This document shows, one piece after another, positions 1-64,000 of a stretch of 64,000 nucleotides of DNA. The notes under the pieces are model-generated. The model worked only from the letters and a program-made list of their open reading frames with translations. It was not told where the DNA came from and did no database searches. Numbering within the stretch: the stretch's first letter is position 1; the number at the start of each line of letters is the position of its first letter. The stretch is taken from the NCBI GenBank assembly GCA_013298985.1, contig JAAFJS010000004.1, forward strand, positions 1-64,000, written 5' to 3'. The translations under genes and the position numbers were made by a program. Origin of the DNA: Cytophagales bacterium. Lineage in GTDB: Bacteria > Bacteroidota > Bacteroidia > Cytophagales > Thermoflexibacteraceae.

Positions 1-103
1 TTCATATAGGGCATTAGGCGTAAAAAAAGATGATACCATAATTTGATTTTGGATAGGTTCTCATGCTGAATATGACCAACTTACCGAATCGCTAAGAAAA
101 TAA
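1..103 (+). pseudogene. RelE/HigB-like toxin C-terminal remnant with in-frame TGA
   Basis: Reading from base 2 gives a peptide resembling the C-terminal end of RelE/ParE-superfamily toxins (ALGVKKDDTII, then FWIGSHAEYDQL) ending at TAA 101-103. The frame is broken by TGA at 44-46, exactly where relatives I remember carry Trp (IIWFWIGSH), so a single TGG-to-TGA change is the simplest explanation. The 5' part lies outside the window, so an antitoxin cannot be seen. The family assignment rests on motif memory over about 30 residues. Confidence 0.5.
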
Positions 104-137
104 TTTGGCAAGCAATAAGTAAAACCAAATTTCAAAA

Positions 138-650
138 CTATGCCTTGAACCAGCCAGAATACATGATGTAGTTTCCTGAAATACGTTTCAGCATTTCTTT
201 GAGTTTGTCGTCAATGGGTTTTATTTTTTTGGCAGGTACGCCCGCATAGAGAAAGCCCGACTCGACGATAGTGCCTTCCAGTACAACTGCGCCTGCGGCA
301 ACCATCGCGCCAGTCTGGACTACGGCACCGTCCATGACAATAGCCCCCATGCCCACCAGCGAGTCATCTTCGAGGGTACACCCATGCACGAGCGCGTTAT
401 GCCCGATGGAAACCCTGCTCCCAATCGTCGTTTTGGCGGTTTTGTAAGTGCAGTGAATCACTGCGCCATCTTGGATATTGGTCTGATTCCCAATCGTGAT
501 GCTATTCACGTCCCCGCGAATAACGGTGTGAAACCACACACTACACTGGTCGCCCATGATTACTTCGCCTACAATCGTCGCATTTTCAGCCAAATAGCAA
601 TCCTCGCCAAAAATCGGACTAATGCCGTTTACTGTTTTGATAAGAGCCAT
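138..650 (-). CDS. Gamma-carbonic anhydrase family protein (YrdA/PaaY-like)
   Basis: A 170-residue left-handed beta-helix protein built almost entirely of hexapeptide repeats (pattern [LIV]Gxxxx). Three histidines at about residues 66, 84 and 89 (AVIHC, IGHNALVHG) match the zinc ligands of the gamma-class carbonic anhydrase Cam, so the metal site looks intact. Members of this subfamily (YrdA, CaiE, PaaY) are trimeric, and many have weak or unproven CO2 hydratase activity. It lies 38 nt downstream of the SDR gene on the same strand, probably one transcript. The length is normal for the family. Confidence 0.9.
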   Translation of the reverse strand: MALIKTVNGISPIFGEDCYLAENATIVGEVIMGDQCSVWFHTVIRGDVNSITIGNQTNIQDGAVIHCTYKTAKTTIGSRVSIGHNALVHGCTLEDDSLVGMGAIVMDGAVVQTGAMVAAGAVVLEGTIVESGFLYAGVPAKKIKPIDDKLKEMLKRISGNYIMYSGWFKA

Positions 651-688
651 CTTAATAAAATTAGGATTTCAAAAGATAAAAAATACCA

Positions 689-1396
689 TTAATTTTGTGG
701 GTTAGTAGCCCAAACAGTAGCTTCGGTGATAAAGCCTACATCATTGAGAGTGAGCATACTAACAATGGTATGAGCTATTTCAGTTGCTTCTAATTTGGTC
801 GCATTTTGAGGTCTTGCCTGCCTACCAGAGTTAGCGACAAAATCTGTTTGCACCTCACTTGGATTGACGAGCATCACGCGCACATTGTGCTTGCGAAGTT
901 CATGTCGCCAACATTCGGTCATGCCTTTGAGGGCAAATTTGGTCGCGACATACGCCGTTCCATTGGCAAAACCTGCCAAGCCCGCCGTAGAGGAAATATT
1001 CACAATATTGCCGTAACTTTTTGAAACAAAGTGTTTTGCGCTTTCTCTCGCCGTTACCATTGCGCCTGTAAGATTGGTGGCAAGTAGTTCGTTAAACTTG
1101 TCCGTAGGCGTATCAACCAGCAGCCCAAAAAAACCAAAAGCGGCATTGTTAATCAGTACATTAAAATCACCAAATTCTTTGATAACTGTTGCGACCATGC
1201 GCGTAACATCTTCTTCTTTGCTCACATCAGCCAAAATAGGCAATGCGCCAATGCTTCGTGCCGCGTGGTCAAGTTTTTCTTGGTTACGCCCACAGATAGC
1301 CACTTTTGCGCCCTGCGCGATGAGTTGTTTCGCTACCTCGAAGCCAATGCCTCCACTGCCCCCAGTTACCAAGACTTTTGCATTTTTGAGTTCCAT
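689..1396 (-). CDS. Short-chain dehydrogenase/reductase (FabG-like)
   Basis: A 235-residue classical SDR with a Rossmann fold. The cofactor motif TGGSGGIG is at residues 11-18, NNAA at 83-86, the catalytic Ser in NISST near 135 and YVATK (Tyr149, Lys153). These mark it as an NAD(P)H-dependent oxidoreductase, often annotated 3-ketoacyl-ACP reductase; the substrate cannot be told from sequence. It is the first gene of a probable two-gene transcript with the gamma-carbonic anhydrase. The upstream 230 bp hold a perfect 10-bp inverted repeat (1553-1592). Confidence 0.85.
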   Translation of the reverse strand: MELKNAKVLVTGGSGGIGFEVAKQLIAQGAKVAICGRNQEKLDHAARSIGALPILADVSKEEDVTRMVATVIKEFGDFNVLINNAAFGFFGLLVDTPTDKFNELLATNLTGAMVTARESAKHFVSKSYGNIVNISSTAGLAGFANGTAYVATKFALKGMTECWRHELRKHNVRVMLVNPSEVQTDFVANSGRQARPQNATKLEATEIAHTIVSMLTLNDVGFITEATVWATNPQN

Positions 1397-1552
1397 ATTT
1401 CTAATGATTATTTATTTTTAAAAATTTGATTATCAAATAATTATATGATAAAACTATTTCAAACTATTTAATTTTTGATTCTTCTAATCTTTTAGCGCAT
1501 TGTAATTCATCAGTTCCACTGTGGGTGAACACATGAATCATTGATAGGGCAT

Positions 1553-1592
1553 TTTTTCACGTGTTATCTCTCGGTACGAAGTACGTGAAAAA
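1553..1592. repeat. Inverted repeat TTTTTCACGT/ACGTGAAAAA
   Basis: Perfect 10-bp arms separated by 20 bp lie in the 234-bp gap between the SDR gene and the small membrane protein. Just upstream (1511-1524) is CAGTTCCACTGTGG, a 14-mer that recurs at 5843-5856 and, inverted, at 47412-47425 beside other palindromes. I see no gene in this gap. It is probably a member of the dispersed palindromic-element population. Confidence 0.6.
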
Positions 1593-1630
1593 CCAATTTT
1601 TCCGCTATAACTTTTTATAAACCTAATTTT

Positions 1631-1999
1631 TTATTCAAAAAACATCAAAAAAGTTTCTACAATATAAATAAGTGCAAAAATAAGAAGCAAGCCACAGGCA
1701 AAAATAATAGGAGAAATGCTGATATAAAAAGCCTTTCTGTACTCTTTTTTCCTGTATTCTTGCTGGGTACGAAAAATAGACCAAATCGTGAGGAGTGGAA
1801 AGCCAATGCCACCAACAGCCCAAGTAAGGTTCTGCGCCAAGTTTTCACCTCCACTCATATAAGTCTGCAATGGCTTGACAATCAGCGCAATCAAACCAAA
1901 AAATAGTGTAGCAGGAACAAAAAGCCCTAAGACGATATTTAGCACTGTCAGCGCAGGCTTGATGTCTTCATTAAAAAATGGGTGATGTTGGTCTTTCAT
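1631..1999 (-). CDS. Small membrane protein, unknown function
   Basis: A 122-residue protein with three predicted membrane segments (about residues 17-43, 57-77 and 90-117) and a short charged N-terminus. No recognised family. It starts 25 nt after the stop of the Rpn-type nuclease gene on the same strand, so the two may be co-transcribed. Two further reading frames in the same interval (1635-1823, 1657-1854) are overlapping shadows. Membrane location is supported by composition; function is unknown. Confidence 0.65.
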   Translation of the reverse strand: MKDQHHPFFNEDIKPALTVLNIVLGLFVPATLFFGLIALIVKPLQTYMSGGENLAQNLTWAVGGIGFPLLTIWSIFRTQQEYRKKEYRKAFYISISPIIFACGLLLIFALIYIVETFLMFFE

Positions 2000-2024
2000 T
2001 TATTTGTTGTTTCGTAAGGTTTAG

Positions 2025-2852
2025 CTATTCATTTGTTTCTTTTCTTAATTCGTGAATTTGCGCGATGGATAAACCAGTTGCACTTAAAATAAAATCATCA
2101 TCAGAACCCAACTTAATCAGATTTTTACCAATTTGTCTGTCCCTGCTTTCAATAAGGAACAACTCTCTTGTTTTTTCATCTGTTTCACGTATTTTGGCAT
2201 ACTCATATTCCTCTACTTCTGATTTTGTCCAAGCGTGCTTATCTGCTTCTTTATAAGCCTCTTGTAGCCCAACATCATCTATATTTGGTGGAACGATAGC
2301 TAAATTAGGCGCATTTTTGATAAAGAAAATCCACTTTTCTATCCTGTTTTTCAATTCATTTTCGCTAAAATTAAATTTGGGTAATTCAATAAAATGAAAA
2401 GTAAAATCTTTGAGTTTGTGTTCTTGGGTTTCTTCGTCCAGAATCAAATGCCTTGAAAGATATTTCGTTCCTTGTAAAAACTCAAAATCCAAAATTCCTA
2501 TAAAAATCATTGGCTTTAAAAGGTGATAATCCTCGCCCTCGCCTAACTGAGCAGCATAACCTTTGGACAGATAGTAAATAATGCGCTTATCAAGTCCCTT
2601 TTTATCAGCAACTTGCATTTCTATAATATATGTATTTCCGTTTTCATCTTTGGCTCTCACATCTAAAATACTTGCTTTGGATTGGGTAAATCGGGGTAGT
2701 TGATACGGATTGAGTATTTCTATCCAGCTAATTTTTTGTGTATCCTCTAATTTTAACACAGCATTGAGAAAAGAAATCAGAATTTCTTTCTTGGTTTCAT
2801 TACCAAATATTTTTCGGAAAGCTATATCATTTTTTACATCTGCAAATTGCAT
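2025..2852 (-). CDS. Rpn/PD-(D/E)XK nuclease family transposase-like protein
   Basis: A 275-residue protein of the Rpn (YhgA-like, PDDEXK_2) family. It shows the typical N-terminus (DIAFRKIFG) and the nuclease core, SILDVRAKDENG followed by YIIEMQV, where Asp and Glu-x-Gln form the metal site. Rpn proteins in E. coli are DNA endonucleases that promote recA-independent recombination and are also reported as phage-defence toxins; whether that holds for this branch is not known. On the minus strand a TAAATTTG -7-like box lies at 2870-2877, back to back with the murA promoter. A second, distinct member lies at 55400-56254. Confidence 0.85.
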   Translation of the reverse strand: MQFADVKNDIAFRKIFGNETKKEILISFLNAVLKLEDTQKISWIEILNPYQLPRFTQSKASILDVRAKDENGNTYIIEMQVADKKGLDKRIIYYLSKGYAAQLGEGEDYHLLKPMIFIGILDFEFLQGTKYLSRHLILDEETQEHKLKDFTFHFIELPKFNFSENELKNRIEKWIFFIKNAPNLAIVPPNIDDVGLQEAYKEADKHAWTKSEVEEYEYAKIRETDEKTRELFLIESRDRQIGKNLIKLGSDDDFILSATGLSIAQIHELRKETNE

Positions 2853-2885
2853 ATTCTTTCTTTTTTTTACAAATTTAATTTTTTT

Positions 2886-2916
2886 TCTGATAGTTTGCCA
2901 ATCATTTCTAATTTTG
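2886..2916 (+). promoter_or_regulatory. Putative Bacteroidota-type promoter for murA
   Basis: TAATTTTG (2909-2916) matches the Bacteroidota -7 box TAnnTTTG, with TCTG at 2886-2889 as a weak -33 element, spacer 19. It would give a leader of about 70 nt before the murA ATG. The interval also carries the minus-strand promoter of the Rpn gene. Assigned by consensus only. Confidence 0.4.
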
Positions 2917-2994
2917 GAGTATGATTGCGAAAAGTAAAAGGTTTATCAAAGCCCTTCTCACAAAATCAAACCATTTCAAACCATTCATTCTCAA

Positions 2995-4314
2995 ATGCAA
3001 GAATCTAAAAGTATCACCTTCGAGGTTACTGGAGGCACACAACTCAAAGGCGAAATTACGCCGCAGGGAGCAAAAAATGAGGCTTTACAAATTTTGTGTG
3101 CCGTTTTGCTTACACCCGAAACCGTTACCATTCACAATATCCCCAACATCAGAGATGTCAATAAATTGATAGAATTATTGGCTGATTTGGGGGTGGAAGT
3201 CCAGAAACTCAGCGAAAGTTCGTACAGCTTTACAGCGAAAAACGTAAACATGGGCTTTTTGGAAACGCCTGAATTTAAGCAAAAAGCGGCGGCTTTGCGT
3301 GGCTCTATTATGATTTTGGGACCCTTATTAGCGCGATTTGGCAGGGCAAAAATGCCTAAGCCTGGTGGCGACAAAATAGGTCGCCGCAGATTGGACACGC
3401 ATTTTCTTGGCTTTCAGAAACTTGGCGCAAGGTTTAATTATGACATTGACGATAGTTTTTATGAGATAGATGCCTCGCGATTAGAGGGTTGCTATTTGCT
3501 TTTGGACGAAGCCTCCGTAACGGGAACGGCAAATGTGGTGATGACTGCGGTGCTGGCAAAGGGCAAAACTACGCTTTACAATGCCGCTTGCGAGCCTTAT
3601 TTGCAGCAGCTTTGCCTGATGCTAAACCGAATGGGCGCAAAAATCTCTGGTATTGGCTCTAATCTGCTTCATATTGAGGGAGTTACGAATCTGGGTGGTA
3701 CAGCACATACCATGCTTCCTGACATGATAGAAATTGGCAGTTTTATTGGTTTGGCAGCAATGACTTCTTCAGAACTCACCATCAAAAACGCCCGCATAGA
3801 CCAGTTGGGCTTGATTCCTACTGTTTTTCAGCGTTTGGGTATCCAAATGGAGTTTCGCAATGACGACATTTATATTCCTGCCCAAGACCACTACGAAATC
3901 GACAAATTTATAGACGGTTCTATCTTGACGATTGCTGATGCGCCTTGGCCTGGGTTCACACCAGATTTGTTGAGCATTGTGCTGGTTACGGCTACGCAGG
4001 CGCAAGGAACGGTGTTGATTCATCAAAAAATGTTTGAAAGCCGCTTGTTTTTTGTAGATAAATTGATTGACATGGGCGCACAAATTATTCTTTGCGACCC
4101 GCACAGGGCTACGGTCATTGGCTTGGACAAAACCAATCCGCTTCGCGCGATTTCCATGACCTCGCCTGATATTCGCGCAGGCGTTTCCCTCTTGATTGCC
4201 GCGATGTCTGCGACAGGAACGAGCATTATTCGCAATGCAGAGCAGATAGACCGAGGTTATCAAAATATAGATTTGAGGCTCAACGCATTAGGTGCAAAAA
4301 TCAATAGAGTTTGA
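2995..4314 (+). CDS. murA: UDP-N-acetylglucosamine 1-carboxyvinyltransferase (MurA), Cys-to-Asp type
   Basis: A 439-residue EPSP-synthase-fold enzyme catalysing the first committed step of peptidoglycan synthesis, transfer of enolpyruvate from PEP to UDP-GlcNAc in the cytoplasm. The N-terminal catalytic Lys is in PQGAKNEAL and the active-site loop reads PGGDKIG. E. coli MurA has Cys115 at that Asp (residue 126 here). The Cys is the target of fosfomycin, and Asp at this position is known from Mycobacterium, Chlamydia and Borrelia, where the enzyme is active but fosfomycin-insensitive. The gene appears monocistronic; a perfect palindromic element follows it. Confidence 0.96.
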   Translation: MQESKSITFEVTGGTQLKGEITPQGAKNEALQILCAVLLTPETVTIHNIPNIRDVNKLIELLADLGVEVQKLSESSYSFTAKNVNMGFLETPEFKQKAAALRGSIMILGPLLARFGRAKMPKPGGDKIGRRRLDTHFLGFQKLGARFNYDIDDSFYEIDASRLEGCYLLLDEASVTGTANVVMTAVLAKGKTTLYNAACEPYLQQLCLMLNRMGAKISGIGSNLLHIEGVTNLGGTAHTMLPDMIEIGSFIGLAAMTSSELTIKNARIDQLGLIPTVFQRLGIQMEFRNDDIYIPAQDHYEIDKFIDGSILTIADAPWPGFTPDLLSIVLVTATQAQGTVLIHQKMFESRLFFVDKLIDMGAQIILCDPHRATVIGLDKTNPLRAISMTSPDIRAGVSLLIAAMSATGTSIIRNAEQIDRGYQNIDLRLNALGAKINRV

Positions 4315-4380
4315 AAAAATATTTAAAAAAATATCAATTTGGTGGAAAAACTCGTGAGAATTGATTAATTTTATCGATAC

Positions 4381-4490
4381 TCTGACAATTTTTGTGGAAA
4401 GTTCCCCCCGCTAAAGCGAGGGGTTAATCTAACCCCTCGCTTTAGCGGGGGGAACTCGTAGAAACTCAGTCTGCCACAAAAATTGTCAGA
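4381..4490. repeat. Composite palindromic element A (17-bp terminal + 26-bp inner inverted repeats)
   Basis: Outer arms TCTGACAATTTTTGTGG (4381-4397) and its exact complement (4474-4490) enclose a second perfect inverted repeat with 26-bp arms (4401-4426 and 4430-4455) and a 3-nt loop. Both are free of mismatches. The inner arm itself contains CGCTAAAGCG. The left half is repeated with about 80% identity at 5740-5787 (element B). It lies between murA and the MoxR-like ATPase gene and could form a large cruciform or act as a transcription terminator for murA. No coding capacity is evident. Confidence 0.85.
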
Positions 4491-4509
4491 CAACCATTTT
4501 ATCTATAAA

Positions 4510-4579
4510 ATTCATCATTATTCATTCGTAATTATTCATTTGTAATTAGCCATTATTCATTTGTAATTAGTCATTAATA
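4510..4579. repeat. Heptanucleotide tandem array, ten ATT-initiated units
   Basis: Ten consecutive 7-mers all begin with ATT (for example ATTATTC, ATTCGTA, ATTTGTA, ATTAGTC) without a break in phase. The array ends 20 bp before the start codon of the ATPase gene. The structure recalls the short tandemly repeated repetitive (STRR) heptamers described in cyanobacteria. Similar arrays occur at 14429, 28938, 44091 and 50378 in this window. Confidence 0.8.
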
Positions 4580-4599
4580 AAAACTTAATCATTTACGCT

Positions 4600-5676
4600 A
4601 TGTCCGTACTCAGACAACACGCAGAACAACAGTTTGCCGAAGAACTGCACGAAGTCAAAAAGCAAGATACGCACACTCGCCCCGAAAGCTGGGAGATGTC
4701 CCCTTGGGCAGTGGTTACTTATTTGACAGGTGGAAAGCTAAAAAATGGTTTCCAAGTTTCGCCCAAGTACATTGGCAATAAGCGATTGATGGAAATTGCC
4801 GTTGCTACCCTGACCACTGACAGGGCTTTGTTGCTCTATGGGCTGCCTGGCACTGCAAAGTCTTGGGTATCAGAGCATTTAGCCGCCGCCGTTACCAATG
4901 ATTCTACCTTGCTCATTCAGGGAACAGCAGGTACAAGCGAGGAAGCTATCCGCTACGGCTGGAACTATGCACGCCTCTTGGCAGAAGGTCCCAGCGAAAA
5001 AGCACTCGTGATTTCACCCTTGATGGTCGCGATGAAAAGTGGCAAAATAGCACGTATTGAGGAACTTACACGCATGACTGCTGATGTTCAAGATACACTT
5101 ATCACTGTACTTTCCGAAAAAACCTTGCCCGTTCCCGAACTCAATACAGAAATGCAGGCAATCAAAGGTTTCAATGTGATTGCCACTGCCAATAACCGCG
5201 ACAAAGGCGTAAATGAGCTTTCCAGCGCGTTGAAACGCCGATTCAATACAGTGATTTTGCCGCCACCTGATAGCATAGATGAGGAAATCGACATTGTGCA
5301 ACGGCGCGTCGCCAGTATCGTTCCTAATATCAAAATGCCTTTGGAAGAATCTACTTTGAAAGAAATTAGGCGTATTGTAATCATTTTCAGAGAGTTACGC
5401 AATGGTGTTTCAGATGATGGCAAAACAAAAATAAAACAACTCTCTGGCTCCGTCAGCGTAGCAGAAGCTATCTCAGTTGTAAACAGTGGGTTAGCCTTAG
5501 CGACTTACTTTGGTGATGGCGTGCTAAACGCGCAGGACGTAGCGGCGAGCTTGGTAGGTGCAGTCGTCAAAGACCCTGTTCAGGACAAAATCGTATGGCA
5601 GGAATACTTGGAAACGGTGTTGAAACCCAAAGAAAACTGGAAAGATTTGTACCGCGCCTGCAAGGAAGTGATGTAA
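4600..5676 (+). CDS. MoxR-like AAA+ ATPase
   Basis: A 358-residue AAA+ protein. Walker A GLPGTAKS is at about residues 85-92; IARIEELTR takes the Walker B place, with Glu-Glu instead of the usual Asp-Glu; ATANNRD is the sensor-1 region and LKRRFNTV carries the arginine finger. The block from SEHLAAAVTNDSTL onwards matches, as I remember it, a MoxR-like family that in many bacteria sits beside SWIM zinc-finger and VWA-domain genes; no such partners are visible here. MoxR ATPases act as chaperones loading cofactors or remodelling complexes. A degraded copy of its last codons lies 870 bp downstream (6498-6550). Confidence 0.85.
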   Translation: MSVLRQHAEQQFAEELHEVKKQDTHTRPESWEMSPWAVVTYLTGGKLKNGFQVSPKYIGNKRLMEIAVATLTTDRALLLYGLPGTAKSWVSEHLAAAVTNDSTLLIQGTAGTSEEAIRYGWNYARLLAEGPSEKALVISPLMVAMKSGKIARIEELTRMTADVQDTLITVLSEKTLPVPELNTEMQAIKGFNVIATANNRDKGVNELSSALKRRFNTVILPPPDSIDEEIDIVQRRVASIVPNIKMPLEESTLKEIRRIVIIFRELRNGVSDDGKTKIKQLSGSVSVAEAISVVNSGLALATYFGDGVLNAQDVAASLVGAVVKDPVQDKIVWQEYLETVLKPKENWKDLYRACKEVM

Positions 5677-5738
5677 GGACAGAGTATGCTAAGATTAAGT
5701 ATTTCCATTAAATTAGTTGAAATTTCAAATAAAGATAG

Positions 5739-5980
5739 TTCTCGGACAATATTTGTGGGAAGCTCACCCCGCTAAAGTGAGGTGTTATTTTTAACCCACC
5801 GTTTATTGGTTTTCATAAAATACTCGTTCTTTGAGTTCCTACCAGTTCCACTGTGGCATTAAAACGGTAGGTTAAATATAGCTCACCGTTTTAACGGTGG
5901 GAACGTTCAAAATCCAAGAACGCGGTTTATTCTTGAATGTCAATTAACGGTGGGGACTACTCTACCACGAAAAATGCGAT
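5739..5980. repeat. Composite palindromic element B (related to A, with nested hairpins)
   Basis: The left part (5740-5787) aligns with the left half of element A (GACAATATTTGTGG, CCCGCTAAAGTGAGG). The remainder contains further inverted repeats such as CACCGTTTTAACGGTG (5884-5899) and the 14-mer CAGTTCCACTGTGG (5843-5856). The right end (CTACCACGAAAAAT) resembles the right end of A. It fills most of the 316-bp gap between the ATPase gene and the VOC lipoprotein gene; no reading frame is convincing. It looks like an element of family A into which other hairpins have been inserted. Confidence 0.65.
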
Positions 5981-5992
5981 ATAATCATAAAA

Positions 5993-6508
5993 ATGAATAA
6001 AAAAGTAAAAACAAATCCAATAAAAAATTATTCCATTCTGGTTGCTATTGGAATTATTAGCGTTTTCTCCTATTCCTGCAACAGCGAATCAGGAAAGTCA
6101 GAAAATTTGGACACTAAAAACAAAACTGATATGAGAAAATTACCTAATCCAGTAGTTTATTTTGAAATTCCTGTAACAGACATGGATAGGGCAATGAGGT
6201 TTTATACCTCAGTTTTTGATTTTGATTTTGAGAAAGATTCCATTGATGGGAATGAGATGGCTCTATTTCCTTTTGCTGAAAATGAACGTGGAATTTCAGG
6301 CGCACTGGCGAAGGGAGAAATTTATAAACCCACAAAAAATGGTGTTTTGATTTACTTCGAAACCGAAAACATAGATGAAACATTAAAATTGGTGGAGCAA
6401 AACGGTGGGAAACTTTTATATCCCAAGACTTCCAATGGCAGTTTGGGTTCTGTGGCAGAATTTGAAGATAGTGAAGGAAATAGAATTGCTTTACACTCGA
6501 AGCCCTAA
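5993..6508 (+). CDS. VOC/glyoxalase-fold lipoprotein
   Basis: A 171-residue protein. The N-terminus has a Lys-rich start, a hydrophobic stretch and a lipobox-like FSYSC (Cys29), so export as a lipoprotein is predicted. From about residue 50 it is a VOC-superfamily domain (VVYFEIPVTDMDRAMRFY to EGNRIALHS). Most VOC proteins are cytoplasmic and start where the internal Met47 lies, so the lipoprotein leader is unusual. The gene is bracketed by element B and by a relic of the upstream ATPase gene's 3' end, which suggests it was inserted there. Substrate unknown. Confidence 0.8.
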   Translation: MNKKVKTNPIKNYSILVAIGIISVFSYSCNSESGKSENLDTKNKTDMRKLPNPVVYFEIPVTDMDRAMRFYTSVFDFDFEKDSIDGNEMALFPFAENERGISGALAKGEIYKPTKNGVLIYFETENIDETLKLVEQNGGKLLYPKTSNGSLGSVAEFEDSEGNRIALHSKP

Positions 6509-6550
6509 GTTTGGAAAAATTTGTAACGTGTCTGCAAAGAAGTGATGTAA
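6498..6550 (+). pseudogene. Relic of the MoxR-like ATPase 3' end
   Basis: Bases 6511-6550 match 5637-5676 (the last 40 bases of the ATPase gene including its stop) at 34 of 40 positions; weaker similarity extends upstream to about 6498. Read in frame it gives WKNL, stop, RVCKEVM, stop, against WKDLYRACKEVM in the gene. All six differences are G or C in the intact gene and A or T in the relic, the pattern expected of neutral decay in an AT-biased genome. It overlaps the very end of the VOC gene and ends 13 bp before the next gene. Confidence 0.8.
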
Positions 6551-6563
6551 CAAAAATAAGATA

Positions 6564-7787
6564 ATGGAAAAAGAAATTTTCACACTCAAAGGCTCTAACA
6601 GTGCCAACTGGGGTTTTTTGATGTTTGCCACAGTGGGCGGCTTGCTCGCTTATTGGCTTGACCATACTTTTCTCACTTTTCTTGCCCCTGTACTGTATAT
6701 TTTGGCGGGCAGTTTTGTATCATTTGCGATTTTTACGCCCTTGTTTTGGCAAAAAATAAAAACAACGCTTTCAGCAGATAAAATGGTGATTAACAGAGGA
6801 TTACTGTTCCGAAAACCTCAGACTATTTCATGGCATGACCTACGCCGAACCCAAATTACCTACTTGGAAAATAAGAACAAAATAACCAAAAACATCGACG
6901 AAATTGACTTAGAAAACACCAAAGACATTAGCATAGAGGCAATCACTTTTGTACTCGCCAAAGGCAATGCTCCTACTTTTAGCAGCTATGAATTTGATGA
7001 GATACCTTTCAAAGAATTTTTAAAGGAATTTCAGAGAGTTTATCACACCTATCTTGGCAAGCCTTTGATGCCTCCTCCATCTGAAAAAACAATACCCAAA
7101 AACCAAGCTAATAATACTGAAAATCAAGCCGATAAAGCTGAACAAAATGACAATCATATCGATTCAGCTATCCAAAAGTGCAACATTTATTTACAAGAAG
7201 ACCAGCAACTCGTCAAAGAATTAAAAGAAGCAATGAATGAAGCGTATTCGTCTATTTATCAGCTACATACCTTATATATAGGCAGGGAAGGCGATGAAAT
7301 GCGTTTGCAAAAAAATGATGTTGTGTTTTCACATCAAATTGATGAAGAAAATTATCATTTTTACCTCAAAAATAATTACAAGTTACACACAGAAGAAGCT
7401 GAAATACAGACCGTTGAAAAACTAATTACGACTTCTTTACATAATATTGGCATTGTAGCAGCACGTATCAAAGTTTATGAGGAAATCCTTACAGAACTTG
7501 AGCAAACCAAAGCAAAATATCTGCAACGCCTCAAAGTCCAAGCTATCGCCAACAAAATTGATAATTTGCAACAGCGCAATATCCAAAAATCTGATGAAGT
7601 AGATGAGCTTTCGTTTGATACAGAAAGTATTGTGCAACTGGAATTGCTGACCGAAAAAGTCAAAAAGGCTGACCTCGAACTGTATGCTGAAACCCTAATT
7701 CAACACGCTAACTTAATCAAAGACAATCAGTTAGATGAAATAAAAAGTGATAATTTATTAAAATATTTGGACGAAAAATTAAAGTAA
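6564..7787 (+). CDS. Membrane-anchored coiled-coil protein, unknown function
   Basis: A 407-residue protein. Two hydrophobic segments (about residues 18-34 and 38-61) are followed by a stretch like bacterial PH domains (ISWHDLRRTQITYL), a low-complexity Asn/Gln/Lys linker (about 175-195) and a long charged, probably helical C-terminal half. I do not recognise a named family beyond the possible PH-like region. The relic of the ATPase gene just upstream suggests this gene once followed an ATPase copy directly, so the two may have been functionally linked. Confidence 0.65.
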   Translation: MEKEIFTLKGSNSANWGFLMFATVGGLLAYWLDHTFLTFLAPVLYILAGSFVSFAIFTPLFWQKIKTTLSADKMVINRGLLFRKPQTISWHDLRRTQITYLENKNKITKNIDEIDLENTKDISIEAITFVLAKGNAPTFSSYEFDEIPFKEFLKEFQRVYHTYLGKPLMPPPSEKTIPKNQANNTENQADKAEQNDNHIDSAIQKCNIYLQEDQQLVKELKEAMNEAYSSIYQLHTLYIGREGDEMRLQKNDVVFSHQIDEENYHFYLKNNYKLHTEEAEIQTVEKLITTSLHNIGIVAARIKVYEEILTELEQTKAKYLQRLKVQAIANKIDNLQQRNIQKSDEVDELSFDTESIVQLELLTEKVKKADLELYAETLIQHANLIKDNQLDEIKSDNLLKYLDEKLK

Positions 7788-7812
7788 AATTAAAGGCAAA
7801 AAATAGAGCAAG

Positions 7813-8766
7813 ATGACAAAAATACTATGCGTGGGTGAGGCACTGATAGACATGATTTGTACTGACAAAGGCAAATCGCTTGGAGAAGGGCAAAATTTTC
7901 TGAAAAAAACAGGCGGCGCACCTACCAACGTAGCGGCGGCAGTAGCGGCTCTGGGTGGGCAGGTCGAGCTGGCAGCGAAGGTGGGCAATGACCCTTTTGG
8001 CAAACAGCTTATCGAAACCATGCAAAATTTTGGGGTCAATACGCGTTTTATGCACCAAGACCAAGCTACTTTTACGACTTTTGCTTTTGTATCTCTGATG
8101 GAAAATGGCGAAAGAGATTTTGTGTTTAATCGAGGCGCAGATGGCGAGCTTTCTGTCGAAGATATTGCCCTGATTGATTTGGAGGAATTTGGTATTATCC
8201 ATTTTGGCTCGGCAACGGGCTTTCTGGAAGGTAAACTTCAAATCGCCTATAAAACACTCTTAGAGAGGGCTTTACAGCAAAAAATATTTGTCAGTTTTGA
8301 CCCCAATTACCGTCATTTGTTATTCAAAAATAATACACAAAGTTTCATAGACCAATCATGGCATTTCTTGAAATCTTGTCATTTTTTCAAGGTCAGCGAT
8401 GAAGAGGCAATGCTCATCACAGGCGCAAATACCTTAGACGAAGCCGCAAATAGCTTGATAGAACGCACAAAAGCGACTTTCGCAATTACGCTGGGCAAGG
8501 ACGGCACGATGCTTGGTTACGGCGGAAAAACGTACATTATCCCCAGTATTTCTGTAATGCCAGTGGACACGACAGGCGCGGGTGATGCCTTTGTGGGCGC
8601 AGTTTTGTACCAAATCAGCGAAAGAAAACCAGCAGAAATGACAGTAATAAATTGGGGAGAGTGGCAGAAAATAGTTGCCAATGCCAACAAAGCAGGCGCA
8701 AGAACGTGTGAATATTTGGGTGCGATGGAGGCTTTTAAGCATTTGAGCAGTGATATTTTCAAATAA
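7813..8766 (+). CDS. PfkB-family carbohydrate kinase (fructokinase-like)
   Basis: A 317-residue ribokinase-fold sugar kinase. It has the N-terminal PfkB signature (GGAPTNVAAAVAALGG) and the C-terminal signature DTTGAGDAF with the catalytic Asp and anion hole. The order GEALIDM and NRGADGEL resembles bacterial fructokinases, which phosphorylate fructose at C6 with ATP; other hexoses or nucleosides cannot be excluded. It starts 25 nt after the preceding gene and its end is close to the DoxX gene, which suggests a run of co-directional genes from 6.5 to 11.8 kb. Confidence 0.88.
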   Translation: MTKILCVGEALIDMICTDKGKSLGEGQNFLKKTGGAPTNVAAAVAALGGQVELAAKVGNDPFGKQLIETMQNFGVNTRFMHQDQATFTTFAFVSLMENGERDFVFNRGADGELSVEDIALIDLEEFGIIHFGSATGFLEGKLQIAYKTLLERALQQKIFVSFDPNYRHLLFKNNTQSFIDQSWHFLKSCHFFKVSDEEAMLITGANTLDEAANSLIERTKATFAITLGKDGTMLGYGGKTYIIPSISVMPVDTTGAGDAFVGAVLYQISERKPAEMTVINWGEWQKIVANANKAGARTCEYLGAMEAFKHLSSDIFK

Positions 8767-8818
8767 TTTATTAATTCCCAAAAAAATTGAGCAATTTTGT
8801 GTTTTCAAATCAAAACAA

Positions 8819-9940
8819 ATGAAGTTAATCAATCAAATTATCACTTTTTTTGTAGGTGGCTTATTCATCTTTTCAGGGCTTATCAAAATCAACGACCCTG
8901 TGGGCATGGCTATCAAGTTAGAGGAATACTTTGAGGTTTTTGCCTATGACAAGGAACAACTCAATTTGGCAGTTTTTCATGGTTTTTGGGAGTTTTTAGT
9001 GCCTTTTAGTTTACCTATTGGCATTTTTTTGTGTGTCTTAGAAGTGGTTTTGGGCGTGGCTTTGCTGGCAAATTATCGAAAAAAATTGACGGTTAATTTA
9101 CTGCTGATCATCATTGTTTTTTTTACTTTCCTGACTTTTTATTCTGCTTATTTCAACAAAGTTACCGACTGCGGTTGCTTTGGTGATGCCATCAAACTTA
9201 CGCCTTGGCAGTCCTTTGAGAAAGACATTGTACTGACGATTTTGATTTTAATTTTGTTTTTTCAGCGCAATAGATTTGAAAACTTGGCGAGCATTACCAG
9301 AAGTAGCATTGTAGTTGCCTCTGCGTTAATTTGTTCATTTTTAGCGTATTATGCAGTAGCGCATTTGCCTTTTATCGATTTCAGACCGTACAAAGTGGGC
9401 AATAGTATTCCTGAAAAAATGAAACAGCCTGAACCTTGTGTGTATAACTACGTGATGGAAAAAAATGGGGAAACCTTGACTTTAAAAGATTATCCAACGG
9501 ATACGACCTACAAATTTAAGGAAATGCTCACCGTAAATGCAGAGGCGTGTAAGGCAAAAATTACAGATTATAAGGTATGGAACGACGAAGGTGATTTTAC
9601 GGCAGAAACGTTCAAAGGCAGTAAACTATTGATAATTATTCACGATTTGGACAAAAATAATTATATTGGCAACACAAATTTGGATAGTTATCCTAAAATT
9701 GTTAGCTTGGTCAGTCAATTAAAAGGGGTAACGCCTGTGGTGATTACTTCGAGCGACAGCAAGGCTTTCGCGGCGTTTAGGCACGAAGTACAGCTGGCTG
9801 TGCCATACTATTTTGCAGATGGGGTAGTGCTAAAAACCATGATTAGGTCTAATCCTGGGCTGATATTGCTCAAAGAGGGAACGGTCAAAGGAATGTGGCA
9901 TCATCATGATATACCTGCGGCAGAAAAATTGCAATTTTGA
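8819..9940 (+). CDS. BT_3928-like DoxX/MauE-type membrane protein
   Basis: The track ORF starts at 8750, but the likely start is ATG 8819 (MKLINQIITFF), giving 373 residues; the upstream part overlaps the kinase gene and lacks membrane character. Four membrane helices of the DoxX/MauE type (GLIKINDPVGMAIKLEEYF is diagnostic) include a CGCFGD motif between helices 2 and 3. The C-terminal 180 residues are extracytoplasmic with a thioredoxin-like pattern. In Bacteroidota this family is widespread and of unproven function; the MauE relation hints at disulfide chemistry. Confidence 0.85.
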   Translation: MKLINQIITFFVGGLFIFSGLIKINDPVGMAIKLEEYFEVFAYDKEQLNLAVFHGFWEFLVPFSLPIGIFLCVLEVVLGVALLANYRKKLTVNLLLIIIVFFTFLTFYSAYFNKVTDCGCFGDAIKLTPWQSFEKDIVLTILILILFFQRNRFENLASITRSSIVVASALICSFLAYYAVAHLPFIDFRPYKVGNSIPEKMKQPEPCVYNYVMEKNGETLTLKDYPTDTTYKFKEMLTVNAEACKAKITDYKVWNDEGDFTAETFKGSKLLIIIHDLDKNNYIGNTNLDSYPKIVSLVSQLKGVTPVVITSSDSKAFAAFRHEVQLAVPYYFADGVVLKTMIRSNPGLILLKEGTVKGMWHHHDIPAAEKLQF

Positions 9941-9952
9941 AAAAGTCAAAAT

Positions 9953-11008
9953 ATGATTAAATTTATTTTAAAAAAATTAGTGTATGGTTTTGTAGTCGTC
10001 TTTGGGGTGATGCTGGTTGTATTTTTTGTTTTTCATGCACTCCCTGGCGACCCTGTCGAGGAAATCATGGGCAAGCACCCTTCGGAAGAAGATAGAAAAA
10101 TGCTCAATAAAGAATTTGGTTTTGACAAGCCTTTATTGGTACAATTTTTTATTTATTTCAATGATTTTTCTCTGCTATCCATTCACGAAAATATACCTGA
10201 AAATCAATACAAATACGAGTATCTGAGCATAGTAGAGGTTGGCACAAGCGTATTGGTGGTGAAGAAACCGTACTTGCGGCGTTCCATCATTACTGACCGC
10301 AAAGTATCTGAGCAACTCTTGGAAAACTTAGAAGGTACATTCATTTTGTCGTTGGTTTCTATGATGCTCGCCACCTTTTTTGGGCTTTTTTTTGGGCTAA
10401 TTGCTGCGCTCAGGAAAAACTCGCTGGCTGATAGCTTGATAGTTTCAATTTCGGTCATTGGCTTTTCTACGCCGTCTTTTGTAATGGCTATCTTGGTAGC
10501 GGCTATTTTTGGGTATTATTTAGATGAATTTATTGGCTTGCCAGTGCGAGGGCATTTTATAGAAGTGATGCCTGATGGGAGTCGCGTATTTTTGTTTCAA
10601 AACCTGATTTTACCTGCTTTTACGCTTAGTTTGCGTCCATTGGCTATTATTATTCAGCTTACGCGTAACTCCATGCTCGAAGTGCTATCACAAGACTATA
10701 TCCGCACTGCCCGCGCCAAAGGATTGCCCAAGTGGACAGTCATCATTAAGCACGCCCTTCGCAATGCTCTCAACCCCGTCATTACGGCGGTTACGGGCTG
10801 GTTTGCTGCCCTGATGACAGGCGCATTTTTTATCGAATATATCTTTAATCTCAAAGGTTTGGGTGCTGTAACTATCAGAGCCGTAGAAACCAAAGATTTT
10901 CCAATCATCATGGGCGCAACCATCATCATTGCGGTTATCTTTGTGCTTATCAATATTTTAGTAGATATTATTTATGCACTGACTGACCCACGAATTAGAC
11001 TAAGTTAA
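9953..11008 (+). CDS. ABC transporter permease, DppB/OppB family
   Basis: A 351-residue inner-membrane permease. The N-terminus (VFFVFHALPGDPVEEIMG) and the EAA-type coupling loop (YIRTARAKGLPKWTVIIKHALRNAL) are typical of dipeptide/oligopeptide importers. About 60 extra residues follow the first helix, as is common in Bacteroidota members. No DppC, ATPase or binding-protein genes are adjacent, so the partners must be elsewhere. It begins 12 nt after the DoxX gene and is followed by the DUF115-like gene after 2 nt. Confidence 0.9.
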   Translation: MIKFILKKLVYGFVVVFGVMLVVFFVFHALPGDPVEEIMGKHPSEEDRKMLNKEFGFDKPLLVQFFIYFNDFSLLSIHENIPENQYKYEYLSIVEVGTSVLVVKKPYLRRSIITDRKVSEQLLENLEGTFILSLVSMMLATFFGLFFGLIAALRKNSLADSLIVSISVIGFSTPSFVMAILVAAIFGYYLDEFIGLPVRGHFIEVMPDGSRVFLFQNLILPAFTLSLRPLAIIIQLTRNSMLEVLSQDYIRTARAKGLPKWTVIIKHALRNALNPVITAVTGWFAALMTGAFFIEYIFNLKGLGAVTIRAVETKDFPIIMGATIIIAVIFVLINILVDIIYALTDPRIRLS

Positions 11009-11010
11009 AA

Positions 11011-11811
11011 ATGAATCAAGACCAAATACCTATTCTTCAGCAACCTCCCACCATCAATCCTTACATGAAAGCGGCGAGCCTCATCAGACATCGCATTTTT
11101 TGGGACTTGCAGTTAGAATCTTGGCGTTCGCGTGCCAAGCTCAAAGCCATGAAAGACAAGCACAAAGGCAAAAAAGCTGTAATCCTTTGCAATGGACCCA
11201 GTTTGCTCAAAGTTGATTTTGACTTGTTAATGAAGTCAGGAGTTTATACTTTTGGGTTAAACAAAATTAATTTATTATTTGAAAAATCGCCTTTCAGACC
11301 TTCCTGTATTGCGGCGGTTAATCATTTGGTGATAGAACAAAATCAAGATTTTTATAATCAAACGGAGATTCCATTGTTTTTGGAAGGATATGGCACAAAG
11401 TTCGTCAAGTCGCGTCCTCATGTTACTTTTGTCAAGGAAACGTACCTTCCTGCCTTTGCGCGCGACTGCTCGGTAAGCGTGTATGGAGGTTTTACGGTAA
11501 CTTATGTAGCCATGCAACTGGCGTATCACTTTGGTTTTGAGCAAGTTGGCTTAGTAGGTTGCGACCACAACTTTGCCACCAAAGGTCATGCAAACCAAGC
11601 TGTAGTTTCGGGAGAAACAGACCCTAATCACTTTGACCCGCGCTACTTTGCAGGCGGCGTAAAGTGGCACTTGCCTGACCTTTTCCAAAGTGAAGTTTCC
11701 TATCAAATGGCAAAAGACGTGTATGATGCCTCTGGTAGAAAAATTTATAACTGCACCGAAGGCGGAAAATTAGAAGTATATGAAAGATTGGCGTTGAATG
11801 ATTTTTTATAG
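11011..11811 (+). CDS. DUF115/MptE-like or GT42-like protein
   Basis: A 266-residue protein with a Rossmann-like N-terminal half. The motif KKAVILCNGPSL and the later GLVGCDHNF fit the DUF115 (6-hydroxymethylpterin pyrophosphokinase MptE-like) superfamily, which overlaps in motif with GT42 sialyltransferases; the NGPSL loop binds a nucleotide in both. In Gram-negative bacteria these proteins commonly act in surface glycan assembly, so a glycan role is my inference. Start two bases after the permease stop implies translational coupling; its 3' end overlaps the convergent AAA gene by 6 bp. Confidence 0.7.
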   Translation: MNQDQIPILQQPPTINPYMKAASLIRHRIFWDLQLESWRSRAKLKAMKDKHKGKKAVILCNGPSLLKVDFDLLMKSGVYTFGLNKINLLFEKSPFRPSCIAAVNHLVIEQNQDFYNQTEIPLFLEGYGTKFVKSRPHVTFVKETYLPAFARDCSVSVYGGFTVTYVAMQLAYHFGFEQVGLVGCDHNFATKGHANQAVVSGETDPNHFDPRYFAGGVKWHLPDLFQSEVSYQMAKDVYDASGRKIYNCTEGGKLEVYERLALNDFL

Positions 11812-13269
11812 GACATCATTTTTGTAGCCCACTATCGAGTATGCCGCCTGATTGTTGTACTTGATGATTTCTTTGAGTGCAACATCAAAATGCGTTTCTT
11901 CGAGAACTACAATTTCTTGTGTTTCATAGCTTTTTGCTTCCAAAGCCACTTGGATAGCCCTAAAAACCCAATCTTTGATGAAAGCCTGAGAAATACCATC
12001 TATTTTTTTGGAGAGATTTTCAAAATCTATTTTTTCAGTATTACAGTGGCGAAGATAGTTTTTCAAATAGCGCAAACGCAATTCCCTATTGGGTACGTCA
12101 AAGTGAACAATCTGATTGATGCGCCCTGGTCGGTCTTTGATGGCTTTTTCCATGCGGTCTAAGGAGTTGGTAGTCAGGATAAAAACAATGTTGTCGTCAG
12201 GTTTGAAGCCATCAAGCTGGTCCATTAGCTCTCCCAAAGCACTGCTGTAAAGGTTTATTTCGCGGGCGGCAAATACCAAATCTACATCTTCCAAAATCAC
12301 CAGCGCAGGTTGTAACATTCGGGCAATGTTGCAAACGGACTTGATATGCACCAAAGATTGCCCCGAAGCCACAATACAAGTTACGTCCTTCAATTCGTGG
12401 TAAATGTAGTGGCAGGTAAACGTTTTTCCTGTGCCAGGGCTTCCGTAAAACAATAAACCGCGGTTAAGAGGAATTTTATGCTGGGCTAATTGCGCTGAAT
12501 GTGTAAAGAAATCAAACACGTTGCGTTGGATTATTTGCATAATTTCGTCTTCTAATACGATATTTTCGGGGCTGATGGGCTTGGGCGCAAGAAAGTTGAT
12601 ATTGATGTCATTGACGTGGACAGTTTCGCCATCATCATTTTGCACTTCGTGGTCATAGCTGATACTGAGCAGTTTGCTTTTGTAAATGCTATTTTTGAGT
12701 GCGATGTCTTCTATTTTTTCCTTGATTTTATCTGCTAATTCGGAATTAGCACCCGCAATTTCCATATAGAGCAAGCTGTTACGGCGTTTGAGGCGCAAAA
12801 TTACTGGAAATCCAGCATGGTCAGGAATGACCCAGCAACAATCTTCGGGAACAAAAATTTCTTGGTCGTGGCTGACTTTGAGTGAATAGGACGAAGCACT
12901 GTTGATTTTGCGATAAGGCAAGCCCCAAAACTTGTATTCGAGGAGTGTACTCAAAAATTCGTAGTGCGAGGAAGGGATAGTTTGGATATTTTTGAAATCT
13001 GTAACATATTGATTAATAGCTTGATACATATCCACATAGCGATAAAGTGAATAATAAAGCGTAAAAAACTTAAAACGAGTCTGATAGCCTACGATTCCAC
13101 CAATTTTAATATCAATAAAGTAGATTTGCTTTTGCGTGTATTCATACGCCAAAAAAGCAAGAATCAAAACGAAAATGAAGAAAGCGGTCATGTAGTAAGG
13201 CATTTCTGCACCCAAAAAAGTAATGACACCATAAATAATCACGCCCAGGGCTATCAATCTGTTAAACAT
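11806..13269 (-). CDS. Membrane-anchored AAA+ ATPase
   Basis: A 487-residue protein. Two membrane helices (about residues 5-20 and 25-43) precede a roughly 200-residue region of unknown fold and a single AAA module. Walker A is GSPGTGKT (near 277), Walker B LVILEDVDLV, sensor 1 TTNSLD and arginine finger region DRPGR. The arrangement resembles membrane AAA proteins such as BCS1 or FtsH, but there is no protease domain. A substrate-remodelling role at the membrane is inferred. A related soluble AAA protein is encoded at 35312-36415. Confidence 0.82.
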   Translation of the reverse strand: MFNRLIALGVIIYGVITFLGAEMPYYMTAFFIFVLILAFLAYEYTQKQIYFIDIKIGGIVGYQTRFKFFTLYYSLYRYVDMYQAINQYVTDFKNIQTIPSSHYEFLSTLLEYKFWGLPYRKINSASSYSLKVSHDQEIFVPEDCCWVIPDHAGFPVILRLKRRNSLLYMEIAGANSELADKIKEKIEDIALKNSIYKSKLLSISYDHEVQNDDGETVHVNDININFLAPKPISPENIVLEDEIMQIIQRNVFDFFTHSAQLAQHKIPLNRGLLFYGSPGTGKTFTCHYIYHELKDVTCIVASGQSLVHIKSVCNIARMLQPALVILEDVDLVFAAREINLYSSALGELMDQLDGFKPDDNIVFILTTNSLDRMEKAIKDRPGRINQIVHFDVPNRELRLRYLKNYLRHCNTEKIDFENLSKKIDGISQAFIKDWVFRAIQVALEAKSYETQEIVVLEETHFDVALKEIIKYNNQAAYSIVGYKNDVL

Positions 13270-13383
13270 AGAGTTTGTTTATTTTTTGAAATATTTTTAC
13301 AAAACTACGATTTATAAGTATAGATGACAAATATAAATTAATCTCTTATCTTTGAACTTCTAAACATTTAACCATAAAATAGT

Positions 13384-13722
13384 ATGTTATCACAAACTCA
13401 ACTCAACTCGATTGCAGACCAAATCAATGCAAAGGTAGATTTGCCTTTTTTGGGTGAAAATCAAGAAAAACAAATCCTTATGTCTATCATTGGGCAGGCG
13501 GGGAGCTTGTTGTCAAGTGTACTTCCTCAGCAATATCATGCCATGCTTGGCGACCCTAATGCGGGCGTAGATAAGGCAGAAGCCACTGCGGTAGGTAATG
13601 GCTTGATGGAAAAACTGACTTCCAGCGTCAATATGGATATGTTTGGCTCGGTGGGCAAGAGTATTGCCAGCACTTTTGTTGAGTCTATTGTGAATGGCTT
13701 GCAAAAAGGCGGAACAGTGTAA
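13384..13722 (+). CDS. Small conserved-looking protein, unknown function
   Basis: A 112-residue acidic protein (LNSIADQINAKVDLPFLGE) without signal peptide or membrane helix; the central part is glycine- and alanine-rich and probably helical. I recognise no named family. It is supported as a gene by a perfect -7 box (TATCTTTG, 13347-13354) 30 bp upstream of the start and by a strong hairpin terminator right after its stop. Confidence 0.65.
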   Translation: MLSQTQLNSIADQINAKVDLPFLGENQEKQILMSIIGQAGSLLSSVLPQQYHAMLGDPNAGVDKAEATAVGNGLMEKLTSSVNMDMFGSVGKSIASTFVESIVNGLQKGGTV

Positions 13723-13748
13723 ATTATGTAACCTTTACAAAAAAAACT

Positions 13749-13784
13749 CAGTAAATCTTATTTTTAAGATTTACTGATTTTTTT
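13749..13784. terminator. Bidirectional rho-independent terminator
   Basis: Perfect 12-bp stem CAGTAAATCTTA/TAAGATTTACTG with a 4-nt T loop, followed by ATTTTTTT on the plus strand and preceded by an A-run that serves the minus strand. It separates the small gene ending at 13722 from the convergent propeller/SpoIIE gene ending at 13820. Confidence 0.85.
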
Positions 13785-13819
13785 GATAGTAAAATAGCCT
13801 ATGACATATCAATTTCAGC

Positions 13820-16800
13820 CTATAACTTCACACCCACCAGCAGTACATCATCTCTTTGCTCTGTACCTTGTTCGTAGTCTTCTAAGATTTGGCTAAATAT
13901 TTCTTTTTGTGTATTTAAGGGCAAATTGATGCCCTGCAATAGCATTTCTTGAAACTTTTGACTCCCAAAACGCGCTCTTCCAGGGTTTATGGTATCTATC
14001 CAGCCGTCAGTGGTCATATAAAGTGTATCGCCTACCTGCAAAGTGATTTCGTTCAACGTAAAAATGTCTTTGGTGTAAGATTGTCCAATAGATTTTCTAT
14101 CTGCTTTTACTTTAACTAACTGGTTATTAGAAAGATAGTACAAAGGTCGTTTTGCACCACCAAACTGGATTTTTACCTCGTTGTTTGCCTGTTTTTCTAT
14201 ACAGCAGAGGGCTATATCCATACCATCTTTCATATTTGCATCTTTCTTATTGAGTGAGTTGAGGATACCTTCGTGCAGTTGCTCTAAAATCAGGTGAGGT
14301 TCAAAGATGCCCTTGGTATTGATGATTTCATAGAGTAAAGTATTGCCAATCATACTCATAAATGCACCAGGTACGCCATGCCCTGTGCAATCTACTACCG
14401 CTAAAAACTTCTTTTTATTTTGAATAGCTGTTGATTGTTTATTGTTAATTGTTTGTTGTTTTTCATTCGTCATTAGTAATTCGTCATTACTCATTGTATT
14501 CATTCCCGATTCCCGATTACCAGATTCTCCATTTTGTATTTCCAAGTACCAATAAAAATCGCCTGAAACTACATCTTTGGGCTTGAAGATAACAAAATGT
14601 TCGGAGAAAGCAGTAGCTAAAATATCTTCGTGTGGAAGTATTGCATTTTGGATTCGTTGGGCGTAGCGAATGCTGTCATTGACTTTGCTATTTTGGAGAT
14701 GAAGTAGCTGGAAGGCATCTTCTAATTGCTCTTTTTGGGCTTGGAGTTCTTCCTGATTGGTTTCCAGTTCCTCCATATTTTGGCGGAGTTCTTCCTCACT
14801 TGATAGAAGTTCTTCATTTTTTTGTTTGATATTTTGATTTGCTATTTTCAAATCTTTTGCTTTTTCTTCAATTTCTTGGGTGCGCTCTAACACCTGTTTT
14901 TCTAATTTAAGGTTTTGTTTCTCCAAAAATTTGGTTCTAACACTATAAAAATAATATGCTGTTCCTAAGATGAGCAAGGTAAAAAATGTTCTGAACCACC
15001 AAGTTTCCCAGAGAGGAGGGCTTACATAGATGGTTAATTGGGCTTCCTCTGCCGACCATACGCCGTCTTCGTTGGCTACTTTTAGGCGAAAAAGCAGTTT
15101 TTTGTTGCGTGGTAGGTTAGAGTAGGACACAAACCGCTTGTCTGCTTTGACCTCATTCCAGCTCATATCTACACCCTCTAACTGATAGGCATAAAGATTG
15201 CCCTGCGGGTCGCTATTGTGCAAAGCGGCAAATTCCAAAGAAATGATATTATCTGTATAATCTAACGTGATTTCTTTGGTATAGGCAATGGTATTGGTCA
15301 GGACTGTCTTGCCGTCTTTCTTTTTCCCGACAGGGACTTCTTGATTAAAGATTTTGAAGGAGGTAAGGACTGGCTTGGCAGGGATAGGGTTGTTTTTGAT
15401 TTGTGCTGGCAAGAAGCTATTGAACCCAAAAGACCCACCAAAGAAGATTTCCCCTGCTTGGTTTTGAAAAAAAGCTCCCCATTTGAACTCATTGCTCTGC
15501 AAGCCGTCTTTTTCATCATAGTTTGTAAACGAATTTTTTGTTGGATTAAACTTGGCGATGCCATTTTCGGTGCTTAACCAAAGGTTTCCACTTTTGTCTT
15601 CGAGGATTCCATACACTGTATTGTCTGGAATATCGCTATTTTCTACACTATAATTTTTAAAACTTTTGCCATCAGGCATGAGTAGATGCAAGCCACCGCC
15701 CTGCGTGCCTACCCAAAGTCTGCCTTGTGAATCCTCTAAAAAGGAGATGGCAGTGGGGTGTCTGAGAGTAGTGGAGTCTTGGGGCTTGCGCTCAAAGTAG
15801 GTACAAGTGCCTGTGTTGATATTTACTTTACACATTCCCTGCTGGTAATTGCCCACCCAAAAGATACCTTCTTTGTCGCGGGGAGATTGATAGATAGCAA
15901 CCACATTACTGAGAGGCACTTTTGCTTGTTTGTCTTTGGCATCGACCAAGCGTTGGACGAACCTGTCTTTTTCAGGGTCATAATACTCCAAGCCTCCGTC
16001 CATAGACCCTGTCCATATTCTGCCCTGTTTATCTTTGGTAATGCTTCTTTGACTATATCCTTTCAATACGCCCTCATCTCCCCCCATTTGATACCGCTTT
16101 ATTTTTTTAGTTTGTGAGTCGATACGGCAGACACAGCCTGACCATGAATTAATCCAAATATCTCCTTGATTGTCTTCGACTATCCCTGCAATAATTCCCG
16201 CACAGATACTATTGGGGTTCTTATCCTCGAATTGATAATAGTCATAAATACCCGTTTTTCTATCCAAACGATTTACACCCTTGTTCCAAGTCCCCAGCCA
16301 TACATACCCCTTACTGTCCTCATAAATAGCTGTTATTTCCTTATCACTTAGCGTATTTTTGTTGCTGGGTAGCTGTGTGTATAAACGAAATGGTTTCTGG
16401 TTCAAATCCAGCTTATTCACACCATCAGGAGTACCAATCCACAGTACCCCAAAGGTATCTTCGAAGATATGAGTGATAAGATTGGAAGAAATAGAAAAAG
16501 GGTCTTGCTCATTATACCTATAATTTTTATAAAATTTCCCGCTTATGGGGTCAAACAAATACAAACCATTTTGAGTAGTGCCTACCCAAAAATTTTCTTT
16601 GGAGTCTATAAAAATAAACTTGACATCAGTATTTAAGGCATTTTGCTGATTATATGTGTTATATTCATAGCTTTTTTGTGTTTGCGTTTGTGGGTCATAG
16701 CAGGTAAGCCCTCTGACATTCCCCAGCCAGTACCTGTTTTGCTTATCTATAAATACTGTTTTAAAATCGTCATTCCCTAACTGATAAATAAGCTCAAAAC

Positions 16801-17407
16801 CATTGCCTGCTTGCTCCCATTTATAGAGACGGTTTTCATCAAAAAGCCAGATATGATTATTATTGTCCTCATATAAATTATTTTTGAGAGATGCCCTCGC
16901 CCCCTTGCTTTTTTTAGTCAAAATTGTTTCAAAGGTTTGACTTTCTGCATTATATTTTTGCATTCCCTCTGCATTACTTACCCAGACATTCCCTTTTTTA
17001 CCCACCAGTAAATTATTAATGTCATTGCTTAGTAAGCCTTTGGAGCCAGCCTTGATAGCAGAAATTTCGCCTGTTTCAAGGTGAAACCAGTTTAATCCCT
17101 GCTCAACGGTGCTTATCCATAAACGATGGCTTTTGTCCTCACCAATACCACTCACAATATTTCCATTGAGGCTTTTGCCATCATCATTGAGTTTGGGGCG
17201 ATAAGTGGTAAATCGGTAGCCATCATACTTTGCTAATCCATTGCGGGTAGCTATCCAAATAAACCCCTTGCTATCCTGCATGATTTGTTGCACCTCACTT
17301 TGTGGCAAACCGTCCCTCACACCAATTCTCTCAAATCTGTAATCCATATTTTGGGAAAACAGATGGAAATAAGAAAAAACAAAGATGAATCCGAAAGTTA
17401 GTTTCAT
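13820..17407 (-). CDS. Two-component-propeller sensor with SpoIIE-type PP2C phosphatase output
   Basis: A 1195-residue protein. A signal peptide (residues 1-18) is followed by Reg_prop beta-propeller repeats (motifs such as GFIWIATRNGL and NFWVGTTQNGL) to about 700, a Y_Y_Y domain (about 716-782), one membrane helix (about 799-820), a coiled coil (about 826-902) and a SpoIIE/PP2C phosphatase (about 936-1194; SGDFYW, VVDCTGHGVPGAFMSM, TTDGWID). This layout is common in Cytophagales and would couple an external signal to dephosphorylation of an anti-sigma antagonist or similar protein. The phosphatase carries an in-frame insert of about 33 residues (about 960-993) encoded by heptanucleotide repeats. 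It lies 41 nt downstream of the flavin reductase-like gene. Confidence 0.92.
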   Translation of the reverse strand: MKLTFGFIFVFSYFHLFSQNMDYRFERIGVRDGLPQSEVQQIMQDSKGFIWIATRNGLAKYDGYRFTTYRPKLNDDGKSLNGNIVSGIGEDKSHRLWISTVEQGLNWFHLETGEISAIKAGSKGLLSNDINNLLVGKKGNVWVSNAEGMQKYNAESQTFETILTKKSKGARASLKNNLYEDNNNHIWLFDENRLYKWEQAGNGFELIYQLGNDDFKTVFIDKQNRYWLGNVRGLTCYDPQTQTQKSYEYNTYNQQNALNTDVKFIFIDSKENFWVGTTQNGLYLFDPISGKFYKNYRYNEQDPFSISSNLITHIFEDTFGVLWIGTPDGVNKLDLNQKPFRLYTQLPSNKNTLSDKEITAIYEDSKGYVWLGTWNKGVNRLDRKTGIYDYYQFEDKNPNSICAGIIAGIVEDNQGDIWINSWSGCVCRIDSQTKKIKRYQMGGDEGVLKGYSQRSITKDKQGRIWTGSMDGGLEYYDPEKDRFVQRLVDAKDKQAKVPLSNVVAIYQSPRDKEGIFWVGNYQQGMCKVNINTGTCTYFERKPQDSTTLRHPTAISFLEDSQGRLWVGTQGGGLHLLMPDGKSFKNYSVENSDIPDNTVYGILEDKSGNLWLSTENGIAKFNPTKNSFTNYDEKDGLQSNEFKWGAFFQNQAGEIFFGGSFGFNSFLPAQIKNNPIPAKPVLTSFKIFNQEVPVGKKKDGKTVLTNTIAYTKEITLDYTDNIISLEFAALHNSDPQGNLYAYQLEGVDMSWNEVKADKRFVSYSNLPRNKKLLFRLKVANEDGVWSAEEAQLTIYVSPPLWETWWFRTFFTLLILGTAYYFYSVRTKFLEKQNLKLEKQVLERTQEIEEKAKDLKIANQNIKQKNEELLSSEEELRQNMEELETNQEELQAQKEQLEDAFQLLHLQNSKVNDSIRYAQRIQNAILPHEDILATAFSEHFVIFKPKDVVSGDFYWYLEIQNGESGNRESGMNTMSNDELLMTNEKQQTINNKQSTAIQNKKKFLAVVDCTGHGVPGAFMSMIGNTLLYEIINTKGIFEPHLILEQLHEGILNSLNKKDANMKDGMDIALCCIEKQANNEVKIQFGGAKRPLYYLSNNQLVKVKADRKSIGQSYTKDIFTLNEITLQVGDTLYMTTDGWIDTINPGRARFGSQKFQEMLLQGINLPLNTQKEIFSQILEDYEQGTEQRDDVLLVGVKL
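14429..14526. repeat. Heptanucleotide array inside the SpoIIE-domain coding region
   Basis: Fourteen consecutive 7-mers fall into three families in one phase: TGTTNAT-like (five units), CATTNGT-like (about five) and CCGATTN-like. They lie in the coding sequence and translate, on the minus strand, to a polar Asn/Gln/Ser-rich loop between conserved phosphatase motifs (GDFYW and VVDCTGHG). The same type of heptad occurs in intergenic arrays, so this looks like repeat DNA accommodated within a gene. Confidence 0.75.
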
Positions 17408-17448
17408 ATTACGTAGATTGGTTAAAGCGCATCATATTATCATTTTTT

Positions 17449-18081
17449 CTAAAATACTTCTACTTCCTTAGTTGGTTTGGCGTATGATAGCCTCCCCAAG
17501 CGTTGCGTAGTATGGTATGCGTCTAAGGACGAGCAAGTTACGCTACCCGCTTTCTCTATGTCCAAATAGCCATCTTCACAAATACAGTCCTCTCTCACTA
17601 TCGTTTCTATGACCTTCCCAATGATAAGAATAGTGCCATTGATAGCCAAAACCTGTTTTTCTACCATTTCCAACCCTATCCTGATGTGCGCCTCTGCCAA
17701 ATAAGGGGCGGGGTGAAGCTCCCCAAAAATAGGCGTTAGCTGGCAGGCATCAAACTCCGAAACGTCATACCTTGCGCTTGTTTGGTGTGCCTGCTTGTAA
17801 AACGCCTCTCTGATGTGATTGAGTGTAAAAAAACCAGTAGCTTCTATATTTTCTAAGGTGTGCCTTCGGGCGGTATCGGGGCGTACCAGCAAACCCATAA
17901 GTGCAGGACTTGCCCCAATATGGAATATTTGACTAAAAATAGCCAGATTGGTAAGCCCTTCTTGGTTAATAGTACCTACTAAGTTTACACTCTTAAAACC
18001 GCTAAGTGAGTTGATAAAATTAGTACGGAACTGCTTTTCCATGCCCTCAAAATCAGCACTTCTATATTTCTTATAATTCAT
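17449..18081 (-). CDS. Flavin reductase-like (FMN-binding split-barrel) protein
   Basis: A 210-residue protein of the flavin reductase/DIM6-NTAB family. The region SVNLVGTINQEGLTNLAIFS to RRHTLENIEATGFFTLNH forms the FMN-binding split barrel. Such proteins bind FMN and reduce it or transfer electrons; the specific partner is unknown. It precedes the propeller/SpoIIE gene by 41 nt on the same strand, so they may share a transcript, although a functional link is not obvious. Confidence 0.82.
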   Translation of the reverse strand: MNYKKYRSADFEGMEKQFRTNFINSLSGFKSVNLVGTINQEGLTNLAIFSQIFHIGASPALMGLLVRPDTARRHTLENIEATGFFTLNHIREAFYKQAHQTSARYDVSEFDACQLTPIFGELHPAPYLAEAHIRIGLEMVEKQVLAINGTILIIGKVIETIVREDCICEDGYLDIEKAGSVTCSSLDAYHTTQRLGRLSYAKPTKEVEVF

Positions 18082-18253
18082 TGATGTACGTTTTAGATTT
18101 ACAAAATTAGTCTATTGTTTTCAAAAGAAGGCGTGAAGCACAAAAAGTTTTCCTTACGGCAGCTTTATAAACAATCCTATCGTTAAGTTAGTGAGCTTAC
18201 AGGGTCTTAAAAAAGCACATTTGGAACAAATATAAAAAAATAATGAAAAATAA

Positions 18254-18675
18254 TTTGTTAATTTCAATTGTTTTTCAGACCTTTGCACTCGCAAATTGAA
18301 TGGATAGTCTGGTTCTTTTGAAATTCAGTAAAGTAACGTTCTTTTTAGAGATTTCATACGATAATATTTCCTCACCTTGTTTTGCTTATATCTTCGCACT
18401 GATGCGAATAATTAGGATAAGCAATCATACCTCTTGGCTCGGTAGCAATGTGGCTCTATATTATCTCCGAGATTCGCCCTTCACAGGTTTGCTTGTACCG
18501 TTTCATATTTAATGGTTTCGTGTTTAGGTTTTCAGAGAAAAACCTTCCTTAAATCTCGTGTTTGTCCATGAAACTTTGGGCTTGAAATGGTATAATTTCA
18601 AAATCATTTTTTAATCATTTTAAATTCAAAAATTTCGTGTTTTGGAAAAATCCATTAATGCGAAACAAAAAATTC
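18254..18675 (+). promoter_or_regulatory. Promoter and long (~385 nt) leader of the DEAD-box helicase gene
   Basis: TTTG at 18254-18257, a 20-nt spacer and GACCTTTG at 18278-18285 fit the Bacteroidota promoter with one mismatch in the -7 box. Transcription from there would leave about 385 nt before the start codon. The leader contains small hairpins such as GGTTTT/AAAACC near 18530. Long structured leaders are known for cold-induced deaD/csdA-type helicase genes. The 70-residue ORF at 18300-18512 has no recognisable features and is not called. Confidence 0.45.
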
Positions 18676-20265
18676 ATGGAAAATTTAACATTTGACGAAC
18701 TCGGTTTGTCCAGCGAAATCATGTCAGCAGTAAGCGAAATGGGCTTTATCACTGCTACTCCTATCCAAGCACAAGCTATCCCTGCGGCACTTGCAGGCAG
18801 AGATGTACTCGGTCAGGCGCAGACAGGTACAGGAAAAACCGCCGCTTTTGGCTTGCCTTTGCTCGAAAAAATAGACCCTTCTCTCAAACACCCACAGGCA
18901 ATGGTGCTTTGCCCTACTCGCGAATTAGCAGTACAGGTAGCAGAAGAATTAAAGAAATTTGCTAAAAATATCAGAGGTTTACAAATTACGGCTATTTTTG
19001 GCGGCGATTCTATGGAACGCCAGCTCAAAGATTTGCGTCGTGGCGCACAGGTTATCGTAGGAACGCCTGGACGTATGATTGACCACTTAAATAGAAAATC
19101 TTTTAGAACTGAAAATATCACGACTACGGTACTGGACGAGGCAGACGAAATGCTTAACATGGGTTTTGCAGAAGATATTGAGCATATTTTTGACCAAATG
19201 CCAGAAGACAGACAGACTTTGCTGTTCTCTGCTACGATGCCTCCTGCGATTTTGAACTTGACAAAAAGATATTTGAATGACCCTTTCCATGTTAAGATTG
19301 CGAAAAACGAAGTTACCAATACCTCTATCAAGCAATATTATTTTAACGTAAAAGGAAATCAGAAAATAGAGGTCATGGCAAGGCTGATAGAAATGTACGA
19401 CCTCAAATTGATGCTGGTTTTCTGCAATACCAAAAGGCAAGTAGATGATTTGGTGGCATTGCTCCAACTCAAAGGCTTGGAAGCTGAGGGGATTCATGGT
19501 GATTTGAAACAGTCGCAACGCACCAACGTCATGGCGAAATTTAGAAGTAGTACAGTCAATATTTTGGTCGCAACTGACGTGGCGGCACGCGGCATAGATG
19601 TAAACAATGTAGATGCTGTTTTTAACTTTGACATTCCATTAGATACTGAGTATTACGTACATAGGATTGGCAGAACGGGACGCGCGGGCAAAAGTGGTAT
19701 CTCTTTTACCTTCGTTACAAGTAGGGAAATTGGCAAGCTCAAAGAGATTGAACGATTTACAAAATCTATCGTAGAAAAAGGCAAAATCCCCACAGAAAAA
19801 GAGATTCAAGTAGTTCGTAACCAGCGTTTTGCAGGAAAAGTAAAAGAAGAAGTTGCCAAAGGAAACTTGGAAAAATACAGTGAAGTCATTGTCCAACTGA
19901 TGAAAGAAGGCTTGGAGATTACAGACATCGCGGCAGCTTTGGTGCGTATGAACCTGGGCGATATGCGCCAGATGGAGCAGTTAGAAGCCTCCTTTATTGG
20001 GGCTGACGAACCTAAGTACGCTACGCCAAAAATGACTCGTTTGTTTATCAGCATTGGCAAAAACCAGCGTGTGAGCAAGGGCGACATCTTAGGTGCAATC
20101 GCAGGAGAAACTGGTATCAAAGGCAAGATGATTGGCGAAATTGAGGTATTAGAAAAATTCTCTTTTGTGGAAATCCCTGACAGTGAGGTAAAAAGAGTTA
20201 TCAGAATCATGGACCAAAATACGATTAAAGGCAAAAGAGTAAATCTTGAAATTGCTAAAAATTAG
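18676..20265 (+). CDS. DEAD-box RNA helicase with DbpA-type RNA-binding domain (DeaD/CsdA-like)
   Basis: The start at 18676 (MENLTFDELG) is preferred to 18637 because family members begin with this Q-motif region; 529 residues. The core has AQTGTGKTAA, PTRELAVQ, LDEADEML, SAT and HRIGRTGRAG. After a linker, the C-terminal 75 residues (TRLFISIGKNQRVSKGDI) form a DbpA/CsdA RRM-like domain. Role: ATP-dependent unwinding in ribosome assembly and cold-adapted RNA metabolism. The gene carries a long leader and ends in a strong terminator. Confidence 0.92.
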   Translation: MENLTFDELGLSSEIMSAVSEMGFITATPIQAQAIPAALAGRDVLGQAQTGTGKTAAFGLPLLEKIDPSLKHPQAMVLCPTRELAVQVAEELKKFAKNIRGLQITAIFGGDSMERQLKDLRRGAQVIVGTPGRMIDHLNRKSFRTENITTTVLDEADEMLNMGFAEDIEHIFDQMPEDRQTLLFSATMPPAILNLTKRYLNDPFHVKIAKNEVTNTSIKQYYFNVKGNQKIEVMARLIEMYDLKLMLVFCNTKRQVDDLVALLQLKGLEAEGIHGDLKQSQRTNVMAKFRSSTVNILVATDVAARGIDVNNVDAVFNFDIPLDTEYYVHRIGRTGRAGKSGISFTFVTSREIGKLKEIERFTKSIVEKGKIPTEKEIQVVRNQRFAGKVKEEVAKGNLEKYSEVIVQLMKEGLEITDIAAALVRMNLGDMRQMEQLEASFIGADEPKYATPKMTRLFISIGKNQRVSKGDILGAIAGETGIKGKMIGEIEVLEKFSFVEIPDSEVKRVIRIMDQNTIKGKRVNLEIAKN

Positions 20266-20291
20266 TCTTTGACCTTTTTTTGAATCATATT

Positions 20292-20335
20292 AATTCGTCA
20301 TCTTTTTTTGGAAAGATGACGAATTTTATTTTTAT
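20292..20335. terminator. Rho-independent terminator after the DEAD-box gene
   Basis: Perfect 14-bp stem AATTCGTCATCTTT/AAAGATGACGAATT with a short T/G loop, then TTATTTTTATT. It sits between the helicase gene and the convergent ThuA gene, whose stop codon adjoins it; the A/T-rich flanks would let it work in both directions. Confidence 0.85.
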
Positions 20336-21156
20336 TCAAGCTGCCCTGCCCATTCTATTCCACCCGCAATGTGTTTGAGGGCAAGCTCTTCGGAAAAAGT
20401 TTCGGCGGTATGCCCAATAGCCGTATAGAAAACTCGCCCTTTTTTTATCCGATTTGTCCATGCAATGGGGTGGTCGTTGCCCATGCCTTTGAGCAATCCA
20501 GTATCGTATGTTTTTTCATCTACCGTAGCCAAGATATTGACAGAATCGCCATTTCTGGGGTTAGTTTTGAAGCAATACCATTCGTCTGCCCTGCGCCAGC
20601 GTCGTGGCAAAAACTTTGTACTTAGGTGTGTGGTATCTTCTATCTGCATTTCTGCGGTTGGAATCTGAGGAAAAAGCGTGTGATGTTTGAAATGTGTCCC
20701 AAGCATTTCGCCATACCAATCCCAGTTGTGTTCGGTATCACTTGCGGCATGAATCCCCACAAAACCGCCGCCGTCGTGCATATAGTCAATAAAATCCCAC
20801 TTTTGTTGCTGGGTAAACAGCTTGCCTGTGGTGGAAAGAAAAATGACTACTTTGAATTTTTTGAGGTAGTAATAATCAAAAAAAGCAGCATTTTCGGTGT
20901 GATAAACAGACCAGCCGCGTTCGTTGCCTATTTTCTTGATAGCCTCTACGCCTGCTTCAATGGACTCGTGGCGATAGCTATTCGTTTTAGAAAAAATTAA
21001 AACGCTTTTCTCGCCGATATTAGGCGGAAAATCGGGCTTTACAGTATCAAAAACGGGTTCTTTGAGAAAGCTACGCACCTGATAGAGAACATAGCCCGCA
21101 AAAGCTAAAAAAACAATTAAAATAGCCCACAAGATTCGTTTGATAATGCGCCACAT
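20332..21156 (-). CDS. ThuA domain-containing membrane-anchored protein
   Basis: A 274-residue protein with an N-terminal membrane anchor (about residues 5-27) and a ThuA-like domain of the glutamine-amidotransferase-like fold (VLIFSKTNSYRHESIEAGV, FVGIHAASDTEHNWDWYG, GRVFYTAIGH). ThuA in rhizobia is linked to trehalose catabolism (3-keto sugar metabolism), and Bacteroidota homologues often sit with sugar dehydrogenases; none is present here. It begins one base after the stop of the ABC exporter gene, implying translational coupling. Confidence 0.85.
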   Translation of the reverse strand: MWRIIKRILWAILIVFLAFAGYVLYQVRSFLKEPVFDTVKPDFPPNIGEKSVLIFSKTNSYRHESIEAGVEAIKKIGNERGWSVYHTENAAFFDYYYLKKFKVVIFLSTTGKLFTQQQKWDFIDYMHDGGGFVGIHAASDTEHNWDWYGEMLGTHFKHHTLFPQIPTAEMQIEDTTHLSTKFLPRRWRRADEWYCFKTNPRNGDSVNILATVDEKTYDTGLLKGMGNDHPIAWTNRIKKGRVFYTAIGHTAETFSEELALKHIAGGIEWAGQLE

Positions 21157-21157
21157 A

Positions 21158-23383
21158 TCAGGAGTTTGAAGTTTTAGGTTTAAGGTATTCAGTTATAAAG
21201 TCTTGGGGTTGCAATAAAATTTTCTGAAAGTTTTGATTTGGAAGTAATTCATTATAAGAGCCTTGCGCTATTACTTCTCCCTCTTTCATCAAGATAATCC
21301 TATCGCAAGTGGTGAGTATAGTAGGGTCATTGGAAACGCAAATGAGTGTCCAAGGATTTTTCTTATCATTCAAAAATTGAAGTACACGCAAGCGTTCTTC
21401 TTTTTCCAAAAAATGAAGAAAATCATTTAAAATCAATAATTTAGGCTTTTCTGCGATACATCGTGCTATAGTCAGCTTGATAAGCACACTTTGAGGGAAT
21501 GACTTTGCGCCCGCGACAAGCTCTGTTTGCAAGCCATCAGAAAGCGCATGGATAGTGTCCGTTAAGCCCATGCTTTCCACTGCCCACACTACGTCTTGGT
21601 AGGAAATATTGCTTCTGCCCATTTGGATATTGTCCAGTACAGAGCCTTCAAAAATATCATTCGTAGAAAAATTAGAAGCAACTACATCGCGCAAACTTGA
21701 CAAGCTAATTTCGCGCATGGAAATATTGTTGATGGCAATAATGCCTTCATAAGACTCTAATAATCCACTAATTACATTGGCAAATGTATTTTTTCCTGCA
21801 TTATTAAAACCTGCAATACAGATGCGTTCTCCTGATTTGACATCTAAGTTTAAGCCTTTGAGGATATAGTTACTTGAATGTGGATATTTATATTTTAAGT
21901 TTCTGATTTTCAAGCTAATTCCTTCTGTATTTTTGGGAAAGAAAATACCACTTTTGCGTTCCAAAGGCAGGTCTGTTACATAACCTATTTTATCTACGGC
22001 GGTCAACATATCAAAAATGGTGCTGAGGCTCGAAATCAGTTTTTCTATCGCACCCAAAATCAAGATAATCACAATTTCAGAGGCAACAAACTGCCCCAGC
22101 GTAATCTGCCTGTCAATGACCAAAATGCTACCAATGATGAGCAAACCACCCGTAGTAATGGTTTTGAAACCAATGATATTGGCAAACTGAACCATCAATA
22201 CTTTAAAATGTTTCTTCCGATAGTAAAGATAATTATTGACCAAATACTCCATTTTGGATAGCGGCAGTGAAGTATGCCCTGCCATCTTAAAAGATTCTAA
22301 GGTGCGCGCCAGTTCTTCTAACCAGTGTGCCACTTTGTACTTGTACTTAGACTCTACAATGCTCGCCCTCAGCCCCGCAGGTCCCGTCCAATAGACCATC
22401 AGCACCAGTGCCACCATTACCCCTACGCCAAAAAACACAAAAAATGGGTGGTAAAACGACAAAAGTAATAGACCAAAAAGGATTTGTAAAGTAGAACCCG
22501 CAATGTCTATGAGGAACTTAGGTAAGCCCTTCTGTAAAGTTAGCACATCAAAAAAGCGATTCATTAGCTCTGGGGCGTAATAGTTGGTCAGTGCTTCTGT
22601 GCGTACGCGCGGAATCCGATAGCCAAATTCCATCGCCGCTTTCACAAAAATTCGCCTCTCAATCACTTCTACCAGCGAATATTGTAGCGTTTGCAATGCA
22701 CCCGCCGCCAGTATGCCCACTATCACAAAAGAAATAAGCAAAACAATGGAATTAAAAATAACACCGCCCGCCACCAATTCCATCATGGTTTGGATACCCA
22801 AAGGCAAGGTTAAGCTGATAAGGGCAATGATGAGTGCATAAAAATAAATATAGGCAATATCGCGCTTTTCCAAAGAAAGCAAGCGCAAAAGTCTTTTGAC
22901 AGGCGTTTGTGTTTCCCCTTTTTGAGGTTCAGGGTCAGAAACCAAAGGTGTAAGTGGAAAAGCTGTAAAGTAAGCAAGGAAATTATTTTGATTCTCATTA
23001 ACGCATAGCTGATTCAAATAAGGAGTTACATCTTCTACTTTTTCTTCCGTTTCCTCTCCTCGATAAATGTAACCTCCCAGCACATCTTCCTCCACCTCAT
23101 AAAAAATAATAGGCAATATTCTATTTCCTTCTCTGATAAAGGTAAGCAAGGGTATTTCGCTGACTTCCAGTATTTTATGTAGCTTATCGGCAGGAATGTC
23201 GTTTCTAAGCAAGGCAAGGTCTATGCGCTGACAAATCTCTGTAAGCGCGTTCACAAAGTCTTCTTTGTCTTCCTTAAAATCAACAAAGTTCTGAAACTCA
23301 ACCCCAAAATCAAAATTCTTGTGTTGGTGATTGGTCAGTTCTGCTAAACGTTTGGCTATCAGTCTAAAACAAGTAGATGTCAT
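21158..23383 (-). CDS. ABC exporter-like protein with degenerate nucleotide-binding domain
   Basis: The start is placed at ATG 23383 (MTSTCFRLIAK, 741 residues); the track ORF runs 40 codons further into the kdsB end. An N-terminal domain of about 160 residues, a six-helix exporter domain (about 175-470) and an ABC ATPase domain (about 480-741) are visible. The ATPase motifs are altered: Walker A GFNNAGKNT (Asn for Ser/Thr, 525-533), no LSGGQ (SFPQSV instead), Walker B LLILND (Asn for the Asp, Asp for the catalytic Glu) and SND for the H-switch. It may be the non-hydrolysing half of a heterodimer or bind without turnover. Confidence 0.82.
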   Translation of the reverse strand: MTSTCFRLIAKRLAELTNHQHKNFDFGVEFQNFVDFKEDKEDFVNALTEICQRIDLALLRNDIPADKLHKILEVSEIPLLTFIREGNRILPIIFYEVEEDVLGGYIYRGEETEEKVEDVTPYLNQLCVNENQNNFLAYFTAFPLTPLVSDPEPQKGETQTPVKRLLRLLSLEKRDIAYIYFYALIIALISLTLPLGIQTMMELVAGGVIFNSIVLLISFVIVGILAAGALQTLQYSLVEVIERRIFVKAAMEFGYRIPRVRTEALTNYYAPELMNRFFDVLTLQKGLPKFLIDIAGSTLQILFGLLLLSFYHPFFVFFGVGVMVALVLMVYWTGPAGLRASIVESKYKYKVAHWLEELARTLESFKMAGHTSLPLSKMEYLVNNYLYYRKKHFKVLMVQFANIIGFKTITTGGLLIIGSILVIDRQITLGQFVASEIVIILILGAIEKLISSLSTIFDMLTAVDKIGYVTDLPLERKSGIFFPKNTEGISLKIRNLKYKYPHSSNYILKGLNLDVKSGERICIAGFNNAGKNTFANVISGLLESYEGIIAINNISMREISLSSLRDVVASNFSTNDIFEGSVLDNIQMGRSNISYQDVVWAVESMGLTDTIHALSDGLQTELVAGAKSFPQSVLIKLTIARCIAEKPKLLILNDFLHFLEKEERLRVLQFLNDKKNPWTLICVSNDPTILTTCDRIILMKEGEVIAQGSYNELLPNQNFQKILLQPQDFITEYLKPKTSNS

Positions 23384-23454
23384 ACTTTTTTGATTTATCT
23401 TTAACGTGCAAATTCTTATCAAATGAAACAAGTAAAAGTGGTTTTTGTTCAAAT

Positions 23455-24189
23455 TTACATACTTTTCAGCAAAGCCGCCAAATCTTCGGGCGTGTCCACG
23501 CAATAGCTATCATGCTCAGTAAGCGCAGTTTTGATGCTAAAACCATTCTCTATCCAGCGTAATTGCTCCAGACTCTCCGCCTTTTCCAACAATGAGGGCG
23601 CAAGTTGCGTAATTTTTTCCAGTACATCAGCGCGATAGGCATACATACCTACGTGCCTGTAAAAAACATGGTGTTTCAGCCAATCTTCTGTGGGAATATT
23701 TCTCAAAAAAGGAATAATTTGCCTACTGAAATAAATACCATTTTGATTGCTGTCCAATACTACCTTGACCTCACCCACATTGAACAGTTTTTCGCTGTCT
23801 AATGCCTTGATAATCAGTGTAGCTATCTCCGTAGAGCCATCTAAGGTACGGGCAAGTAATTCTATTTGTTCGGGAATGATAAAAGGCTCATCTCCTTGAA
23901 TATTAATCACATAGTCAAAATGTGTTTGGCTGAGTTGCAATGCCTCAAAACAACGGTCAGTGCCGCTTGGGTGATTTTCATGGGTAAGGATTGCCTCTCC
24001 CCCAAAACTTTCTACTACCTTCACTATCAGTTCGTTATCCGTAGCAACAATGAGTTTGTCTAAACACGCTGCCTTGCTTGCGCGTTCGTAAACGTGCTGA
24101 ATCATGGGCTTGCCTTTGATGTCTGCCAGCATTTTTGCGGGGAAGCGCGTAGAGGCATAGCGCGCAGGAATAACTCCAAGAATTTGCAT
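23455..24189 (-). CDS. kdsB: 3-deoxy-manno-octulosonate cytidylyltransferase
   Basis: A 244-residue enzyme that activates Kdo as CMP-Kdo for lipopolysaccharide inner-core synthesis. The nucleotide-binding start IPARYASTRFPAKML, YVINIQGDEPFI and the metal-site region are typical; length matches the family (about 245-250). It heads a minus-strand run kdsB, ABC exporter, ThuA, with 71 nt between the first two. Its presence shows a Gram-negative outer membrane with Kdo-containing LPS. Confidence 0.95.
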   Translation of the reverse strand: MQILGVIPARYASTRFPAKMLADIKGKPMIQHVYERASKAACLDKLIVATDNELIVKVVESFGGEAILTHENHPSGTDRCFEALQLSQTHFDYVINIQGDEPFIIPEQIELLARTLDGSTEIATLIIKALDSEKLFNVGEVKVVLDSNQNGIYFSRQIIPFLRNIPTEDWLKHHVFYRHVGMYAYRADVLEKITQLAPSLLEKAESLEQLRWIENGFSIKTALTEHDSYCVDTPEDLAALLKSM

Positions 24190-24315
24190 TTTTATCTATT
24201 ACTTTTGGTTTTTGTGCAAAGCTACAAAGGTATAGAGAATATTTGTTAGGTAAAAACAAAGAAATTTATCAAATTTGCGGTCAATTTTGCATGATTTTAG
24301 TTTAAAACTTTTTTA

Positions 24316-25515
24316 GTGGCAACAAGTGTACTTATTCTTTCTCCAAATTATCCACCAGAACAAGGTGCCTGCGCGTCGCGTATTCGCTACATGGCGCAGG
24401 GGCTGGCAAAGGCAGGATATGAAGTAGAAGTGCTGACCGCAATGCCCAATTATCCAAAAGGAAAGATTTTTACCAAGTTTCGTAATAAGCTGTTTGTCAG
24501 ACTAATAGATGATGGCGTAGCGGTAAATCACTATCTTGTCTATGCTTCTCACTCTGCTCATTTGTTGCCTCGCTTGCTCAGTATGTTCAGCCTTTCTTTT
24601 GCTGTTTTGTTTCATGTTTTTTCAGCTAAAAAACAAACACCAAATTTGGTAATAGTCCAATCACCACCCTTGCTTTTGGCTCTTTCAGCCTACTGGTTAT
24701 CAAGGGTTTATAAAGCAGATTTTATTTTAAATGTATCAGATTTGTGGCCTCGTGCCTTGCTGGATTTGGGTGCGATTCGGCGCGGGCTTGGGTACAGATT
24801 GGCAAGTTGGGTAGAAAATTTTTTGTATCAAAAAGCAAAACTTTGTATTGGTCAATCCGAAGAAATTTTGACACATATCAAGGCACAATCTCCACAAACG
24901 CCTTCTTTGCTCTATCGGACGGGCGTGGATTGTCAGCTTTTCCAAGCAAAAGAAATACAAACAGCGCAAACTACTCCTTTCAGAATCGTGTACGCGGGCT
25001 TGCTGGGCATCGCGCAGGGCATTTTATCTGTTTGTGAACACGTGAATTTCAAAGAGTTAGAAACAGAACTGCATATTTACGGAGATGGCTATGAACGAAA
25101 ACCATTAGAAAATTATTTGAAAAAAAATCCAAACTTGGGAATTTTTCTTCACGATTCTGTCCCTCACGCACAAGTCCCATCTGTCCTCCAAAGCTATGAC
25201 ACTGTGTTAGTTACGCAGAAAAATGTAGTTTTTGGAACAGTCCCTTCCAAAATTTATGAGGCAATGGCAACTGGGCTACCTATCCTATTTTGTGGGGGAG
25301 GCGAGGGCGCAGAGATTATTTTGACCAATGAGGTAGGCTTAGTAAGTCCGCCCAATGATTTTAATTTACTGAAAAATAATATTTTACAAATTAAAAATCT
25401 TCCCTTAGAGCAAAAACAAAGTATCAGCACCCAAGGGAGGAAGTTAGCTCTGAATGAGTTTGATAGAAGCCTGTTAATCAATAAGTTAATTACTGTTTTG
25501 GACAAACAAAAATAG
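24316..25515 (+). CDS. GT4-family glycosyltransferase (WbuB-like), GTG start
   Basis: A 399-residue GT-B glycosyltransferase. The N-terminal part (LILSPNYPPEQGACASRIRYMAQGL) resembles WbuB/WcaI-type enzymes of O-antigen or exopolysaccharide synthesis; VIVQSPPLLLAL and the C-terminal nucleotide-sugar site (IYEAMATGLPILFCGGGEGAEII) are clear. The start is GTG at 24316, with no better ATG nearby. It is divergent from kdsB and could share an envelope-glycan role. Donor and acceptor are unknown. Confidence 0.88.
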   Translation: MATSVLILSPNYPPEQGACASRIRYMAQGLAKAGYEVEVLTAMPNYPKGKIFTKFRNKLFVRLIDDGVAVNHYLVYASHSAHLLPRLLSMFSLSFAVLFHVFSAKKQTPNLVIVQSPPLLLALSAYWLSRVYKADFILNVSDLWPRALLDLGAIRRGLGYRLASWVENFLYQKAKLCIGQSEEILTHIKAQSPQTPSLLYRTGVDCQLFQAKEIQTAQTTPFRIVYAGLLGIAQGILSVCEHVNFKELETELHIYGDGYERKPLENYLKKNPNLGIFLHDSVPHAQVPSVLQSYDTVLVTQKNVVFGTVPSKIYEAMATGLPILFCGGGEGAEIILTNEVGLVSPPNDFNLLKNNILQIKNLPLEQKQSISTQGRKLALNEFDRSLLINKLITVLDKQK

Positions 25516-25520
25516 GAAAA

Positions 25521-25700
25521 CTACTCATTAGATTGTTTAGTTGCTCTCTTGATAAATCTGCCAGCCTTAGCCCCTGTATGTTCACCATTTTTAAGCACTT
25601 GAATCCCGTTTACCAAGACATGAACCATGCCTGTTGCATATTGGTGTGGCTTATCGAAGGTGGCATTATCTTGGATTTTGGTGGGGTCAAATAGCACAAT
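25521..25700 (-). pseudogene. Displaced C-terminal end of the amidohydrolase gene
   Basis: This stretch encodes the normal family C-terminus (FDKPHQYATGMVHVLVNG, NGEHTGAKAGRF) but in a different frame from the main ORF. The shift is caused by the 46-bp tandem duplication at 25655-25746; removing one copy restores a continuous frame through to the stop at 25521. About 45 residues are lost from the protein as read. Confidence 0.85.
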
Positions 25701-25746
25701 CGAAGGTGGCATTATCTTGGATTTTGGTGGGGTCAAATAGCACAAT
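25655..25746. repeat. 46-bp perfect tandem duplication causing a frameshift
   Basis: Bases 25655-25700 and 25701-25746 are identical (unit begins CGAAGGTGGCATTATC), with two more identical bases at the left edge. 46 is not a multiple of 3, so the downstream frame is shifted. Perfect identity means it arose very recently, or is an assembly artefact, or is a switchable state. Confidence 0.92.
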
Positions 25747-27243
25747 ATCAGCAAAATAGCCATTTTTGAGTAAACCTCTGTTTTTGATGCGTAATTTTTC
25801 AGCAGAGAGTGAAGTGAGTTTTCTTATTGCCTCCTCTAATGGAATAATTTTCTCTTCGCGGACGTATTTGCCAAGCAAGCGGGCAAAGTTTCCGTAGGCG
25901 CGAGGGTGCGTACTTGATTTGAGAAAATCGCCTTCGGGGGCGGCACTTTCTGCGTCTGAGCCAAAGCTCATGTAGGGGAGGGCTACTTGCTTGTGTACAT
26001 TTTCCTCTGACATCAGAAAATAGGCTGTTCCTACCCGACTTCCGTCCTGCACTACCAAGTCCATCGCCGTTTCTTCGGGAGATTTATTTCGCATTTTTGC
26101 CACTTCTGCTAAGGTTTTTCCTGTCAAATATTTGAGAGAATCTGTTTTAAAACCAATAAGCAAGACCTTTTCGGGCGAACCTGCCCCCAAGTAGAGATTT
26201 TCCCAAAGTTTGGTGGGCGTTTTCATTTCTTGGGCAACTTTGAGGCGTATCTGCTTGTTCATGAGGCGTTTAATCCATTCTTTGCTTCCCCCTTCCTGTA
26301 CCCAAGGCGGCATAGCGGCATCAAGCCCCGTCGCGCCCGCGATGTAAGTGTACATATTTGTGGAGATTTGTAGCCCTGCGCTGCGGGCAGAATCTATCTT
26401 GCTAATCACTGCGTCTATCTTGCCCCAGTTACCTTCGCCTGCCGCTTTGAGGTGGTAAATTTCGGCGCGGATTCCTGATGTCTTGGCTATTTTTATCAGT
26501 TCATCTACCGCCTCCAAAAAGTTATTTCCCTCGCTTCGCAAATGAGAAATATACAATCCGTCGTACTCTGCCGCTACCTTACAAAGCGCGGCGAGTTCAT
26601 CAGTTTTGGCATAGAAAGCAGGGGCATAAATCAGGGACGAACCCACACCCAGTGCGCCCTCATTCATTGCCTGACGCACCAAATTCTCCATTTTTTTCAG
26701 TTCTTCTGCCGTTGGCTCGCGGTTTTGATAGCCTAATACGTGAATCCGTACAGAAGTAGCCCCCACAAAAGAAGCCACATTACAAGCCACTCCTTTTTTC
26801 TCCAAAAAGTCCAAATATTCGCCCAGCGTTGTCCATTCTATTTTATATTTCAAATCGCCTTGTTCCTGTCCAAATTCTTCTTTCATTGGGGCATTGAGAG
26901 GACCCATCGACATTCCTTCCCCAAACACTTCTAAGGTAACTCCCTGCCGTATATCACCTTGTGAATTGCCATCAATTATCAGCGATTCAGTTGCCCAACT
27001 GAGCATATTGATAAAGCCAGGCGCGACTGCCAGCCCCTGAGCATCAATTTCTGTTTTGGCTTTGTTCTCTTTCAAGTCGCCAATAAAGGCTATTGTATCC
27101 GCGTTTACAGCAATGTCTGCGCGAAGAGAAGGCTTACCGCTTCCATCATAAATTGTTCCGTTGCGGATAATCAGGTCATACTGCTTAGGCGCACCACACG
27201 CGCAGAGGAGGGAGAGAAAAAGTAAGAAATGGTGTTTTTTCAT
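25687..27243 (-). CDS. N-acyl-D-amino-acid deacylase-family amidohydrolase, C-terminally truncated
   Basis: A 518-residue protein of the D-aminoacylase branch of the amidohydrolase superfamily, with a lipoprotein-type N-terminus (LSLLCACG). Ligand-like motifs HLRSEGN and YHLKAAGEGNWGK are present, but the usual HxH motif after PGF is replaced (PGFINMLSWATES), a trait I associate with a distinct subfamily. As read, it ends with ATFDCAI because a 46-bp duplication shifts the frame; the true C-terminus follows in another frame (25521-25700). Substrate unknown; a role in D-amino acid or peptidoglycan fragment use is inference. Confidence 0.82.
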   Translation of the reverse strand: MKKHHFLLFLSLLCACGAPKQYDLIIRNGTIYDGSGKPSLRADIAVNADTIAFIGDLKENKAKTEIDAQGLAVAPGFINMLSWATESLIIDGNSQGDIRQGVTLEVFGEGMSMGPLNAPMKEEFGQEQGDLKYKIEWTTLGEYLDFLEKKGVACNVASFVGATSVRIHVLGYQNREPTAEELKKMENLVRQAMNEGALGVGSSLIYAPAFYAKTDELAALCKVAAEYDGLYISHLRSEGNNFLEAVDELIKIAKTSGIRAEIYHLKAAGEGNWGKIDAVISKIDSARSAGLQISTNMYTYIAGATGLDAAMPPWVQEGGSKEWIKRLMNKQIRLKVAQEMKTPTKLWENLYLGAGSPEKVLLIGFKTDSLKYLTGKTLAEVAKMRNKSPEETAMDLVVQDGSRVGTAYFLMSEENVHKQVALPYMSFGSDAESAAPEGDFLKSSTHPRAYGNFARLLGKYVREEKIIPLEEAIRKLTSLSAEKLRIKNRGLLKNGYFADIVLFDPTKIQDNATFDCAI

Positions 27244-27300
27244 ATTTTTAGTCGTTTTTTTTGATTGATTTTAACTTAATTAAAAAACTGTACTATTTGA

Positions 27301-28143
27301 TTAATGAAAAAAGAGATGCACATCTACTGGATAATCTGTGATTAAAATATTCAATTGCTTATTTTTTACAAGGTTCACATAATATTCTTTTAAAAAAGGA
27401 GAAAGGTGTTTTTTTACATTTTCACCTACATCAGTTGTTATATAGATATTGTTTTTCTTGATTCTATCAATCAAATCATCAGATGTTTTTGCAGTGATAT
27501 AGGCTATCAAACGCTTGTAAGAGATATTCGTTGCTTCTAAACTCGCCAAGTCATTTTCGGTATTTATCAGTGTAGATATCCAAATATCAGGTAACATATC
27601 ATGCACTTTTTTTAGATGCTCAATTGAAAATGTAAGAATCAGACATTTATCAATCATCTTTTTTGCTTTTATTGCTTGTAGGACTTCTTCCCATACATTA
27701 TCTTTGACATCTACCATCAAAAAAATATTTTTGCTTTTTGATGCCCAGTCCAAAACACTTGCCAGCGTAGGTATTTTTTCTTTGCTAATCTTGCCATTTG
27801 CCGACTTTAAAAACAAACTTTTCAAATACTGAGAAGACACATCTTTGATGTTTCCTGTTCCTGTAGTTGTCCTGTCTAAGCTATCGTCATGCATCACAAA
27901 TAATGTTCCATCAGCATTTTTACGAACATCTAATTCTATCATCAAATTAGTGTTCCTCACTAAATTAGCATTTTGGGAGAAAAGAGCAATACTATTCTCA
28001 GGCAAATTCATATCATAACCACCACGATGTCCACATATTAACATCTTTTTCCTAAGATGCTTTTCCAAAGTGGACTGGGCATTGGCTGTAGAAAGGAGAA
28101 AAAAGCTCATAAACGTCATCAATAAAGGTGATAATATTTTCAT
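27301..28143 (-). CDS. Secreted glycerophosphodiester phosphodiesterase-like protein
   Basis: The start at 28143 (MKILSPLLMTFMS) gives a clean signal peptide ending near STANAQS; 280 residues. GDPD-family catalytic motifs are present: GHRGG, PENS, ELDVRKNADG and MHDDSLDRTT. It would hydrolyse glycerophosphodiesters in the periplasm to glycerol-3-phosphate and an alcohol. Later barrel strands are more divergent, so substrate preference is open. It lies 66 nt downstream of pdeM on the same strand. Confidence 0.85.
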   Translation of the reverse strand: MKILSPLLMTFMSFFLLSTANAQSTLEKHLRKKMLICGHRGGYDMNLPENSIALFSQNANLVRNTNLMIELDVRKNADGTLFVMHDDSLDRTTTGTGNIKDVSSQYLKSLFLKSANGKISKEKIPTLASVLDWASKSKNIFLMVDVKDNVWEEVLQAIKAKKMIDKCLILTFSIEHLKKVHDMLPDIWISTLINTENDLASLEATNISYKRLIAYITAKTSDDLIDRIKKNNIYITTDVGENVKKHLSPFLKEYYVNLVKNKQLNILITDYPVDVHLFFH

Positions 28144-28209
28144 ATAGTTTATCTTAAATAATTTTTTTTTAATAGAGTTCCAGACCAGCCAATAACACAC
28201 AAATCATTA

Positions 28210-28854
28210 TCAAACTTTTAAAACCTTGCCTTCTACGATAACAAAAATGCTATCTTTTTCTTTGACTGGAATGGTGGCAACGCCTGTAAAATTACCAAAT
28301 GCAGGTAAATATCCTTGCTTTTCTCCAAAATAAAAACAAGGCAAGCGCAAAGATTGTCTTCCTTTTCCACGTAGCAACACTGCGGGGTGTAGATGACCGC
28401 AAAGATTATATAAATCTGGTTTTATATCACTGATAATGAGTGGAATATGAGAAAAAACAAAAGGCGCAATTTCCCAAGTTTCAGGATAAATTTTGATATT
28501 ATTTCTCGTAAAAAAAATATCAGGAATCACATCATGGTTTCCTTTGACCAAATTAATTTCTAACAAAGGATAATCAGAAAGCCATGCCTCAAATATGTGC
28601 CAATCGCTGTTTATGTTACTATGAAACAAATCGCCCAAAATGGTCAGTGATTGAGGTTGATACTGGTTGATGAGGTTTGTAATAGCTTGTAAATCTGCAT
28701 GATGTACCTGTGTAGGAATAGGAATCCCCGCCTTGCGAAAATGTCCCGCCTTGCCCAAATGCACATCAGCAAGAAGCAACATTTGCTGGTCAGCCCACCA
28801 GATGGCGCGGTCAGGTATTAGGCATAGTTGTTGTTTTAAAAATTCGTATTGCAT
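28210..28854 (-). CDS. pdeM: Ligase-associated metallophosphoesterase PdeM-like
   Basis: A 214-residue calcineurin-fold phosphoesterase (start MQYEFLKQQL at 28854). Metal-ligand motifs DVHLGKAGHFRKAGIPIP, GDLFHS, GNHD and CGHLHP are all present and characteristic of the PdeM group. In many bacteria pdeM clusters with an ATP-dependent DNA ligase and an Lhr-like helicase in a DNA-repair operon; none is present here, so it is a stand-alone copy. Confidence 0.88.
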   Translation of the reverse strand: MQYEFLKQQLCLIPDRAIWWADQQMLLLADVHLGKAGHFRKAGIPIPTQVHHADLQAITNLINQYQPQSLTILGDLFHSNINSDWHIFEAWLSDYPLLEINLVKGNHDVIPDIFFTRNNIKIYPETWEIAPFVFSHIPLIISDIKPDLYNLCGHLHPAVLLRGKGRQSLRLPCFYFGEKQGYLPAFGNFTGVATIPVKEKDSIFVIVEGKVLKV

Positions 28855-28932
28855 AAGAAATGATAGCAAGTTATACACAAAATTTTTAGAATGAATGTGT
28901 TGTAAAAACGTGTAAATTGCGATTAAAAATCC

Positions 28933-29028
28933 ATAAGTAGTTATGAATTATTAGTTATAAATTATGAGTTAATACAAATACCTCATAACCAGTATTTTAT
29001 GCAATAGCTGTATTATAAGCTAATTTTG
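28933..29028 (-). repeat. Dispersed ~90-bp repeat, inverted copy, with heptad tail
   Basis: The reverse complement (CAAAATTAG, ATTGCATAAA, TTAACTCATAA, then ATTCATAACTAC) aligns with the repeats at 47130-47220 and 50310-50412. The tail at 28938-28972 is five heptads of the type TAGTTAT/GAATTAT. Together with the adjacent palindrome it fills the 344-bp gap between pdeM and the repeat-protein gene. Confidence 0.65.
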
Positions 29029-29058
29029 TGTGGCTACTTAATTGATAATTACTTCATC

Positions 29059-29160
29059 AGACTTCTTTCGAAAGTGTCAATTTCTCCCTCTTGGCAAGGG
29101 AGGGCAGGTGCGACCGTAGCTACGGTGAGGCAATAAAAAAATAACTTTTGAAAGAAGTCT
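29059..29160. repeat. Composite palindromic element H
   Basis: Outer arms AGACTTCTTTCGAAAGT (29059-29075) and ACTTTTGAAAGAAGTCT (29144-29160) pair at 16 of 17 positions. Inside are two small hairpins, CTCCCTCTTGGCAAGGGAG and CCGTAGCTACGG. The plan (terminal inverted repeat enclosing hairpins) matches the other composite elements in the window, with unrelated arm sequence. Confidence 0.75.
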
Positions 29161-29198
29161 ATTTAATAAGCCCTATTTTTGCAAAAAAATCAAACCAG

Positions 29199-30503
29199 AT
29201 GAAATCGTTTTTCCTTTTTATTTATTTCGTATTGTTAGCCTATCCCCAATCCTCCATTACTTTGCCCTTTGCAAAGCAGGAAAATGCAATGTTAAGCCAC
29301 AAAAATAACATTTCTTTCTATAAAAAAATGGGAGGAAAGCACTACGACGCGGCAGTGGACATCATCAGCACGCGCACAGGTGAGCTAATGATAGTAGGCA
29401 GAACAGACTCGTATAGTGAGGATATGAACGTGAATATCATTAAGTTAGATGAGCAAGGAAATAAGATTTGGGACAGGACTTATGGCGGCAACGAAACCGA
29501 AGAAGCGACAGAAATTATAGAAACAAAAGATGGCGGTTTTTTGGTGGCGGGTCATTCTGATTCTTACTCCGAAAATGTCAATGAAAGTGATATTTGGCTA
29601 CTGAAAATCAATGCAAATGGAGAGAGAGAATGGGAAAAGGCATTTAAAACGCATGAAATCATAGATGAAGCACATGGCGTAATAGAAACGGCAGAGGGTG
29701 ATTTTATAGTGGTGGGGAATACCACCTCGCTACTTGATGGGAATACTGATGCTATCGTGCTGAAAATCAATAACAAAGGTGAGCAAATTTGGCAAAAAAT
29801 TATAGGTGGAGAAAAAAGCCAACACGCAAATCATATCGTCAGAAATGCAGACGGTTATGCCATCATTGGCAGTGCCGAAATCCTAAAAAAAAGGTGGGAA
29901 ATGTGGGTCTTTGCCATTGATAATGAGGGAAATATGCTCTGGCAACAAAACTATGGTGGTAGCGACAACGAAATGGGCAACACGCTGGTACAAAATCCTG
30001 ATGGCAGCTATATTTTGGCGGGGTTTACCTACAGTTTTGCGGAGGGAAGTTTGGACGCTTGGGTAGTCAAAATTGATGAAAAAGGTGATAAACTGTGGAG
30101 CAAGGCTTTTGGCGGACTCAGTACCGACGAGGCGTTTGATGTGTTGCTCACCCAAGACAATCATATCTTAATTGCTGGATACTCAGATATTTATATTCCT
30201 GACAAAAATTTTAATAATACCAGTACAGATGGCAACGACATTTTTTTGGTAGCCTTAGACCAGCAGGGCGGTGAGCTTTGGAAGGAAACGTTGGGGGGCA
30301 AGGGTACGCAGCGCGCCTACGCAGTGATAGAAAAGCCCGATGGCTATATAGTGGCAGGTTTTACAGACGAAGATGAGGAACAAGCCGCAGACCACTTGGC
30401 AGTGATAGAAAAGCCCGATGGCTATATCGTGGCAGGTTTTACAGACGAAGATGAGGAACAAGCCGCAGACCACTTGGTGGTGAAAATTGGGAATAAAAAG
30501 TAG
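29199..30503 (+). CDS. Secreted repeat (beta-propeller-like) protein
   Basis: Start at 29199 (MKSFFLFIYFVLLAYP) with a signal peptide, 434 residues; the track ORF begins inside a palindromic element. Seven or so repeats of about 50 residues share the pattern YGGNETEEATEIIETKDGGF, with a following hydrophobic GxT/SD block, as in large Bacteroidota surface proteins with a propeller fold. No catalytic motif. The -7 box TATTTTTG (29174-29181) precedes the start. The last repeat unit has been duplicated (78 bp). Function unknown; extracellular or outer-membrane location inferred. Confidence 0.8.
   Translation: MKSFFLFIYFVLLAYPQSSITLPFAKQENAMLSHKNNISFYKKMGGKHYDAAVDIISTRTGELMIVGRTDSYSEDMNVNIIKLDEQGNKIWDRTYGGNETEEATEIIETKDGGFLVAGHSDSYSENVNESDIWLLKINANGEREWEKAFKTHEIIDEAHGVIETAEGDFIVVGNTTSLLDGNTDAIVLKINNKGEQIWQKIIGGEKSQHANHIVRNADGYAIIGSAEILKKRWEMWVFAIDNEGNMLWQQNYGGSDNEMGNTLVQNPDGSYILAGFTYSFAEGSLDAWVVKIDEKGDKLWSKAFGGLSTDEAFDVLLTQDNHILIAGYSDIYIPDKNFNNTSTDGNDIFLVALDQQGGELWKETLGGKGTQRAYAVIEKPDGYIVAGFTDEDEEQAADHLAVIEKPDGYIVAGFTDEDEEQAADHLVVKIGNKK
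30321..30476. repeat. 78-bp tandem duplication in the repeat-protein gene
   Basis: Bases 30321-30398 and 30399-30476 match at 77 of 78 positions (one A/C difference). The duplication is in frame and repeats 26 residues (AVIEKPDGYIVAGFTDEDEE...). Such near-identity indicates a recent event. Confidence 0.93.
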
Positions 30504-30515
30504 GAAAAAACAGCT

Positions 30516-31361
30516 TTAAGGATTGCAAAAACTGCAATATCTTGCTTCTGCCTCCCTGCCTTCGGGATAAAGTTCTTCTTTTATAAAATTGCATTTATCA
30601 CATTGTAAGATAGTTGCAATAACTTTCTGTGTAGGAAGCCCGCAATTTTCACAGGGCAAACCCAAGCGCACATCTGTCGGGCTAAACCCAAGCGTACCGC
30701 ACTGAGGACAAGGAGATTGCAACTTTTTTATCAAGTTTTCGGTGGCTTGGGCGATAACTTTCCTGCGTGTAGGATTGTGCATGGCGCGCATATCCGTTTC
30801 CAAATATACTGTTTGATGTTTTTTTAACAAATCAATCACCTTACTTTCAAACTCAGCCGCCGTTTTCAGCGTCCTCACTGACGACAACTCACCTTTATTC
30901 CCCCCCCCCGTTTTCACTATCAGGGCGTGGCTGGGGAAGCCAATTTTCTCTGCAAATTGCCTTGCATCTTCCCATGAAGCAACCATATGCCCTGCAAAGT
31001 TAGTTTCTATGCTCAATACCTGCCCAACCACCTCTAAATCATGCTGTTTGTCAATGAGCATCACCATCTCAATATTGGCGGGCAGAAAAGGAAGTGTTGG
31101 GTGCGCGCCAAAAGCACCTTCGCTGGCAATCCCAATGTCTAAGCCACTGATTTCCATACCTTTATTACATTTCATTCGTAATGTTTCCAATTGGCTGGCG
31201 GGGCGCGCAACCTCACCTGTAAAAGTGCCAAATACATCAGTATCAAAGCCTTGTGAAATTACACAATTCAAACCCAGCGCGCTTTCCATCAAAGGCGCAA
31301 TAATTTGCTCTTTTTGGTGCATGGTCGCGATAAAGGCAGTACGATGAGAGAAAAGGGACAT
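30516..31361 (-). CDS. DUF6671-family protein with zinc-ribbon C-terminus and G10 tract
   Basis: A 281-residue protein that I match to the DUF6671 family (FIATMHQKEQIIAPL, TEVARPAS-like block, ASEGAFGAHP). The C-terminal 65 residues hold four CxxC pairs (CPQCG, CENCG, CDKCN, CSFC), predicting two zinc ribbons. A run of ten G on the coding strand (C10 at 30900-30909) encodes the Gly triplet in KTGGGNKGE. Length changes there would abolish the zinc-ribbon half. Function unknown. It ends 12 bp from the convergent repeat-protein gene. Confidence 0.78.
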   Translation of the reverse strand: MSLFSHRTAFIATMHQKEQIIAPLMESALGLNCVISQGFDTDVFGTFTGEVARPASQLETLRMKCNKGMEISGLDIGIASEGAFGAHPTLPFLPANIEMVMLIDKQHDLEVVGQVLSIETNFAGHMVASWEDARQFAEKIGFPSHALIVKTGGGNKGELSSVRTLKTAAEFESKVIDLLKKHQTVYLETDMRAMHNPTRRKVIAQATENLIKKLQSPCPQCGTLGFSPTDVRLGLPCENCGLPTQKVIATILQCDKCNFIKEELYPEGREAEARYCSFCNP

Positions 31362-31593
31362 TGAATCTTATAAAAATGTTTCTATTGCTAAATTTGGTAA
31401 AAGTAGTACAAAACTAAGAAGACAAAAATTCAAACAGGGCTATTCGCTTGAAAATGATTAAAATTCCAACATTACCAAAGCCAATCTTGCTCAATTTTGA
31501 ATCATAATAAAGAAAAAACGAAGCCCTTTTGCGCTTTGATTGCTATAAAATATGTATTTTTGTAGAGAACAAAATGAAATCTTAACCTGTTAC

Positions 31594-32022
31594 ATGGAAA
31601 AGAATATTACTAAACTATTTTTAAGACTCTCGATTTCAATAGGATTCTTATCTGCCGTTGCTGATAGAGTGGGACTCTGGGGCAAAGACTACTCTGTTTG
31701 GGGAAATTGGGATAATTTTTTGGCATATACGGCATTGATAAATCCGTGGTTGCCAACTTCTCTGCTACACCTCACTGGATTGGTGGCAACAATTGCAGAA
31801 GTGGTGTTTGCTTTGTGCTTATTGGTAGGTTTTAAAACCGAATTATTTGCAAAGCTAAGTGGTGTTCTTTTGCTTTTATTTGCCTTAGCAATGTCCTTTT
31901 CCACAGGAATAAAAGGAGCATTCGACTTTTCAGTGTTTAGTGCCTCCGCAGCCGCTTTTGCTTTGAGTACATTGAAAGATAAATATTTTGAATTGGATAG
32001 TTTGTTGTTAAAGCGCAGGTAG
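31594..32022 (+). CDS. DoxX-family membrane protein
   Basis: Start at 31594 (MEKNITKLFLRLSI) rather than 31552, giving 142 residues. Four membrane segments and the DoxX pattern (RLSISIGFLSAVADRVGLWG, LLVGFKTELFAKLSG) are clear. DoxX proteins are small integral membrane proteins linked in some bacteria to oxidative stress or quinone chemistry; the role here is unknown. It lies 44 nt upstream of pbpC on the same strand. Confidence 0.8.
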   Translation: MEKNITKLFLRLSISIGFLSAVADRVGLWGKDYSVWGNWDNFLAYTALINPWLPTSLLHLTGLVATIAEVVFALCLLVGFKTELFAKLSGVLLLLFALAMSFSTGIKGAFDFSVFSASAAAFALSTLKDKYFELDSLLLKRR

Positions 32023-32066
32023 TGATTATATTAAATTTTAGATTTTTATTTGACTGAAAAAGAATA

Positions 32067-34676
32067 ATGCCAAACCTCCATTCCTACAAAAACCATATAT
32101 TTTCAGTGCTAAAAAAGCACTTTTCCAATCCAAAAAACCGCAAACGCTGGCTTTACGGGCTTTCCCCCATTGTTTTGTTTTTTGCCTTACATTTTTTGTT
32201 TCCGATTGGCACGTACATTCCTTATTCTCAACTGATTGTATCGCAAGAGGGGAAGGTACTCAACGTTTTCCTCTCCAAAGATGACAAATGGCGCATGAAA
32301 ACCGAATTGGAGGAAATCACACCTGAATTGGAAAAGGCGTTCATAGAAAAAGAAGACCGCTATTTTTATTATCACTTGGGAATCAATCCTTTGGCAATCC
32401 TCAGAGCCGCATTTTACAACATAGTCAAGGGCAAAAAAACATCGGGTGCTTCCACCATTACCATGCAAGTTGCCCGCCTACTCGAACCCAAAGAACGTAC
32501 TTATCTGAATAAAACTTGGGAAATGTTTAGGGCTGTGCAGTTGGAAATGATGTTTTCTAAAAAAGAAATTTTGGCATTGTACCTGAACCTTGTACCGTAT
32601 GGAGGCAATGTAGAGGGCATTAAGTCTGCTTCTCTGCTCTATTTCAATCGTTTACCTGACAAGCTAAGTTTGGCGCAAATCACTGCACTGGCGATTATCC
32701 CTAATCGCCCTACCTCTTTGGCTTTGGGCAAGCACAACGAGCGCATCGAGAAAGAGCGCAATAAGTGGCTCAATCGTTTCAAAGAAAGTCAAGCATTTGA
32801 TAATCAGCAAATTGAAGACGCAATAAACGAACCCATAGACGCAAAACGTTTGGACGCGCCTGCCCTTGCGCCTCATTTTGCGAACCACCTACACCAACAA
32901 ATGCCAACTCTTGACATCATCAAGACGACCATAAAAGCAGATATTCAAAGTAAAGTGGAGGACATTACCTATTCTTACACGCGCAAACTCAAAGGTTTTA
33001 ATATCCATAATGCGGCGGTGGTAGTGGTCGATAACAAAACACGCAATATCATTGCGTACTTGGGTTCGCCAGACTTCAAAGATAGCGAACACGCAGGGCA
33101 AGTCGACAATGCGCGTGCGTATCGTTCACCAGGAAGTGCCTTAAAACCACTCATTTACGGGCTTGCCTTTGACGAGGGAGTCATCACGCCCAAGTCCGTC
33201 ATCAACGACTTGCCTGTTGATTTTTCAGGTTATTCGCCCGAAAATTACAACCGTACTTTTAACGGTTCGGTCAGCATCGAGGCTGCTTTGGCAAACTCCC
33301 TGAACGTTCCTGCGGTCAAGTTATTAGACCAAATTGGGGTAAAAAACTTTATTCAACTACTCAAAAAAGCCCAATTCCATGAGATTATCAAAAAAGACAA
33401 AAACTTGGGGCTTTCCGTTGCACTGGGCGGATGTGGCGTAAGTTTGGTAGAAATGGCAGGTTTGTACTGCGCTTTTGCCAATCAAGGCGTGTTTGAACCT
33501 TTGAAAGCGATTGATAACAAAACCCTGTCAGTCGTTAAAGACGCTACCAGTGGTTTGAATCAAGCAACAAATGTTGCCAGTGAGGAACGGATTGCCGCCC
33601 ACACTGACAACGGCAAAGATTCGATAGCTAAGAACAAAACCCTGTCAGTCGTTAAAGACGCTGCCAGTGGTTTGAATCAAGCAACAAATGTTGCCAGTGA
33701 GGAACGGATTGCCGCCCACATTGACAACGGCAAAGATTCGATAGCTAAAAACAAAACCCTGTCAGTCGTTGAAAACGCTGCCAGTGGTTTATCAGGGGCA
33801 ATACAACTCATTTCTCCCTCTGCCAGCTATATGCTCACCGAAATCCTGACCCAAGTCGAGCGTCCCGAAATGCCCAGCGACTACGAACATAATCCGCATA
33901 TTCCCAAAATTGCATGGAAAACAGGCACTTCTTATGGCAGACGCGACGCATGGAGCATTGGTTTCAACGCAAATTATACGGTAGCAGTGTGGCTCGGCAA
34001 TGCCAATGGCATAGGTTCGCCCGAACTTGTAGGCGCGGCAGTGGCTACACCCTTGCTTTTCAAACTGTTCAACGTCATAGACTACAATGCACCTTTGGAT
34101 TGGTTTTTTATGCCTGAAGCACTCAAAAGTCGCTTGGTTTGTACTGCTTCGGGTGATTTGCCTTCCGATTTTTGTGAAAGCACCACCTCCGATTATTTTA
34201 TCCCAACGGTTTCACACACAAGGCGTTGTGAGCATTTGCGTTACGTTTTCGTTTCACCTGACGAAAAAATGAGTTATTGCTCAGAATGTTTGCCTTCAAA
34301 CGGTTTTAAAAAGAAACTCTATCCTAATCATTCCCCAGAAATGCTTGCTTTTTACGAATCCAATCAAATGAACATAGACAAAATGCCCGCGCATAATCCG
34401 CAGTGTACCAAGCTCTTAGAGGGATATGCACCCAAAATTGTTTCTCCCATTGATGGCAGAGAATACCTCACTGTTGATGAAGAACCCATAGAACTGATGC
34501 TCAACTGCAATGTTTCCAATGATGTCAAAAAAGTGTTTTGGTATGTAGATAACAAATTTTACCAAGCCACCAAGCCTACTGAAAAGATATTTTTCAAACC
34601 CACACGCGGGCGTGTCAAAATCTCGTGCAGTGATGACAAAGGCAGAAATACAAACATTGAGATTGTGGTCAAATGA
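32067..34676 (+). CDS. pbpC: Penicillin-binding protein 1C (bifunctional), with expanded repeat loop
   Basis: An 869-residue class A PBP of the PBP1C type. An N-terminal anchor (about residues 29-46) precedes the GT51 glycosyltransferase (EDRYFYYHLGI, GASTITMQVARL), the transpeptidase with SxxK as SPGSALKPLIY, SLN in ANSLNVPAV and KTGTS, and the C-terminal BiPBP domain. It polymerises and cross-links peptidoglycan in the periplasm. Between SLN and KTG the loop carries 2.3 copies of a 39-residue repeat not found in typical PBP1C. All catalytic motifs are intact. No alpha-2-macroglobulin-like gene (yfhM), its common neighbour, is present. Confidence 0.93.
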   Translation: MPNLHSYKNHIFSVLKKHFSNPKNRKRWLYGLSPIVLFFALHFLFPIGTYIPYSQLIVSQEGKVLNVFLSKDDKWRMKTELEEITPELEKAFIEKEDRYFYYHLGINPLAILRAAFYNIVKGKKTSGASTITMQVARLLEPKERTYLNKTWEMFRAVQLEMMFSKKEILALYLNLVPYGGNVEGIKSASLLYFNRLPDKLSLAQITALAIIPNRPTSLALGKHNERIEKERNKWLNRFKESQAFDNQQIEDAINEPIDAKRLDAPALAPHFANHLHQQMPTLDIIKTTIKADIQSKVEDITYSYTRKLKGFNIHNAAVVVVDNKTRNIIAYLGSPDFKDSEHAGQVDNARAYRSPGSALKPLIYGLAFDEGVITPKSVINDLPVDFSGYSPENYNRTFNGSVSIEAALANSLNVPAVKLLDQIGVKNFIQLLKKAQFHEIIKKDKNLGLSVALGGCGVSLVEMAGLYCAFANQGVFEPLKAIDNKTLSVVKDATSGLNQATNVASEERIAAHTDNGKDSIAKNKTLSVVKDAASGLNQATNVASEERIAAHIDNGKDSIAKNKTLSVVENAASGLSGAIQLISPSASYMLTEILTQVERPEMPSDYEHNPHIPKIAWKTGTSYGRRDAWSIGFNANYTVAVWLGNANGIGSPELVGAAVATPLLFKLFNVIDYNAPLDWFFMPEALKSRLVCTASGDLPSDFCESTTSDYFIPTVSHTRRCEHLRYVFVSPDEKMSYCSECLPSNGFKKKLYPNHSPEMLAFYESNQMNIDKMPAHNPQCTKLLEGYAPKIVSPIDGREYLTVDEEPIELMLNCNVSNDVKKVFWYVDNKFYQATKPTEKIFFKPTRGRVKISCSDDKGRNTNIEIVVK
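33516..33790. repeat. 117-bp tandem repeat within pbpC (2.3 copies)
   Basis: Units at 33516-33632 and 33633-33749, plus a partial third from 33750 to 33790, encode NKTLSVVKDA[TA]SGLNQATNV... and continuations. The full copies differ at only a few bases. The frame is kept (39 codons). The insert sits in a transpeptidase-domain loop. Confidence 0.93.
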
Positions 34677-34864
34677 GGTTTTAGTAATTTTCTTATGGAT
34701 TTCTAAGAATTAAATCCTATAAACAAAGTTCTCTCCATAAAAATAGAAGCACAGATAATTCAAAGTATCGAGCAAATGCAAGTTTTCAAAAAATAATTTA
34801 TCTCAAATTTGCTTACTTTATATCAAAATAGCGTATTTTGCTATCAAATAAACCCTAAAAAATC

Positions 34865-35272
34865 ATGGCGAGAATTAATATTTTTGAACACCAATTAGCA
34901 GACCTGTTCTTTGACGAAGAAATGCATCTCTTTGAGGAAATTTGGAAGCCTGCTACGCAAAAGGCTACTGACCAAGACTATATCAACTATCAAAAAGAGA
35001 AACTTGCCATCGCAGGCAAGTACCACATTCGCTTTTTTTTATGCGATACACAAAACTTTTTTTATACCATTGTCCCTGAAATGCAAACATGGACAGATGA
35101 GGTAGTGATGGGTTTTTGGAACAATAGTCCATTAGAAAAACTTGCTTTTATTATGAGTACAGGCTTTTTTGAGCAGATTGCCTTAGAGCAGGCAATGGAG
35201 GAAAATACGCATAAATTTCCTATCCAGTATTTCCCTACAGTATCTGAAGCTATGCAATGGTTACAAAAATAA
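34865..35272 (+). CDS. Small STAS/SpoIIAA-like protein (tentative)
   Basis: A 135-residue soluble protein of mixed alpha/beta character. The C-terminal FPTVSEAMQWLQK resembles the end of SpoIIAA-like/STAS-type proteins of Bacteroidota, but the fold assignment is tentative. Its stop codon lies within a long inverted repeat that serves as terminator. Convergent with an AAA gene. Confidence 0.6.
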   Translation: MARINIFEHQLADLFFDEEMHLFEEIWKPATQKATDQDYINYQKEKLAIAGKYHIRFFLCDTQNFFYTIVPEMQTWTDEVVMGFWNNSPLEKLAFIMSTGFFEQIALEQAMEENTHKFPIQYFPTVSEAMQWLQK

Positions 35273-35311
35273 CAAAGAGGCTCAGATTTACTAATCTGAA
35301 CCTCTTTGTTG
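35271..35311. terminator. Bidirectional terminator-like inverted repeat
   Basis: AACAAAGAGG and TCAGATT arms pair with AATCTGA and CCTCTTTGTT around a 4-nt loop, with one mismatch or bulge in a stem of about 18 bp. It overlaps the stop codon of the upstream gene and adjoins the stop of the convergent AAA gene. No long T-run follows on the plus strand. Confidence 0.7.
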
Positions 35312-36415
35312 CTAACTAAATCCTATTTTTTTCCTACCGTTAGTAACAGGTGGCGCGTAACCGTCGCCTTGGTTATAAATATCAGTGAGCAAAGTATCTT
35401 TTTCTACATTACTTTCATGCCCAAGCGATTGAGAAAGTTCTTTTGCCTTTTCTTTCATCAGTTCCCTAAATTCATAAATTGCAATCAGGCGACCTTTACG
35501 CATCAGAGCCTTGTCTATGCGCGTAATGTGCGTATTGAACGTGCAGAGAATCTGAATGTTAAGACAGTCAGAGAGCAAGCCGTCAGTGATATTGAGCAGG
35601 TTAGAGATAGCCGCACTGCGCGAACTTCCTCTGTCCTCTATGATATTTTCTGCATCTTCGATAATGAGAATCGAATTGGAATTGGAGATGAGCAGAGGCA
35701 GAAAATCGGGAGAAGCAATTTTGGGCGCAAACTCTGGTGGAATATAAATCATCTTCTTGCTTATCAGCGAAGTAAGGTAGCGAATGTAGCTCGTTTTGCC
35801 TGTGCCAGGGAGTCCATGCAACAGCACCAAGCCCTTGTCGTCTTGGGTTTGGAGTCGCTTCAAGATGACCTCGTGAATGGGCAAAAAATCATCATTGTAG
35901 TTCATAGCAAGGTCTATATTGCTCTTTTTGACCTCGAAGTCGCGCAAAGCCAAGTAACCATGACTTTCGTAAAGCAAGAAAATTTTGCTCTCCGCACGAG
36001 GCACTTCGCAGCAAATCTTGATAATTTCGGTTAGCTCCACAAGCTGTTCGTCCGCAATACTATCATCATACAAAATCTTGGTAGTATCTGCATTGTCATC
36101 AAACCCAAAATAAACAAGCAAGTTGGGCTGAATAGCCACCATGAAGCTACGCAGGTTGCGCTTGTCATCTTCCTTATTGTAACGGCGATGAATCCACAAT
36201 CTATCTGCCTGCAAATCAAACCTTTCCTTCAAAGAAGTTAATAGCTTTTCGCCATCAATTTCATCAGAAAAAGTGAGCAGATTAGGAAAATTGTCATTAT
36301 TGGTAATAAAAAATTGCCCCACGCTGAGTTGGGCATTATAGTCTATGATGTCTTGGAGGTGGTATTGGACAGCAATGTCCTTAGGTAGTTTGTCTAAAAT
36401 ATTGTTTTTCATCAA
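35312..36415 (-). CDS. Soluble AAA+ ATPase
   Basis: A 367-residue protein. A roughly 190-residue N-terminal region of unknown fold precedes one AAA module. Walker A is GLPGTGKT, Walker B ILIIEDAENI, sensor 1 CTFNTHI and the arginine finger region MRKGRL. Similar in order to the 487-residue membrane AAA protein at 11806-13269 but without membrane helices. The N-terminal region may recognise substrate. The antisense ORF of 242 residues in this interval is a shadow. Confidence 0.82.
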   Translation of the reverse strand: MMKNNILDKLPKDIAVQYHLQDIIDYNAQLSVGQFFITNNDNFPNLLTFSDEIDGEKLLTSLKERFDLQADRLWIHRRYNKEDDKRNLRSFMVAIQPNLLVYFGFDDNADTTKILYDDSIADEQLVELTEIIKICCEVPRAESKIFLLYESHGYLALRDFEVKKSNIDLAMNYNDDFLPIHEVILKRLQTQDDKGLVLLHGLPGTGKTSYIRYLTSLISKKMIYIPPEFAPKIASPDFLPLLISNSNSILIIEDAENIIEDRGSSRSAAISNLLNITDGLLSDCLNIQILCTFNTHITRIDKALMRKGRLIAIYEFRELMKEKAKELSQSLGHESNVEKDTLLTDIYNQGDGYAPPVTNGRKKIGFS

Positions 36416-36502
36416 AATTTGTAGTATAGAATAAGCGGTTTAAAAAAGCCAATCTGCAAATGTAATAAATAAATTGCGTAATTTTGCCAAAAATAAAAGC
36501 GA

Positions 36503-37906
36503 ATGTCAGAAAACGAAATCAATCCAGAAAATCAAGAACAAGAGAAGCAAAATCTTGAACAAAAAACCTTGAACGATGAACAAAAAGCGCAACCTAATTT
36601 CACGCAGTTCAAGCTCAACAAACAACTCTTTTCTGCCATAGAACAAGCTGGTTATCAATCACCTACGCCTATTCAGCTAAAAGCAATTCCTCTTATCTTG
36701 GACGGGCATGACGTGCTGGGAATTGCCCAAACAGGTACGGGCAAAACGGCGGCTTTTGTGATTCCGATAGTGATGAAAATCAAATTTGCCCAAAGCCAGC
36801 ACCCCAGAGCGTTGATTTTAGCCCCCACGCGCGAGCTTGCCTTGCAGATTACAGAAGAAGTCAAAAAATTAACTGCTTTCACAGACCTGCGCCACGTCTG
36901 CCTGTATGGTGGCATTGGTGCAAAAACGCAAATAGAAACGATAGAAAAAGGAGTCGACATTGTCATAGCTACGCCAGGGCGATTTATGGATATTTACCTG
37001 ACGGGTAACTTGGTGGTTAAAGAGCTGAAAATCATGGTCTTGGACGAGGCAGACAGAATGATGGACATGGGTTTTATGCCCCAAATCAATAGCATCTTGG
37101 AAGTGGTGCCGCGCAAACGCCAGAACTTGCTTTTTTCGGCAACCATGTCAGCAAGAATTACAAAACTGACCGAAAATTTCTTGGAATTTCCGCTACGTGT
37201 GGAAGTTACGCCACAAGCTACACCCGCCCAAACGGTTACGCATTTTCTTTACCATGTCCCTAACTTCAAAACCAAAATTAATCTTATAGGCTTACTGCTT
37301 CACAATGAGGTATTTGACAAGGTGATTATTTTTGCCAAAACCAAAGAAAATGCAGAAAATATTTACAAATTTATCCATCGGAAAATAGATAAAAATGTGC
37401 GCGTAATTCATGCCAACAAAGGGCAAAACACGCGTATCAATGCAATGGAGGAGTTCAAGAAAAGCGATATCAGGATTCTGGTGGCTACGGACGTGGCTAC
37501 GCGGGGCATTGATGTAAGCATGGTGAGCCACGTTATCAATTTTGATGTACCTTTTATACATGAGGATTACGTACATCGGATTGGGCGCACTGGGCGCGCA
37601 AGCCAAGAAGGAATTGCCATCACTTTTTGCAACAAAGCCGAACTATATCATGTCGAGAAGATTGAAAAATTGATTAAAACAAAAATTGAGGTAAAGCAAC
37701 TTCCTGAAAACCTGCACATTGAAGAAACACCCTACGAGGAAAATCAGGCAATGTTGCTGGACATAGATTACCAAAAACGCAAGGAAAATCCTGATTTCAA
37801 AGGTGCTTTCCATGAAAAGAAAAAGGAAAATCAAAAGCCTGAAAAGAAAAAGTTTGACCCCAATAAAAAAACAACGAATCCAAGAGGTTTTAGAAGGAAA
37901 AAATAA
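36503..37906 (+). CDS. DEAD-box RNA helicase, RhlE-like
   Basis: A 467-residue helicase with the standard core (AQTGTGKTAA, APTRELALQ, LDEADRMMDMGF, SAT, HRIGRTGRA) preceded by a Gln/Glu-rich N-terminus and followed by a Lys-rich basic tail (about 420-467), as in RhlE-type proteins. It unwinds short RNA duplexes in ribosome biogenesis or RNA decay. A -7 box TAATTTTG at 36479-36486 would give a leader of only about ten bases. A second DEAD-box gene of DeaD type is at 18676. Confidence 0.92.
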   Translation: MSENEINPENQEQEKQNLEQKTLNDEQKAQPNFTQFKLNKQLFSAIEQAGYQSPTPIQLKAIPLILDGHDVLGIAQTGTGKTAAFVIPIVMKIKFAQSQHPRALILAPTRELALQITEEVKKLTAFTDLRHVCLYGGIGAKTQIETIEKGVDIVIATPGRFMDIYLTGNLVVKELKIMVLDEADRMMDMGFMPQINSILEVVPRKRQNLLFSATMSARITKLTENFLEFPLRVEVTPQATPAQTVTHFLYHVPNFKTKINLIGLLLHNEVFDKVIIFAKTKENAENIYKFIHRKIDKNVRVIHANKGQNTRINAMEEFKKSDIRILVATDVATRGIDVSMVSHVINFDVPFIHEDYVHRIGRTGRASQEGIAITFCNKAELYHVEKIEKLIKTKIEVKQLPENLHIEETPYEENQAMLLDIDYQKRKENPDFKGAFHEKKKENQKPEKKKFDPNKKTTNPRGFRRKK

Positions 37907-37995
37907 TTTGATGCCGTTGTTGTGTGTTGAACGCTTCGCTAACACCAACAACAAAGCATTACATTTTTAAGACTATCTGTTTTTTTAAAGTCTGT

Positions 37996-38305
37996 TACAT
38001 TCGTGCTTTAAATTATTATACGCCGTTAGGTGTTAAATATTGGTAGAAAAGCATTTCAAAGTATTCAACAACTCCGTTAGGCAATTCCATTGGGGAGTTG
38101 AATAACATTAAACTCCTAACGGAGTTTGGGTTGTTTGGGGAATATTTTGCTACCAATATTAAGTCCTTGACAGGACTTTAATACACAAATTAATAACTTT
38201 TTATAGCACGAATGTATAGGACTTTTATATTGGTAGCCTTTATTTTTAGTTCAGACCCAACTCCGTTAGGAGTTGAACAATGTCATGCAACTCCTAACGG
38301 AGTTT
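37996..38305. repeat. Composite palindromic element C with GTTA/TAAC-loop hairpins
   Basis: Nested arms: TACATTCGTGCT (37996-38007) with AGCACGAATGTA (38205-38216), and AATATTGGTAG (38036-38046) with CTACCAATATT (38150-38160). Inside and beside are hairpins AAACTCC-TAAC-GGAGTTT (38110-38127), AAGTCC/GGACTT (38161-38178), CAACTCC-GTTA-GGAGTTG (38258-38275) and AACTCC-TAAC-GGAGTT (38289-38304). It occupies most of the 440-bp gap between rhlE and the methyltransferase gene; no gene is seen there. Confidence 0.8.
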
Positions 38306-38346
38306 TTAAGCCTCCTTTTTGTAAATTTCAAAAATTACGTAAGTCC

Positions 38347-40857
38347 TTACCCATTCAAAAAACCATACGCGTACACCTGTGGTAATAGCTTGTTTTTCAA
38401 TATATTGTGTTTTTCTTTCATTGCCTCAAAAAGGTCATTCGCCATTTGCTGGTCGGCAAGGGCATTGCGAATCTGCCACCAGCCTGCGTCCCAAGTTTCT
38501 ATTTTGAACTTGGGCGTATTGAGTAGATGTAAGTTTGCAAAGTAAAATTGCCAGATTTGATTGCCTATTTCCAAAACAGCTTTTGCTTCTTCTGATAAAG
38601 TCAAGTCTTTCAAAAATTTCGCTACAAACCTGTCCTCACCCACCGCCAGAGAAGAAACTATATCGCTATCCGTCATTTTCCAATGCTTAATTTCTTCTTT
38701 GAGCAGAGGAAAAAAGTGATTATTTATCTGGTAAAGTTCTTTTTGGTACTTTACGTTTCGCATCGCAACGGTCTGATTGCTTGTACTATACAAATTCCAA
38801 ACGGTGCAATCATTGATAAATTCTTTGGAAAGCTCTTTGGTAGGTTGCATGAATTGGTCGCGGTCGTTGAGCCAAGTTGCTTTGGGAACACGCCTAACTG
38901 CATGAATAACCATTGAGTTTTCAAAATTTTCAGGCGTGACAGATAACGCTCCTGCGCTCACGTAAGGCATAGACAAAAAACAAGTTTTCCCTTGATGCTG
39001 AAAATCATTGCCTGCACACATAAAAGAAGCCAAAAAATTTTCACTAATTCTGTCCCTCACATCAACTCCTTTTTGTTTTACATTGATATTAGAAGATACG
39101 GGAGGGAATAAAATTTTGGCAGCAGGTCTTTTAATCCACTTGCTCAAATGCTTTTCTCTTTGTTCTGTAAAAATTCTTTTTGTACCTATTTTATCTACAT
39201 TTCCATCAAAAACATCTAATTCAAAGTGTTGGTTTTCCAAAGAAATTTCTTGAGTTAGATTCCAAACCATAAATCCAACGGGGAAAGCACTTGCTTGCGA
39301 AGTCCCCGAAAAATTAGCAGAAGAAAAGACAAAACCACTTTCAAAAAGAAATTTGAAAATAGTATCTCGCAGTTTTTGGTCATTATTCGAGTTGAGATGC
39401 TTGATTTTATAAAATAATCCCAAGTGTGCTATTTTATCTTTAAATTCCTTTTTCATTCTAAAAATAAATTGCATAGCTAACTCCCTGCTCACTTCCCCCA
39501 AATTATAATCGTGCATTTTTTTACGCACATTGGTATCGCTTACATCTTTTTTACTTTCACCTTTTGCACCTGCGGTTTGGCTGGTAGCAAAAGGTGGATT
39601 TATCAGGATAATCCATTGAATAGCAGGGTTTAACAAATCTTTTCGCAGTTTTTCAGGCAATTTCCACGTAACCTCAAAAGGCAGGGCGTTTCCATTCAAA
39701 AACACATTGCCCACATCATCATTGAGGTAATCGTACTGAAAAATATTTGCCGCAGGGAAAAGCCGCAAACAATGCTCTGCGTCTTCCTTGTAAAGTGTTG
39801 ATAAATAGCAATATGGCAGAGCTTCGGTGGGCAGGTAATACTCCAGATTGCCCGTTCCCGCCGCCATGTCCCAGAGGCGGTAATTGCCTGATTTCCACCA
39901 TGCTTTGCCCAGCGTTTTTTCCAAATAGTCAAGTCCCTTTTGAGCAAACTGAATCGGCGTAAAAAATTCGCCATGGAAGCGGCGCATCGTATCGTCAGTG
40001 AGGCGGTCTATTTTTGCCAACATACCGCGAATCGTATCCGCATTGGTAACTTTTTCATAGATGCTCCAAAAATATTCGTAGTCTTTGGCGAGGATTTTTT
40101 TGGTACGCGCTTCGTCGCCACCAAACTGAAAAACGACCTTGCTCTGGTCTTTGAGGTAAAAAGTCCTGCCTTCCTGCACATCACAGACAAAATAGCGTGA
40201 GGTTTTGAGTCCATTGCGTACACTATCGCCAAAAATGCCATTCCAATATTCAAAAACGTCTTCAAAATTGCTTTCTGTGATGATTTTTTTGTCCAAAGTA
40301 GTAAATGCCTCAAAAGTTTCACACTTTAAGATAGCTGTCAATTTTTCTATAAAAATATCAAACTCCTGTTTTTCAGTAACTTTGAAAAGGTGCAAATTTC
40401 GCAATTCCTGTGTTTCTGCAAGGTCTTTGACCAGATTTGGGTCGGGATTGCTTGGGGCTAAGTCCCAGTCGTATTTGCCTTCTGTATCCGTATAAAAATC
40501 TTTCCAAGTAATGGTTGGCGTAAAAAAAGCGATTTGCTTATCGGCAATGCACAAAAACGCAGGGATTGGTTTGTCCGTTTGTCCGTATTTGAGGCGGTGC
40601 GCGTAGTACAGCGTTTGCGCGAGGGATTTTGCGCTTACTTTCTGATTTTCAAAGTTTTGCTCATATTTGAACTCAAATAAAACCTGCGGCGTGTAAAGGT
40701 CGTGTTTATCAGAAGTATTGTAGGGCAAGCCCAAACGTGTGGCATAGATACTTTTTACATCTTCTTCGGTGCTGGACTTCGCAAAGGCGGCGGTGAATTG
40801 GGCAAAATCTATGATTTTTTTGGACATGGGTTTTTGTTTCGTATTTTCTTTTGACAA
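38347..40857 (-). CDS. Adenine-specific DNA methyltransferase, probable Type IIG restriction-modification enzyme
   Basis: An 836-residue protein. SAM-binding motif I (WDMAAGTGNLEYYL, near residue 330) and motif IV NPPF (near 415) identify a gamma-type N6-adenine methyltransferase. The N-terminal 150 residues show a possible PD-(D/E)XK nuclease: Asp50/53, EFK at 62-64 and QxxxY at 81-85. The last 300 residues would hold the target-recognition domain. One polypeptide with nuclease, methyltransferase and recognition parts is the Type IIG plan. No separate specificity or restriction gene is adjacent. Nuclease activity is inferred from motifs only. Confidence 0.78.
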   Translation of the reverse strand: MSKENTKQKPMSKKIIDFAQFTAAFAKSSTEEDVKSIYATRLGLPYNTSDKHDLYTPQVLFEFKYEQNFENQKVSAKSLAQTLYYAHRLKYGQTDKPIPAFLCIADKQIAFFTPTITWKDFYTDTEGKYDWDLAPSNPDPNLVKDLAETQELRNLHLFKVTEKQEFDIFIEKLTAILKCETFEAFTTLDKKIITESNFEDVFEYWNGIFGDSVRNGLKTSRYFVCDVQEGRTFYLKDQSKVVFQFGGDEARTKKILAKDYEYFWSIYEKVTNADTIRGMLAKIDRLTDDTMRRFHGEFFTPIQFAQKGLDYLEKTLGKAWWKSGNYRLWDMAAGTGNLEYYLPTEALPYCYLSTLYKEDAEHCLRLFPAANIFQYDYLNDDVGNVFLNGNALPFEVTWKLPEKLRKDLLNPAIQWIILINPPFATSQTAGAKGESKKDVSDTNVRKKMHDYNLGEVSRELAMQFIFRMKKEFKDKIAHLGLFYKIKHLNSNNDQKLRDTIFKFLFESGFVFSSANFSGTSQASAFPVGFMVWNLTQEISLENQHFELDVFDGNVDKIGTKRIFTEQREKHLSKWIKRPAAKILFPPVSSNINVKQKGVDVRDRISENFLASFMCAGNDFQHQGKTCFLSMPYVSAGALSVTPENFENSMVIHAVRRVPKATWLNDRDQFMQPTKELSKEFINDCTVWNLYSTSNQTVAMRNVKYQKELYQINNHFFPLLKEEIKHWKMTDSDIVSSLAVGEDRFVAKFLKDLTLSEEAKAVLEIGNQIWQFYFANLHLLNTPKFKIETWDAGWWQIRNALADQQMANDLFEAMKEKHNILKNKLLPQVYAYGFLNG

Positions 40858-40993
40858 AAATACACAAATTTTTTATTTTGGTGCAAACTCTACAAGGCTT
40901 TTAAACTGTTACTTATGTCAAAATCAGTAAAAACCTAATTCCAATTCTTGCGTTTATTGACTATAACACCATTCAATTATTTCTCAAAAAACC

Positions 40994-41932
40994 ATGAAAA
41001 CATTTTTTTTGACTTTTTATTGCTTTTTATTTTGCTATTTTATTGCCTCTGCCCAGCAAACAACTTTCAAGGTAGTTGCTATCAAAGGAAAAGTAAGCAC
41101 AAATCGCCAGCCAATTACTCAGAATACAGACCTCTTATCTAACCAAAGTATTGTACTTGAGAATGATAGCAGTTATGTTTGCTTTGTTGTCAATGATACA
41201 AAAGGAATAATAGAATTAAACAAAAAAGGATTTTATAAAATGACGGATTTGCAAAAGCAGGCACAATTAGCTGAGAATAACTATGCAAAGTTTGTGCTTG
41301 AGGAATTATTTTCTCCACCTACGAAGAAATCTATGTATCAACATATCAATAGAACAGGGTCAGTAAAAAAATGTGTATTTAGCCCTATTGTAACGATATT
41401 GCCTTCAGGGAAAAGTGATATTTATGGAGATAAAATAACCATAAAATGGTTTTTACGTAGTGGTGTTTCTGCTGAATATACTACATCTATCGAGCAATAT
41501 AAGGTAGAGATTTATAGCTTAAATGACGTTTTATTATTTGAAGAAAAAACCCAAAAAACGCAACTTTTTATAGATTTGTCTAATAAGCAGGAATTATTAC
41601 AAGAAAAAATATTGGTATTGAAAGTAATGTCTTTAGACAACTCAGGGAAAAATCTGGAAAGTTCAACAGTCGATGGAGATGCTATCGTTCGATTGCCAGA
41701 AGCTCAAAGACAAGAAATAACACAAGAACTCAATGCTATATTCAAAGACCAAAACAGCAATACAGCCTTTGCAAAGTTAATAGAAGCACGCTTTTTTGAA
41801 GACAAGGAACTTTATATAGATGCTATCAATGCCTACGAAGAAATGCTGAAACTTTCATTTGGCGCAGAAGCCTATCAAAAAGTCTATCAGAACTTTTTGA
41901 GTAGGAATGGACTTATTGCAACAAATGAATAG
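40994..41932 (+). CDS. Secreted protein, FecR-like N-terminal region
   Basis: A 312-residue protein with a signal peptide (residues 1-20, ending FIASAQQ). The next 60 residues (FKVVAIKGKVSTNRQPITQNTDL) resemble the start of FecR-type beta domains in secreted Bacteroidota proteins. The C-terminal part (AFAKLIEARFFEDKELYIDAINAYEEML) looks TPR-like. Role unknown; periplasmic location inferred. It is followed after 53 nt by a membrane-protein gene on the same strand. Confidence 0.65.
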   Translation: MKTFFLTFYCFLFCYFIASAQQTTFKVVAIKGKVSTNRQPITQNTDLLSNQSIVLENDSSYVCFVVNDTKGIIELNKKGFYKMTDLQKQAQLAENNYAKFVLEELFSPPTKKSMYQHINRTGSVKKCVFSPIVTILPSGKSDIYGDKITIKWFLRSGVSAEYTTSIEQYKVEIYSLNDVLLFEEKTQKTQLFIDLSNKQELLQEKILVLKVMSLDNSGKNLESSTVDGDAIVRLPEAQRQEITQELNAIFKDQNSNTAFAKLIEARFFEDKELYIDAINAYEEMLKLSFGAEAYQKVYQNFLSRNGLIATNE

Positions 41933-41985
41933 TAACATTTTTAGCTTTTTGATGCTCTCAGAACAAAACAAACAAATTTGAAATA

Positions 41986-42660
41986 ATGGCAAATGTTCCT
42001 TTGTATGTAAATTTGGTGTTCATTTTGACCACTTTGATAACTGTTTTTCTTTTTTACTGGGCTGTTCCCAAGCATAAAGTGGTGATTTTGATGGTCATAT
42101 TTTTGATGGCAGCTCAGGGATTCCTTGCCTTCCAAGGTTTTTTCCAAGATAGCCAAGCCATACCGCCAAGAATTGTGTTTGCTTTGTTTCCAAGCTTTAT
42201 TCTGATGTTTTTTGCTTTTTTCTCTCAAAAAGGAAAGGCATTTATCCAACAAATTGACTTGAAAGCCTACACTTACCTGCATACGGTGCGTATCACAGTA
42301 GAATTTGTGATTTTCTGGCTTTTCATGCACCAGCTACTGCCAGAGTCGATGAGCTTTGAGGGCAGAAATTTTGACATTTTTTCAGGAATTACTGCGCCCA
42401 TCATGGCTTATATCGGATTCCGCGGGCAAAAGGTAAACAAAACCTTGCTTTTGATTTGGAATTTTGTCTGTTTGGGCTTGGTATTGCAGGTAGTTGGGAC
42501 GGGAATTTTGTCTGTACCTTCCCCTTTTCAGTTGCTCTCTTTTGACCAACCTAATACGGCAATTTTGTATTTTCCCTTTATTTGGCTGCCAGGCATTGTA
42601 GTTCCTATCGTTATTTTTGGGCATTTAGTTGCCATCAGTCGCCTGCTCAAATTGGCTTAG
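41986..42660 (+). CDS. Integral membrane protein, unknown function
   Basis: A 224-residue protein with six or seven hydrophobic segments over nearly its whole length and conserved-looking loops (HQLLPESMSFEGRNFDIFSG, PFIWLPGIVVPIV). I do not recognise a transporter or enzyme family with confidence. It ends 95 bp before the convergent mreD gene. Confidence 0.65.
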   Translation: MANVPLYVNLVFILTTLITVFLFYWAVPKHKVVILMVIFLMAAQGFLAFQGFFQDSQAIPPRIVFALFPSFILMFFAFFSQKGKAFIQQIDLKAYTYLHTVRITVEFVIFWLFMHQLLPESMSFEGRNFDIFSGITAPIMAYIGFRGQKVNKTLLLIWNFVCLGLVLQVVGTGILSVPSPFQLLSFDQPNTAILYFPFIWLPGIVVPIVIFGHLVAISRLLKLA

Positions 42661-42755
42661 ATTGATTGGGTGGAAGTCTGTTTTTTTGCCTTATTTGTAT
42701 CGTTTTTAATGATAGTTTTTTACAAAATATTGGTTTAAAACACTTTAAATCAATA

Positions 42756-43256
42756 TTACGACCTATAAAAAAGGTACTGGAACATGACCACAACCGAAGA
42801 CGTAAAAATAATGCTTAGGAAGGCTTTGAGCAAAGTAAAACTGAGCAGATTTGCGCCCCACGCCTCAATCATAAATAAGGGAAGATGGTGAATGGTCGTT
42901 ATCAGCAAGGTATAAATAATGAACCACTGCGCCCCCATGATGCTCAGATAGGGTTTCATGCCTACGTCATAGCCACCGCTTGGCTTGATGAGGCTGGTGA
43001 TTCGAGGACGCATATACGCTACCAATACGCAGCAGGCGGCGTGTATGCCCAGCGTATCATAAAATATATCAATACAAAAACCCATGCCAAAGCCCAGTAA
43101 TAGGAGTAGGAGAGGGTTGATTTGTAGCGGCAAAAAAAGCAAAAAAGAAAGATATACAAAACAAAAAGCAAGGTCAAACAATGCCCAATGTCTAATAAAA
43201 ATAACTTGGAAAGCAAGGTAAGTAATAAAACTGATGACAGATGACAAGTTGTTCAT
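42756..43256 (-). CDS. mreD: Rod shape-determining protein MreD
   Basis: A 166-residue membrane protein with five or so helices, in MreD position 12 nt after mreC. MreD connects the MreB cytoskeleton with MreC and the wall-elongation enzymes. The sequence GFGMGFCIDIFYDTLGIHAAC is typical of Bacteroidota MreD. The usual downstream genes mrdA and rodA are absent; the next gene is convergent. Confidence 0.88.
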   Translation of the reverse strand: MNNLSSVISFITYLAFQVIFIRHWALFDLAFCFVYLSFLLFLPLQINPLLLLLLGFGMGFCIDIFYDTLGIHAACCVLVAYMRPRITSLIKPSGGYDVGMKPYLSIMGAQWFIIYTLLITTIHHLPLFMIEAWGANLLSFTLLKAFLSIIFTSSVVVMFQYLFYRS

Positions 43257-43268
43257 GGTCGCAATTTA

Positions 43269-44084
43269 TTAGTCTGTAATGGTGGTGGTCTGCAATGAAT
43301 CTATTTCTTTCTGCCTTTTGTTTTTAATCACATAGACATATACCAATGCACTAAAATCAGTAAAAAAAGTCATTTTGACCTTTAAAAATGAATTGTTTTT
43401 ATTCACACTGACCGATTTGACTATGCCGATAGGGTAGTTTTCGGGGTAAACTTGGCTATAACCCGAACTTACGATGGTGTCATTGACCTTCAAATCTACG
43501 TGCCGCCCCACTTCGAGCAGGTCAGCTTCTCGATAATCAAGCATATCCCACTTGGTCGTGCAAATGATATTATTTTTTTTGATGCGCGAGGCTACCTGAA
43601 TTTCATTGTGAAGCAGAGAGGTAACAGTCGCATAATAATCTGTTACTGCTTTTACCTTACCCACTACTCCCAAGCTACTGATTATGCCCATGCCAACCTC
43701 TACACCGTCTTTTTTTCCTTTGTTAATGGTCAAATAGTTTCTGCTTCTGAACAAGGAATTATTGACTACTTTGGCGGCAAGATATTCATATTGAGGCAGA
43801 AAAGAAGAATCATATTTCAAACGTTCTATTTTAAGTTGAGCCAACTCACTCATTAGCTTTTCGTTCTGACGCGACAGGTCTTCATTGATGCTTGGGAGCA
43901 AAAAATAATTTGCTACATAATTCCTTTTTGCATCAATATAGGCAACAAACTGATTAGATGATGAAAAAAAAGCAGCACTCTGATAGCTATTGTTATGGAT
44001 AATGAGCCAACCACACAAAAATTCTAACAGAAAAAATAAGAGAAAAGTCCTATACCGCGATAAGAAAAGAAAAAGTAATTGCAT
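43269..44084 (-). CDS. mreC: Rod shape-determining protein MreC
   Basis: A 271-residue periplasmic protein anchored by one N-terminal helix (about 10-30), followed by a short coiled coil (residues 65-90) and the MreC beta domains (VVNNSLFRSRNYLTINKGKKDGV, GMGIISSLGVVGKV). It assembles around the elongasome and activates PBP2. It lies 84 nt after mreB; that gap holds heptanucleotide repeats. Confidence 0.92.
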   Translation of the reverse strand: MQLLFLFLSRYRTFLLFFLLEFLCGWLIIHNNSYQSAAFFSSSNQFVAYIDAKRNYVANYFLLPSINEDLSRQNEKLMSELAQLKIERLKYDSSFLPQYEYLAAKVVNNSLFRSRNYLTINKGKKDGVEVGMGIISSLGVVGKVKAVTDYYATVTSLLHNEIQVASRIKKNNIICTTKWDMLDYREADLLEVGRHVDLKVNDTIVSSGYSQVYPENYPIGIVKSVSVNKNNSFLKVKMTFFTDFSALVYVYVIKNKRQKEIDSLQTTTITD

Positions 44085-44090
44085 AATCCT

Positions 44091-44125
44091 AAATTATAAA
44101 TGACGAATTATAAATGATAAAACGT
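44091..44125. repeat. Short heptad array between mreB and mreC
   Basis: Consecutive 7-mers AAATTAT, AAATGAC, GAATTAT, AAATGAT followed by a degenerate unit, in the 84-bp gap immediately upstream of the mreC start. Same type as the arrays at 28938 and 50378. Confidence 0.65.
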
Positions 44126-44168
44126 TTCTAAAATTTAGAACGCATCACCTATAATTCATCACTCAATC

Positions 44169-45194
44169 TTACGTCATCAAAATGCCTTTGAAATGTTGCA
44201 GTCTGGTCAAGGTCATGCCTGTACCCCTCACTACAGCCCTTAGTGGGTCATCTGCAATATGAATTGGCAGTTTCGTTCTGATAGCCAATCTTTTGTCCAA
44301 GCCTCTGAGCAACGCGCCACCACCCGTAAGGTGAATCCCATTATCATAAATATCGGCGGCTAATTCTGGCGGTGAAATTTCCAATGCTTTCAGTACCGCT
44401 TCCTCTATTTTAGAGATAGATTTATCAATGGCAAAAGCAATTTCGTGATAAGAAACCTTCACAATCTTAGGAATGCCTGTCATCAAGTCCCTGCCACGTA
44501 CCTCATAGTCATCTGGCGGATTCTCTAACTCAGCCATTGCCGAGCCAACCTCAATTTTGACTTTTTCAGCCGTTCTTTCCCCAACCAGTAGATTATGCTG
44601 CCTACGCATATAATCTAAGATATCGCGGTTAAAAATATCGCCCGCCGTCCTTACAGATTGGTCGCAAACAATACCAGAAAGCGCAATAACAGCAATTTCC
44701 GTTGTTCCACCACCAATATCAACAATCATCGTACCCATTGGCTTTTCTATATCAATCCCAATCCCGATAGCGGCGGCAATAGGCTCGTGAATCATATACA
44801 CTTCCTTCGCCCCTGCGTGTTCTGCCGAGTCGCGTACAGCACGTTTTTCTACCTCAGTAATGCCCGAAGGAATACAAATCACCATTCGGTGAGATGGAGA
44901 AAAAAACTTACGCCCATTGTCTATCATCTTAATCATCCCGCGAATCATGTGTTCGGCGGCATGAAAGTCCGCAATCACGCCATCTCGCAAAGGTCTAATT
45001 GTTTTGATATTTTCGTGGGTTTTCTCGTGCATCATCATCGCTTCACGCCCAATCGCAATCACCTTTCCGTTAGATTTGTCTAAGGCGATGATAGAAGGCT
45101 CATCTACCACAATTTTATTTTTTTGAAGAATAAGGGTATTTGCCGTTCCTAAGTCAATCGCAAGGTCACTTGAAAAAAAATCCATTAATCCCAT
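44169..45194 (-). CDS. mreB: Rod shape-determining protein MreB
   Basis: A 341-residue actin homologue that organises lateral wall synthesis. Nucleotide-binding blocks DLGTANTLI, VDIGGGTTEIAV and LTGGGALLRGL are intact, and the N-terminal FFSSDLAID fits. It begins a minus-strand mreBCD operon. Its leader contains a perfect 10-bp hairpin with a T-run that ends 30 nt before the start codon (45224-45251). It is divergent from the tRNA-tuf cluster. Confidence 0.96.
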   Translation of the reverse strand: MGLMDFFSSDLAIDLGTANTLILQKNKIVVDEPSIIALDKSNGKVIAIGREAMMMHEKTHENIKTIRPLRDGVIADFHAAEHMIRGMIKMIDNGRKFFSPSHRMVICIPSGITEVEKRAVRDSAEHAGAKEVYMIHEPIAAAIGIGIDIEKPMGTMIVDIGGGTTEIAVIALSGIVCDQSVRTAGDIFNRDILDYMRRQHNLLVGERTAEKVKIEVGSAMAELENPPDDYEVRGRDLMTGIPKIVKVSYHEIAFAIDKSISKIEEAVLKALEISPPELAADIYDNGIHLTGGGALLRGLDKRLAIRTKLPIHIADDPLRAVVRGTGMTLTRLQHFKGILMT

Positions 45195-45223
45195 AACAGT
45201 CCTGTCTATATCTCTTTGAAAAT

Positions 45224-45251
45224 GAAAAAGATGTAATGAACTTACATCTTT
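45224..45251 (-). promoter_or_regulatory. Terminator-like hairpin in the mreB leader
   Basis: On the minus strand AAAGATGTAA, a 5-nt loop and TTACATCTTT form a perfect 10-bp stem followed by TTC, so that five T end the structure. It lies about 30 nt upstream of the mreB ATG. It could be an attenuator in the mreB leader or block readthrough. Not tested. Confidence 0.5.
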
Positions 45252-45368
45252 GTTTAATAAAAAACCTGTAAAATTTTTCGCAATTTACTAAAATAAATGA
45301 TAAGCAAGCAATGTGCATAGATAATTTAGATAATTTCTCTCTTTCAAAAAAAAATATTGTCATTTTTT

Positions 45369-45398
45369 TTTGATTTAGTAAAAAATGGTGTAATTTTG
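45369..45398 (+). promoter_or_regulatory. Promoter of the tRNA-Tyr/Gly/Thr-tuf operon
   Basis: TTTG (45369-45372), 18-nt spacer and TAATTTTG (45391-45398) fit the Bacteroidota primary sigma-factor consensus well. It lies about 75 bp upstream of the first tRNA, with nothing else between. Confidence 0.65.
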
Positions 45399-45474
45399 CA
45401 CCACTTTTAGAATAAGCTATGATTTGAGTAATGAATAACAAGTTCTAAAATGTAAATTATTCTTTGAAAATATT

Positions 45475-45561
45475 GGGGAGATTCCAGAGCGGCCAAATGG
45501 GACGGACTGTAAATCCGTTGTTGTAATGACTTCGAAGGTTCGAATCCTTCTCTCCCCACCA
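45475..45561 (+). tRNA. tRNA-Tyr (GTA), with encoded CCA
   Basis: Class II tRNA with a long variable arm. Acceptor stem GGGGAGA/TCTCCCC, anticodon loop CTGTAAA (anticodon GTA) and T arm GGTTCGAATCC. The body ends with discriminator A (45558), followed by CCA in the DNA. First gene of the tRNA-tuf cluster. Confidence 0.97.
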
Positions 45562-45572
45562 TCTGCACACAA

Positions 45573-45645
45573 GCGGGAGTAGCTCAGTTGGTAGAGCGAC
45601 AGCCTTCCAAGCTGTAGGTCGCGGGTTCGAGCCTCGTCTCCCGCT
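45573..45645 (+). tRNA. tRNA-Gly (TCC)
   Basis: Class I cloverleaf. Acceptor stem GCGGGAG/CTCCCGC with discriminator T, D arm GTAGCTCAGTTGGTAGAGC, anticodon loop CTTCCAA (anticodon TCC) and T arm GGGTTCGAGCC. No CCA in the DNA. It starts 11 nt after tRNA-Tyr. Confidence 0.97.
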
Positions 45646-45654
45646 CAGATTTTT

Positions 45655-45726
45655 GCCGATGTAGCTCAGTGGTAGAGCACTTCATTGGTAATGAAGAGGT
45701 CGTGAGTTCGATTCTCATCATCGGCT
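45655..45726 (+). tRNA. tRNA-Thr (GGT)
   Basis: Class I cloverleaf of 72 nt. Acceptor stem GCCGATG/CATCGGC with discriminator T, anticodon loop TTGGTAA (anticodon GGT) and T arm GAGTTCGATTC. No CCA in the DNA. It is 91 bp upstream of tuf, as is usual in Bacteroidota. Confidence 0.97.
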
Positions 45727-45817
45727 CATTTGACCTTTATGTGTGTAGTGAATCTGCTTGATTAAAAGCATTATTTACTTTGGATTTTTAATAACACTTA
45801 TTTAAGTTTTTCAAAAA

Positions 45818-47005
45818 ATGGCAAAAGAATTATTTGACCGTTCCAAACCACACGTAAACGTTGGTACAATTGGTCACGTTGACCACGGTAAAACAACCTT
45901 GACCGCCGCTATTACTACTGTATTAGCGAACAAAGGTTTGGCTGAAAAGAGGGATTTCTCTTCTATTGATAATGCTCCAGAAGAAAGAGAAAGAGGTATT
46001 ACTATCAATACGGCGCACGTAGAATATCAAACATCTAAAAGACACTATGCACACGTAGATTGTCCAGGTCACGCCGATTATGTGAAAAACATGGTTACAG
46101 GTGCTGCTCAAATGGACGGTGCTATTATCGTAGTAGCAGCAACTGATGGTCCTATGCCTCAAACTCGTGAACACATCTTGTTGGCTCGCCAAGTAGGTGT
46201 ACCTGCGCTTGTAGTGTTCATGAACAAAGTGGATATGGTTGATGACGGCGAATTGTTGGATTTGGTAGAGATGGAAATGAGAGAATTGCTTTCTTACTAT
46301 AAATTTGATGGCGATAATATTCCAATTATCCGTGGCTCTGCTTTGGGTGGCTTGAACGGCGAACCAAAATGGGTGGCTACTATCGAAGAATTGATGGAAG
46401 CTGTAGATAGCTTTATTCCACTTCCTACTCGTTTGACTGAACTTCCTTTCTTGATGCCTGTGGAAGACGTATTCTCTATCACTGGTCGTGGTACAGTAGC
46501 TACTGGTCGTATCGAAAGAGGTATCATTAACTCTGGTGAATCTGTTCAAATCATTGGTATGGGTGCTGTAAACTTGACTTCTACTGTTACAGGTGTGGAA
46601 ATGTTCCGCAAAATCTTGGACAGAGGCGAAGCAGGTGATAACGTAGGTTTATTGTTAAGAGGTATTGACAAAGAAGCTATCCGTCGTGGTATGGTTATTT
46701 GTAAGCCTGGTTCAGTAAAACCTCACACAGAATTTAAAGCTGAGATTTACGTATTGTCAAAAGAAGAAGGTGGTCGTCATACCCCATTCTTCAATGGCTA
46801 TAACCCTCAGTTTTATTTCAGAACTACTGACGTAACAGGTACTATTACTTTGCCTGCGGGCGTAGAAATGGTAATGCCTGGTGATAACATCACTATTTCT
46901 GTGAAATTGCAAAAAGAAATTGCAATGGAGAAAGGTTTGCGTTTTGCGATTCGTGAAGGTGGTCGTACAGTAGGTGCTGGTCAGGTAACTGAAATCACTA
47001 CGTAA
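45818..47005 (+). CDS. tuf: Translation elongation factor Tu
   Basis: A 395-residue GTPase that delivers aminoacyl-tRNA to the ribosome. G1 GHVDHGKTT, the switch regions [12 protein letters not shown] and [12 protein letters not shown], and NKVDM are intact; domains 2 and 3 are complete to the ITT end. Codon use is visibly more biased than in neighbours (GGT, CGT, ACT), as expected of a highly expressed gene. A terminator follows at 47034; the secE-nusG-rpl genes that commonly follow tuf in this phylum are absent. Confidence 0.99.
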
Positions 47006-47033
47006 TTTTTAGGAAATTCATTTATTGAATATA

Positions 47034-47073
47034 AAAAAGACTACTTCATTCATTGGAGTAGTCTTTTTATTTT
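47034..47073 (+). terminator. Rho-independent terminator after tuf
   Basis: Stem AAAAAGACTACT/AGTAGTCTTTTT (47034-47045 and 47057-47068), 11-nt loop, followed by ATTTTAT. It ends the tRNA-tuf transcript. Confidence 0.9.
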
Positions 47074-47129
47074 ATGTTGTTGTAAAAATTGGGAAAAGGA
47101 TAAAAAACATTTAAAAATAAGTAGTTGCT

Positions 47130-47220
47130 CAAAATTAGTTTATATTGTAATTATTGCATAAAGCATTGATTATTAGAAAATTGTGCAGTTTGCTGTCGCG
47201 ATTAACTCATAACTAAGTAG
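47130..47220 (+). repeat. Dispersed ~90-bp repeat, copy 2
   Basis: CAAAATTAGTTTATATTG, ATTGCATAAAGCATTGATTA, TGTGCAGTTTGCTG and GCGATTAACTCATAAC align along their length with 50310-50412 and, inverted, with 28933-29028. It ends with two heptads (TAACTCA, TAACTAA). It lies in the 490-bp gap between tuf and recN, which holds no gene. Confidence 0.7.
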
Positions 47221-47228
47221 TTCAACAA

Positions 47229-47425
47229 ATGTAAGCGTTCTTTGTATTATCACAGTCCCGTTAGGGACACGAGCTTTATAGAATATCGATAAAGAACAAT
47301 AAGTAAAAGTCCCTTTAGGGACGTAACTAATTCGCTTACAAATACTTGTGCCGTCCTTAAAGGGATTTATTGAAATATAATTTATCCTAATTTTCTACAA
47401 AGTTGTTGCGCCCACAGTGGAACTG
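47229..47425. repeat. Palindromic element D with GTTA/TTTA-loop hairpins
   Basis: Outer arms TGTAAGCG (47230-47237) and CGCTTACA (47333-47340) enclose GTCCC-GTTA-GGGAC (47255-47268) and GTCCC-TTTA-GGGAC (47309-47322). A decayed hairpin (CCGTCCTTAAAGGGA) follows, then the inverted 14-mer CCACAGTGGAACTG at 47412-47425. Confidence 0.8.
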
Positions 47426-47495
47426 CTAATGGCACTAAACAACAAAACTCTTATTTTTGTTGTTGTACTTAATAAAATTCATAACTACTTAGCTT

Positions 47496-49151
47496 TTAAT
47501 ACATTGCCAGCAGTTCTTTTGCACTTTGCATTGCTGTTTGGCTTGGGTTTGCCCCACCTATCATCTGCGCGATTTCATGGAGTCTTTCCTGTTCGTTGAG
47601 GCGTTTGATTTTGCTGACAGACCTTTCCGAAGTATCATCTTTATATACAAAATAATGACAATCGCCGTTTGCTGCTGTCTGTGGCAGGTGGCTAATTACC
47701 ACTAATTGGTGGCGTTTTGCCATTTCCTTCATCATTCGGCTGACTTTGATAGCAATTTCACCAGAAATTCCTGTATCTATTTCATCAAAAATAATGGTAG
47801 GCAGGGAAGTTTTTCCAGCGAGTATGTACTTGATACAGAGCATCAAACGAGAAAATTCTCCGCCAGAGGCTACATTTTTGAGGGTATCGGGCTTCACGCC
47901 TTTGTTGGCACTAAAAAGGAAGGCTATTTGGTTTGCGCCTGATGCTTGTGGCTCTATGTCAGTGAGTTGGATAGAAAGATGCGCGTTGGGCATACCTAAT
48001 TCTTTGAGTAGGCTATCCACTTCTTGTTCAATCTTTTCTGTAACCTCTTTGCGTGAATTGCTAAGGATTTCTGCAATTTCTAATAAAGTTTGGTAAGACT
48101 GCTCCTTTTGCTTTTTGAGATTAGCGATTTCCTCATCGAGGTTTAGTACGCGATTTACTTTTTCGGCAAGTTCATCTCGCAGCGCAATGAGTTCTTCTAC
48201 CGAATTTTTATAATGTTTTTTCTGGAGAGAATAAACTAAGTTCAAAGTTTCTTTGATTTGTGCAATTCTTTCTCCGTCCAAAAAAGTTTTTTCTTCTTCT
48301 TTTGCTGTTTCTGAAATGATGTCTTTTAGTTCGATTAAAACGCTATTGGTTCTCTCTGCAAGTTGCTGAAAGCGAGGAGAATAGCTTTCTAACTGACGAA
48401 GCTCTGTCAAGGCTAAACGAATGGTGCTTTCTGCCGCAGTATCCTCGTTGGTCAAATAAGACAGCACAAAATTCAGTTTGGTTTTGATACTTTCCGCATT
48501 TTCAAGCATTTCCAACTCTTGTTCTAAGTCAGTTTGCTGAATATCGTCCAGATTCACCTTGCTTAATTCTTCTAATAAAAACGAATTATAATCTTGCTCT
48601 TTACGCGCCTGTGCTGCCTCTGCCATCAGTTTTTTGTAGGCATTTTCTGCTTTTGTATATGCCTGATATGCTTGCGCGTAAGTTTCTCTATAATTCTGAT
48701 TTTGAGCATAGTTGTCTATGATTTCGAGCTGAAACTCATTTGTTCCCAATGCCAGTGTATCGTGCTGGGAGTGAATGTCCATCAGTCGGGTAGTTACCAT
48801 TGCCAAAGTTTCCAAATTGACGGGGGTGTCATTAATGAAAGCGCGTGATTTTCCACTTGGGCTAATCTCGCGGCGAATGGTACACTGCTCGGAAAAATCC
48901 AAATCAATTTCCTTAAAAACGGGGCGAAGTTTGTAAGCACCAATCTGAAAGTCAGCCTCAATAATACACTTTTCGTCTTCGCTAAATAGCACGCGCACAT
49001 CTGCGCGATTGCCCAAAAGCAAGCCAATAGCCCCAAGCATGATGGATTTTCCCGCCCCTGTTTCGCCTGTGATGATATTGAGCTGGGAGGAAGGAGTAAT
49101 CTCTAACTCCTTGATTAACGCGTAGTTCTGAATAAATAAACGACTAAGCAA
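47496..49151 (-). CDS. recN: DNA repair protein RecN
   Basis: A 551-residue SMC-like ATPase acting in double-strand break repair. Walker A GETGAGKSIM is near residue 30; a long coiled coil spans about 150-370; the signature VASGGEFSRLMLCIK and Walker B TIIFDEIDTGISGEIA lie in the C-terminal half. The length is normal. It lies 23 nt after manC on the same strand, an arrangement without obvious functional link. Confidence 0.96.
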   Translation of the reverse strand: MLSRLFIQNYALIKELEITPSSQLNIITGETGAGKSIMLGAIGLLLGNRADVRVLFSEDEKCIIEADFQIGAYKLRPVFKEIDLDFSEQCTIRREISPSGKSRAFINDTPVNLETLAMVTTRLMDIHSQHDTLALGTNEFQLEIIDNYAQNQNYRETYAQAYQAYTKAENAYKKLMAEAAQARKEQDYNSFLLEELSKVNLDDIQQTDLEQELEMLENAESIKTKLNFVLSYLTNEDTAAESTIRLALTELRQLESYSPRFQQLAERTNSVLIELKDIISETAKEEEKTFLDGERIAQIKETLNLVYSLQKKHYKNSVEELIALRDELAEKVNRVLNLDEEIANLKKQKEQSYQTLLEIAEILSNSRKEVTEKIEQEVDSLLKELGMPNAHLSIQLTDIEPQASGANQIAFLFSANKGVKPDTLKNVASGGEFSRLMLCIKYILAGKTSLPTIIFDEIDTGISGEIAIKVSRMMKEMAKRHQLVVISHLPQTAANGDCHYFVYKDDTSERSVSKIKRLNEQERLHEIAQMIGGANPSQTAMQSAKELLAMY

Positions 49152-49174
49152 TGGTTCTGAAATTAAGGTTTATA

Positions 49175-50254
49175 TTATGAAAATTGCGTTCCTTTTTGTT
49201 TGATGGCTTCCTCCAAAAATTGCTTGATGCGCTGTTCTTGGTCTTTCTGACAAATCAGTAATACATTTTTATACTCTGCCACAATATAGTTGTCCAGTCC
49301 TTGCACGACCACCAGCCTTTCTTCGGGCGTTTTTACGATAGATTTAGTAGTTTCATACGCCATGATATTGCCACTCAGCACGTTACCTTCTTTATTTTTA
49401 GGTGATTGCTCGTATAGCGACTTCCAAGTTCCTAAGTCAGACCAGCCAAGTTCGCAAGGCACAACATACACATTGTCAGCTTTTTCCATGATGCCATAGT
49501 CAATAGAAATGGTGTGGCATTGTGAATAAGACTTTTTGATAGCCTCTGGCTCGCGGGCGGTGTAGAAATCTTGCTGTAATTCATGGAAAATACCATGTAA
49601 TTCGGGCATATATTTTTGAAATGCCTTGATGATGGTTTTGGCACTAAAAATAAAAATTCCTGCGTTCCATACATAATCTCCACTGTCCAAAAACTCCAAT
49701 GCCAATTCCAAATTAGGTTTTTCCATAAAAGTTTTTACCTTTTTTACCTTCGTAGGCGCGTCCATGTCCATCATCTGGATATAGCCGTAGCCTGTATCGG
49801 GACGTGTGGGCTGGATTCCCAAGGTAAGCAAAACCTCGTCTTGGGCTGTGGCAGACAGGGCGGTCAGGAGGGCATCAGTGAAGGCATCAGGTTTATGAAT
49901 GACTTGGTCGGCAGGCGCAACCACGATATTGGCATTAGGATTTTTTTGCTGAATCTTGTACGTAGCATACGCCACGCAAGGCGCAGTATTACGCATCATT
50001 GGTTCTAAAAGTATCTGGTCATCAGCGAGTTGAGGCAGTTGTTTTTTTACCAAATCGTAATAATCAGTATTGGTAACGACAAAAATATTTTCGTCAGGGC
50101 AAATATCCTTGAACCTTTCTATGGTTAGTTGGATTAGACTTTTGCCAATGCCCAGCATATCCTGGAACTGCTTTGGGTTGGTTACACGACTGTAAGGCCA
50201 AAAACGCGTACCTACGCCGCCCGCCATGATAACTATATAATTGTTTGATTTCAT
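49175..50254 (-). CDS. manC: Mannose-1-phosphate guanylyltransferase
   Basis: A 359-residue GDP-mannose pyrophosphorylase making GDP-mannose for surface polysaccharides. It has the nucleotidyltransferase signature (IMAGGVGTRFWPYSRVTNPKQF), VAPADQVI and the ManC-type block FMEKPNLELALEFL. It is the short form: the C-terminal isomerase domain of E. coli ManC is absent, as is usual in Bacteroidota. Confidence 0.93.
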   Translation of the reverse strand: MKSNNYIVIMAGGVGTRFWPYSRVTNPKQFQDMLGIGKSLIQLTIERFKDICPDENIFVVTNTDYYDLVKKQLPQLADDQILLEPMMRNTAPCVAYATYKIQQKNPNANIVVAPADQVIHKPDAFTDALLTALSATAQDEVLLTLGIQPTRPDTGYGYIQMMDMDAPTKVKKVKTFMEKPNLELALEFLDSGDYVWNAGIFIFSAKTIIKAFQKYMPELHGIFHELQQDFYTAREPEAIKKSYSQCHTISIDYGIMEKADNVYVVPCELGWSDLGTWKSLYEQSPKNKEGNVLSGNIMAYETTKSIVKTPEERLVVVQGLDNYIVAEYKNVLLICQKDQEQRIKQFLEEAIKQKGTQFS

Positions 50255-50309
50255 TCCTATATTTTATTTTTACGGCTCACGAAAATTATTTACTGTTTAA
50301 GTAACCATA

Positions 50310-50412
50310 CAAAATTTATTATAATTATCTATGTAAAACATTGATTTTCAATAATTTGTGCGGTTAGCTACTGCGATTAATTCATAATTTATAATTCATA
50401 ATTCATAACTAC
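50310..50412 (+). repeat. Dispersed ~90-bp repeat, copy 3, with five-heptad tail
   Basis: Aligns with copy 2 (ATTGATTTTCAATAATTTGTGCGG and CTACTGCGATTAATTC against the same order at 47160-47210). The tail has heptads TAATTCA, TAATTTA, TAATTCA, TAATTCA, TAACTAC (50378-50412), three more than copy 2. It lies in the 165-bp gap between the DUF721 gene and manC. Confidence 0.7.
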
Positions 50413-50419
50413 TTCTGGT

Positions 50420-50743
50420 TTATAAAAACACAACTTCATCTACCAAAGGTATGCCTGCTTCTTGGTTTAATAGCTTGATTATCTGCTTTTTAGACATCAT
50501 CAATTCATTTTTGAGTGGCGCAGAGGAAATTTCTACATACAGAATTTTGTTTTTGATAAATACCCGTTTGGTATATTTGCTGATGGTCGCGCCCATGAGT
50601 TTTTCCCACGAAACCACCACTCCTGCGTTCTGGTAGCGGTCTTTTAGGCGATATGCCTGCAACAAAGCGTCTATAGCCTCGCCCAAGGTGGTAATGTCTG
50701 ATTTTCTGCTATTTTCGTAAAAAGATTTCATACCTTTCGCCAA
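50420..50743 (-). CDS. DUF721/DciA-like protein
   Basis: A 107-residue protein of the DUF721 family (GEAIDALLQAYRLKDRYQNAGVV, WEKLMGATISKYT, NKILYVEISSAPLKNELM). The proteobacterial member DciA loads the replicative helicase; Bacteroidota homologues keep the same core and probably act with DnaB or nucleic acids, which is inference. It is typically found beside recF, but here it precedes manC and recN. Confidence 0.85.
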   Translation of the reverse strand: MAKGMKSFYENSRKSDITTLGEAIDALLQAYRLKDRYQNAGVVVSWEKLMGATISKYTKRVFIKNKILYVEISSAPLKNELMMSKKQIIKLLNQEAGIPLVDEVVFL

Positions 50744-50883
50744 TATTAAATTTTGAAAACAAAAATAAGCCTTCTAAATTTCATTTTTTTCAATATTTAG
50801 AAATAAATTTCCCTAAAAAAAAATATTCTTGTTATTTTGGATTATACCCTATTTTTTTCACATCAAATACTTTATAAAGACAG

Positions 50884-52416
50884 ATGAATAGACAACTTAT
50901 TGCAGAAATTTTTGACCTTAATCCCAAAGAAACGCCTGTGGTAAAGCGTATTGACAATTTTATTTACGTGATTATTTTGTTGAGTACGCTGGTTGTTACC
51001 TTAGAAACCATTGTGCCTTTGGAGTATTTACCTAATTTACAGGCTTTCGAAACCATTGTTACCATTGTTTTTGTGGCAGAACTGCTTTTCAAACTTTCTG
51101 TTTTCAATCTACTTTTTGCGCGCCACGAAAAATTATGGGAACGTGTGTTACTTTTTGCCTATCTATTGATTGACATTGCGGCGGTAGTTCCGCCTATTAT
51201 TTTCCTGTTCAACGAGGGCGGACACCATGATTATTTCCTCACACTGAGGCTTTTGCGTATTTTTAAGGCTTTTCAGCACGACCATTCTATCGAGCTGATT
51301 TTGCGGGCTATTATCAAAAAAAGAACAGAACTCATCAAATCGGCTTTGGTGGTGGTCGTCGTAACGATTTTTCTTTCTGTGTTGCTCTACGAGGTAGAAA
51401 ACGATTTTGAGTTTGGTGATGGTATCAAGAAAAGTAGTATCAAAGATATTTTTACGGCAATGACTTGGGCTTTTGCTGTTTTTGTAGATGATGCTACTGG
51501 ACATATCGACGGCGGACTTAGCCCTACGACTTCGCTGGGCAGGCTTATTGCGGCGGTGATTGGCTTGCTTAAAATTGGGATTGTGGTTATCCCAACGGGT
51601 ATTATTGCCACTGGATTCATGGAAGTTATCGAGGAAAATAAGATACATTTGCAGTATCAGGAATTGAAAGCGGCGTTTAGAAAAAAGATGAATGACGTAT
51701 TGGGGATTCCTGTTTTTGAAAGACCGCGCACTGTTTTTACCCTCAGAGATGCACTTTTTATCCATGAAAATAATATGTTTAGTATTTTAGAAACGACTAA
51801 GGGCTTCAGAATCAGGGCAGTGCAGTCCGACGAACAGGAAAAATATGTAGATACCAATCTGGTAGAGTATTATGCCTATCAGGATTTGACAGCTTATGGC
51901 GGAAAAATAGACAGAGAAAACGGCAAACATTTGATTATTTCGCCCAATAGCAGCGCAGATGTGGGTATTGGCTATTTTTCTTACTGCCTGTCCGAGCTTC
52001 TTGGTGCTGACTTGATTTCCAATGAGTTGTATCAGAAAAATTCACTGAACTTAAAGTATGATTTTGATTTTCTGAACAATGAATTATATTGGAAAAATGA
52101 ACAGGTGGAAATGAGTGAAAAAGCCTTGAAAAAGCTACCTTTGAAGCAGCAAGCAATTTTCCAATTCAAAAAAGATATTTTGAAACTCAAAGAATATCAG
52201 CACATTCTTGTTTTGGAATCTTCGCCTAATACCAAAGAAGACTTCGAGATAGCAAAAATGAGTATCGGGACTTGCCAGCACCAGCTCTTGATGTGGCTTT
52301 GCTCCAATAGCGAAAATGTATTTAGCATCAAGGTAAAACAAAAAAATTTGGAAAATTATACTTATTACGAATACATCAAAAATCTGAGTGAGGAAGTGAA
52401 AGTTTTGATTAGATAA
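50884..52416 (+). CDS. Voltage-gated-type ion channel with non-canonical pore filter
   Basis: A 510-residue protein. Residues 1-250 follow the six-helix plan: S1 (24-42), S2 (53-73), S3 (88-108), S4 (118-135, with RLLRIFK carrying only three basic residues), S5 (152-170), pore helix (186-202) and S6 (218-246, ending IPTGIIATGF as in K+ channels). The K+ filter TVGYGD is absent; VFVDDATGHIDGGLSPT takes its place. The 260-residue cytosolic C-terminus shows no RCK or cyclic-nucleotide domain I can recognise. The transglutaminase-like gene starts 12 nt later. Confidence 0.8.
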   Translation: MNRQLIAEIFDLNPKETPVVKRIDNFIYVIILLSTLVVTLETIVPLEYLPNLQAFETIVTIVFVAELLFKLSVFNLLFARHEKLWERVLLFAYLLIDIAAVVPPIIFLFNEGGHHDYFLTLRLLRIFKAFQHDHSIELILRAIIKKRTELIKSALVVVVVTIFLSVLLYEVENDFEFGDGIKKSSIKDIFTAMTWAFAVFVDDATGHIDGGLSPTTSLGRLIAAVIGLLKIGIVVIPTGIIATGFMEVIEENKIHLQYQELKAAFRKKMNDVLGIPVFERPRTVFTLRDALFIHENNMFSILETTKGFRIRAVQSDEQEKYVDTNLVEYYAYQDLTAYGGKIDRENGKHLIISPNSSADVGIGYFSYCLSELLGADLISNELYQKNSLNLKYDFDFLNNELYWKNEQVEMSEKALKKLPLKQQAIFQFKKDILKLKEYQHILVLESSPNTKEDFEIAKMSIGTCQHQLLMWLCSNSENVFSIKVKQKNLENYTYYEYIKNLSEEVKVLIR

Positions 52417-52428
52417 AACCCTAAAAAT

Positions 52429-53274
52429 ATGTTGTTTAAAATAAAGCATACTACACATTATTTGTATTCGTCAGAGGTGTTTTTAGAGCCACATTTATTG
52501 CGGGTGGTGCCGCGCACTGACGCATACCAAGCACTGAAAACCTTTGACTTGGAGATTTCGCCACTTCCTACGGTCAAAAACGAAAAAGTAGGACTCAATA
52601 ATCCTAACGATTATATGCTTTGGTTTGAGGGAAAAACCAAAGAACTGAAAATTATGGCAACTTCGGTGGTGGCGGTGTCCAACCCCAATCCGTTCGGTTT
52701 TGTGATTTTTCCTTTTACTGCCACCCAGCTACCCATGCGCTATGCTGACCAGATTCACGAGCAACTTATTCCTTACCTGATGCCTCTGAGCAAAGATGAA
52801 AAAGTACAAAAAACTGCGAAGGAATTGATGTTAGATATTGATTTTCAGACCTTACCATTTGTGATGCACTTGGCGCGGTTTATCTATAAAAATTTTGCAC
52901 CAGAAAAAGCACGCCCCAATGTTCCTCCTATTGCGCCTGAACTTACCTTAGAAAAAAAGTCAGGTTCGCACAAAGATTTGGCTTATTTGCAGATGACGCT
53001 TTGTCGTGAGGCAGGCATTGCCACGCGCTACGTAAACGGCTATTACCTTGATGATGAGGACAAAAAATACCTGCACGCGTGGGTGGAAGTTTATCTGCCT
53101 GGGGGCGGTTGGAAGGGGTTTGATGGTACAATAGGCATGGCAGTAGGCGATAGGCACATTGTGATTTCTTCTGCGATTTCTCCTTCACTTACCAATCTGG
53201 TGGTGGGAACTTTTAGGGGCAACGCCCACTCACACTTGGAAACGGAAATTGAAATTACGCCCATGTCTTTGTGA
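52429..53274 (+). CDS. Transglutaminase-like protein lacking the catalytic Cys
   Basis: A 281-residue protein with the bacterial transglutaminase N-terminal beta domain (HTTHYLYSSEVFLEPHLLRVVPR) followed by the transglutaminase/protease core (CREAGIATRYVNGY, LHAWVEVYLPGGGWKGFDGT). His216 and Asp232 of the triad are in place, but the Cys motif (G-x-C-x-D-x-A) reads GSHKDLA, with His181 at the nucleophile site. Catalysis by the usual thiol mechanism is therefore unlikely. It follows the channel gene by 12 nt, implying co-expression. Confidence 0.82.
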   Translation: MLFKIKHTTHYLYSSEVFLEPHLLRVVPRTDAYQALKTFDLEISPLPTVKNEKVGLNNPNDYMLWFEGKTKELKIMATSVVAVSNPNPFGFVIFPFTATQLPMRYADQIHEQLIPYLMPLSKDEKVQKTAKELMLDIDFQTLPFVMHLARFIYKNFAPEKARPNVPPIAPELTLEKKSGSHKDLAYLQMTLCREAGIATRYVNGYYLDDEDKKYLHAWVEVYLPGGGWKGFDGTIGMAVGDRHIVISSAISPSLTNLVVGTFRGNAHSHLETEIEITPMSL

Positions 53275-53318
53275 GTTGAAAAGTTATTTTCGCAAGAAGT
53301 CTAATAAAATGTATTTTA

Positions 53319-53463
53319 ATGCCGTTAGGCATGACCGTTTTGTAGAGAAATCAGATTTTTTTCATCAAAGTTCTGTAGGAACGAAACCAAAGAGGTGCCG
53401 TTCCTATGGAACTTGGTGGATAGGGTGTCCTTTTTTTCTACAAAACTGTCGTCCCTCTGGGAC
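53319..53463. repeat. Palindromic element E with variable-stem hairpins
   Basis: Outer arms GTTTTGTAGA (53337-53346) and TCTACAAAAC (53437-53446). Hairpins: ATGCC-GTTA-GGCAT (53319-53332), GTTC-TGTAG-GAAC (53370-53382), GTTCC-TAT-GGAAC (53400-53412) and GTCCC-TCT-GGGAC (53451-53463). It fills much of the 287-bp gap between the transglutaminase-like gene and ilvD; no gene seen. Confidence 0.78.
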
Positions 53464-53561
53464 TTTAAGAATTTCATTTGATAAGTCCGTAATAACTTTC
53501 TAAAAATCAAAAATCTTAACCCCTTGTTAATAAAAACTATGTCTTACTGCTTCATTATCAA

Positions 53562-55244
53562 TTAGTTATCTGTTGTACAGCCTTCAGAAGCTGAGTTTAC
53601 ACTTTTGGCATACTTATATAAAACGCCAGATGCTATACGCAAAGGAGGCTGCACCCACGCTTTTTTTCTGCGTTCCAGTTCTTCCTCGCTAATAAGCATA
53701 TCCAAGCGGTGATTAATCGCGTCAATGACAATTTGGTCGCCCGTCTGCACCAATGCCAAGCTGCCGCCCACCTGCGCTTCGGGTGTGATATGCCCCACCA
53801 CAAACCCATGCGTACCACCAGAAAACCTACCGTCAGTGATGAGTGCAACGCTATTTCCCAATCCTGCGCCCATGATTGCTGCTGTTGGTTTGAGCATTTC
53901 GGGCATACCTGGTGCGCCTTTGGGGCCATTGTAGCGAATCACAATCACATCTCCCGCCTGTACCACACCAGAGGAAATGGCTACTAATAAATCTTTTTCA
54001 TAGTCAAAAACCCTTGCTACTCCTTTAAAAACTTCGCCTTCCTTACCTGTAATTTTTGCCACTGCACCTTCGGGGGCGAGGTTTCCATACAGAATTTGGA
54101 TATGTCCTGTCTTTTTGATTGCTTTTTCAAAAGGCATGATAATTTCCTGTCCCTCTGTCAAATAAGGCGCATTTGCCAAATTTTCTTTCATCGTTTTTCC
54201 TGTAACTGTCATGCAATCACCATGAATGTAACCCGCTTCGTACATCATTTTCATCACCGCTTGCACGCCGCCCACATTGCAGAGGTCTTCCATCATATAT
54301 TTTCCGCTTGGCTTCAAATCTGCCAATAGAGGCGTTTTATCCGAAATGCGCTGAAAATCCTTCAAAGTCAGGTTAATACCAATGGTTTTTGCCATAGCAA
54401 TTAAATGCAAAACGGCATTGGTCGAGCCGCCCAAAACCATCACCATCGTCAGCGCATTCTCGAAAGCCTCAAAAGTCATGATGTCTTTTGGCTTGATGTC
54501 ATGCTCCAAAATATGGTAAATATATTTGCCAACTGCCTCACATTCAAGCCCTTTGAGTGGGCTGAGGGCAGGAAAAGATGAGCTATTAGGTAAGCTCATG
54601 CCCAATGCCTCTATTGCCGTAGCCATCGTATTGGCGGTGTACATACCTCCACACGCGCCCGCGCCAGGAACGGAATTTTGGATAACGCCCTTATATTCTT
54701 CTGGGGTGATATTGCCTTTTATTTTTTTGCCATAAGCCTCAAAAGCAGTAATAATATCCAGTTTTTTATCTTTGTACTGCCCATAATCATATTTTCCTGA
54801 TGCAATCGTACCGCCGTAGATAACAATAGAAGGGCGATTCAGCCTACCAATAGCCATCATTGCACCAGGCATATTTTTGTCGCAACCTACCAGCGCAACC
54901 ACGCCGTCGTAGTTTTGACCACCCACAATCGTTTCTATCGAATCCGCTATCACCTCGCGAGAAACCAGAGAATAACGCATCTGGTCTGTGCCATTGGTCA
55001 TACCATCAGAAACTCCTATCGTATTGAAAGTCAAGCCAATGAGCTTGCTTGCATGAATACTTGCCTTGACTTTGGTGGCGAGCATATTCAGGTGCATATT
55101 GCAGGGATTACCTTCGTAACCTGTGCTGGCAATGCCTACTTGCGCCTTGCTCATGTCTTCCTCTTTGAGTCCTATGCCGTAAAGCATCGCTTGTGCTGCA
55201 GGCAGGTCTTCATCTTGGGTGAAAGTTTTGCTGTATTTGTTCAT
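53562..55244 (-). CDS. ilvD: Dihydroxy-acid dehydratase
   Basis: Start at 55244 ([15 protein letters not shown]), 560 residues; the longer track ORF runs into non-coding DNA. The enzyme dehydrates 2,3-dihydroxyisovalerate and its homologue in valine, leucine and isoleucine synthesis; its product 2-oxoisovalerate also feeds panB, encoded 3 kb away. Iron-sulfur ligand cysteines are visible in [17 protein letters not shown] and [11 protein letters not shown]. No other ilv genes are nearby. Confidence 0.96.
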
Positions 55245-55399
55245 AAGTTTAAAAAAATTTACAGCCAAAATTAAAAATCTATTTGATAGTTTCCAAATGG
55301 TGGCGTATAATATCCCTGCAAAAAATTTCACTTTCCACTCCAAAAAGTCCAATGATTTGCGTAAATTTGTTGATTCAGTACACTCAAATATCTGTTTTT

Positions 55400-56254
55400 A
55401 TGATTATTGCCAATCCCATTTATGATGCCGTATTCAAGTACCTGTTGGAAGACTTGGAGATAGCCCGCGAGCTACTTTCTACCATCTTGGGCGAGGAAAT
55501 CATAGACATTTCCATTAAACCACAGGAAACCAGTAGTGAGAGTTTAGCCTACAGCTTGACCGTATTTCGCCTTGATTTTAAGGCAGTTATCAAAACAGAT
55601 ACAGGAGAAGAAAAGAAAATATTGATAGAACTACAAAAAGCAAAACACCTTTTTGATGTCATGCGGTTTCGTCGCTATTTGGGGGAAAACTATAGGCAGG
55701 ACGACCAAACCACGAAAACCATAGATGGAGAAGTAGAAAAAACGGCTTTGCCTATCTTGACTATCTATTTCTTAGGTTTCAAATTAGCAAATGTTACCGC
55801 CCCTATTTTAAAAGTCAATAGGGTTTATCAAAATGCAGTAACAGGGGAGATTTTGGAGGTCAAGGAGGCATTCGTGGAGCAGCTCACTCACGACAGCTAC
55901 ACTATACAAATTCCGCGTTTGAAAATCGTGATGCAGAGCAAATTAGAAAAAGTATTGCAAGTATTTAGCCAGGAATTTAGGACAGAAGATATCCACAAAT
56001 TGAACTTTCAGGGCGACACCTCTGAGCCATTGGTCAAAAAAGTGGTGGACAAACTACTGCGCGCCGTTTCCAGCAATGAAATCAGGAAGCAGATGGAAAT
56101 AGAGGACGAGATAGACCATGTTTTTGAACGGGAATTGAAGAAAAAAGATAAGATAATAGAAGAAGAAAGAAGACAAAAAGAAGAAGAAAGAAGACAAAAA
56201 GAAGCCCTATTAAAAGAATTAGAGGAGCTAAAAAAGAAACTTAGAGGTGAGTAG
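55400..56254 (+). CDS. Rpn/PD-(D/E)XK transposase-like protein with coiled-coil tail
   Basis: Start at 55400 (MIIANPIYDAVFKYLLED), 284 residues. It belongs to the Rpn-related PDDEXK nuclease families: FRLDFKAVIKTDTGEEKKILIELQKAK contains the Asp and Glu-x-Gln metal-site pattern. The C-terminal 45 residues are a charged coiled coil with an exactly duplicated heptad EEERRQK. A distinct subfamily from the one at 2025-2852. Possible roles are recombination-promoting nuclease or defence toxin. Confidence 0.82.
   Translation: MIIANPIYDAVFKYLLEDLEIARELLSTILGEEIIDISIKPQETSSESLAYSLTVFRLDFKAVIKTDTGEEKKILIELQKAKHLFDVMRFRRYLGENYRQDDQTTKTIDGEVEKTALPILTIYFLGFKLANVTAPILKVNRVYQNAVTGEILEVKEAFVEQLTHDSYTIQIPRLKIVMQSKLEKVLQVFSQEFRTEDIHKLNFQGDTSEPLVKKVVDKLLRAVSSNEIRKQMEIEDEIDHVFERELKKKDKIIEEERRQKEEERRQKEALLKELEELKKKLRGE
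56159..56200. repeat. 21-bp perfect tandem duplication in the Rpn-type gene
   Basis: Two identical units encode EEERRQK (56159-56179 and 56180-56200), which lengthens the coiled coil by exactly one heptad. Confidence 0.92.
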
Positions 56255-56377
56255 AGTAAAAGACCATTTCCAAACCCTTGTTTGGGGTTGCTTATTCATA
56301 TTAACATAAATTTTTTCTTCTCAATTTTCTTAGGCTATTTTGTATAAAACAATTAAAAACGCATAAAAATCAAAAAT

Positions 56378-57199
56378 ATGTCTGTTCATCAAGGCACAAA
56401 CCTTAAAAAAGTTACCACGCATCAGCTCCAAGAAATGAAAGCGCGAGGAGAAAAAATAGCGATGCTCACTGCTTATGACTACTCAACTGCGCGTATCGTG
56501 GATGCGGCGGGAATTGACGTGATTTTGGTGGGAGATTCCGCCTCTAACGTTATGGCGGGCAATGAAACTACCTTGCCCATGAGTTTAGAACAGATGATTT
56601 ACCATGCTTCTTCGGTTATCAAAGCGGTAAGTAGAGCTTTTGTAGTAGTAGATTTACCTTTTGGAACGTATCAAGGCAATTCCATGGAGGCTCTGCATTC
56701 CGCGATTCGGATTATGAAGGAAGCGGGCGCGCACGCCGTCAAAATGGAAGGTGGTGCAGAAATCAAAGAGTCCGTAGATAGGGTATTGAGTGCAGGGATT
56801 CCTGTGATGGGGCATTTGGGGCTTACTCCACAGTCTATTTTTAAGTTTGGGACGTACTCTGTCAGGGCAAAAGAGGAAGAAGAAGCGCAAAAGTTGGTGG
56901 CAGATGCCCATTTGTTGCAAAATTGTGGTTGTTTTGGTATTGTCTTAGAGAAAATTCCCGCGGCATTGGCAAAGCAAGTATCTGAATCACTGACGATTCC
57001 CACGATTGGGATTGGCGCAGGGGCAGGCACTGACGGTCAGGTTTTGGTCATTCACGATATGCTTGGCATTAACAAAGAGTTCAAACCCAGATTCTTACGC
57101 CGTTATGCTGACCTTCATTCAGTAATGACAGAGGCAATCCAGCACTACGTGAAAGACATCAAAGACCAGAGCTTTCCCAATGAGCAGGAATCCTACTAA
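56378..57199 (+). CDS. panB: 3-methyl-2-oxobutanoate hydroxymethyltransferase
   Basis: A 273-residue TIM-barrel enzyme forming ketopantoate from 2-oxoisovalerate and methylene-tetrahydrofolate, the first step of pantothenate and CoA synthesis. Metal and substrate motifs [40 protein letters not shown] and GHLGLTPQS are present. The length is normal. Convergent with dut. Confidence 0.96.
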
Positions 57200-57206
57200 A
57201 AATAAT

Positions 57207-57641
57207 TTACTTAATTCCAGTGCTTCCATAACCACCTGTACCTCGTTCTGTTTCAGTAAGTTGGCTTGTATTTTCCCAGATTATCCTTTCATGCTTGCTC
57301 ACCACCATTTGGGCAATTCGCAAGCCACTTTCTATGGTAAAATCTTGGTCAGAAAGATTGACTAACAGCACTTTAATCTCCCCGCGATAGTCCGCATCAA
57401 CCGTTCCTGGGGAGTTTAGAACCGAAATGCCATTCTTGAGGGCAAGCCCACTGCGCGGACGAATCTGCGCCTCATAACCTTGTGGCAGCTCTATGTATAA
57501 ACCCGTGGGAATTAAGGCTCTCTGTAAGGGTTTGAGAATGATTGATGCCTCCATAAATGCCATTAAGTCCAAGCCCGCCGACTGCTCAGTTTGGTACTGT
57601 GGCAGAGGGTGATTGGACTGATTGATGACTTTGACAATCAT
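57207..57641 (-). CDS. dut: dUTP diphosphatase
   Basis: A 144-residue trimeric dUTPase that removes dUTP and supplies dUMP for thymidylate synthesis. All five motifs are present: [39 protein letters not shown] and [10 protein letters not shown]. It follows the aminopeptidase P gene by 21 nt on the same strand. panB ends 7 bp away in convergent orientation. Confidence 0.97.
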
Positions 57642-57662
57642 AAAAAAGATGATTTAAGTAGT

Positions 57663-59297
57663 TTATTTATCTTCTAACTTTGGCAACACCAAATCGTTTA
57701 ACGGACTTTTTTCCTTCATCAGAGCCTCTATTTCGTCCCATTTACGCGGCGCAAGCGCAGAAAGATTTTCGTAGCCAGTAGCTGTGATGAGAATATCATC
57801 TTCGATTCGAACAGCAATCCCCCACCATTTGGGGTCGCAAGGACTTCCATTTGGAATGTAAATGCCTGGTTCTACGGTAATTACACTATTCACTTTTAAT
57901 TCGCCATACGTTCCTCTGTCATGCACATCTAAGCCCAAATAGTGCGAAGTGCCATGTGGAAAATAGCTGTGTGCTTCTTTTTCTGACTTGATGATGCCAA
58001 GTGCAAACAAGCCTTTGTTGATAATTTCCTGCGCCTTTGTGTGCGGAGCATTGAAAGGAAGGTTGGGTTTACACAGCTTAATAGCCTCATCTTGTGCCTG
58101 ATACACCAAATTATAAATTGCTTTTTGTTCTTCGGAAAACTTGCCATTTGCGGGGATAGTGCGCGTTACATCTGCCGTATAGCCATGGTATTCTGCGCCT
58201 ACGTCCATCAGCACCATTTGTTTATTCCCCACCATGAGCCTATTATTCTCAATATAGTGAAGCACGCACCCATTATTTCCTGCGCCGACAATAGACGGAT
58301 AGCCCTCATACTCAGACCCATACCTGCGATACACATATTCGTGAATCCCCTGAATCTCCATCTCTGACATTTCGGGAGTCATTGCCTTCATCACCTCGCG
58401 TTGGGCAATGCAAGAAATGCGAATTGCTTTTCGCAAAAGCCCAATTTCTTCTGTGGTTTTACTTTCGCGCAAGTAGTTCATCACCTCGTCCAGCGAATAG
58501 CCATCTATATTAGTTTTCGTAATTTTTTCTTTGACTTTATTTCTGTCCTCATTGGTTTTTGCCTCCAAGAAATCAATAAAAATCTTATCGGATTGGAGGC
58601 TCTTGTAGAAATTGACATACCTACCTATTACTTGGGCAACATTTGCGCTGTTTTCCACAGGAGTCGTGGTAATCATTTCGTAGAGTTTGAATTTATTTGC
58701 GTCATAGTCAGCAGGCACGCTCGCCTTTGCGCGAAACTGCTGTATCAAGTCATGGGCATCAGCAGGGTCATCTTGTTTGTCGCGGTCGTCATTAAAAAAT
58801 TCAGTAAATAAAACCTTATTAAATTTTTTGAAATCAAGGGCAAAATCTTTGAAATCAACATTTTGATAGACTGTTTGAAAACCCAATTTTGTTTTTACAC
58901 CTTCTTTTCCCAGCCTTTTGCCATTCCACATTTCCATACGCGGGTCGCGCGGCTGAGTAAAAATCACCTCATCATATTTTTCTCCTTTGCTATTTTCCTG
59001 TACTTCTGTAAAAATCAAAAGCACCGAATTAGGTTCATTATAGCCTGTAAGGTAGTAAAAATCAGGGTTTTGATGGAAATGGAAATCTACATCATTGGCG
59101 CGATTGCGGATAGAGTTGGCAAAAAAGATAGCTACTGACTGAGGCGGCAGTGCTTTCCTCAGCATCGCCCTGCGTTCTTTGTGAAAAGTGGCGGGGAGAA
59201 AATCCTTGGGCGTATTTTCGTCCATTTCTTGGGCAAAGCTCGCCAGATTAATAGATACAAATAAAAAGACGAAAGATAATTTTTTTAAGGTATTCAT
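57663..59297 (-). CDS. Secreted Xaa-Pro aminopeptidase (M24B)
   Basis: Start at 59297 (MNTLKKLSFVFLFVS) with a signal peptide ending near ASFAQ; 544 residues. The C-terminal pita-bread domain has the five metal ligands: MDVGAEYHGYTADVTR (two Asp), HGTSHYLGLD (His), TVEPGIYI (Glu) and RIEDDIL (Glu). It would remove N-terminal residues preceding proline from peptides outside the cytoplasm. The exported form is unusual compared with cytoplasmic PepP. It lies between the CpsB-like and dut genes. Confidence 0.92.
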   Translation of the reverse strand: MNTLKKLSFVFLFVSINLASFAQEMDENTPKDFLPATFHKERRAMLRKALPPQSVAIFFANSIRNRANDVDFHFHQNPDFYYLTGYNEPNSVLLIFTEVQENSKGEKYDEVIFTQPRDPRMEMWNGKRLGKEGVKTKLGFQTVYQNVDFKDFALDFKKFNKVLFTEFFNDDRDKQDDPADAHDLIQQFRAKASVPADYDANKFKLYEMITTTPVENSANVAQVIGRYVNFYKSLQSDKIFIDFLEAKTNEDRNKVKEKITKTNIDGYSLDEVMNYLRESKTTEEIGLLRKAIRISCIAQREVMKAMTPEMSEMEIQGIHEYVYRRYGSEYEGYPSIVGAGNNGCVLHYIENNRLMVGNKQMVLMDVGAEYHGYTADVTRTIPANGKFSEEQKAIYNLVYQAQDEAIKLCKPNLPFNAPHTKAQEIINKGLFALGIIKSEKEAHSYFPHGTSHYLGLDVHDRGTYGELKVNSVITVEPGIYIPNGSPCDPKWWGIAVRIEDDILITATGYENLSALAPRKWDEIEALMKEKSPLNDLVLPKLEDK

Positions 59298-59358
59298 TAG
59301 AAAATTTGCTTTTGATGACATAATGAGGCAAAAATAAGATTTTTTTTGATTTTCCTAA

Positions 59359-60093
59359 CTATAACGTATTGTTTAGCAAGTCCAATTTCAAAGCCTTCTT
59401 GTAGTAGGCATTGACCCTTGCTTCCTGCATGGCTTTGAGGTGTCTTTCACCATGGCAATCACTTCCCAAAAAGTTAATCATCTTATTATCAATGAGTTTC
59501 TCCGCCATAGTTTTGGACTGAGAGGAATAGTACCCCACTAAGGAATTTGTATTTACCTGAAAAAGAACACCTTTACTATACCATTTTTTTAGTTTGTCAA
59601 AGCTATCATACAGATAAATATAGCGTTCGGGGTGCGCCAAAACGGGTTTGTACCCCTGAGATTGGAGCATAAAAACGGCATTGTCGAAATGGGGAGAGGC
59701 GTTCATATAGGAGGTTTCGAAAAGCACGTATTTTTCACTCACGCAGAGGAGTTTTTCTTTTCTGTCCAGTTTCTCGATAAATCCTTCGTCCAGGTAATAT
59801 TCGGCGGCAGCGGCAATTTCTATCTCGATACCCAGCGTTTTGATGATGTCATTGAGTTTGTCCAATTTATCAAAAATAATTTCAGGCGTATTTTTATAGA
59901 AATCTTGCATGATGTGGGGCGTAGTAATGAGTTTTTTGTAGCCCATTTCCACAAATTTTTTGACCAAAGCTATAGAATCCTCCATATTTTTGGAGCCGTC
60001 ATCAATCGCGGGAAGCAAGTGCGAGTGCATATCTACCTGTAATTCAGCGATATAGCTTTGCTCTGCTTTTTTCTTCTTGAATAAGGATAACAT
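59359..60093 (-). CDS. CpsB/CapC-family tyrosine phosphatase (PHP domain)
   Basis: A 244-residue PHP-fold metal-dependent phosphatase of the CpsB family, which dephosphorylates capsule or exopolysaccharide co-polymerase tyrosine kinases. Metal ligands are in DMHSHLLPAIDDGSKN, TTPHIM, LAHPERY and GSDCHG. No Wzc-type kinase or polysaccharide genes are adjacent, but manC and the GT4 gene in this window show related functions in the cell. Confidence 0.9.
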   Translation of the reverse strand: MLSLFKKKKAEQSYIAELQVDMHSHLLPAIDDGSKNMEDSIALVKKFVEMGYKKLITTPHIMQDFYKNTPEIIFDKLDKLNDIIKTLGIEIEIAAAAEYYLDEGFIEKLDRKEKLLCVSEKYVLFETSYMNASPHFDNAVFMLQSQGYKPVLAHPERYIYLYDSFDKLKKWYSKGVLFQVNTNSLVGYYSSQSKTMAEKLIDNKMINFLGSDCHGERHLKAMQEARVNAYYKKALKLDLLNNTL

Positions 60094-60227
60094 ACGTACA
60101 GTAGTTTTGAGGGTTTAAAAGCTTTTTACACAATATTGATTATAAATTTACTACTTACAAATTTACTTCCAATCTGGTGAAAAATGGCACGAATACTTTT
60201 CACCAGCTTTTCCCAAAACCGCCCAAC

Positions 60228-61700
60228 TCAATCCGCCCATTTCCAATCTCCTGCAATCTTCAAAGGCGTTTTTAGGTCATTTTCTATCAGAAATTTCTTT
60301 GTTGTTTCCGAATCCATACGCTTTACAGGTAGCGCATCAGCATTTGCCAAGTCGTACATAATCATAGAAATAAAACGTACAGAATTGCGTATATGTTTTT
60401 CATTTACCAAGCTAAAAGCATCACAATCAGCATGATAGCATCTGTAAATTACAGCATCTAACCTGCCCATGAAGCCAAGTGTAGGCACGCCTTCGAGCAT
60501 GAAAGGTTGGTGGTCGCTGTGTAGCCCTGCGCGACTGGCAAAGGTGTTTTTGTACGTGCTATCTACCGCACTGATTTTCTGACCGATAGCCTTGAAAAAG
60601 GCTTCGGTCTGTGGCGCACCTGCTGAGTTGATGCCCACAGGATTGCCCGTTGCGTCCAAATTTACCATGTATTTTACTTGCTCAATCGTCCCTTTTTCTT
60701 TGTACTCATCGACCATCGCACGCGAGCCAAGCAAGCCTTGTTCCTCGCCCATAAACATCACAAATTCCAAGGTGCGTTTGGTTTTGAGATTTAAAGCCTT
60801 GAAAGTGCGTGCAATATCCAAGATAGCAAACGAGCCAATGCCGTTGTCGATAGCTCCAGTGGATAAATCCCAAGAGTCCAAATGTCCGCCAATGATGATT
60901 TTTTCATTGGGCAAGGTCGTGCCTTTTATTGTGCCAATGACGTTGCGCGCCCTGATGACTTCGCTTTTGTTGGTCATGTTGATTTGCGCCTTGACCTTTT
61001 CAGTTTTCAGGCGTTCTCTCAGCACCAAGCCGTCTTCCTTGGTAATAGAAACGGCAGGAATCGGGTTCAATTTGCCTGTAACTGAGGCAGTTCCAGTCAA
61101 TAAAATCCTGCCTGCGGGTTGGTTAATCGCAATCACACCCACCGCGCCGTACTGAATCGCCAAAGCCGTTTTCTCAGAACGGTGCAGGTTATATTTGGCA
61201 TTGCTTTCCTCCCAAACACCAATGTAAACCAGCGCAATTTTACCCTTTACCGCGTCGCCTTTTTCTTTGAAATCTTCTGCCAGCCCATTGCCCAAGTCTA
61301 TAATTTCGGCAGTAACAGATGACTTGACAGGCGAATGTGCCAGCGTTGCGGTGCTAAGGGGCGCAAACTCATCATTTTTCCCTGAGGAAACCTGCAAAGA
61401 AACCGTTTCTCTCGCCCATGCCTCCACATCAAACTCATGAAAACGTACCTCAAAACCATAGCTTTTGAGCAAATCGTAAGCATATTGTTCTGCCTTTTTG
61501 CCGTTTTCGCTTCCTGTGAGGCGATGACCAATCGTCTTGCTTGCTTCTCCCAAAGTGCTGTACGCCTTGGAGTTAGCCAATACTTCTTGGTTGATTTTTT
61601 GAAAAATATTTTCTTCTTTTTTCGCTTGTTGCTGAGAAGTTTTGCACGCAAAAGGGAAAAACAAAAGTGTTACTAAAATGAGTGTGTATTGTTTTTTCAT
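60228..61700 (-). CDS. M28-family metallopeptidase, lipoprotein, with PA domain
   Basis: About 490 residues (start at 61700 or, three codons up, 61709). The N-terminus is a lipoprotein signal (LLFFPFACKTSQ). A protease-associated (PA) domain (about 130-250) interrupts the catalytic domain, as in related carboxypeptidase Q-type enzymes. Zinc ligands are in GGHLDSWD, GAIDNGIGS, MGEEQGLLGSRAM, DATGNPVG and YHADCDAF. It would release amino acids from peptides in the periplasm or on the cell surface. Divergent from the VWA gene with only 56 bp between starts. Confidence 0.92.
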   Translation of the reverse strand: MKKQYTLILVTLLFFPFACKTSQQQAKKEENIFQKINQEVLANSKAYSTLGEASKTIGHRLTGSENGKKAEQYAYDLLKSYGFEVRFHEFDVEAWARETVSLQVSSGKNDEFAPLSTATLAHSPVKSSVTAEIIDLGNGLAEDFKEKGDAVKGKIALVYIGVWEESNAKYNLHRSEKTALAIQYGAVGVIAINQPAGRILLTGTASVTGKLNPIPAVSITKEDGLVLRERLKTEKVKAQINMTNKSEVIRARNVIGTIKGTTLPNEKIIIGGHLDSWDLSTGAIDNGIGSFAILDIARTFKALNLKTKRTLEFVMFMGEEQGLLGSRAMVDEYKEKGTIEQVKYMVNLDATGNPVGINSAGAPQTEAFFKAIGQKISAVDSTYKNTFASRAGLHSDHQPFMLEGVPTLGFMGRLDAVIYRCYHADCDAFSLVNEKHIRNSVRFISMIMYDLANADALPVKRMDSETTKKFLIENDLKTPLKIAGDWKWAD

Positions 61701-61756
61701 AGTATTCATTGACTTTTTGCCAAATTAAGCAATCAAAAGTAAAAACAATACAACAG

Positions 61757-62971
61757 ATGAAAATATTTTTACCCCTTATTTTTTTACTTTTCTGTAACTT
61801 CATTTTTGCACAAAATATAAAAACTTCATTTTCAAGTATTTATCAGTTAGATACTACCTCTGTATCGCAAGCCCGCCACGCGATAAAAATGCAATTTGGA
61901 GAAACTGATTTTTCCATTTCCCCCAAAAAAGAATGGGAAGAATTAGCAAAAGCAAATCATATTTCTATCAAGATGTATTATTCTAAATTTCCACAAAACA
62001 TTGATTTTCAAACTAATACACAAAAAATACTCAATGATAAACGCATACAAAACTTATTGGAGCAACTGCCCATATTAAGCCAAAAAACAATATATTTAGA
62101 AATGATAGGACAAGAGAACTGTGAAAATGTAGCACAAGCCAGTGCTTTATTTCATGGTTTTTTGATTGATTACGAAGTAGAAAAACCTACGCCAACCCAA
62201 AGTTTTCAGCCACCTTTGGAAACTAAAAATACGAGTAATGTACCTGATTTACAGACCAATAACTTTGAACGTTTTGATATTTCGCACGTCAATAATGAGT
62301 TTGCGAAAGAGGTCAGACAAAAACATATAGGCAAGGATTCTACTTCTTACTTGGTTTTTGAGAGAAATATTACCGCATGGGATAGTGTGGTGATTGTGGC
62401 GGACTGGACATCAAGTATGTATCCTTTTACCCTCCAACTGCTGATTTGGCAGGTGCAAAATAAGAAAAATGCAAGCAAAATTTTGGGTTATATATTTTTT
62501 AATGATGGCGATAAAACGCCTGATAATCAGAAGAAAATAGGGCAAACTGGCGGAATCTATGTGAGCAATTCGCCTTCCCTCGCTGCCGCATTGGAAAAAA
62601 TGGGGGAGTGCAAAAGGAACGGCAATGGTGGCGGTGATTTTGCAGAAAATAATATAGAGGCTTTGCTGATGGCTATTCAGCAGTTTCCGCAGGCAAAGAG
62701 TTTTGTAATGATTGCGGATAACTATGGCAAAATCAAAGACTTAGCTCTATCATCACAACTTACAAAACCCATTCATATCATCTTGGCGCGTATGCCCGCC
62801 TTTCAGCACCTGACTGAGGACTACCTCGAAGTTGCCCTGCAAACAGGAGGCTCTCTGCATCTCAAACTATCTGATTATCAGACTACTGAGGAATTAAAAG
62901 ACTTGCTTGATGCTGTCAAATCGCTGAAAGAGGAAAAGTCCAGCAAAAAGAAGAAAAAGCAAAAAAATTAA
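61757..62971 (+). CDS. Secreted VWA-like domain protein
   Basis: Start at 61757 (MKIFLPLIFLLFCNF), with a signal peptide ending near IFAQN; 404 residues. The N-terminal 170 residues are not recognised. From about 220 a von Willebrand A-like domain shows a MIDAS motif (VADWTSSM, pattern DxTxS), then GGDFAENNIEAL and FVMIADNYGKI. The C-terminus is a Lys-rich tail. Metal-dependent binding in the periplasm is likely. Its stop is 7 bp from the convergent ABC gene. Confidence 0.78.
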   Translation: MKIFLPLIFLLFCNFIFAQNIKTSFSSIYQLDTTSVSQARHAIKMQFGETDFSISPKKEWEELAKANHISIKMYYSKFPQNIDFQTNTQKILNDKRIQNLLEQLPILSQKTIYLEMIGQENCENVAQASALFHGFLIDYEVEKPTPTQSFQPPLETKNTSNVPDLQTNNFERFDISHVNNEFAKEVRQKHIGKDSTSYLVFERNITAWDSVVIVADWTSSMYPFTLQLLIWQVQNKKNASKILGYIFFNDGDKTPDNQKKIGQTGGIYVSNSPSLAAALEKMGECKRNGNGGGDFAENNIEALLMAIQQFPQAKSFVMIADNYGKIKDLALSSQLTKPIHIILARMPAFQHLTEDYLEVALQTGGSLHLKLSDYQTTEELKDLLDAVKSLKEEKSSKKKKKQKN

Positions 62972-62978
62972 TCCTGAT

Positions 62979-63653
62979 TTATACTTTTCTGTCCTCTGTA
63001 ACTCGTCCATCTACAACCTGCACTACGCGCTTACCATAGCTTGCATTTGCTTCAGAATGAGTAACTTGGATAATAGTAATTCCCTCATCATTGAGTTTTT
63101 GGAACAGTTCCATGATTTCGGAGGCTTGTTTGGAGTGCAGGTTGCCCGTTGGCTCGTCAGCCAAGAGTAGTTTGGGCTTGCCCACGATGGCTCGCGCCAC
63201 GCCCACAAGTTGCTGCTGACCACCCGAAAGCTGATGTGGGAAAAGGTCTTTTTTGGCAACCATATTAAAGCGGTCTAAGATGTCCGCAATCATGCTTTGG
63301 CGTTCCGAGCCTTTGATGTCCTTATAGAGCAGGGGCGTTTCAATGTTCTCATAGACAGTGAGTTCGTCGATGAGATGATACGCCTGAAACACAAAGCCAA
63401 TGTGGTGTTTGTGAAGTTCTGCCTTCTTTTTTTCTTTGAGTTTATTGACGTTTTCTTCCAAAAAAATGTACTCACCTTCATAGTCTTGGTCGAGCAAGCC
63501 TATGATATTGAGCAGGGAAGACTTGCCCGCGCCGCTTGGACCCATGAGGGTAACAAATTCGCCCTTGTCGATGGCAAGGGTTACGTCTTTGAGGATAAAA
63601 TTTTTCTGAAACTTGGATTCGTAGTGCTTAAAGATATTATTCAGTTGAATCAT
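62979..63653 (-). CDS. ABC transporter ATP-binding protein, LolD/MacB type
   Basis: A 224-residue ATPase. Walker A GPSGAGKSS, Q-loop VFQAYHLIDE, signature LSGGQQQLVGVARAI, Walker B LLLADEPTGNL and the H-switch THSEA are all intact. It is most like LolD/MacB/FtsE-type ATPases that power lipoprotein release or export through FtsX-fold permeases. No such permease is in the window. Confidence 0.92.
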   Translation of the reverse strand: MIQLNNIFKHYESKFQKNFILKDVTLAIDKGEFVTLMGPSGAGKSSLLNIIGLLDQDYEGEYIFLEENVNKLKEKKKAELHKHHIGFVFQAYHLIDELTVYENIETPLLYKDIKGSERQSMIADILDRFNMVAKKDLFPHQLSGGQQQLVGVARAIVGKPKLLLADEPTGNLHSKQASEIMELFQKLNDEGITIIQVTHSEANASYGKRVVQVVDGRVTEDRKV

Positions 63654-63844
63654 AAAAAGGATAGTGATTAAGTTTAAGTTTTAAAGAATTTGCAATATGC
63701 GTAATTTTTTGATAAAAAAAGATTTGGCTTTAAAAATTACGCATTTATTCGGTAGGGGAGGGGGGAAGTCTTTTTTGTGCGTGGGGCTGATGGGCTAAAA
63801 AGTGGATAAAAAGAGTAAATTTACGGTGATGCGATTAGTTTCTT

Positions 63845-64000
63845 CTAATCACAGCCTTCTAAGCTAATCCGCCAATAAATCTGTCCATTTATCTTGACAA
63901 AATGCTTTTCTAAGCCATCTGGATTCGTATAATGAGTGAAGTCGCCAAGTTCTACCGTTTTGTAATCGTAGCCTTCGCTTTTCTCATAATGTATGGTTTC
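63845..64000 (-). CDS. C-terminal end of a gene, partial at the window edge
   Basis: An open frame of 51 codons runs from the window edge to TAG at 63845-63847 (ETIHYEKSEG..., ...QIYWRISLEGCD). It is too short to assign a family. Its composition is like real protein rather than a chance frame, and it lies upstream of the LolD-type gene on the same strand, separated by 191 bp in which I see no gene. The ORF track omits it, presumably for length. Confidence 0.5.
   Translation of the reverse strand, partial: ETIHYEKSEGYDYKTVELGDFTHYTNPDGLEKHFVKINGQIYWRISLEGCD

What the first reader, a model, noticed from the sequence alone, without database searches (positions are those of the whole stretch)
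37996..38305. Family of hairpins with conserved GTTA-type loops and freely changing stems
At several unrelated loci, short hairpins keep the loop GTTA, TAAC or TTTA while the stem changes with full compensation: CAACTCC..GGAGTTG and AAACTCC..GGAGTTT here, GTCCC..GGGAC at 47255 and 47309, ATGCC..GGCAT at 53319. At each locus several hairpins are grouped, and a longer inverted repeat encloses some of them. Stem turnover with a constant loop implies selection on structure, for example recognition of the hairpin by a protein (REP/RAYT-like) or as RNA. I know of no named family with this plan.
Basis: partly seen in the sequence, partly recalled or inferred. Interest (0 to 1): 0.72.

Follow-up and report, generated by a model that had tools for sequence, protein, structure and literature searches.

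The report
REP-like hairpin family with its transposase
These hairpins belong to a family of short DNA repeats, spread between genes of many Bacteroidota, that keep a fixed loop and a fixed downstream tag while their stems change in matched pairs; they sit beside a small single-strand-DNA transposase that had been described as having no such partner repeats.

Summary
In this genome CTCCKTTAGGAG occurs 72 times against 1 for the reversed control. TAAC is GTTA read on the other strand. I searched with only loop, inner CC/GG and tag fixed; the three outer pairs were complementary in 92-96% of 51 distinct units from 10 genomes, the next pair at chance. That is non-circular covariation.

Three IS200-like Y1 transposases of this genome are bracketed by these units, each with its own tag. 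Relatives across Bacteroidota (66 loci) carry the same plan with other stems and loops, in arrays of about 50 bp. By motifs the transposase is TnpA_Y1 subclass 1.2, listed by Quentin et al. 2018 as having no REP.

Best reading: a REP/REPtron-like system with a new layout (tag 3' of the hairpin, not 5'). The protein probably reads loop and tag and leaves the stem free; cleavage and mobility are inferred. The repeat enclosing 37996-38216 is a separate 221-bp inverted-repeat element inserted in the loop of one unit.

The parts
37996..38216 (.). 221-bp element with terminal inverted repeats TACATTCGTGC / GCACGAATGTA; carries two tagged units and the imperfect hairpins between them; inserted in the loop of another unit
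   Evidence: 98.7% identical copy in contig C347 (L053 9542-9762) with unrelated flanks, diverged copies elsewhere; ends paired
38020..38046 (+). Class A unit: hairpin ACGCC-GTTA-GGTGT (one mismatch) 38020-38033, linker TAA, tag ATATTGGTAG 38037-38046
38069..38100 (+). Imperfect hairpin CAACTCC GTTAGGCAATTCCATTG GGGAGTTG with a CCGTTAGG core at 38074-38081
38110..38127 (-). Untagged hairpin AAACTCC-GTTA-GGAGTTT (TAAC on the + strand)
38150..38178 (-). Class A unit on the - strand: stem GTCCT-GTCA-AGGAC within 38161-38178, tag ATATTGGTAG read from 38159 to 38150; inverted partner of the unit at 38020
   Evidence: the same unit with GTTA loop in copies L029, L045, L046, L056
37987..38236 (+). 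Host unit split by the 221-bp element: 5' arm AAAGTC at 37987-37992, 3' arm GGACT 38219-38223, linker TTT, tag ATATTGGTAG 38227-38236
38258..38275 (+). Untagged hairpin CAACTCC-GTTA-GGAGTTG
38289..38304 (-). Untagged hairpin AACTCC-GTTA-GGAGTT (TAAC on the + strand), inverted partner of the one at 38258 (17 nt 100% complementary)
47255..47281 (+). Class B unit: GTCCC-GTTA-GGGAC 47255-47268, linker ACG, tag AGCTTTATAG 47272-47281 (AGCTTTGTAG in copies L073, L089)
47309..47322 (+). Untagged hairpin GTCCC-TTTA-GGGAC
53319..53345 (+). Class B unit: ATGCC-GTTA-GGCAT 53319-53332, linker GAC, tag CGTTTTGTAG 53336-53345
53438..53463 (-). Class B unit on the - strand: GTCCC-AGA-GGGAC 53451-53463, linker GAC, tag AGTTTTGTAG read from 53447 to 53438; inverted partner of the unit at 53319
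   Evidence: (I1)
53400..53412 (-). Untagged hairpin GTTCC-ATA-GGAAC between the two tagged units

Best explanation
The hairpins are REP-like recognition units of small IS200-like Y1 (HUH) transposases with the motifs of TnpA_Y1 subclass 1.2. One unit reads, on one strand: a 5-bp stem whose 5' arm begins with a purine and ends with C, a loop of 3-4 nt (GTTA, TTTA, GTA here; AGA, AGC, GGA, ATC, ATA in relatives), the complementary arm, 3 nt, then a tag close to ATRTTTGTAG. Shown here: covariation, fixed spacing, strand asymmetry, flanking transposase genes, a period of about 50 bp, and position between genes. Inferred: the transposase binds the hairpin as folded single-stranded DNA, uses closing pair, loop and tag as address, cuts at or near the tag, and so multiplies and moves units at replication forks; the stem only has to pair and therefore drifts by compensated changes. 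Tandem arrays, inverted pairs and scattered units would be the products.
For: Non-circular covariation: in 51 distinct units of 10 genomes found by loop core and tag only, outer pairs 1-3 are complementary in 92/96/92%, pair 4 in 27%; all three in 43 of 51 against mean 4.9 and maximum 13 with shuffled partners. Spacing from GG to tag is 6 nt in 87 of 88. Near relatives of the transposase, 81 of 126 tags have a perfect hairpin 1-6 nt 5', 0 of 126 on the 3' side, random positions 4.2%; loops in tag orientation GTA 8:0, AGA 9:0, AGC 5:0, GGA 5:0, GTTA 5:0 against their complements; closing pair C-G in 49 of 49. Hairpin density 9.0 per kb beside the gene, 0.7-0.8 at 1.4-2 kb. Tag motif 6.66 bits against 4.8-5.0 in shuffles. 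Centre spacing 46-56 bp in 171 of 294 gaps, tags towards the gene on 37 of 47 sides. Three paralogous transposases in this genome each carry their own tag type. Genomes with the units have the transposase in 8 of 10, those without in 14 of 49, Fisher p = 0.004.
Against: No cleavage, binding or movement was observed. 94 of 160 sampled hairpins with these loops have no recognisable tag. The gene beside the class A units (C5) has an in-frame stop in this draft assembly, and no intact one with that tag was found. Two genomes with the units (G002, G003) show no subclass 1.2 gene at E 1e-20. In three other genomes narrow patterns found mostly arrays close to the gene. Transposase identity correlates weakly with stem as well as with tag and loop.
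Confidence: 0.75

Rival explanations
1. The hairpins act in RNA, as terminators, 3'-end stabilisers or protein-binding RNA elements, and the transposase neighbourhood is secondary.
For: Strand asymmetry of loop and tag would also fit RNA. The three window loci lie between convergent gene ends. Among tagged units between same-direction genes, 21 are sense and 11 antisense.
Against: Units are as common in divergent (13) as in convergent (13) gaps. Around the transposase they are inverted, so one side would be the wrong strand in any transcript. No Rfam family matches. The stems are short and no run of T follows.
Confidence: 0.1
2. They are simply left and right ends of an ordinary IS200/IS605 insertion sequence and its deleted copies.
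For: The transposases score above the IS200 cut-off of NCBIfam NF033573 and below the RAYT cut-off. IS200 ends carry hairpins.
Against: Paralogues in this genome are only about 60% identical, not near-identical copies of one IS. Units bracket the gene in inverted orientation and in arrays, whereas IS200 ends are read on the same strand (PMC6006769). Units far outnumber the genes.
Confidence: 0.1
3. The hairpins are passengers of a miniature element with terminal inverted repeats TACATTCGTGC, moved by a DDE transposase.
For: Two tagged units lie inside the 221-bp element, which has a near-identical copy in contig C347 and diverged relatives elsewhere.
Against: Most units have no such terminal repeats near them. 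Units occur in many genomes next to subclass 1.2 TnpA. In the window the element itself sits in the loop of a unit.
Confidence: 0.03

Closest known systems
REP / REPtron with RAYT (TnpA_REP); GTAG-tagged REPs (PMC2817692, PMC3733652, PMC6006769)
   Same: Short palindromes between genes in many copies, in tandem and inverted groups, flanking a Y1 transposase gene in inverted orientation; a GTAG-like tetranucleotide at one end.
   Different: The tag lies 3' of the hairpin after 3 nt and about 6 further bases (5' and at the foot in REPs); loop and tag asymmetric; stem exactly 5 bp; transposase scores as IS200, not as RAYT.
TnpA_Y1 subclass 1.2 (Quentin et al. 2018, PMC6006769)
   Same: Protein length and motifs DH[IV]H, WQ, Y--NQ--HH; Bacteroidetes; few, diverged copies per genome.
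   Different: Described there as having no REP and generally no terminal IS200 structures; here nearly all are flanked by hairpin units.
Marinomonas REP_Mb and Stenotrophomonas REP_Sm (PMC8266576)
   Same: Short perfect hairpins; loop bases (TTTA in REP_Mb, GCT in REP_Sm) essential, stem sequence partly free: a precedent for fixed loop and variable stem.
   Different: GTAG is 5'; the transposases belong to other groups; there a change of TTTA to GTTA greatly reduced cleavage, whereas both loops are common here.
IS200/IS605 ends (IS608, ISDra2)
   Same: Y1 transposase of the same fold family; ISDra2 TnpA is among the nearest solved relatives; a hairpin with a conserved site on its 3' side resembles a right end.
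   Different: No same-strand left/right pair around the gene, arrays instead, diverged single genes.
IS1397 / ISKpn1 and other REP-targeting insertion sequences (PMC1525189)
   Same: The TACATTCGTGC element is inserted within palindromes, including one unit.
   Different: A short element without a gene; its transposase was not identified; the palindromes hit are unrelated to each other.

Membership tests
TnpA_Y1 subclass 1.2 (protein) | Motifs DH[IV]H, WQ, Y---Q--HH; about 148 aa | tested here: met
   65, 63 and 62 of 66 relatives; definition from Table 1 and section 18 of PMC6006769
TnpA_Y1 subclass 1.2 (protein) | Conserved C-terminal domain of the subclass; placement in the published tree | not tested
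   The published HMM and tree were not available; assignment rests on motifs and length
RAYT / TnpA_REP (protein) | NCBIfam REP-associated tyrosine transposase cut-off; Y..NP motif | tested here: not met
   34.6 and 37.1 bits against a cut-off of 80; Y..NQ instead of Y..NP
REP (repeat) | Short palindrome, many copies, between genes | tested here: met
REP (repeat) | GTAG or GTGG 0-2 nt 5' of the hairpin | tested here: not met
   Tag is 3' of the hairpin; 0 of 126 tags have a hairpin on their 3' side
REPtron | Y1 transposase gene flanked by its repeats in inverted orientation | tested here: met
   Tags towards the gene on 37 of 47 sides, p = 1e-4
REPtron | Transposase binds and cuts its repeat | not testable with these tools
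   Needs biochemistry
IS200/IS605 insertion sequence | Same-strand left and right hairpins around the gene, near-identical multi-copy element | tested here: not met
   Units inverted around the gene; three own paralogues about 60% identical
Rfam RNA family | Match at the gathering score | tested here: not met
   Only tRNAs in the window

The most novel reading that the evidence does not exclude
A separate REP-type system of Bacteroidota: subclass 1.2 TnpA proteins, thought to have no partner repeats, each maintain a family of units of about 50 bp in which loop and 3' tag are the address and the stem is free. Units form, spread and change stem independently of classical RAYTs. It would be a third way, beside IS200 ends and 5'-GTAG REPs, in which Y1 enzymes read folded single-stranded DNA.
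Probability: 0.55. Interest if true: 0.72.

Novelty: new variant of a known kind. Interest (0 to 1): 0.62.

Why it matters
A class of widespread transposase genes described as lacking partner sequences gets a clear candidate substrate, with an architecture that the usual search rule (GTAG 5' of the hairpin) would miss. The natural covariation predicts which bases the protein reads (loop, closing pair, tag) and which it does not (most of the stem). It is also a directly testable case of how a REP-like family can change its stem while keeping its transposase.

Tried and rejected
Rfam: only tRNAs. Covariation on hairpins chosen for pairing was rejected as circular; tag-anchored tests were used instead. 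Idea that units are often split by insertions in their loops: not general (1 split arm against 5 and 3 in controls); it holds only for the TACATTCGTGC element. Idea that tag and loop, but not stem, follow the transposase phylogeny: rejected, all three correlate weakly (Mantel r 0.20, 0.14, 0.21). RAYT of subclass 2.6 as partner: two candidate genes (C24, C95) exist but are flanked by unrelated palindromes. Literature searches found nothing on this family in the open-access library; subscription papers and preprints are not held. A report on RayT genes in Chryseobacterium (PMC11194056) says nothing of hairpins.

Full report
What is there. The window is part of a 6.06-Mb draft genome (G000, contig C318), probably Cytophagales (inferred: the closest named relative of its transposase, 86% identical, is a Cytophagales MAG). 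The cited hairpins are all present. Loops GTTA and TAAC are the same thing on opposite strands. The constant part is CC-KTTA-GG: 8 in the window against 2.63 expected and a shuffle maximum of 6. CTCCKTTAGGAG occurs 72 times in the genome, the reversed control once. Hairpins with at least eight different stems are almost never in ORFs. In 0.63 Mb of contigs not chosen by hits the GTTA loop is not enriched, so the family is clustered at some dozens of loci.

The unit. Listing all hairpins in register showed that many are followed at a fixed distance by TTGGTAG or TTTTGTAG. Class A ends in ATRTTGGTAG (41 tagged units in the sampled 1.4 Mb), class B in CGYTTTGTAG or similar (22), class C in ATATTTGTAG (2, both beside one gene); 94 hairpins have no such tag. 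Classes share stems (GTGCC in A and B; ATGCC and ATCCC in B and C), and A and B each hold many stems. So stem and tag vary separately inside one genome.

Covariation without circularity. I searched 59 related genomes with a pattern that fixes only CC-KTTA-GG and the tag, leaving the rest of the stem and the spacing open. Ten genomes matched; the reversed control matched once in each of two others. Of 88 units read, 87 have exactly 6 nt between GG and tag. In 51 distinct units the three outer stem pairs are complementary in 92, 96 and 92%, the fourth in 27%; 43 of 51 pair at all three, against 4.9 on average and 13 at most when partners are shuffled. The stem is therefore 5 bp. Fourteen stems occur among fully paired units (for example GTGCC, GTCCC, ACTCC, AATCC, ATTCC, GTTCC, AGCCC, ACACC). 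The outermost pair is A-T or G-C with the purine on the 5' arm in 47 of 51.

The partner. The genome holds eight Y1-transposase matches (PF01797). Three of them, on C328, C257 and C5, belong to one clade (MANT.TQ at the start) and are bracketed on both sides by these hairpins. Each has its own tag: C328 class B, C257 class C, C5 class A. The C5 gene has an in-frame stop in this assembly. Other Y1 genes of the genome (C112, C239, C24, C95) are flanked mainly by unrelated palindrome families.

Breadth. One scan of GTDB genomes gave 80 relatives, nearly all in Bacteroidota, a few labelled Neomarinimicrobiota, Ignavibacteria or Chlorobiota. Around the 66 closer ones, hairpin density is 9.0 per kb within 200 bp of the gene and falls to 0.7-0.8 per kb at 1.4-2 kb. 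An expectation-maximisation search finds ATATTTGTAG after the hairpins (6.66 bits, shuffles 4.8-5.0). Starting from tags only, 64% have a hairpin just 5', none has one 3', random positions 4.2%. With orientation set by the tag alone, loops read GTA, AGA, AGC, GGA, ATA or GTTA and almost never their complements, and the closing pair is always C-G. Units repeat mostly every 49-52 bp, and tags point towards the gene on both sides. Stems differ between species (GCCCC, GGTGC, GCTCC, GCCGC, CAACTCC and others). Transposase identity correlates weakly with tag, loop and stem alike.

Comparison with what is known. The proteins carry the motifs of TnpA_Y1 subclass 1.2. Quentin et al. 2018 list this subclass with REP 'no' and write that it is generally without typical terminal IS200 structures (PMC6006769). 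Their automatic search required GT[AG]G 0-2 nt 5' of the hairpin, which these units do not have. The arrangement matches REPtrons (Nunvar 2010, PMC2817692), but the protein scores as IS200 and not as RAYT, and the tag is on the other side of the hairpin. Recognition of a four-base loop with a tolerant stem has been shown for the Marinomonas REP (loop TTTA; PMC8266576), so the proposed logic has a precedent.

Mechanism. Strand-specific loop and tag mean that something reads one strand of a folded hairpin. The inverted placement around the gene and the spread over all types of intergenic gap favour single-stranded DNA over RNA, not conclusively. My reading is that the transposase binds the hairpin, uses loop, closing pair and tag as address, and cuts near the tag, so that units of about 50 nt are moved or multiplied. 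Cutting and movement are inferred from related enzymes; ISDra2 TnpA is among the nearest solved relatives (identification of those entries is from general knowledge).

The enclosing inverted repeats. At 53319-53463 they are the inward tags of an inverted unit pair. At 37996-38216 they are the ends TACATTCGTGC/GCACGAATGTA of a 221-bp element with a near-identical copy in C347 and diverged copies elsewhere. All four neighbouring pairs of such ends that I found lie at the tip of a palindrome, with 6, 8, 13 and 12 bp of perfect flanking inverted repeat; a fifth pairing, across two neighbouring elements, gives 4 bp. Uninterrupted versions of three of the host palindromes occur elsewhere in the genome. 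In the window the host palindrome is itself a class A unit with its tag. This resembles IS1397 and ISKpn1 inserting into REPs (PMC1525189), but the transposase was not identified.

Limits. The genome is a draft MAG. More than half of the sampled hairpins with these loops lack a recognisable tag. Dispersal is clear in this genome and some relatives, but three other genomes showed mainly arrays near the gene with the narrow patterns used. Papers outside the open-access library were not searched. Assignment to subclass 1.2 rests on motifs and length, not on the published profile.

Noticed in passing
window 37996-38216; L053 9542-9762; L045 9677-9889; L032 4479-4589: Short elements with ends TACATTCGTGC/GCACGAATGTA, with differing contents (the 111-bp one in L032 carries another hairpin family), are each inserted at the tip of a palindrome; three host palindromes also exist uninterrupted elsewhere.
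   Followed up: partly
L026 1387-1953 (C95), L028 1405-1950 (C24): Two RAYT-type genes (NCBIfam RAYT above cut-off; C24 fits the subclass 2.6 motif YIHNNP) flanked by their own palindromes: GTCAAGATTTGTAATCTTGAC and TTTAAGGCTCTGCCTTGAACC.
   Followed up: partly
L024 (C239), L025 (C112): Two further IS200-like TnpA genes flanked by other hairpin families (CACCGTTTTAACGGTG; CCTCGCTTTAGCGGGG; ACGCCTTTTAAGGCG), some followed by GTAG: each Y1 gene of this genome seems to have its own palindromes.
   Followed up: no
L022 (C5:225-677): The class A partner transposase has an in-frame TAG in this assembly; class A repeats may be orphans here.
   Followed up: no
L050 884-1201 (C265), L036 8978-9190 (C60), L029 11453-12182 (C2): Tandem arrays of class A units with 51-bp period, and a 295-bp tandem triplication containing units.
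   Followed up: no
window 47130-47214: An 85-bp AT-rich sequence repeated many times in the genome (for example L033 9557-9641, L046 3940-4022, L036 9235-9319), often next to hairpin clusters.
   Followed up: no
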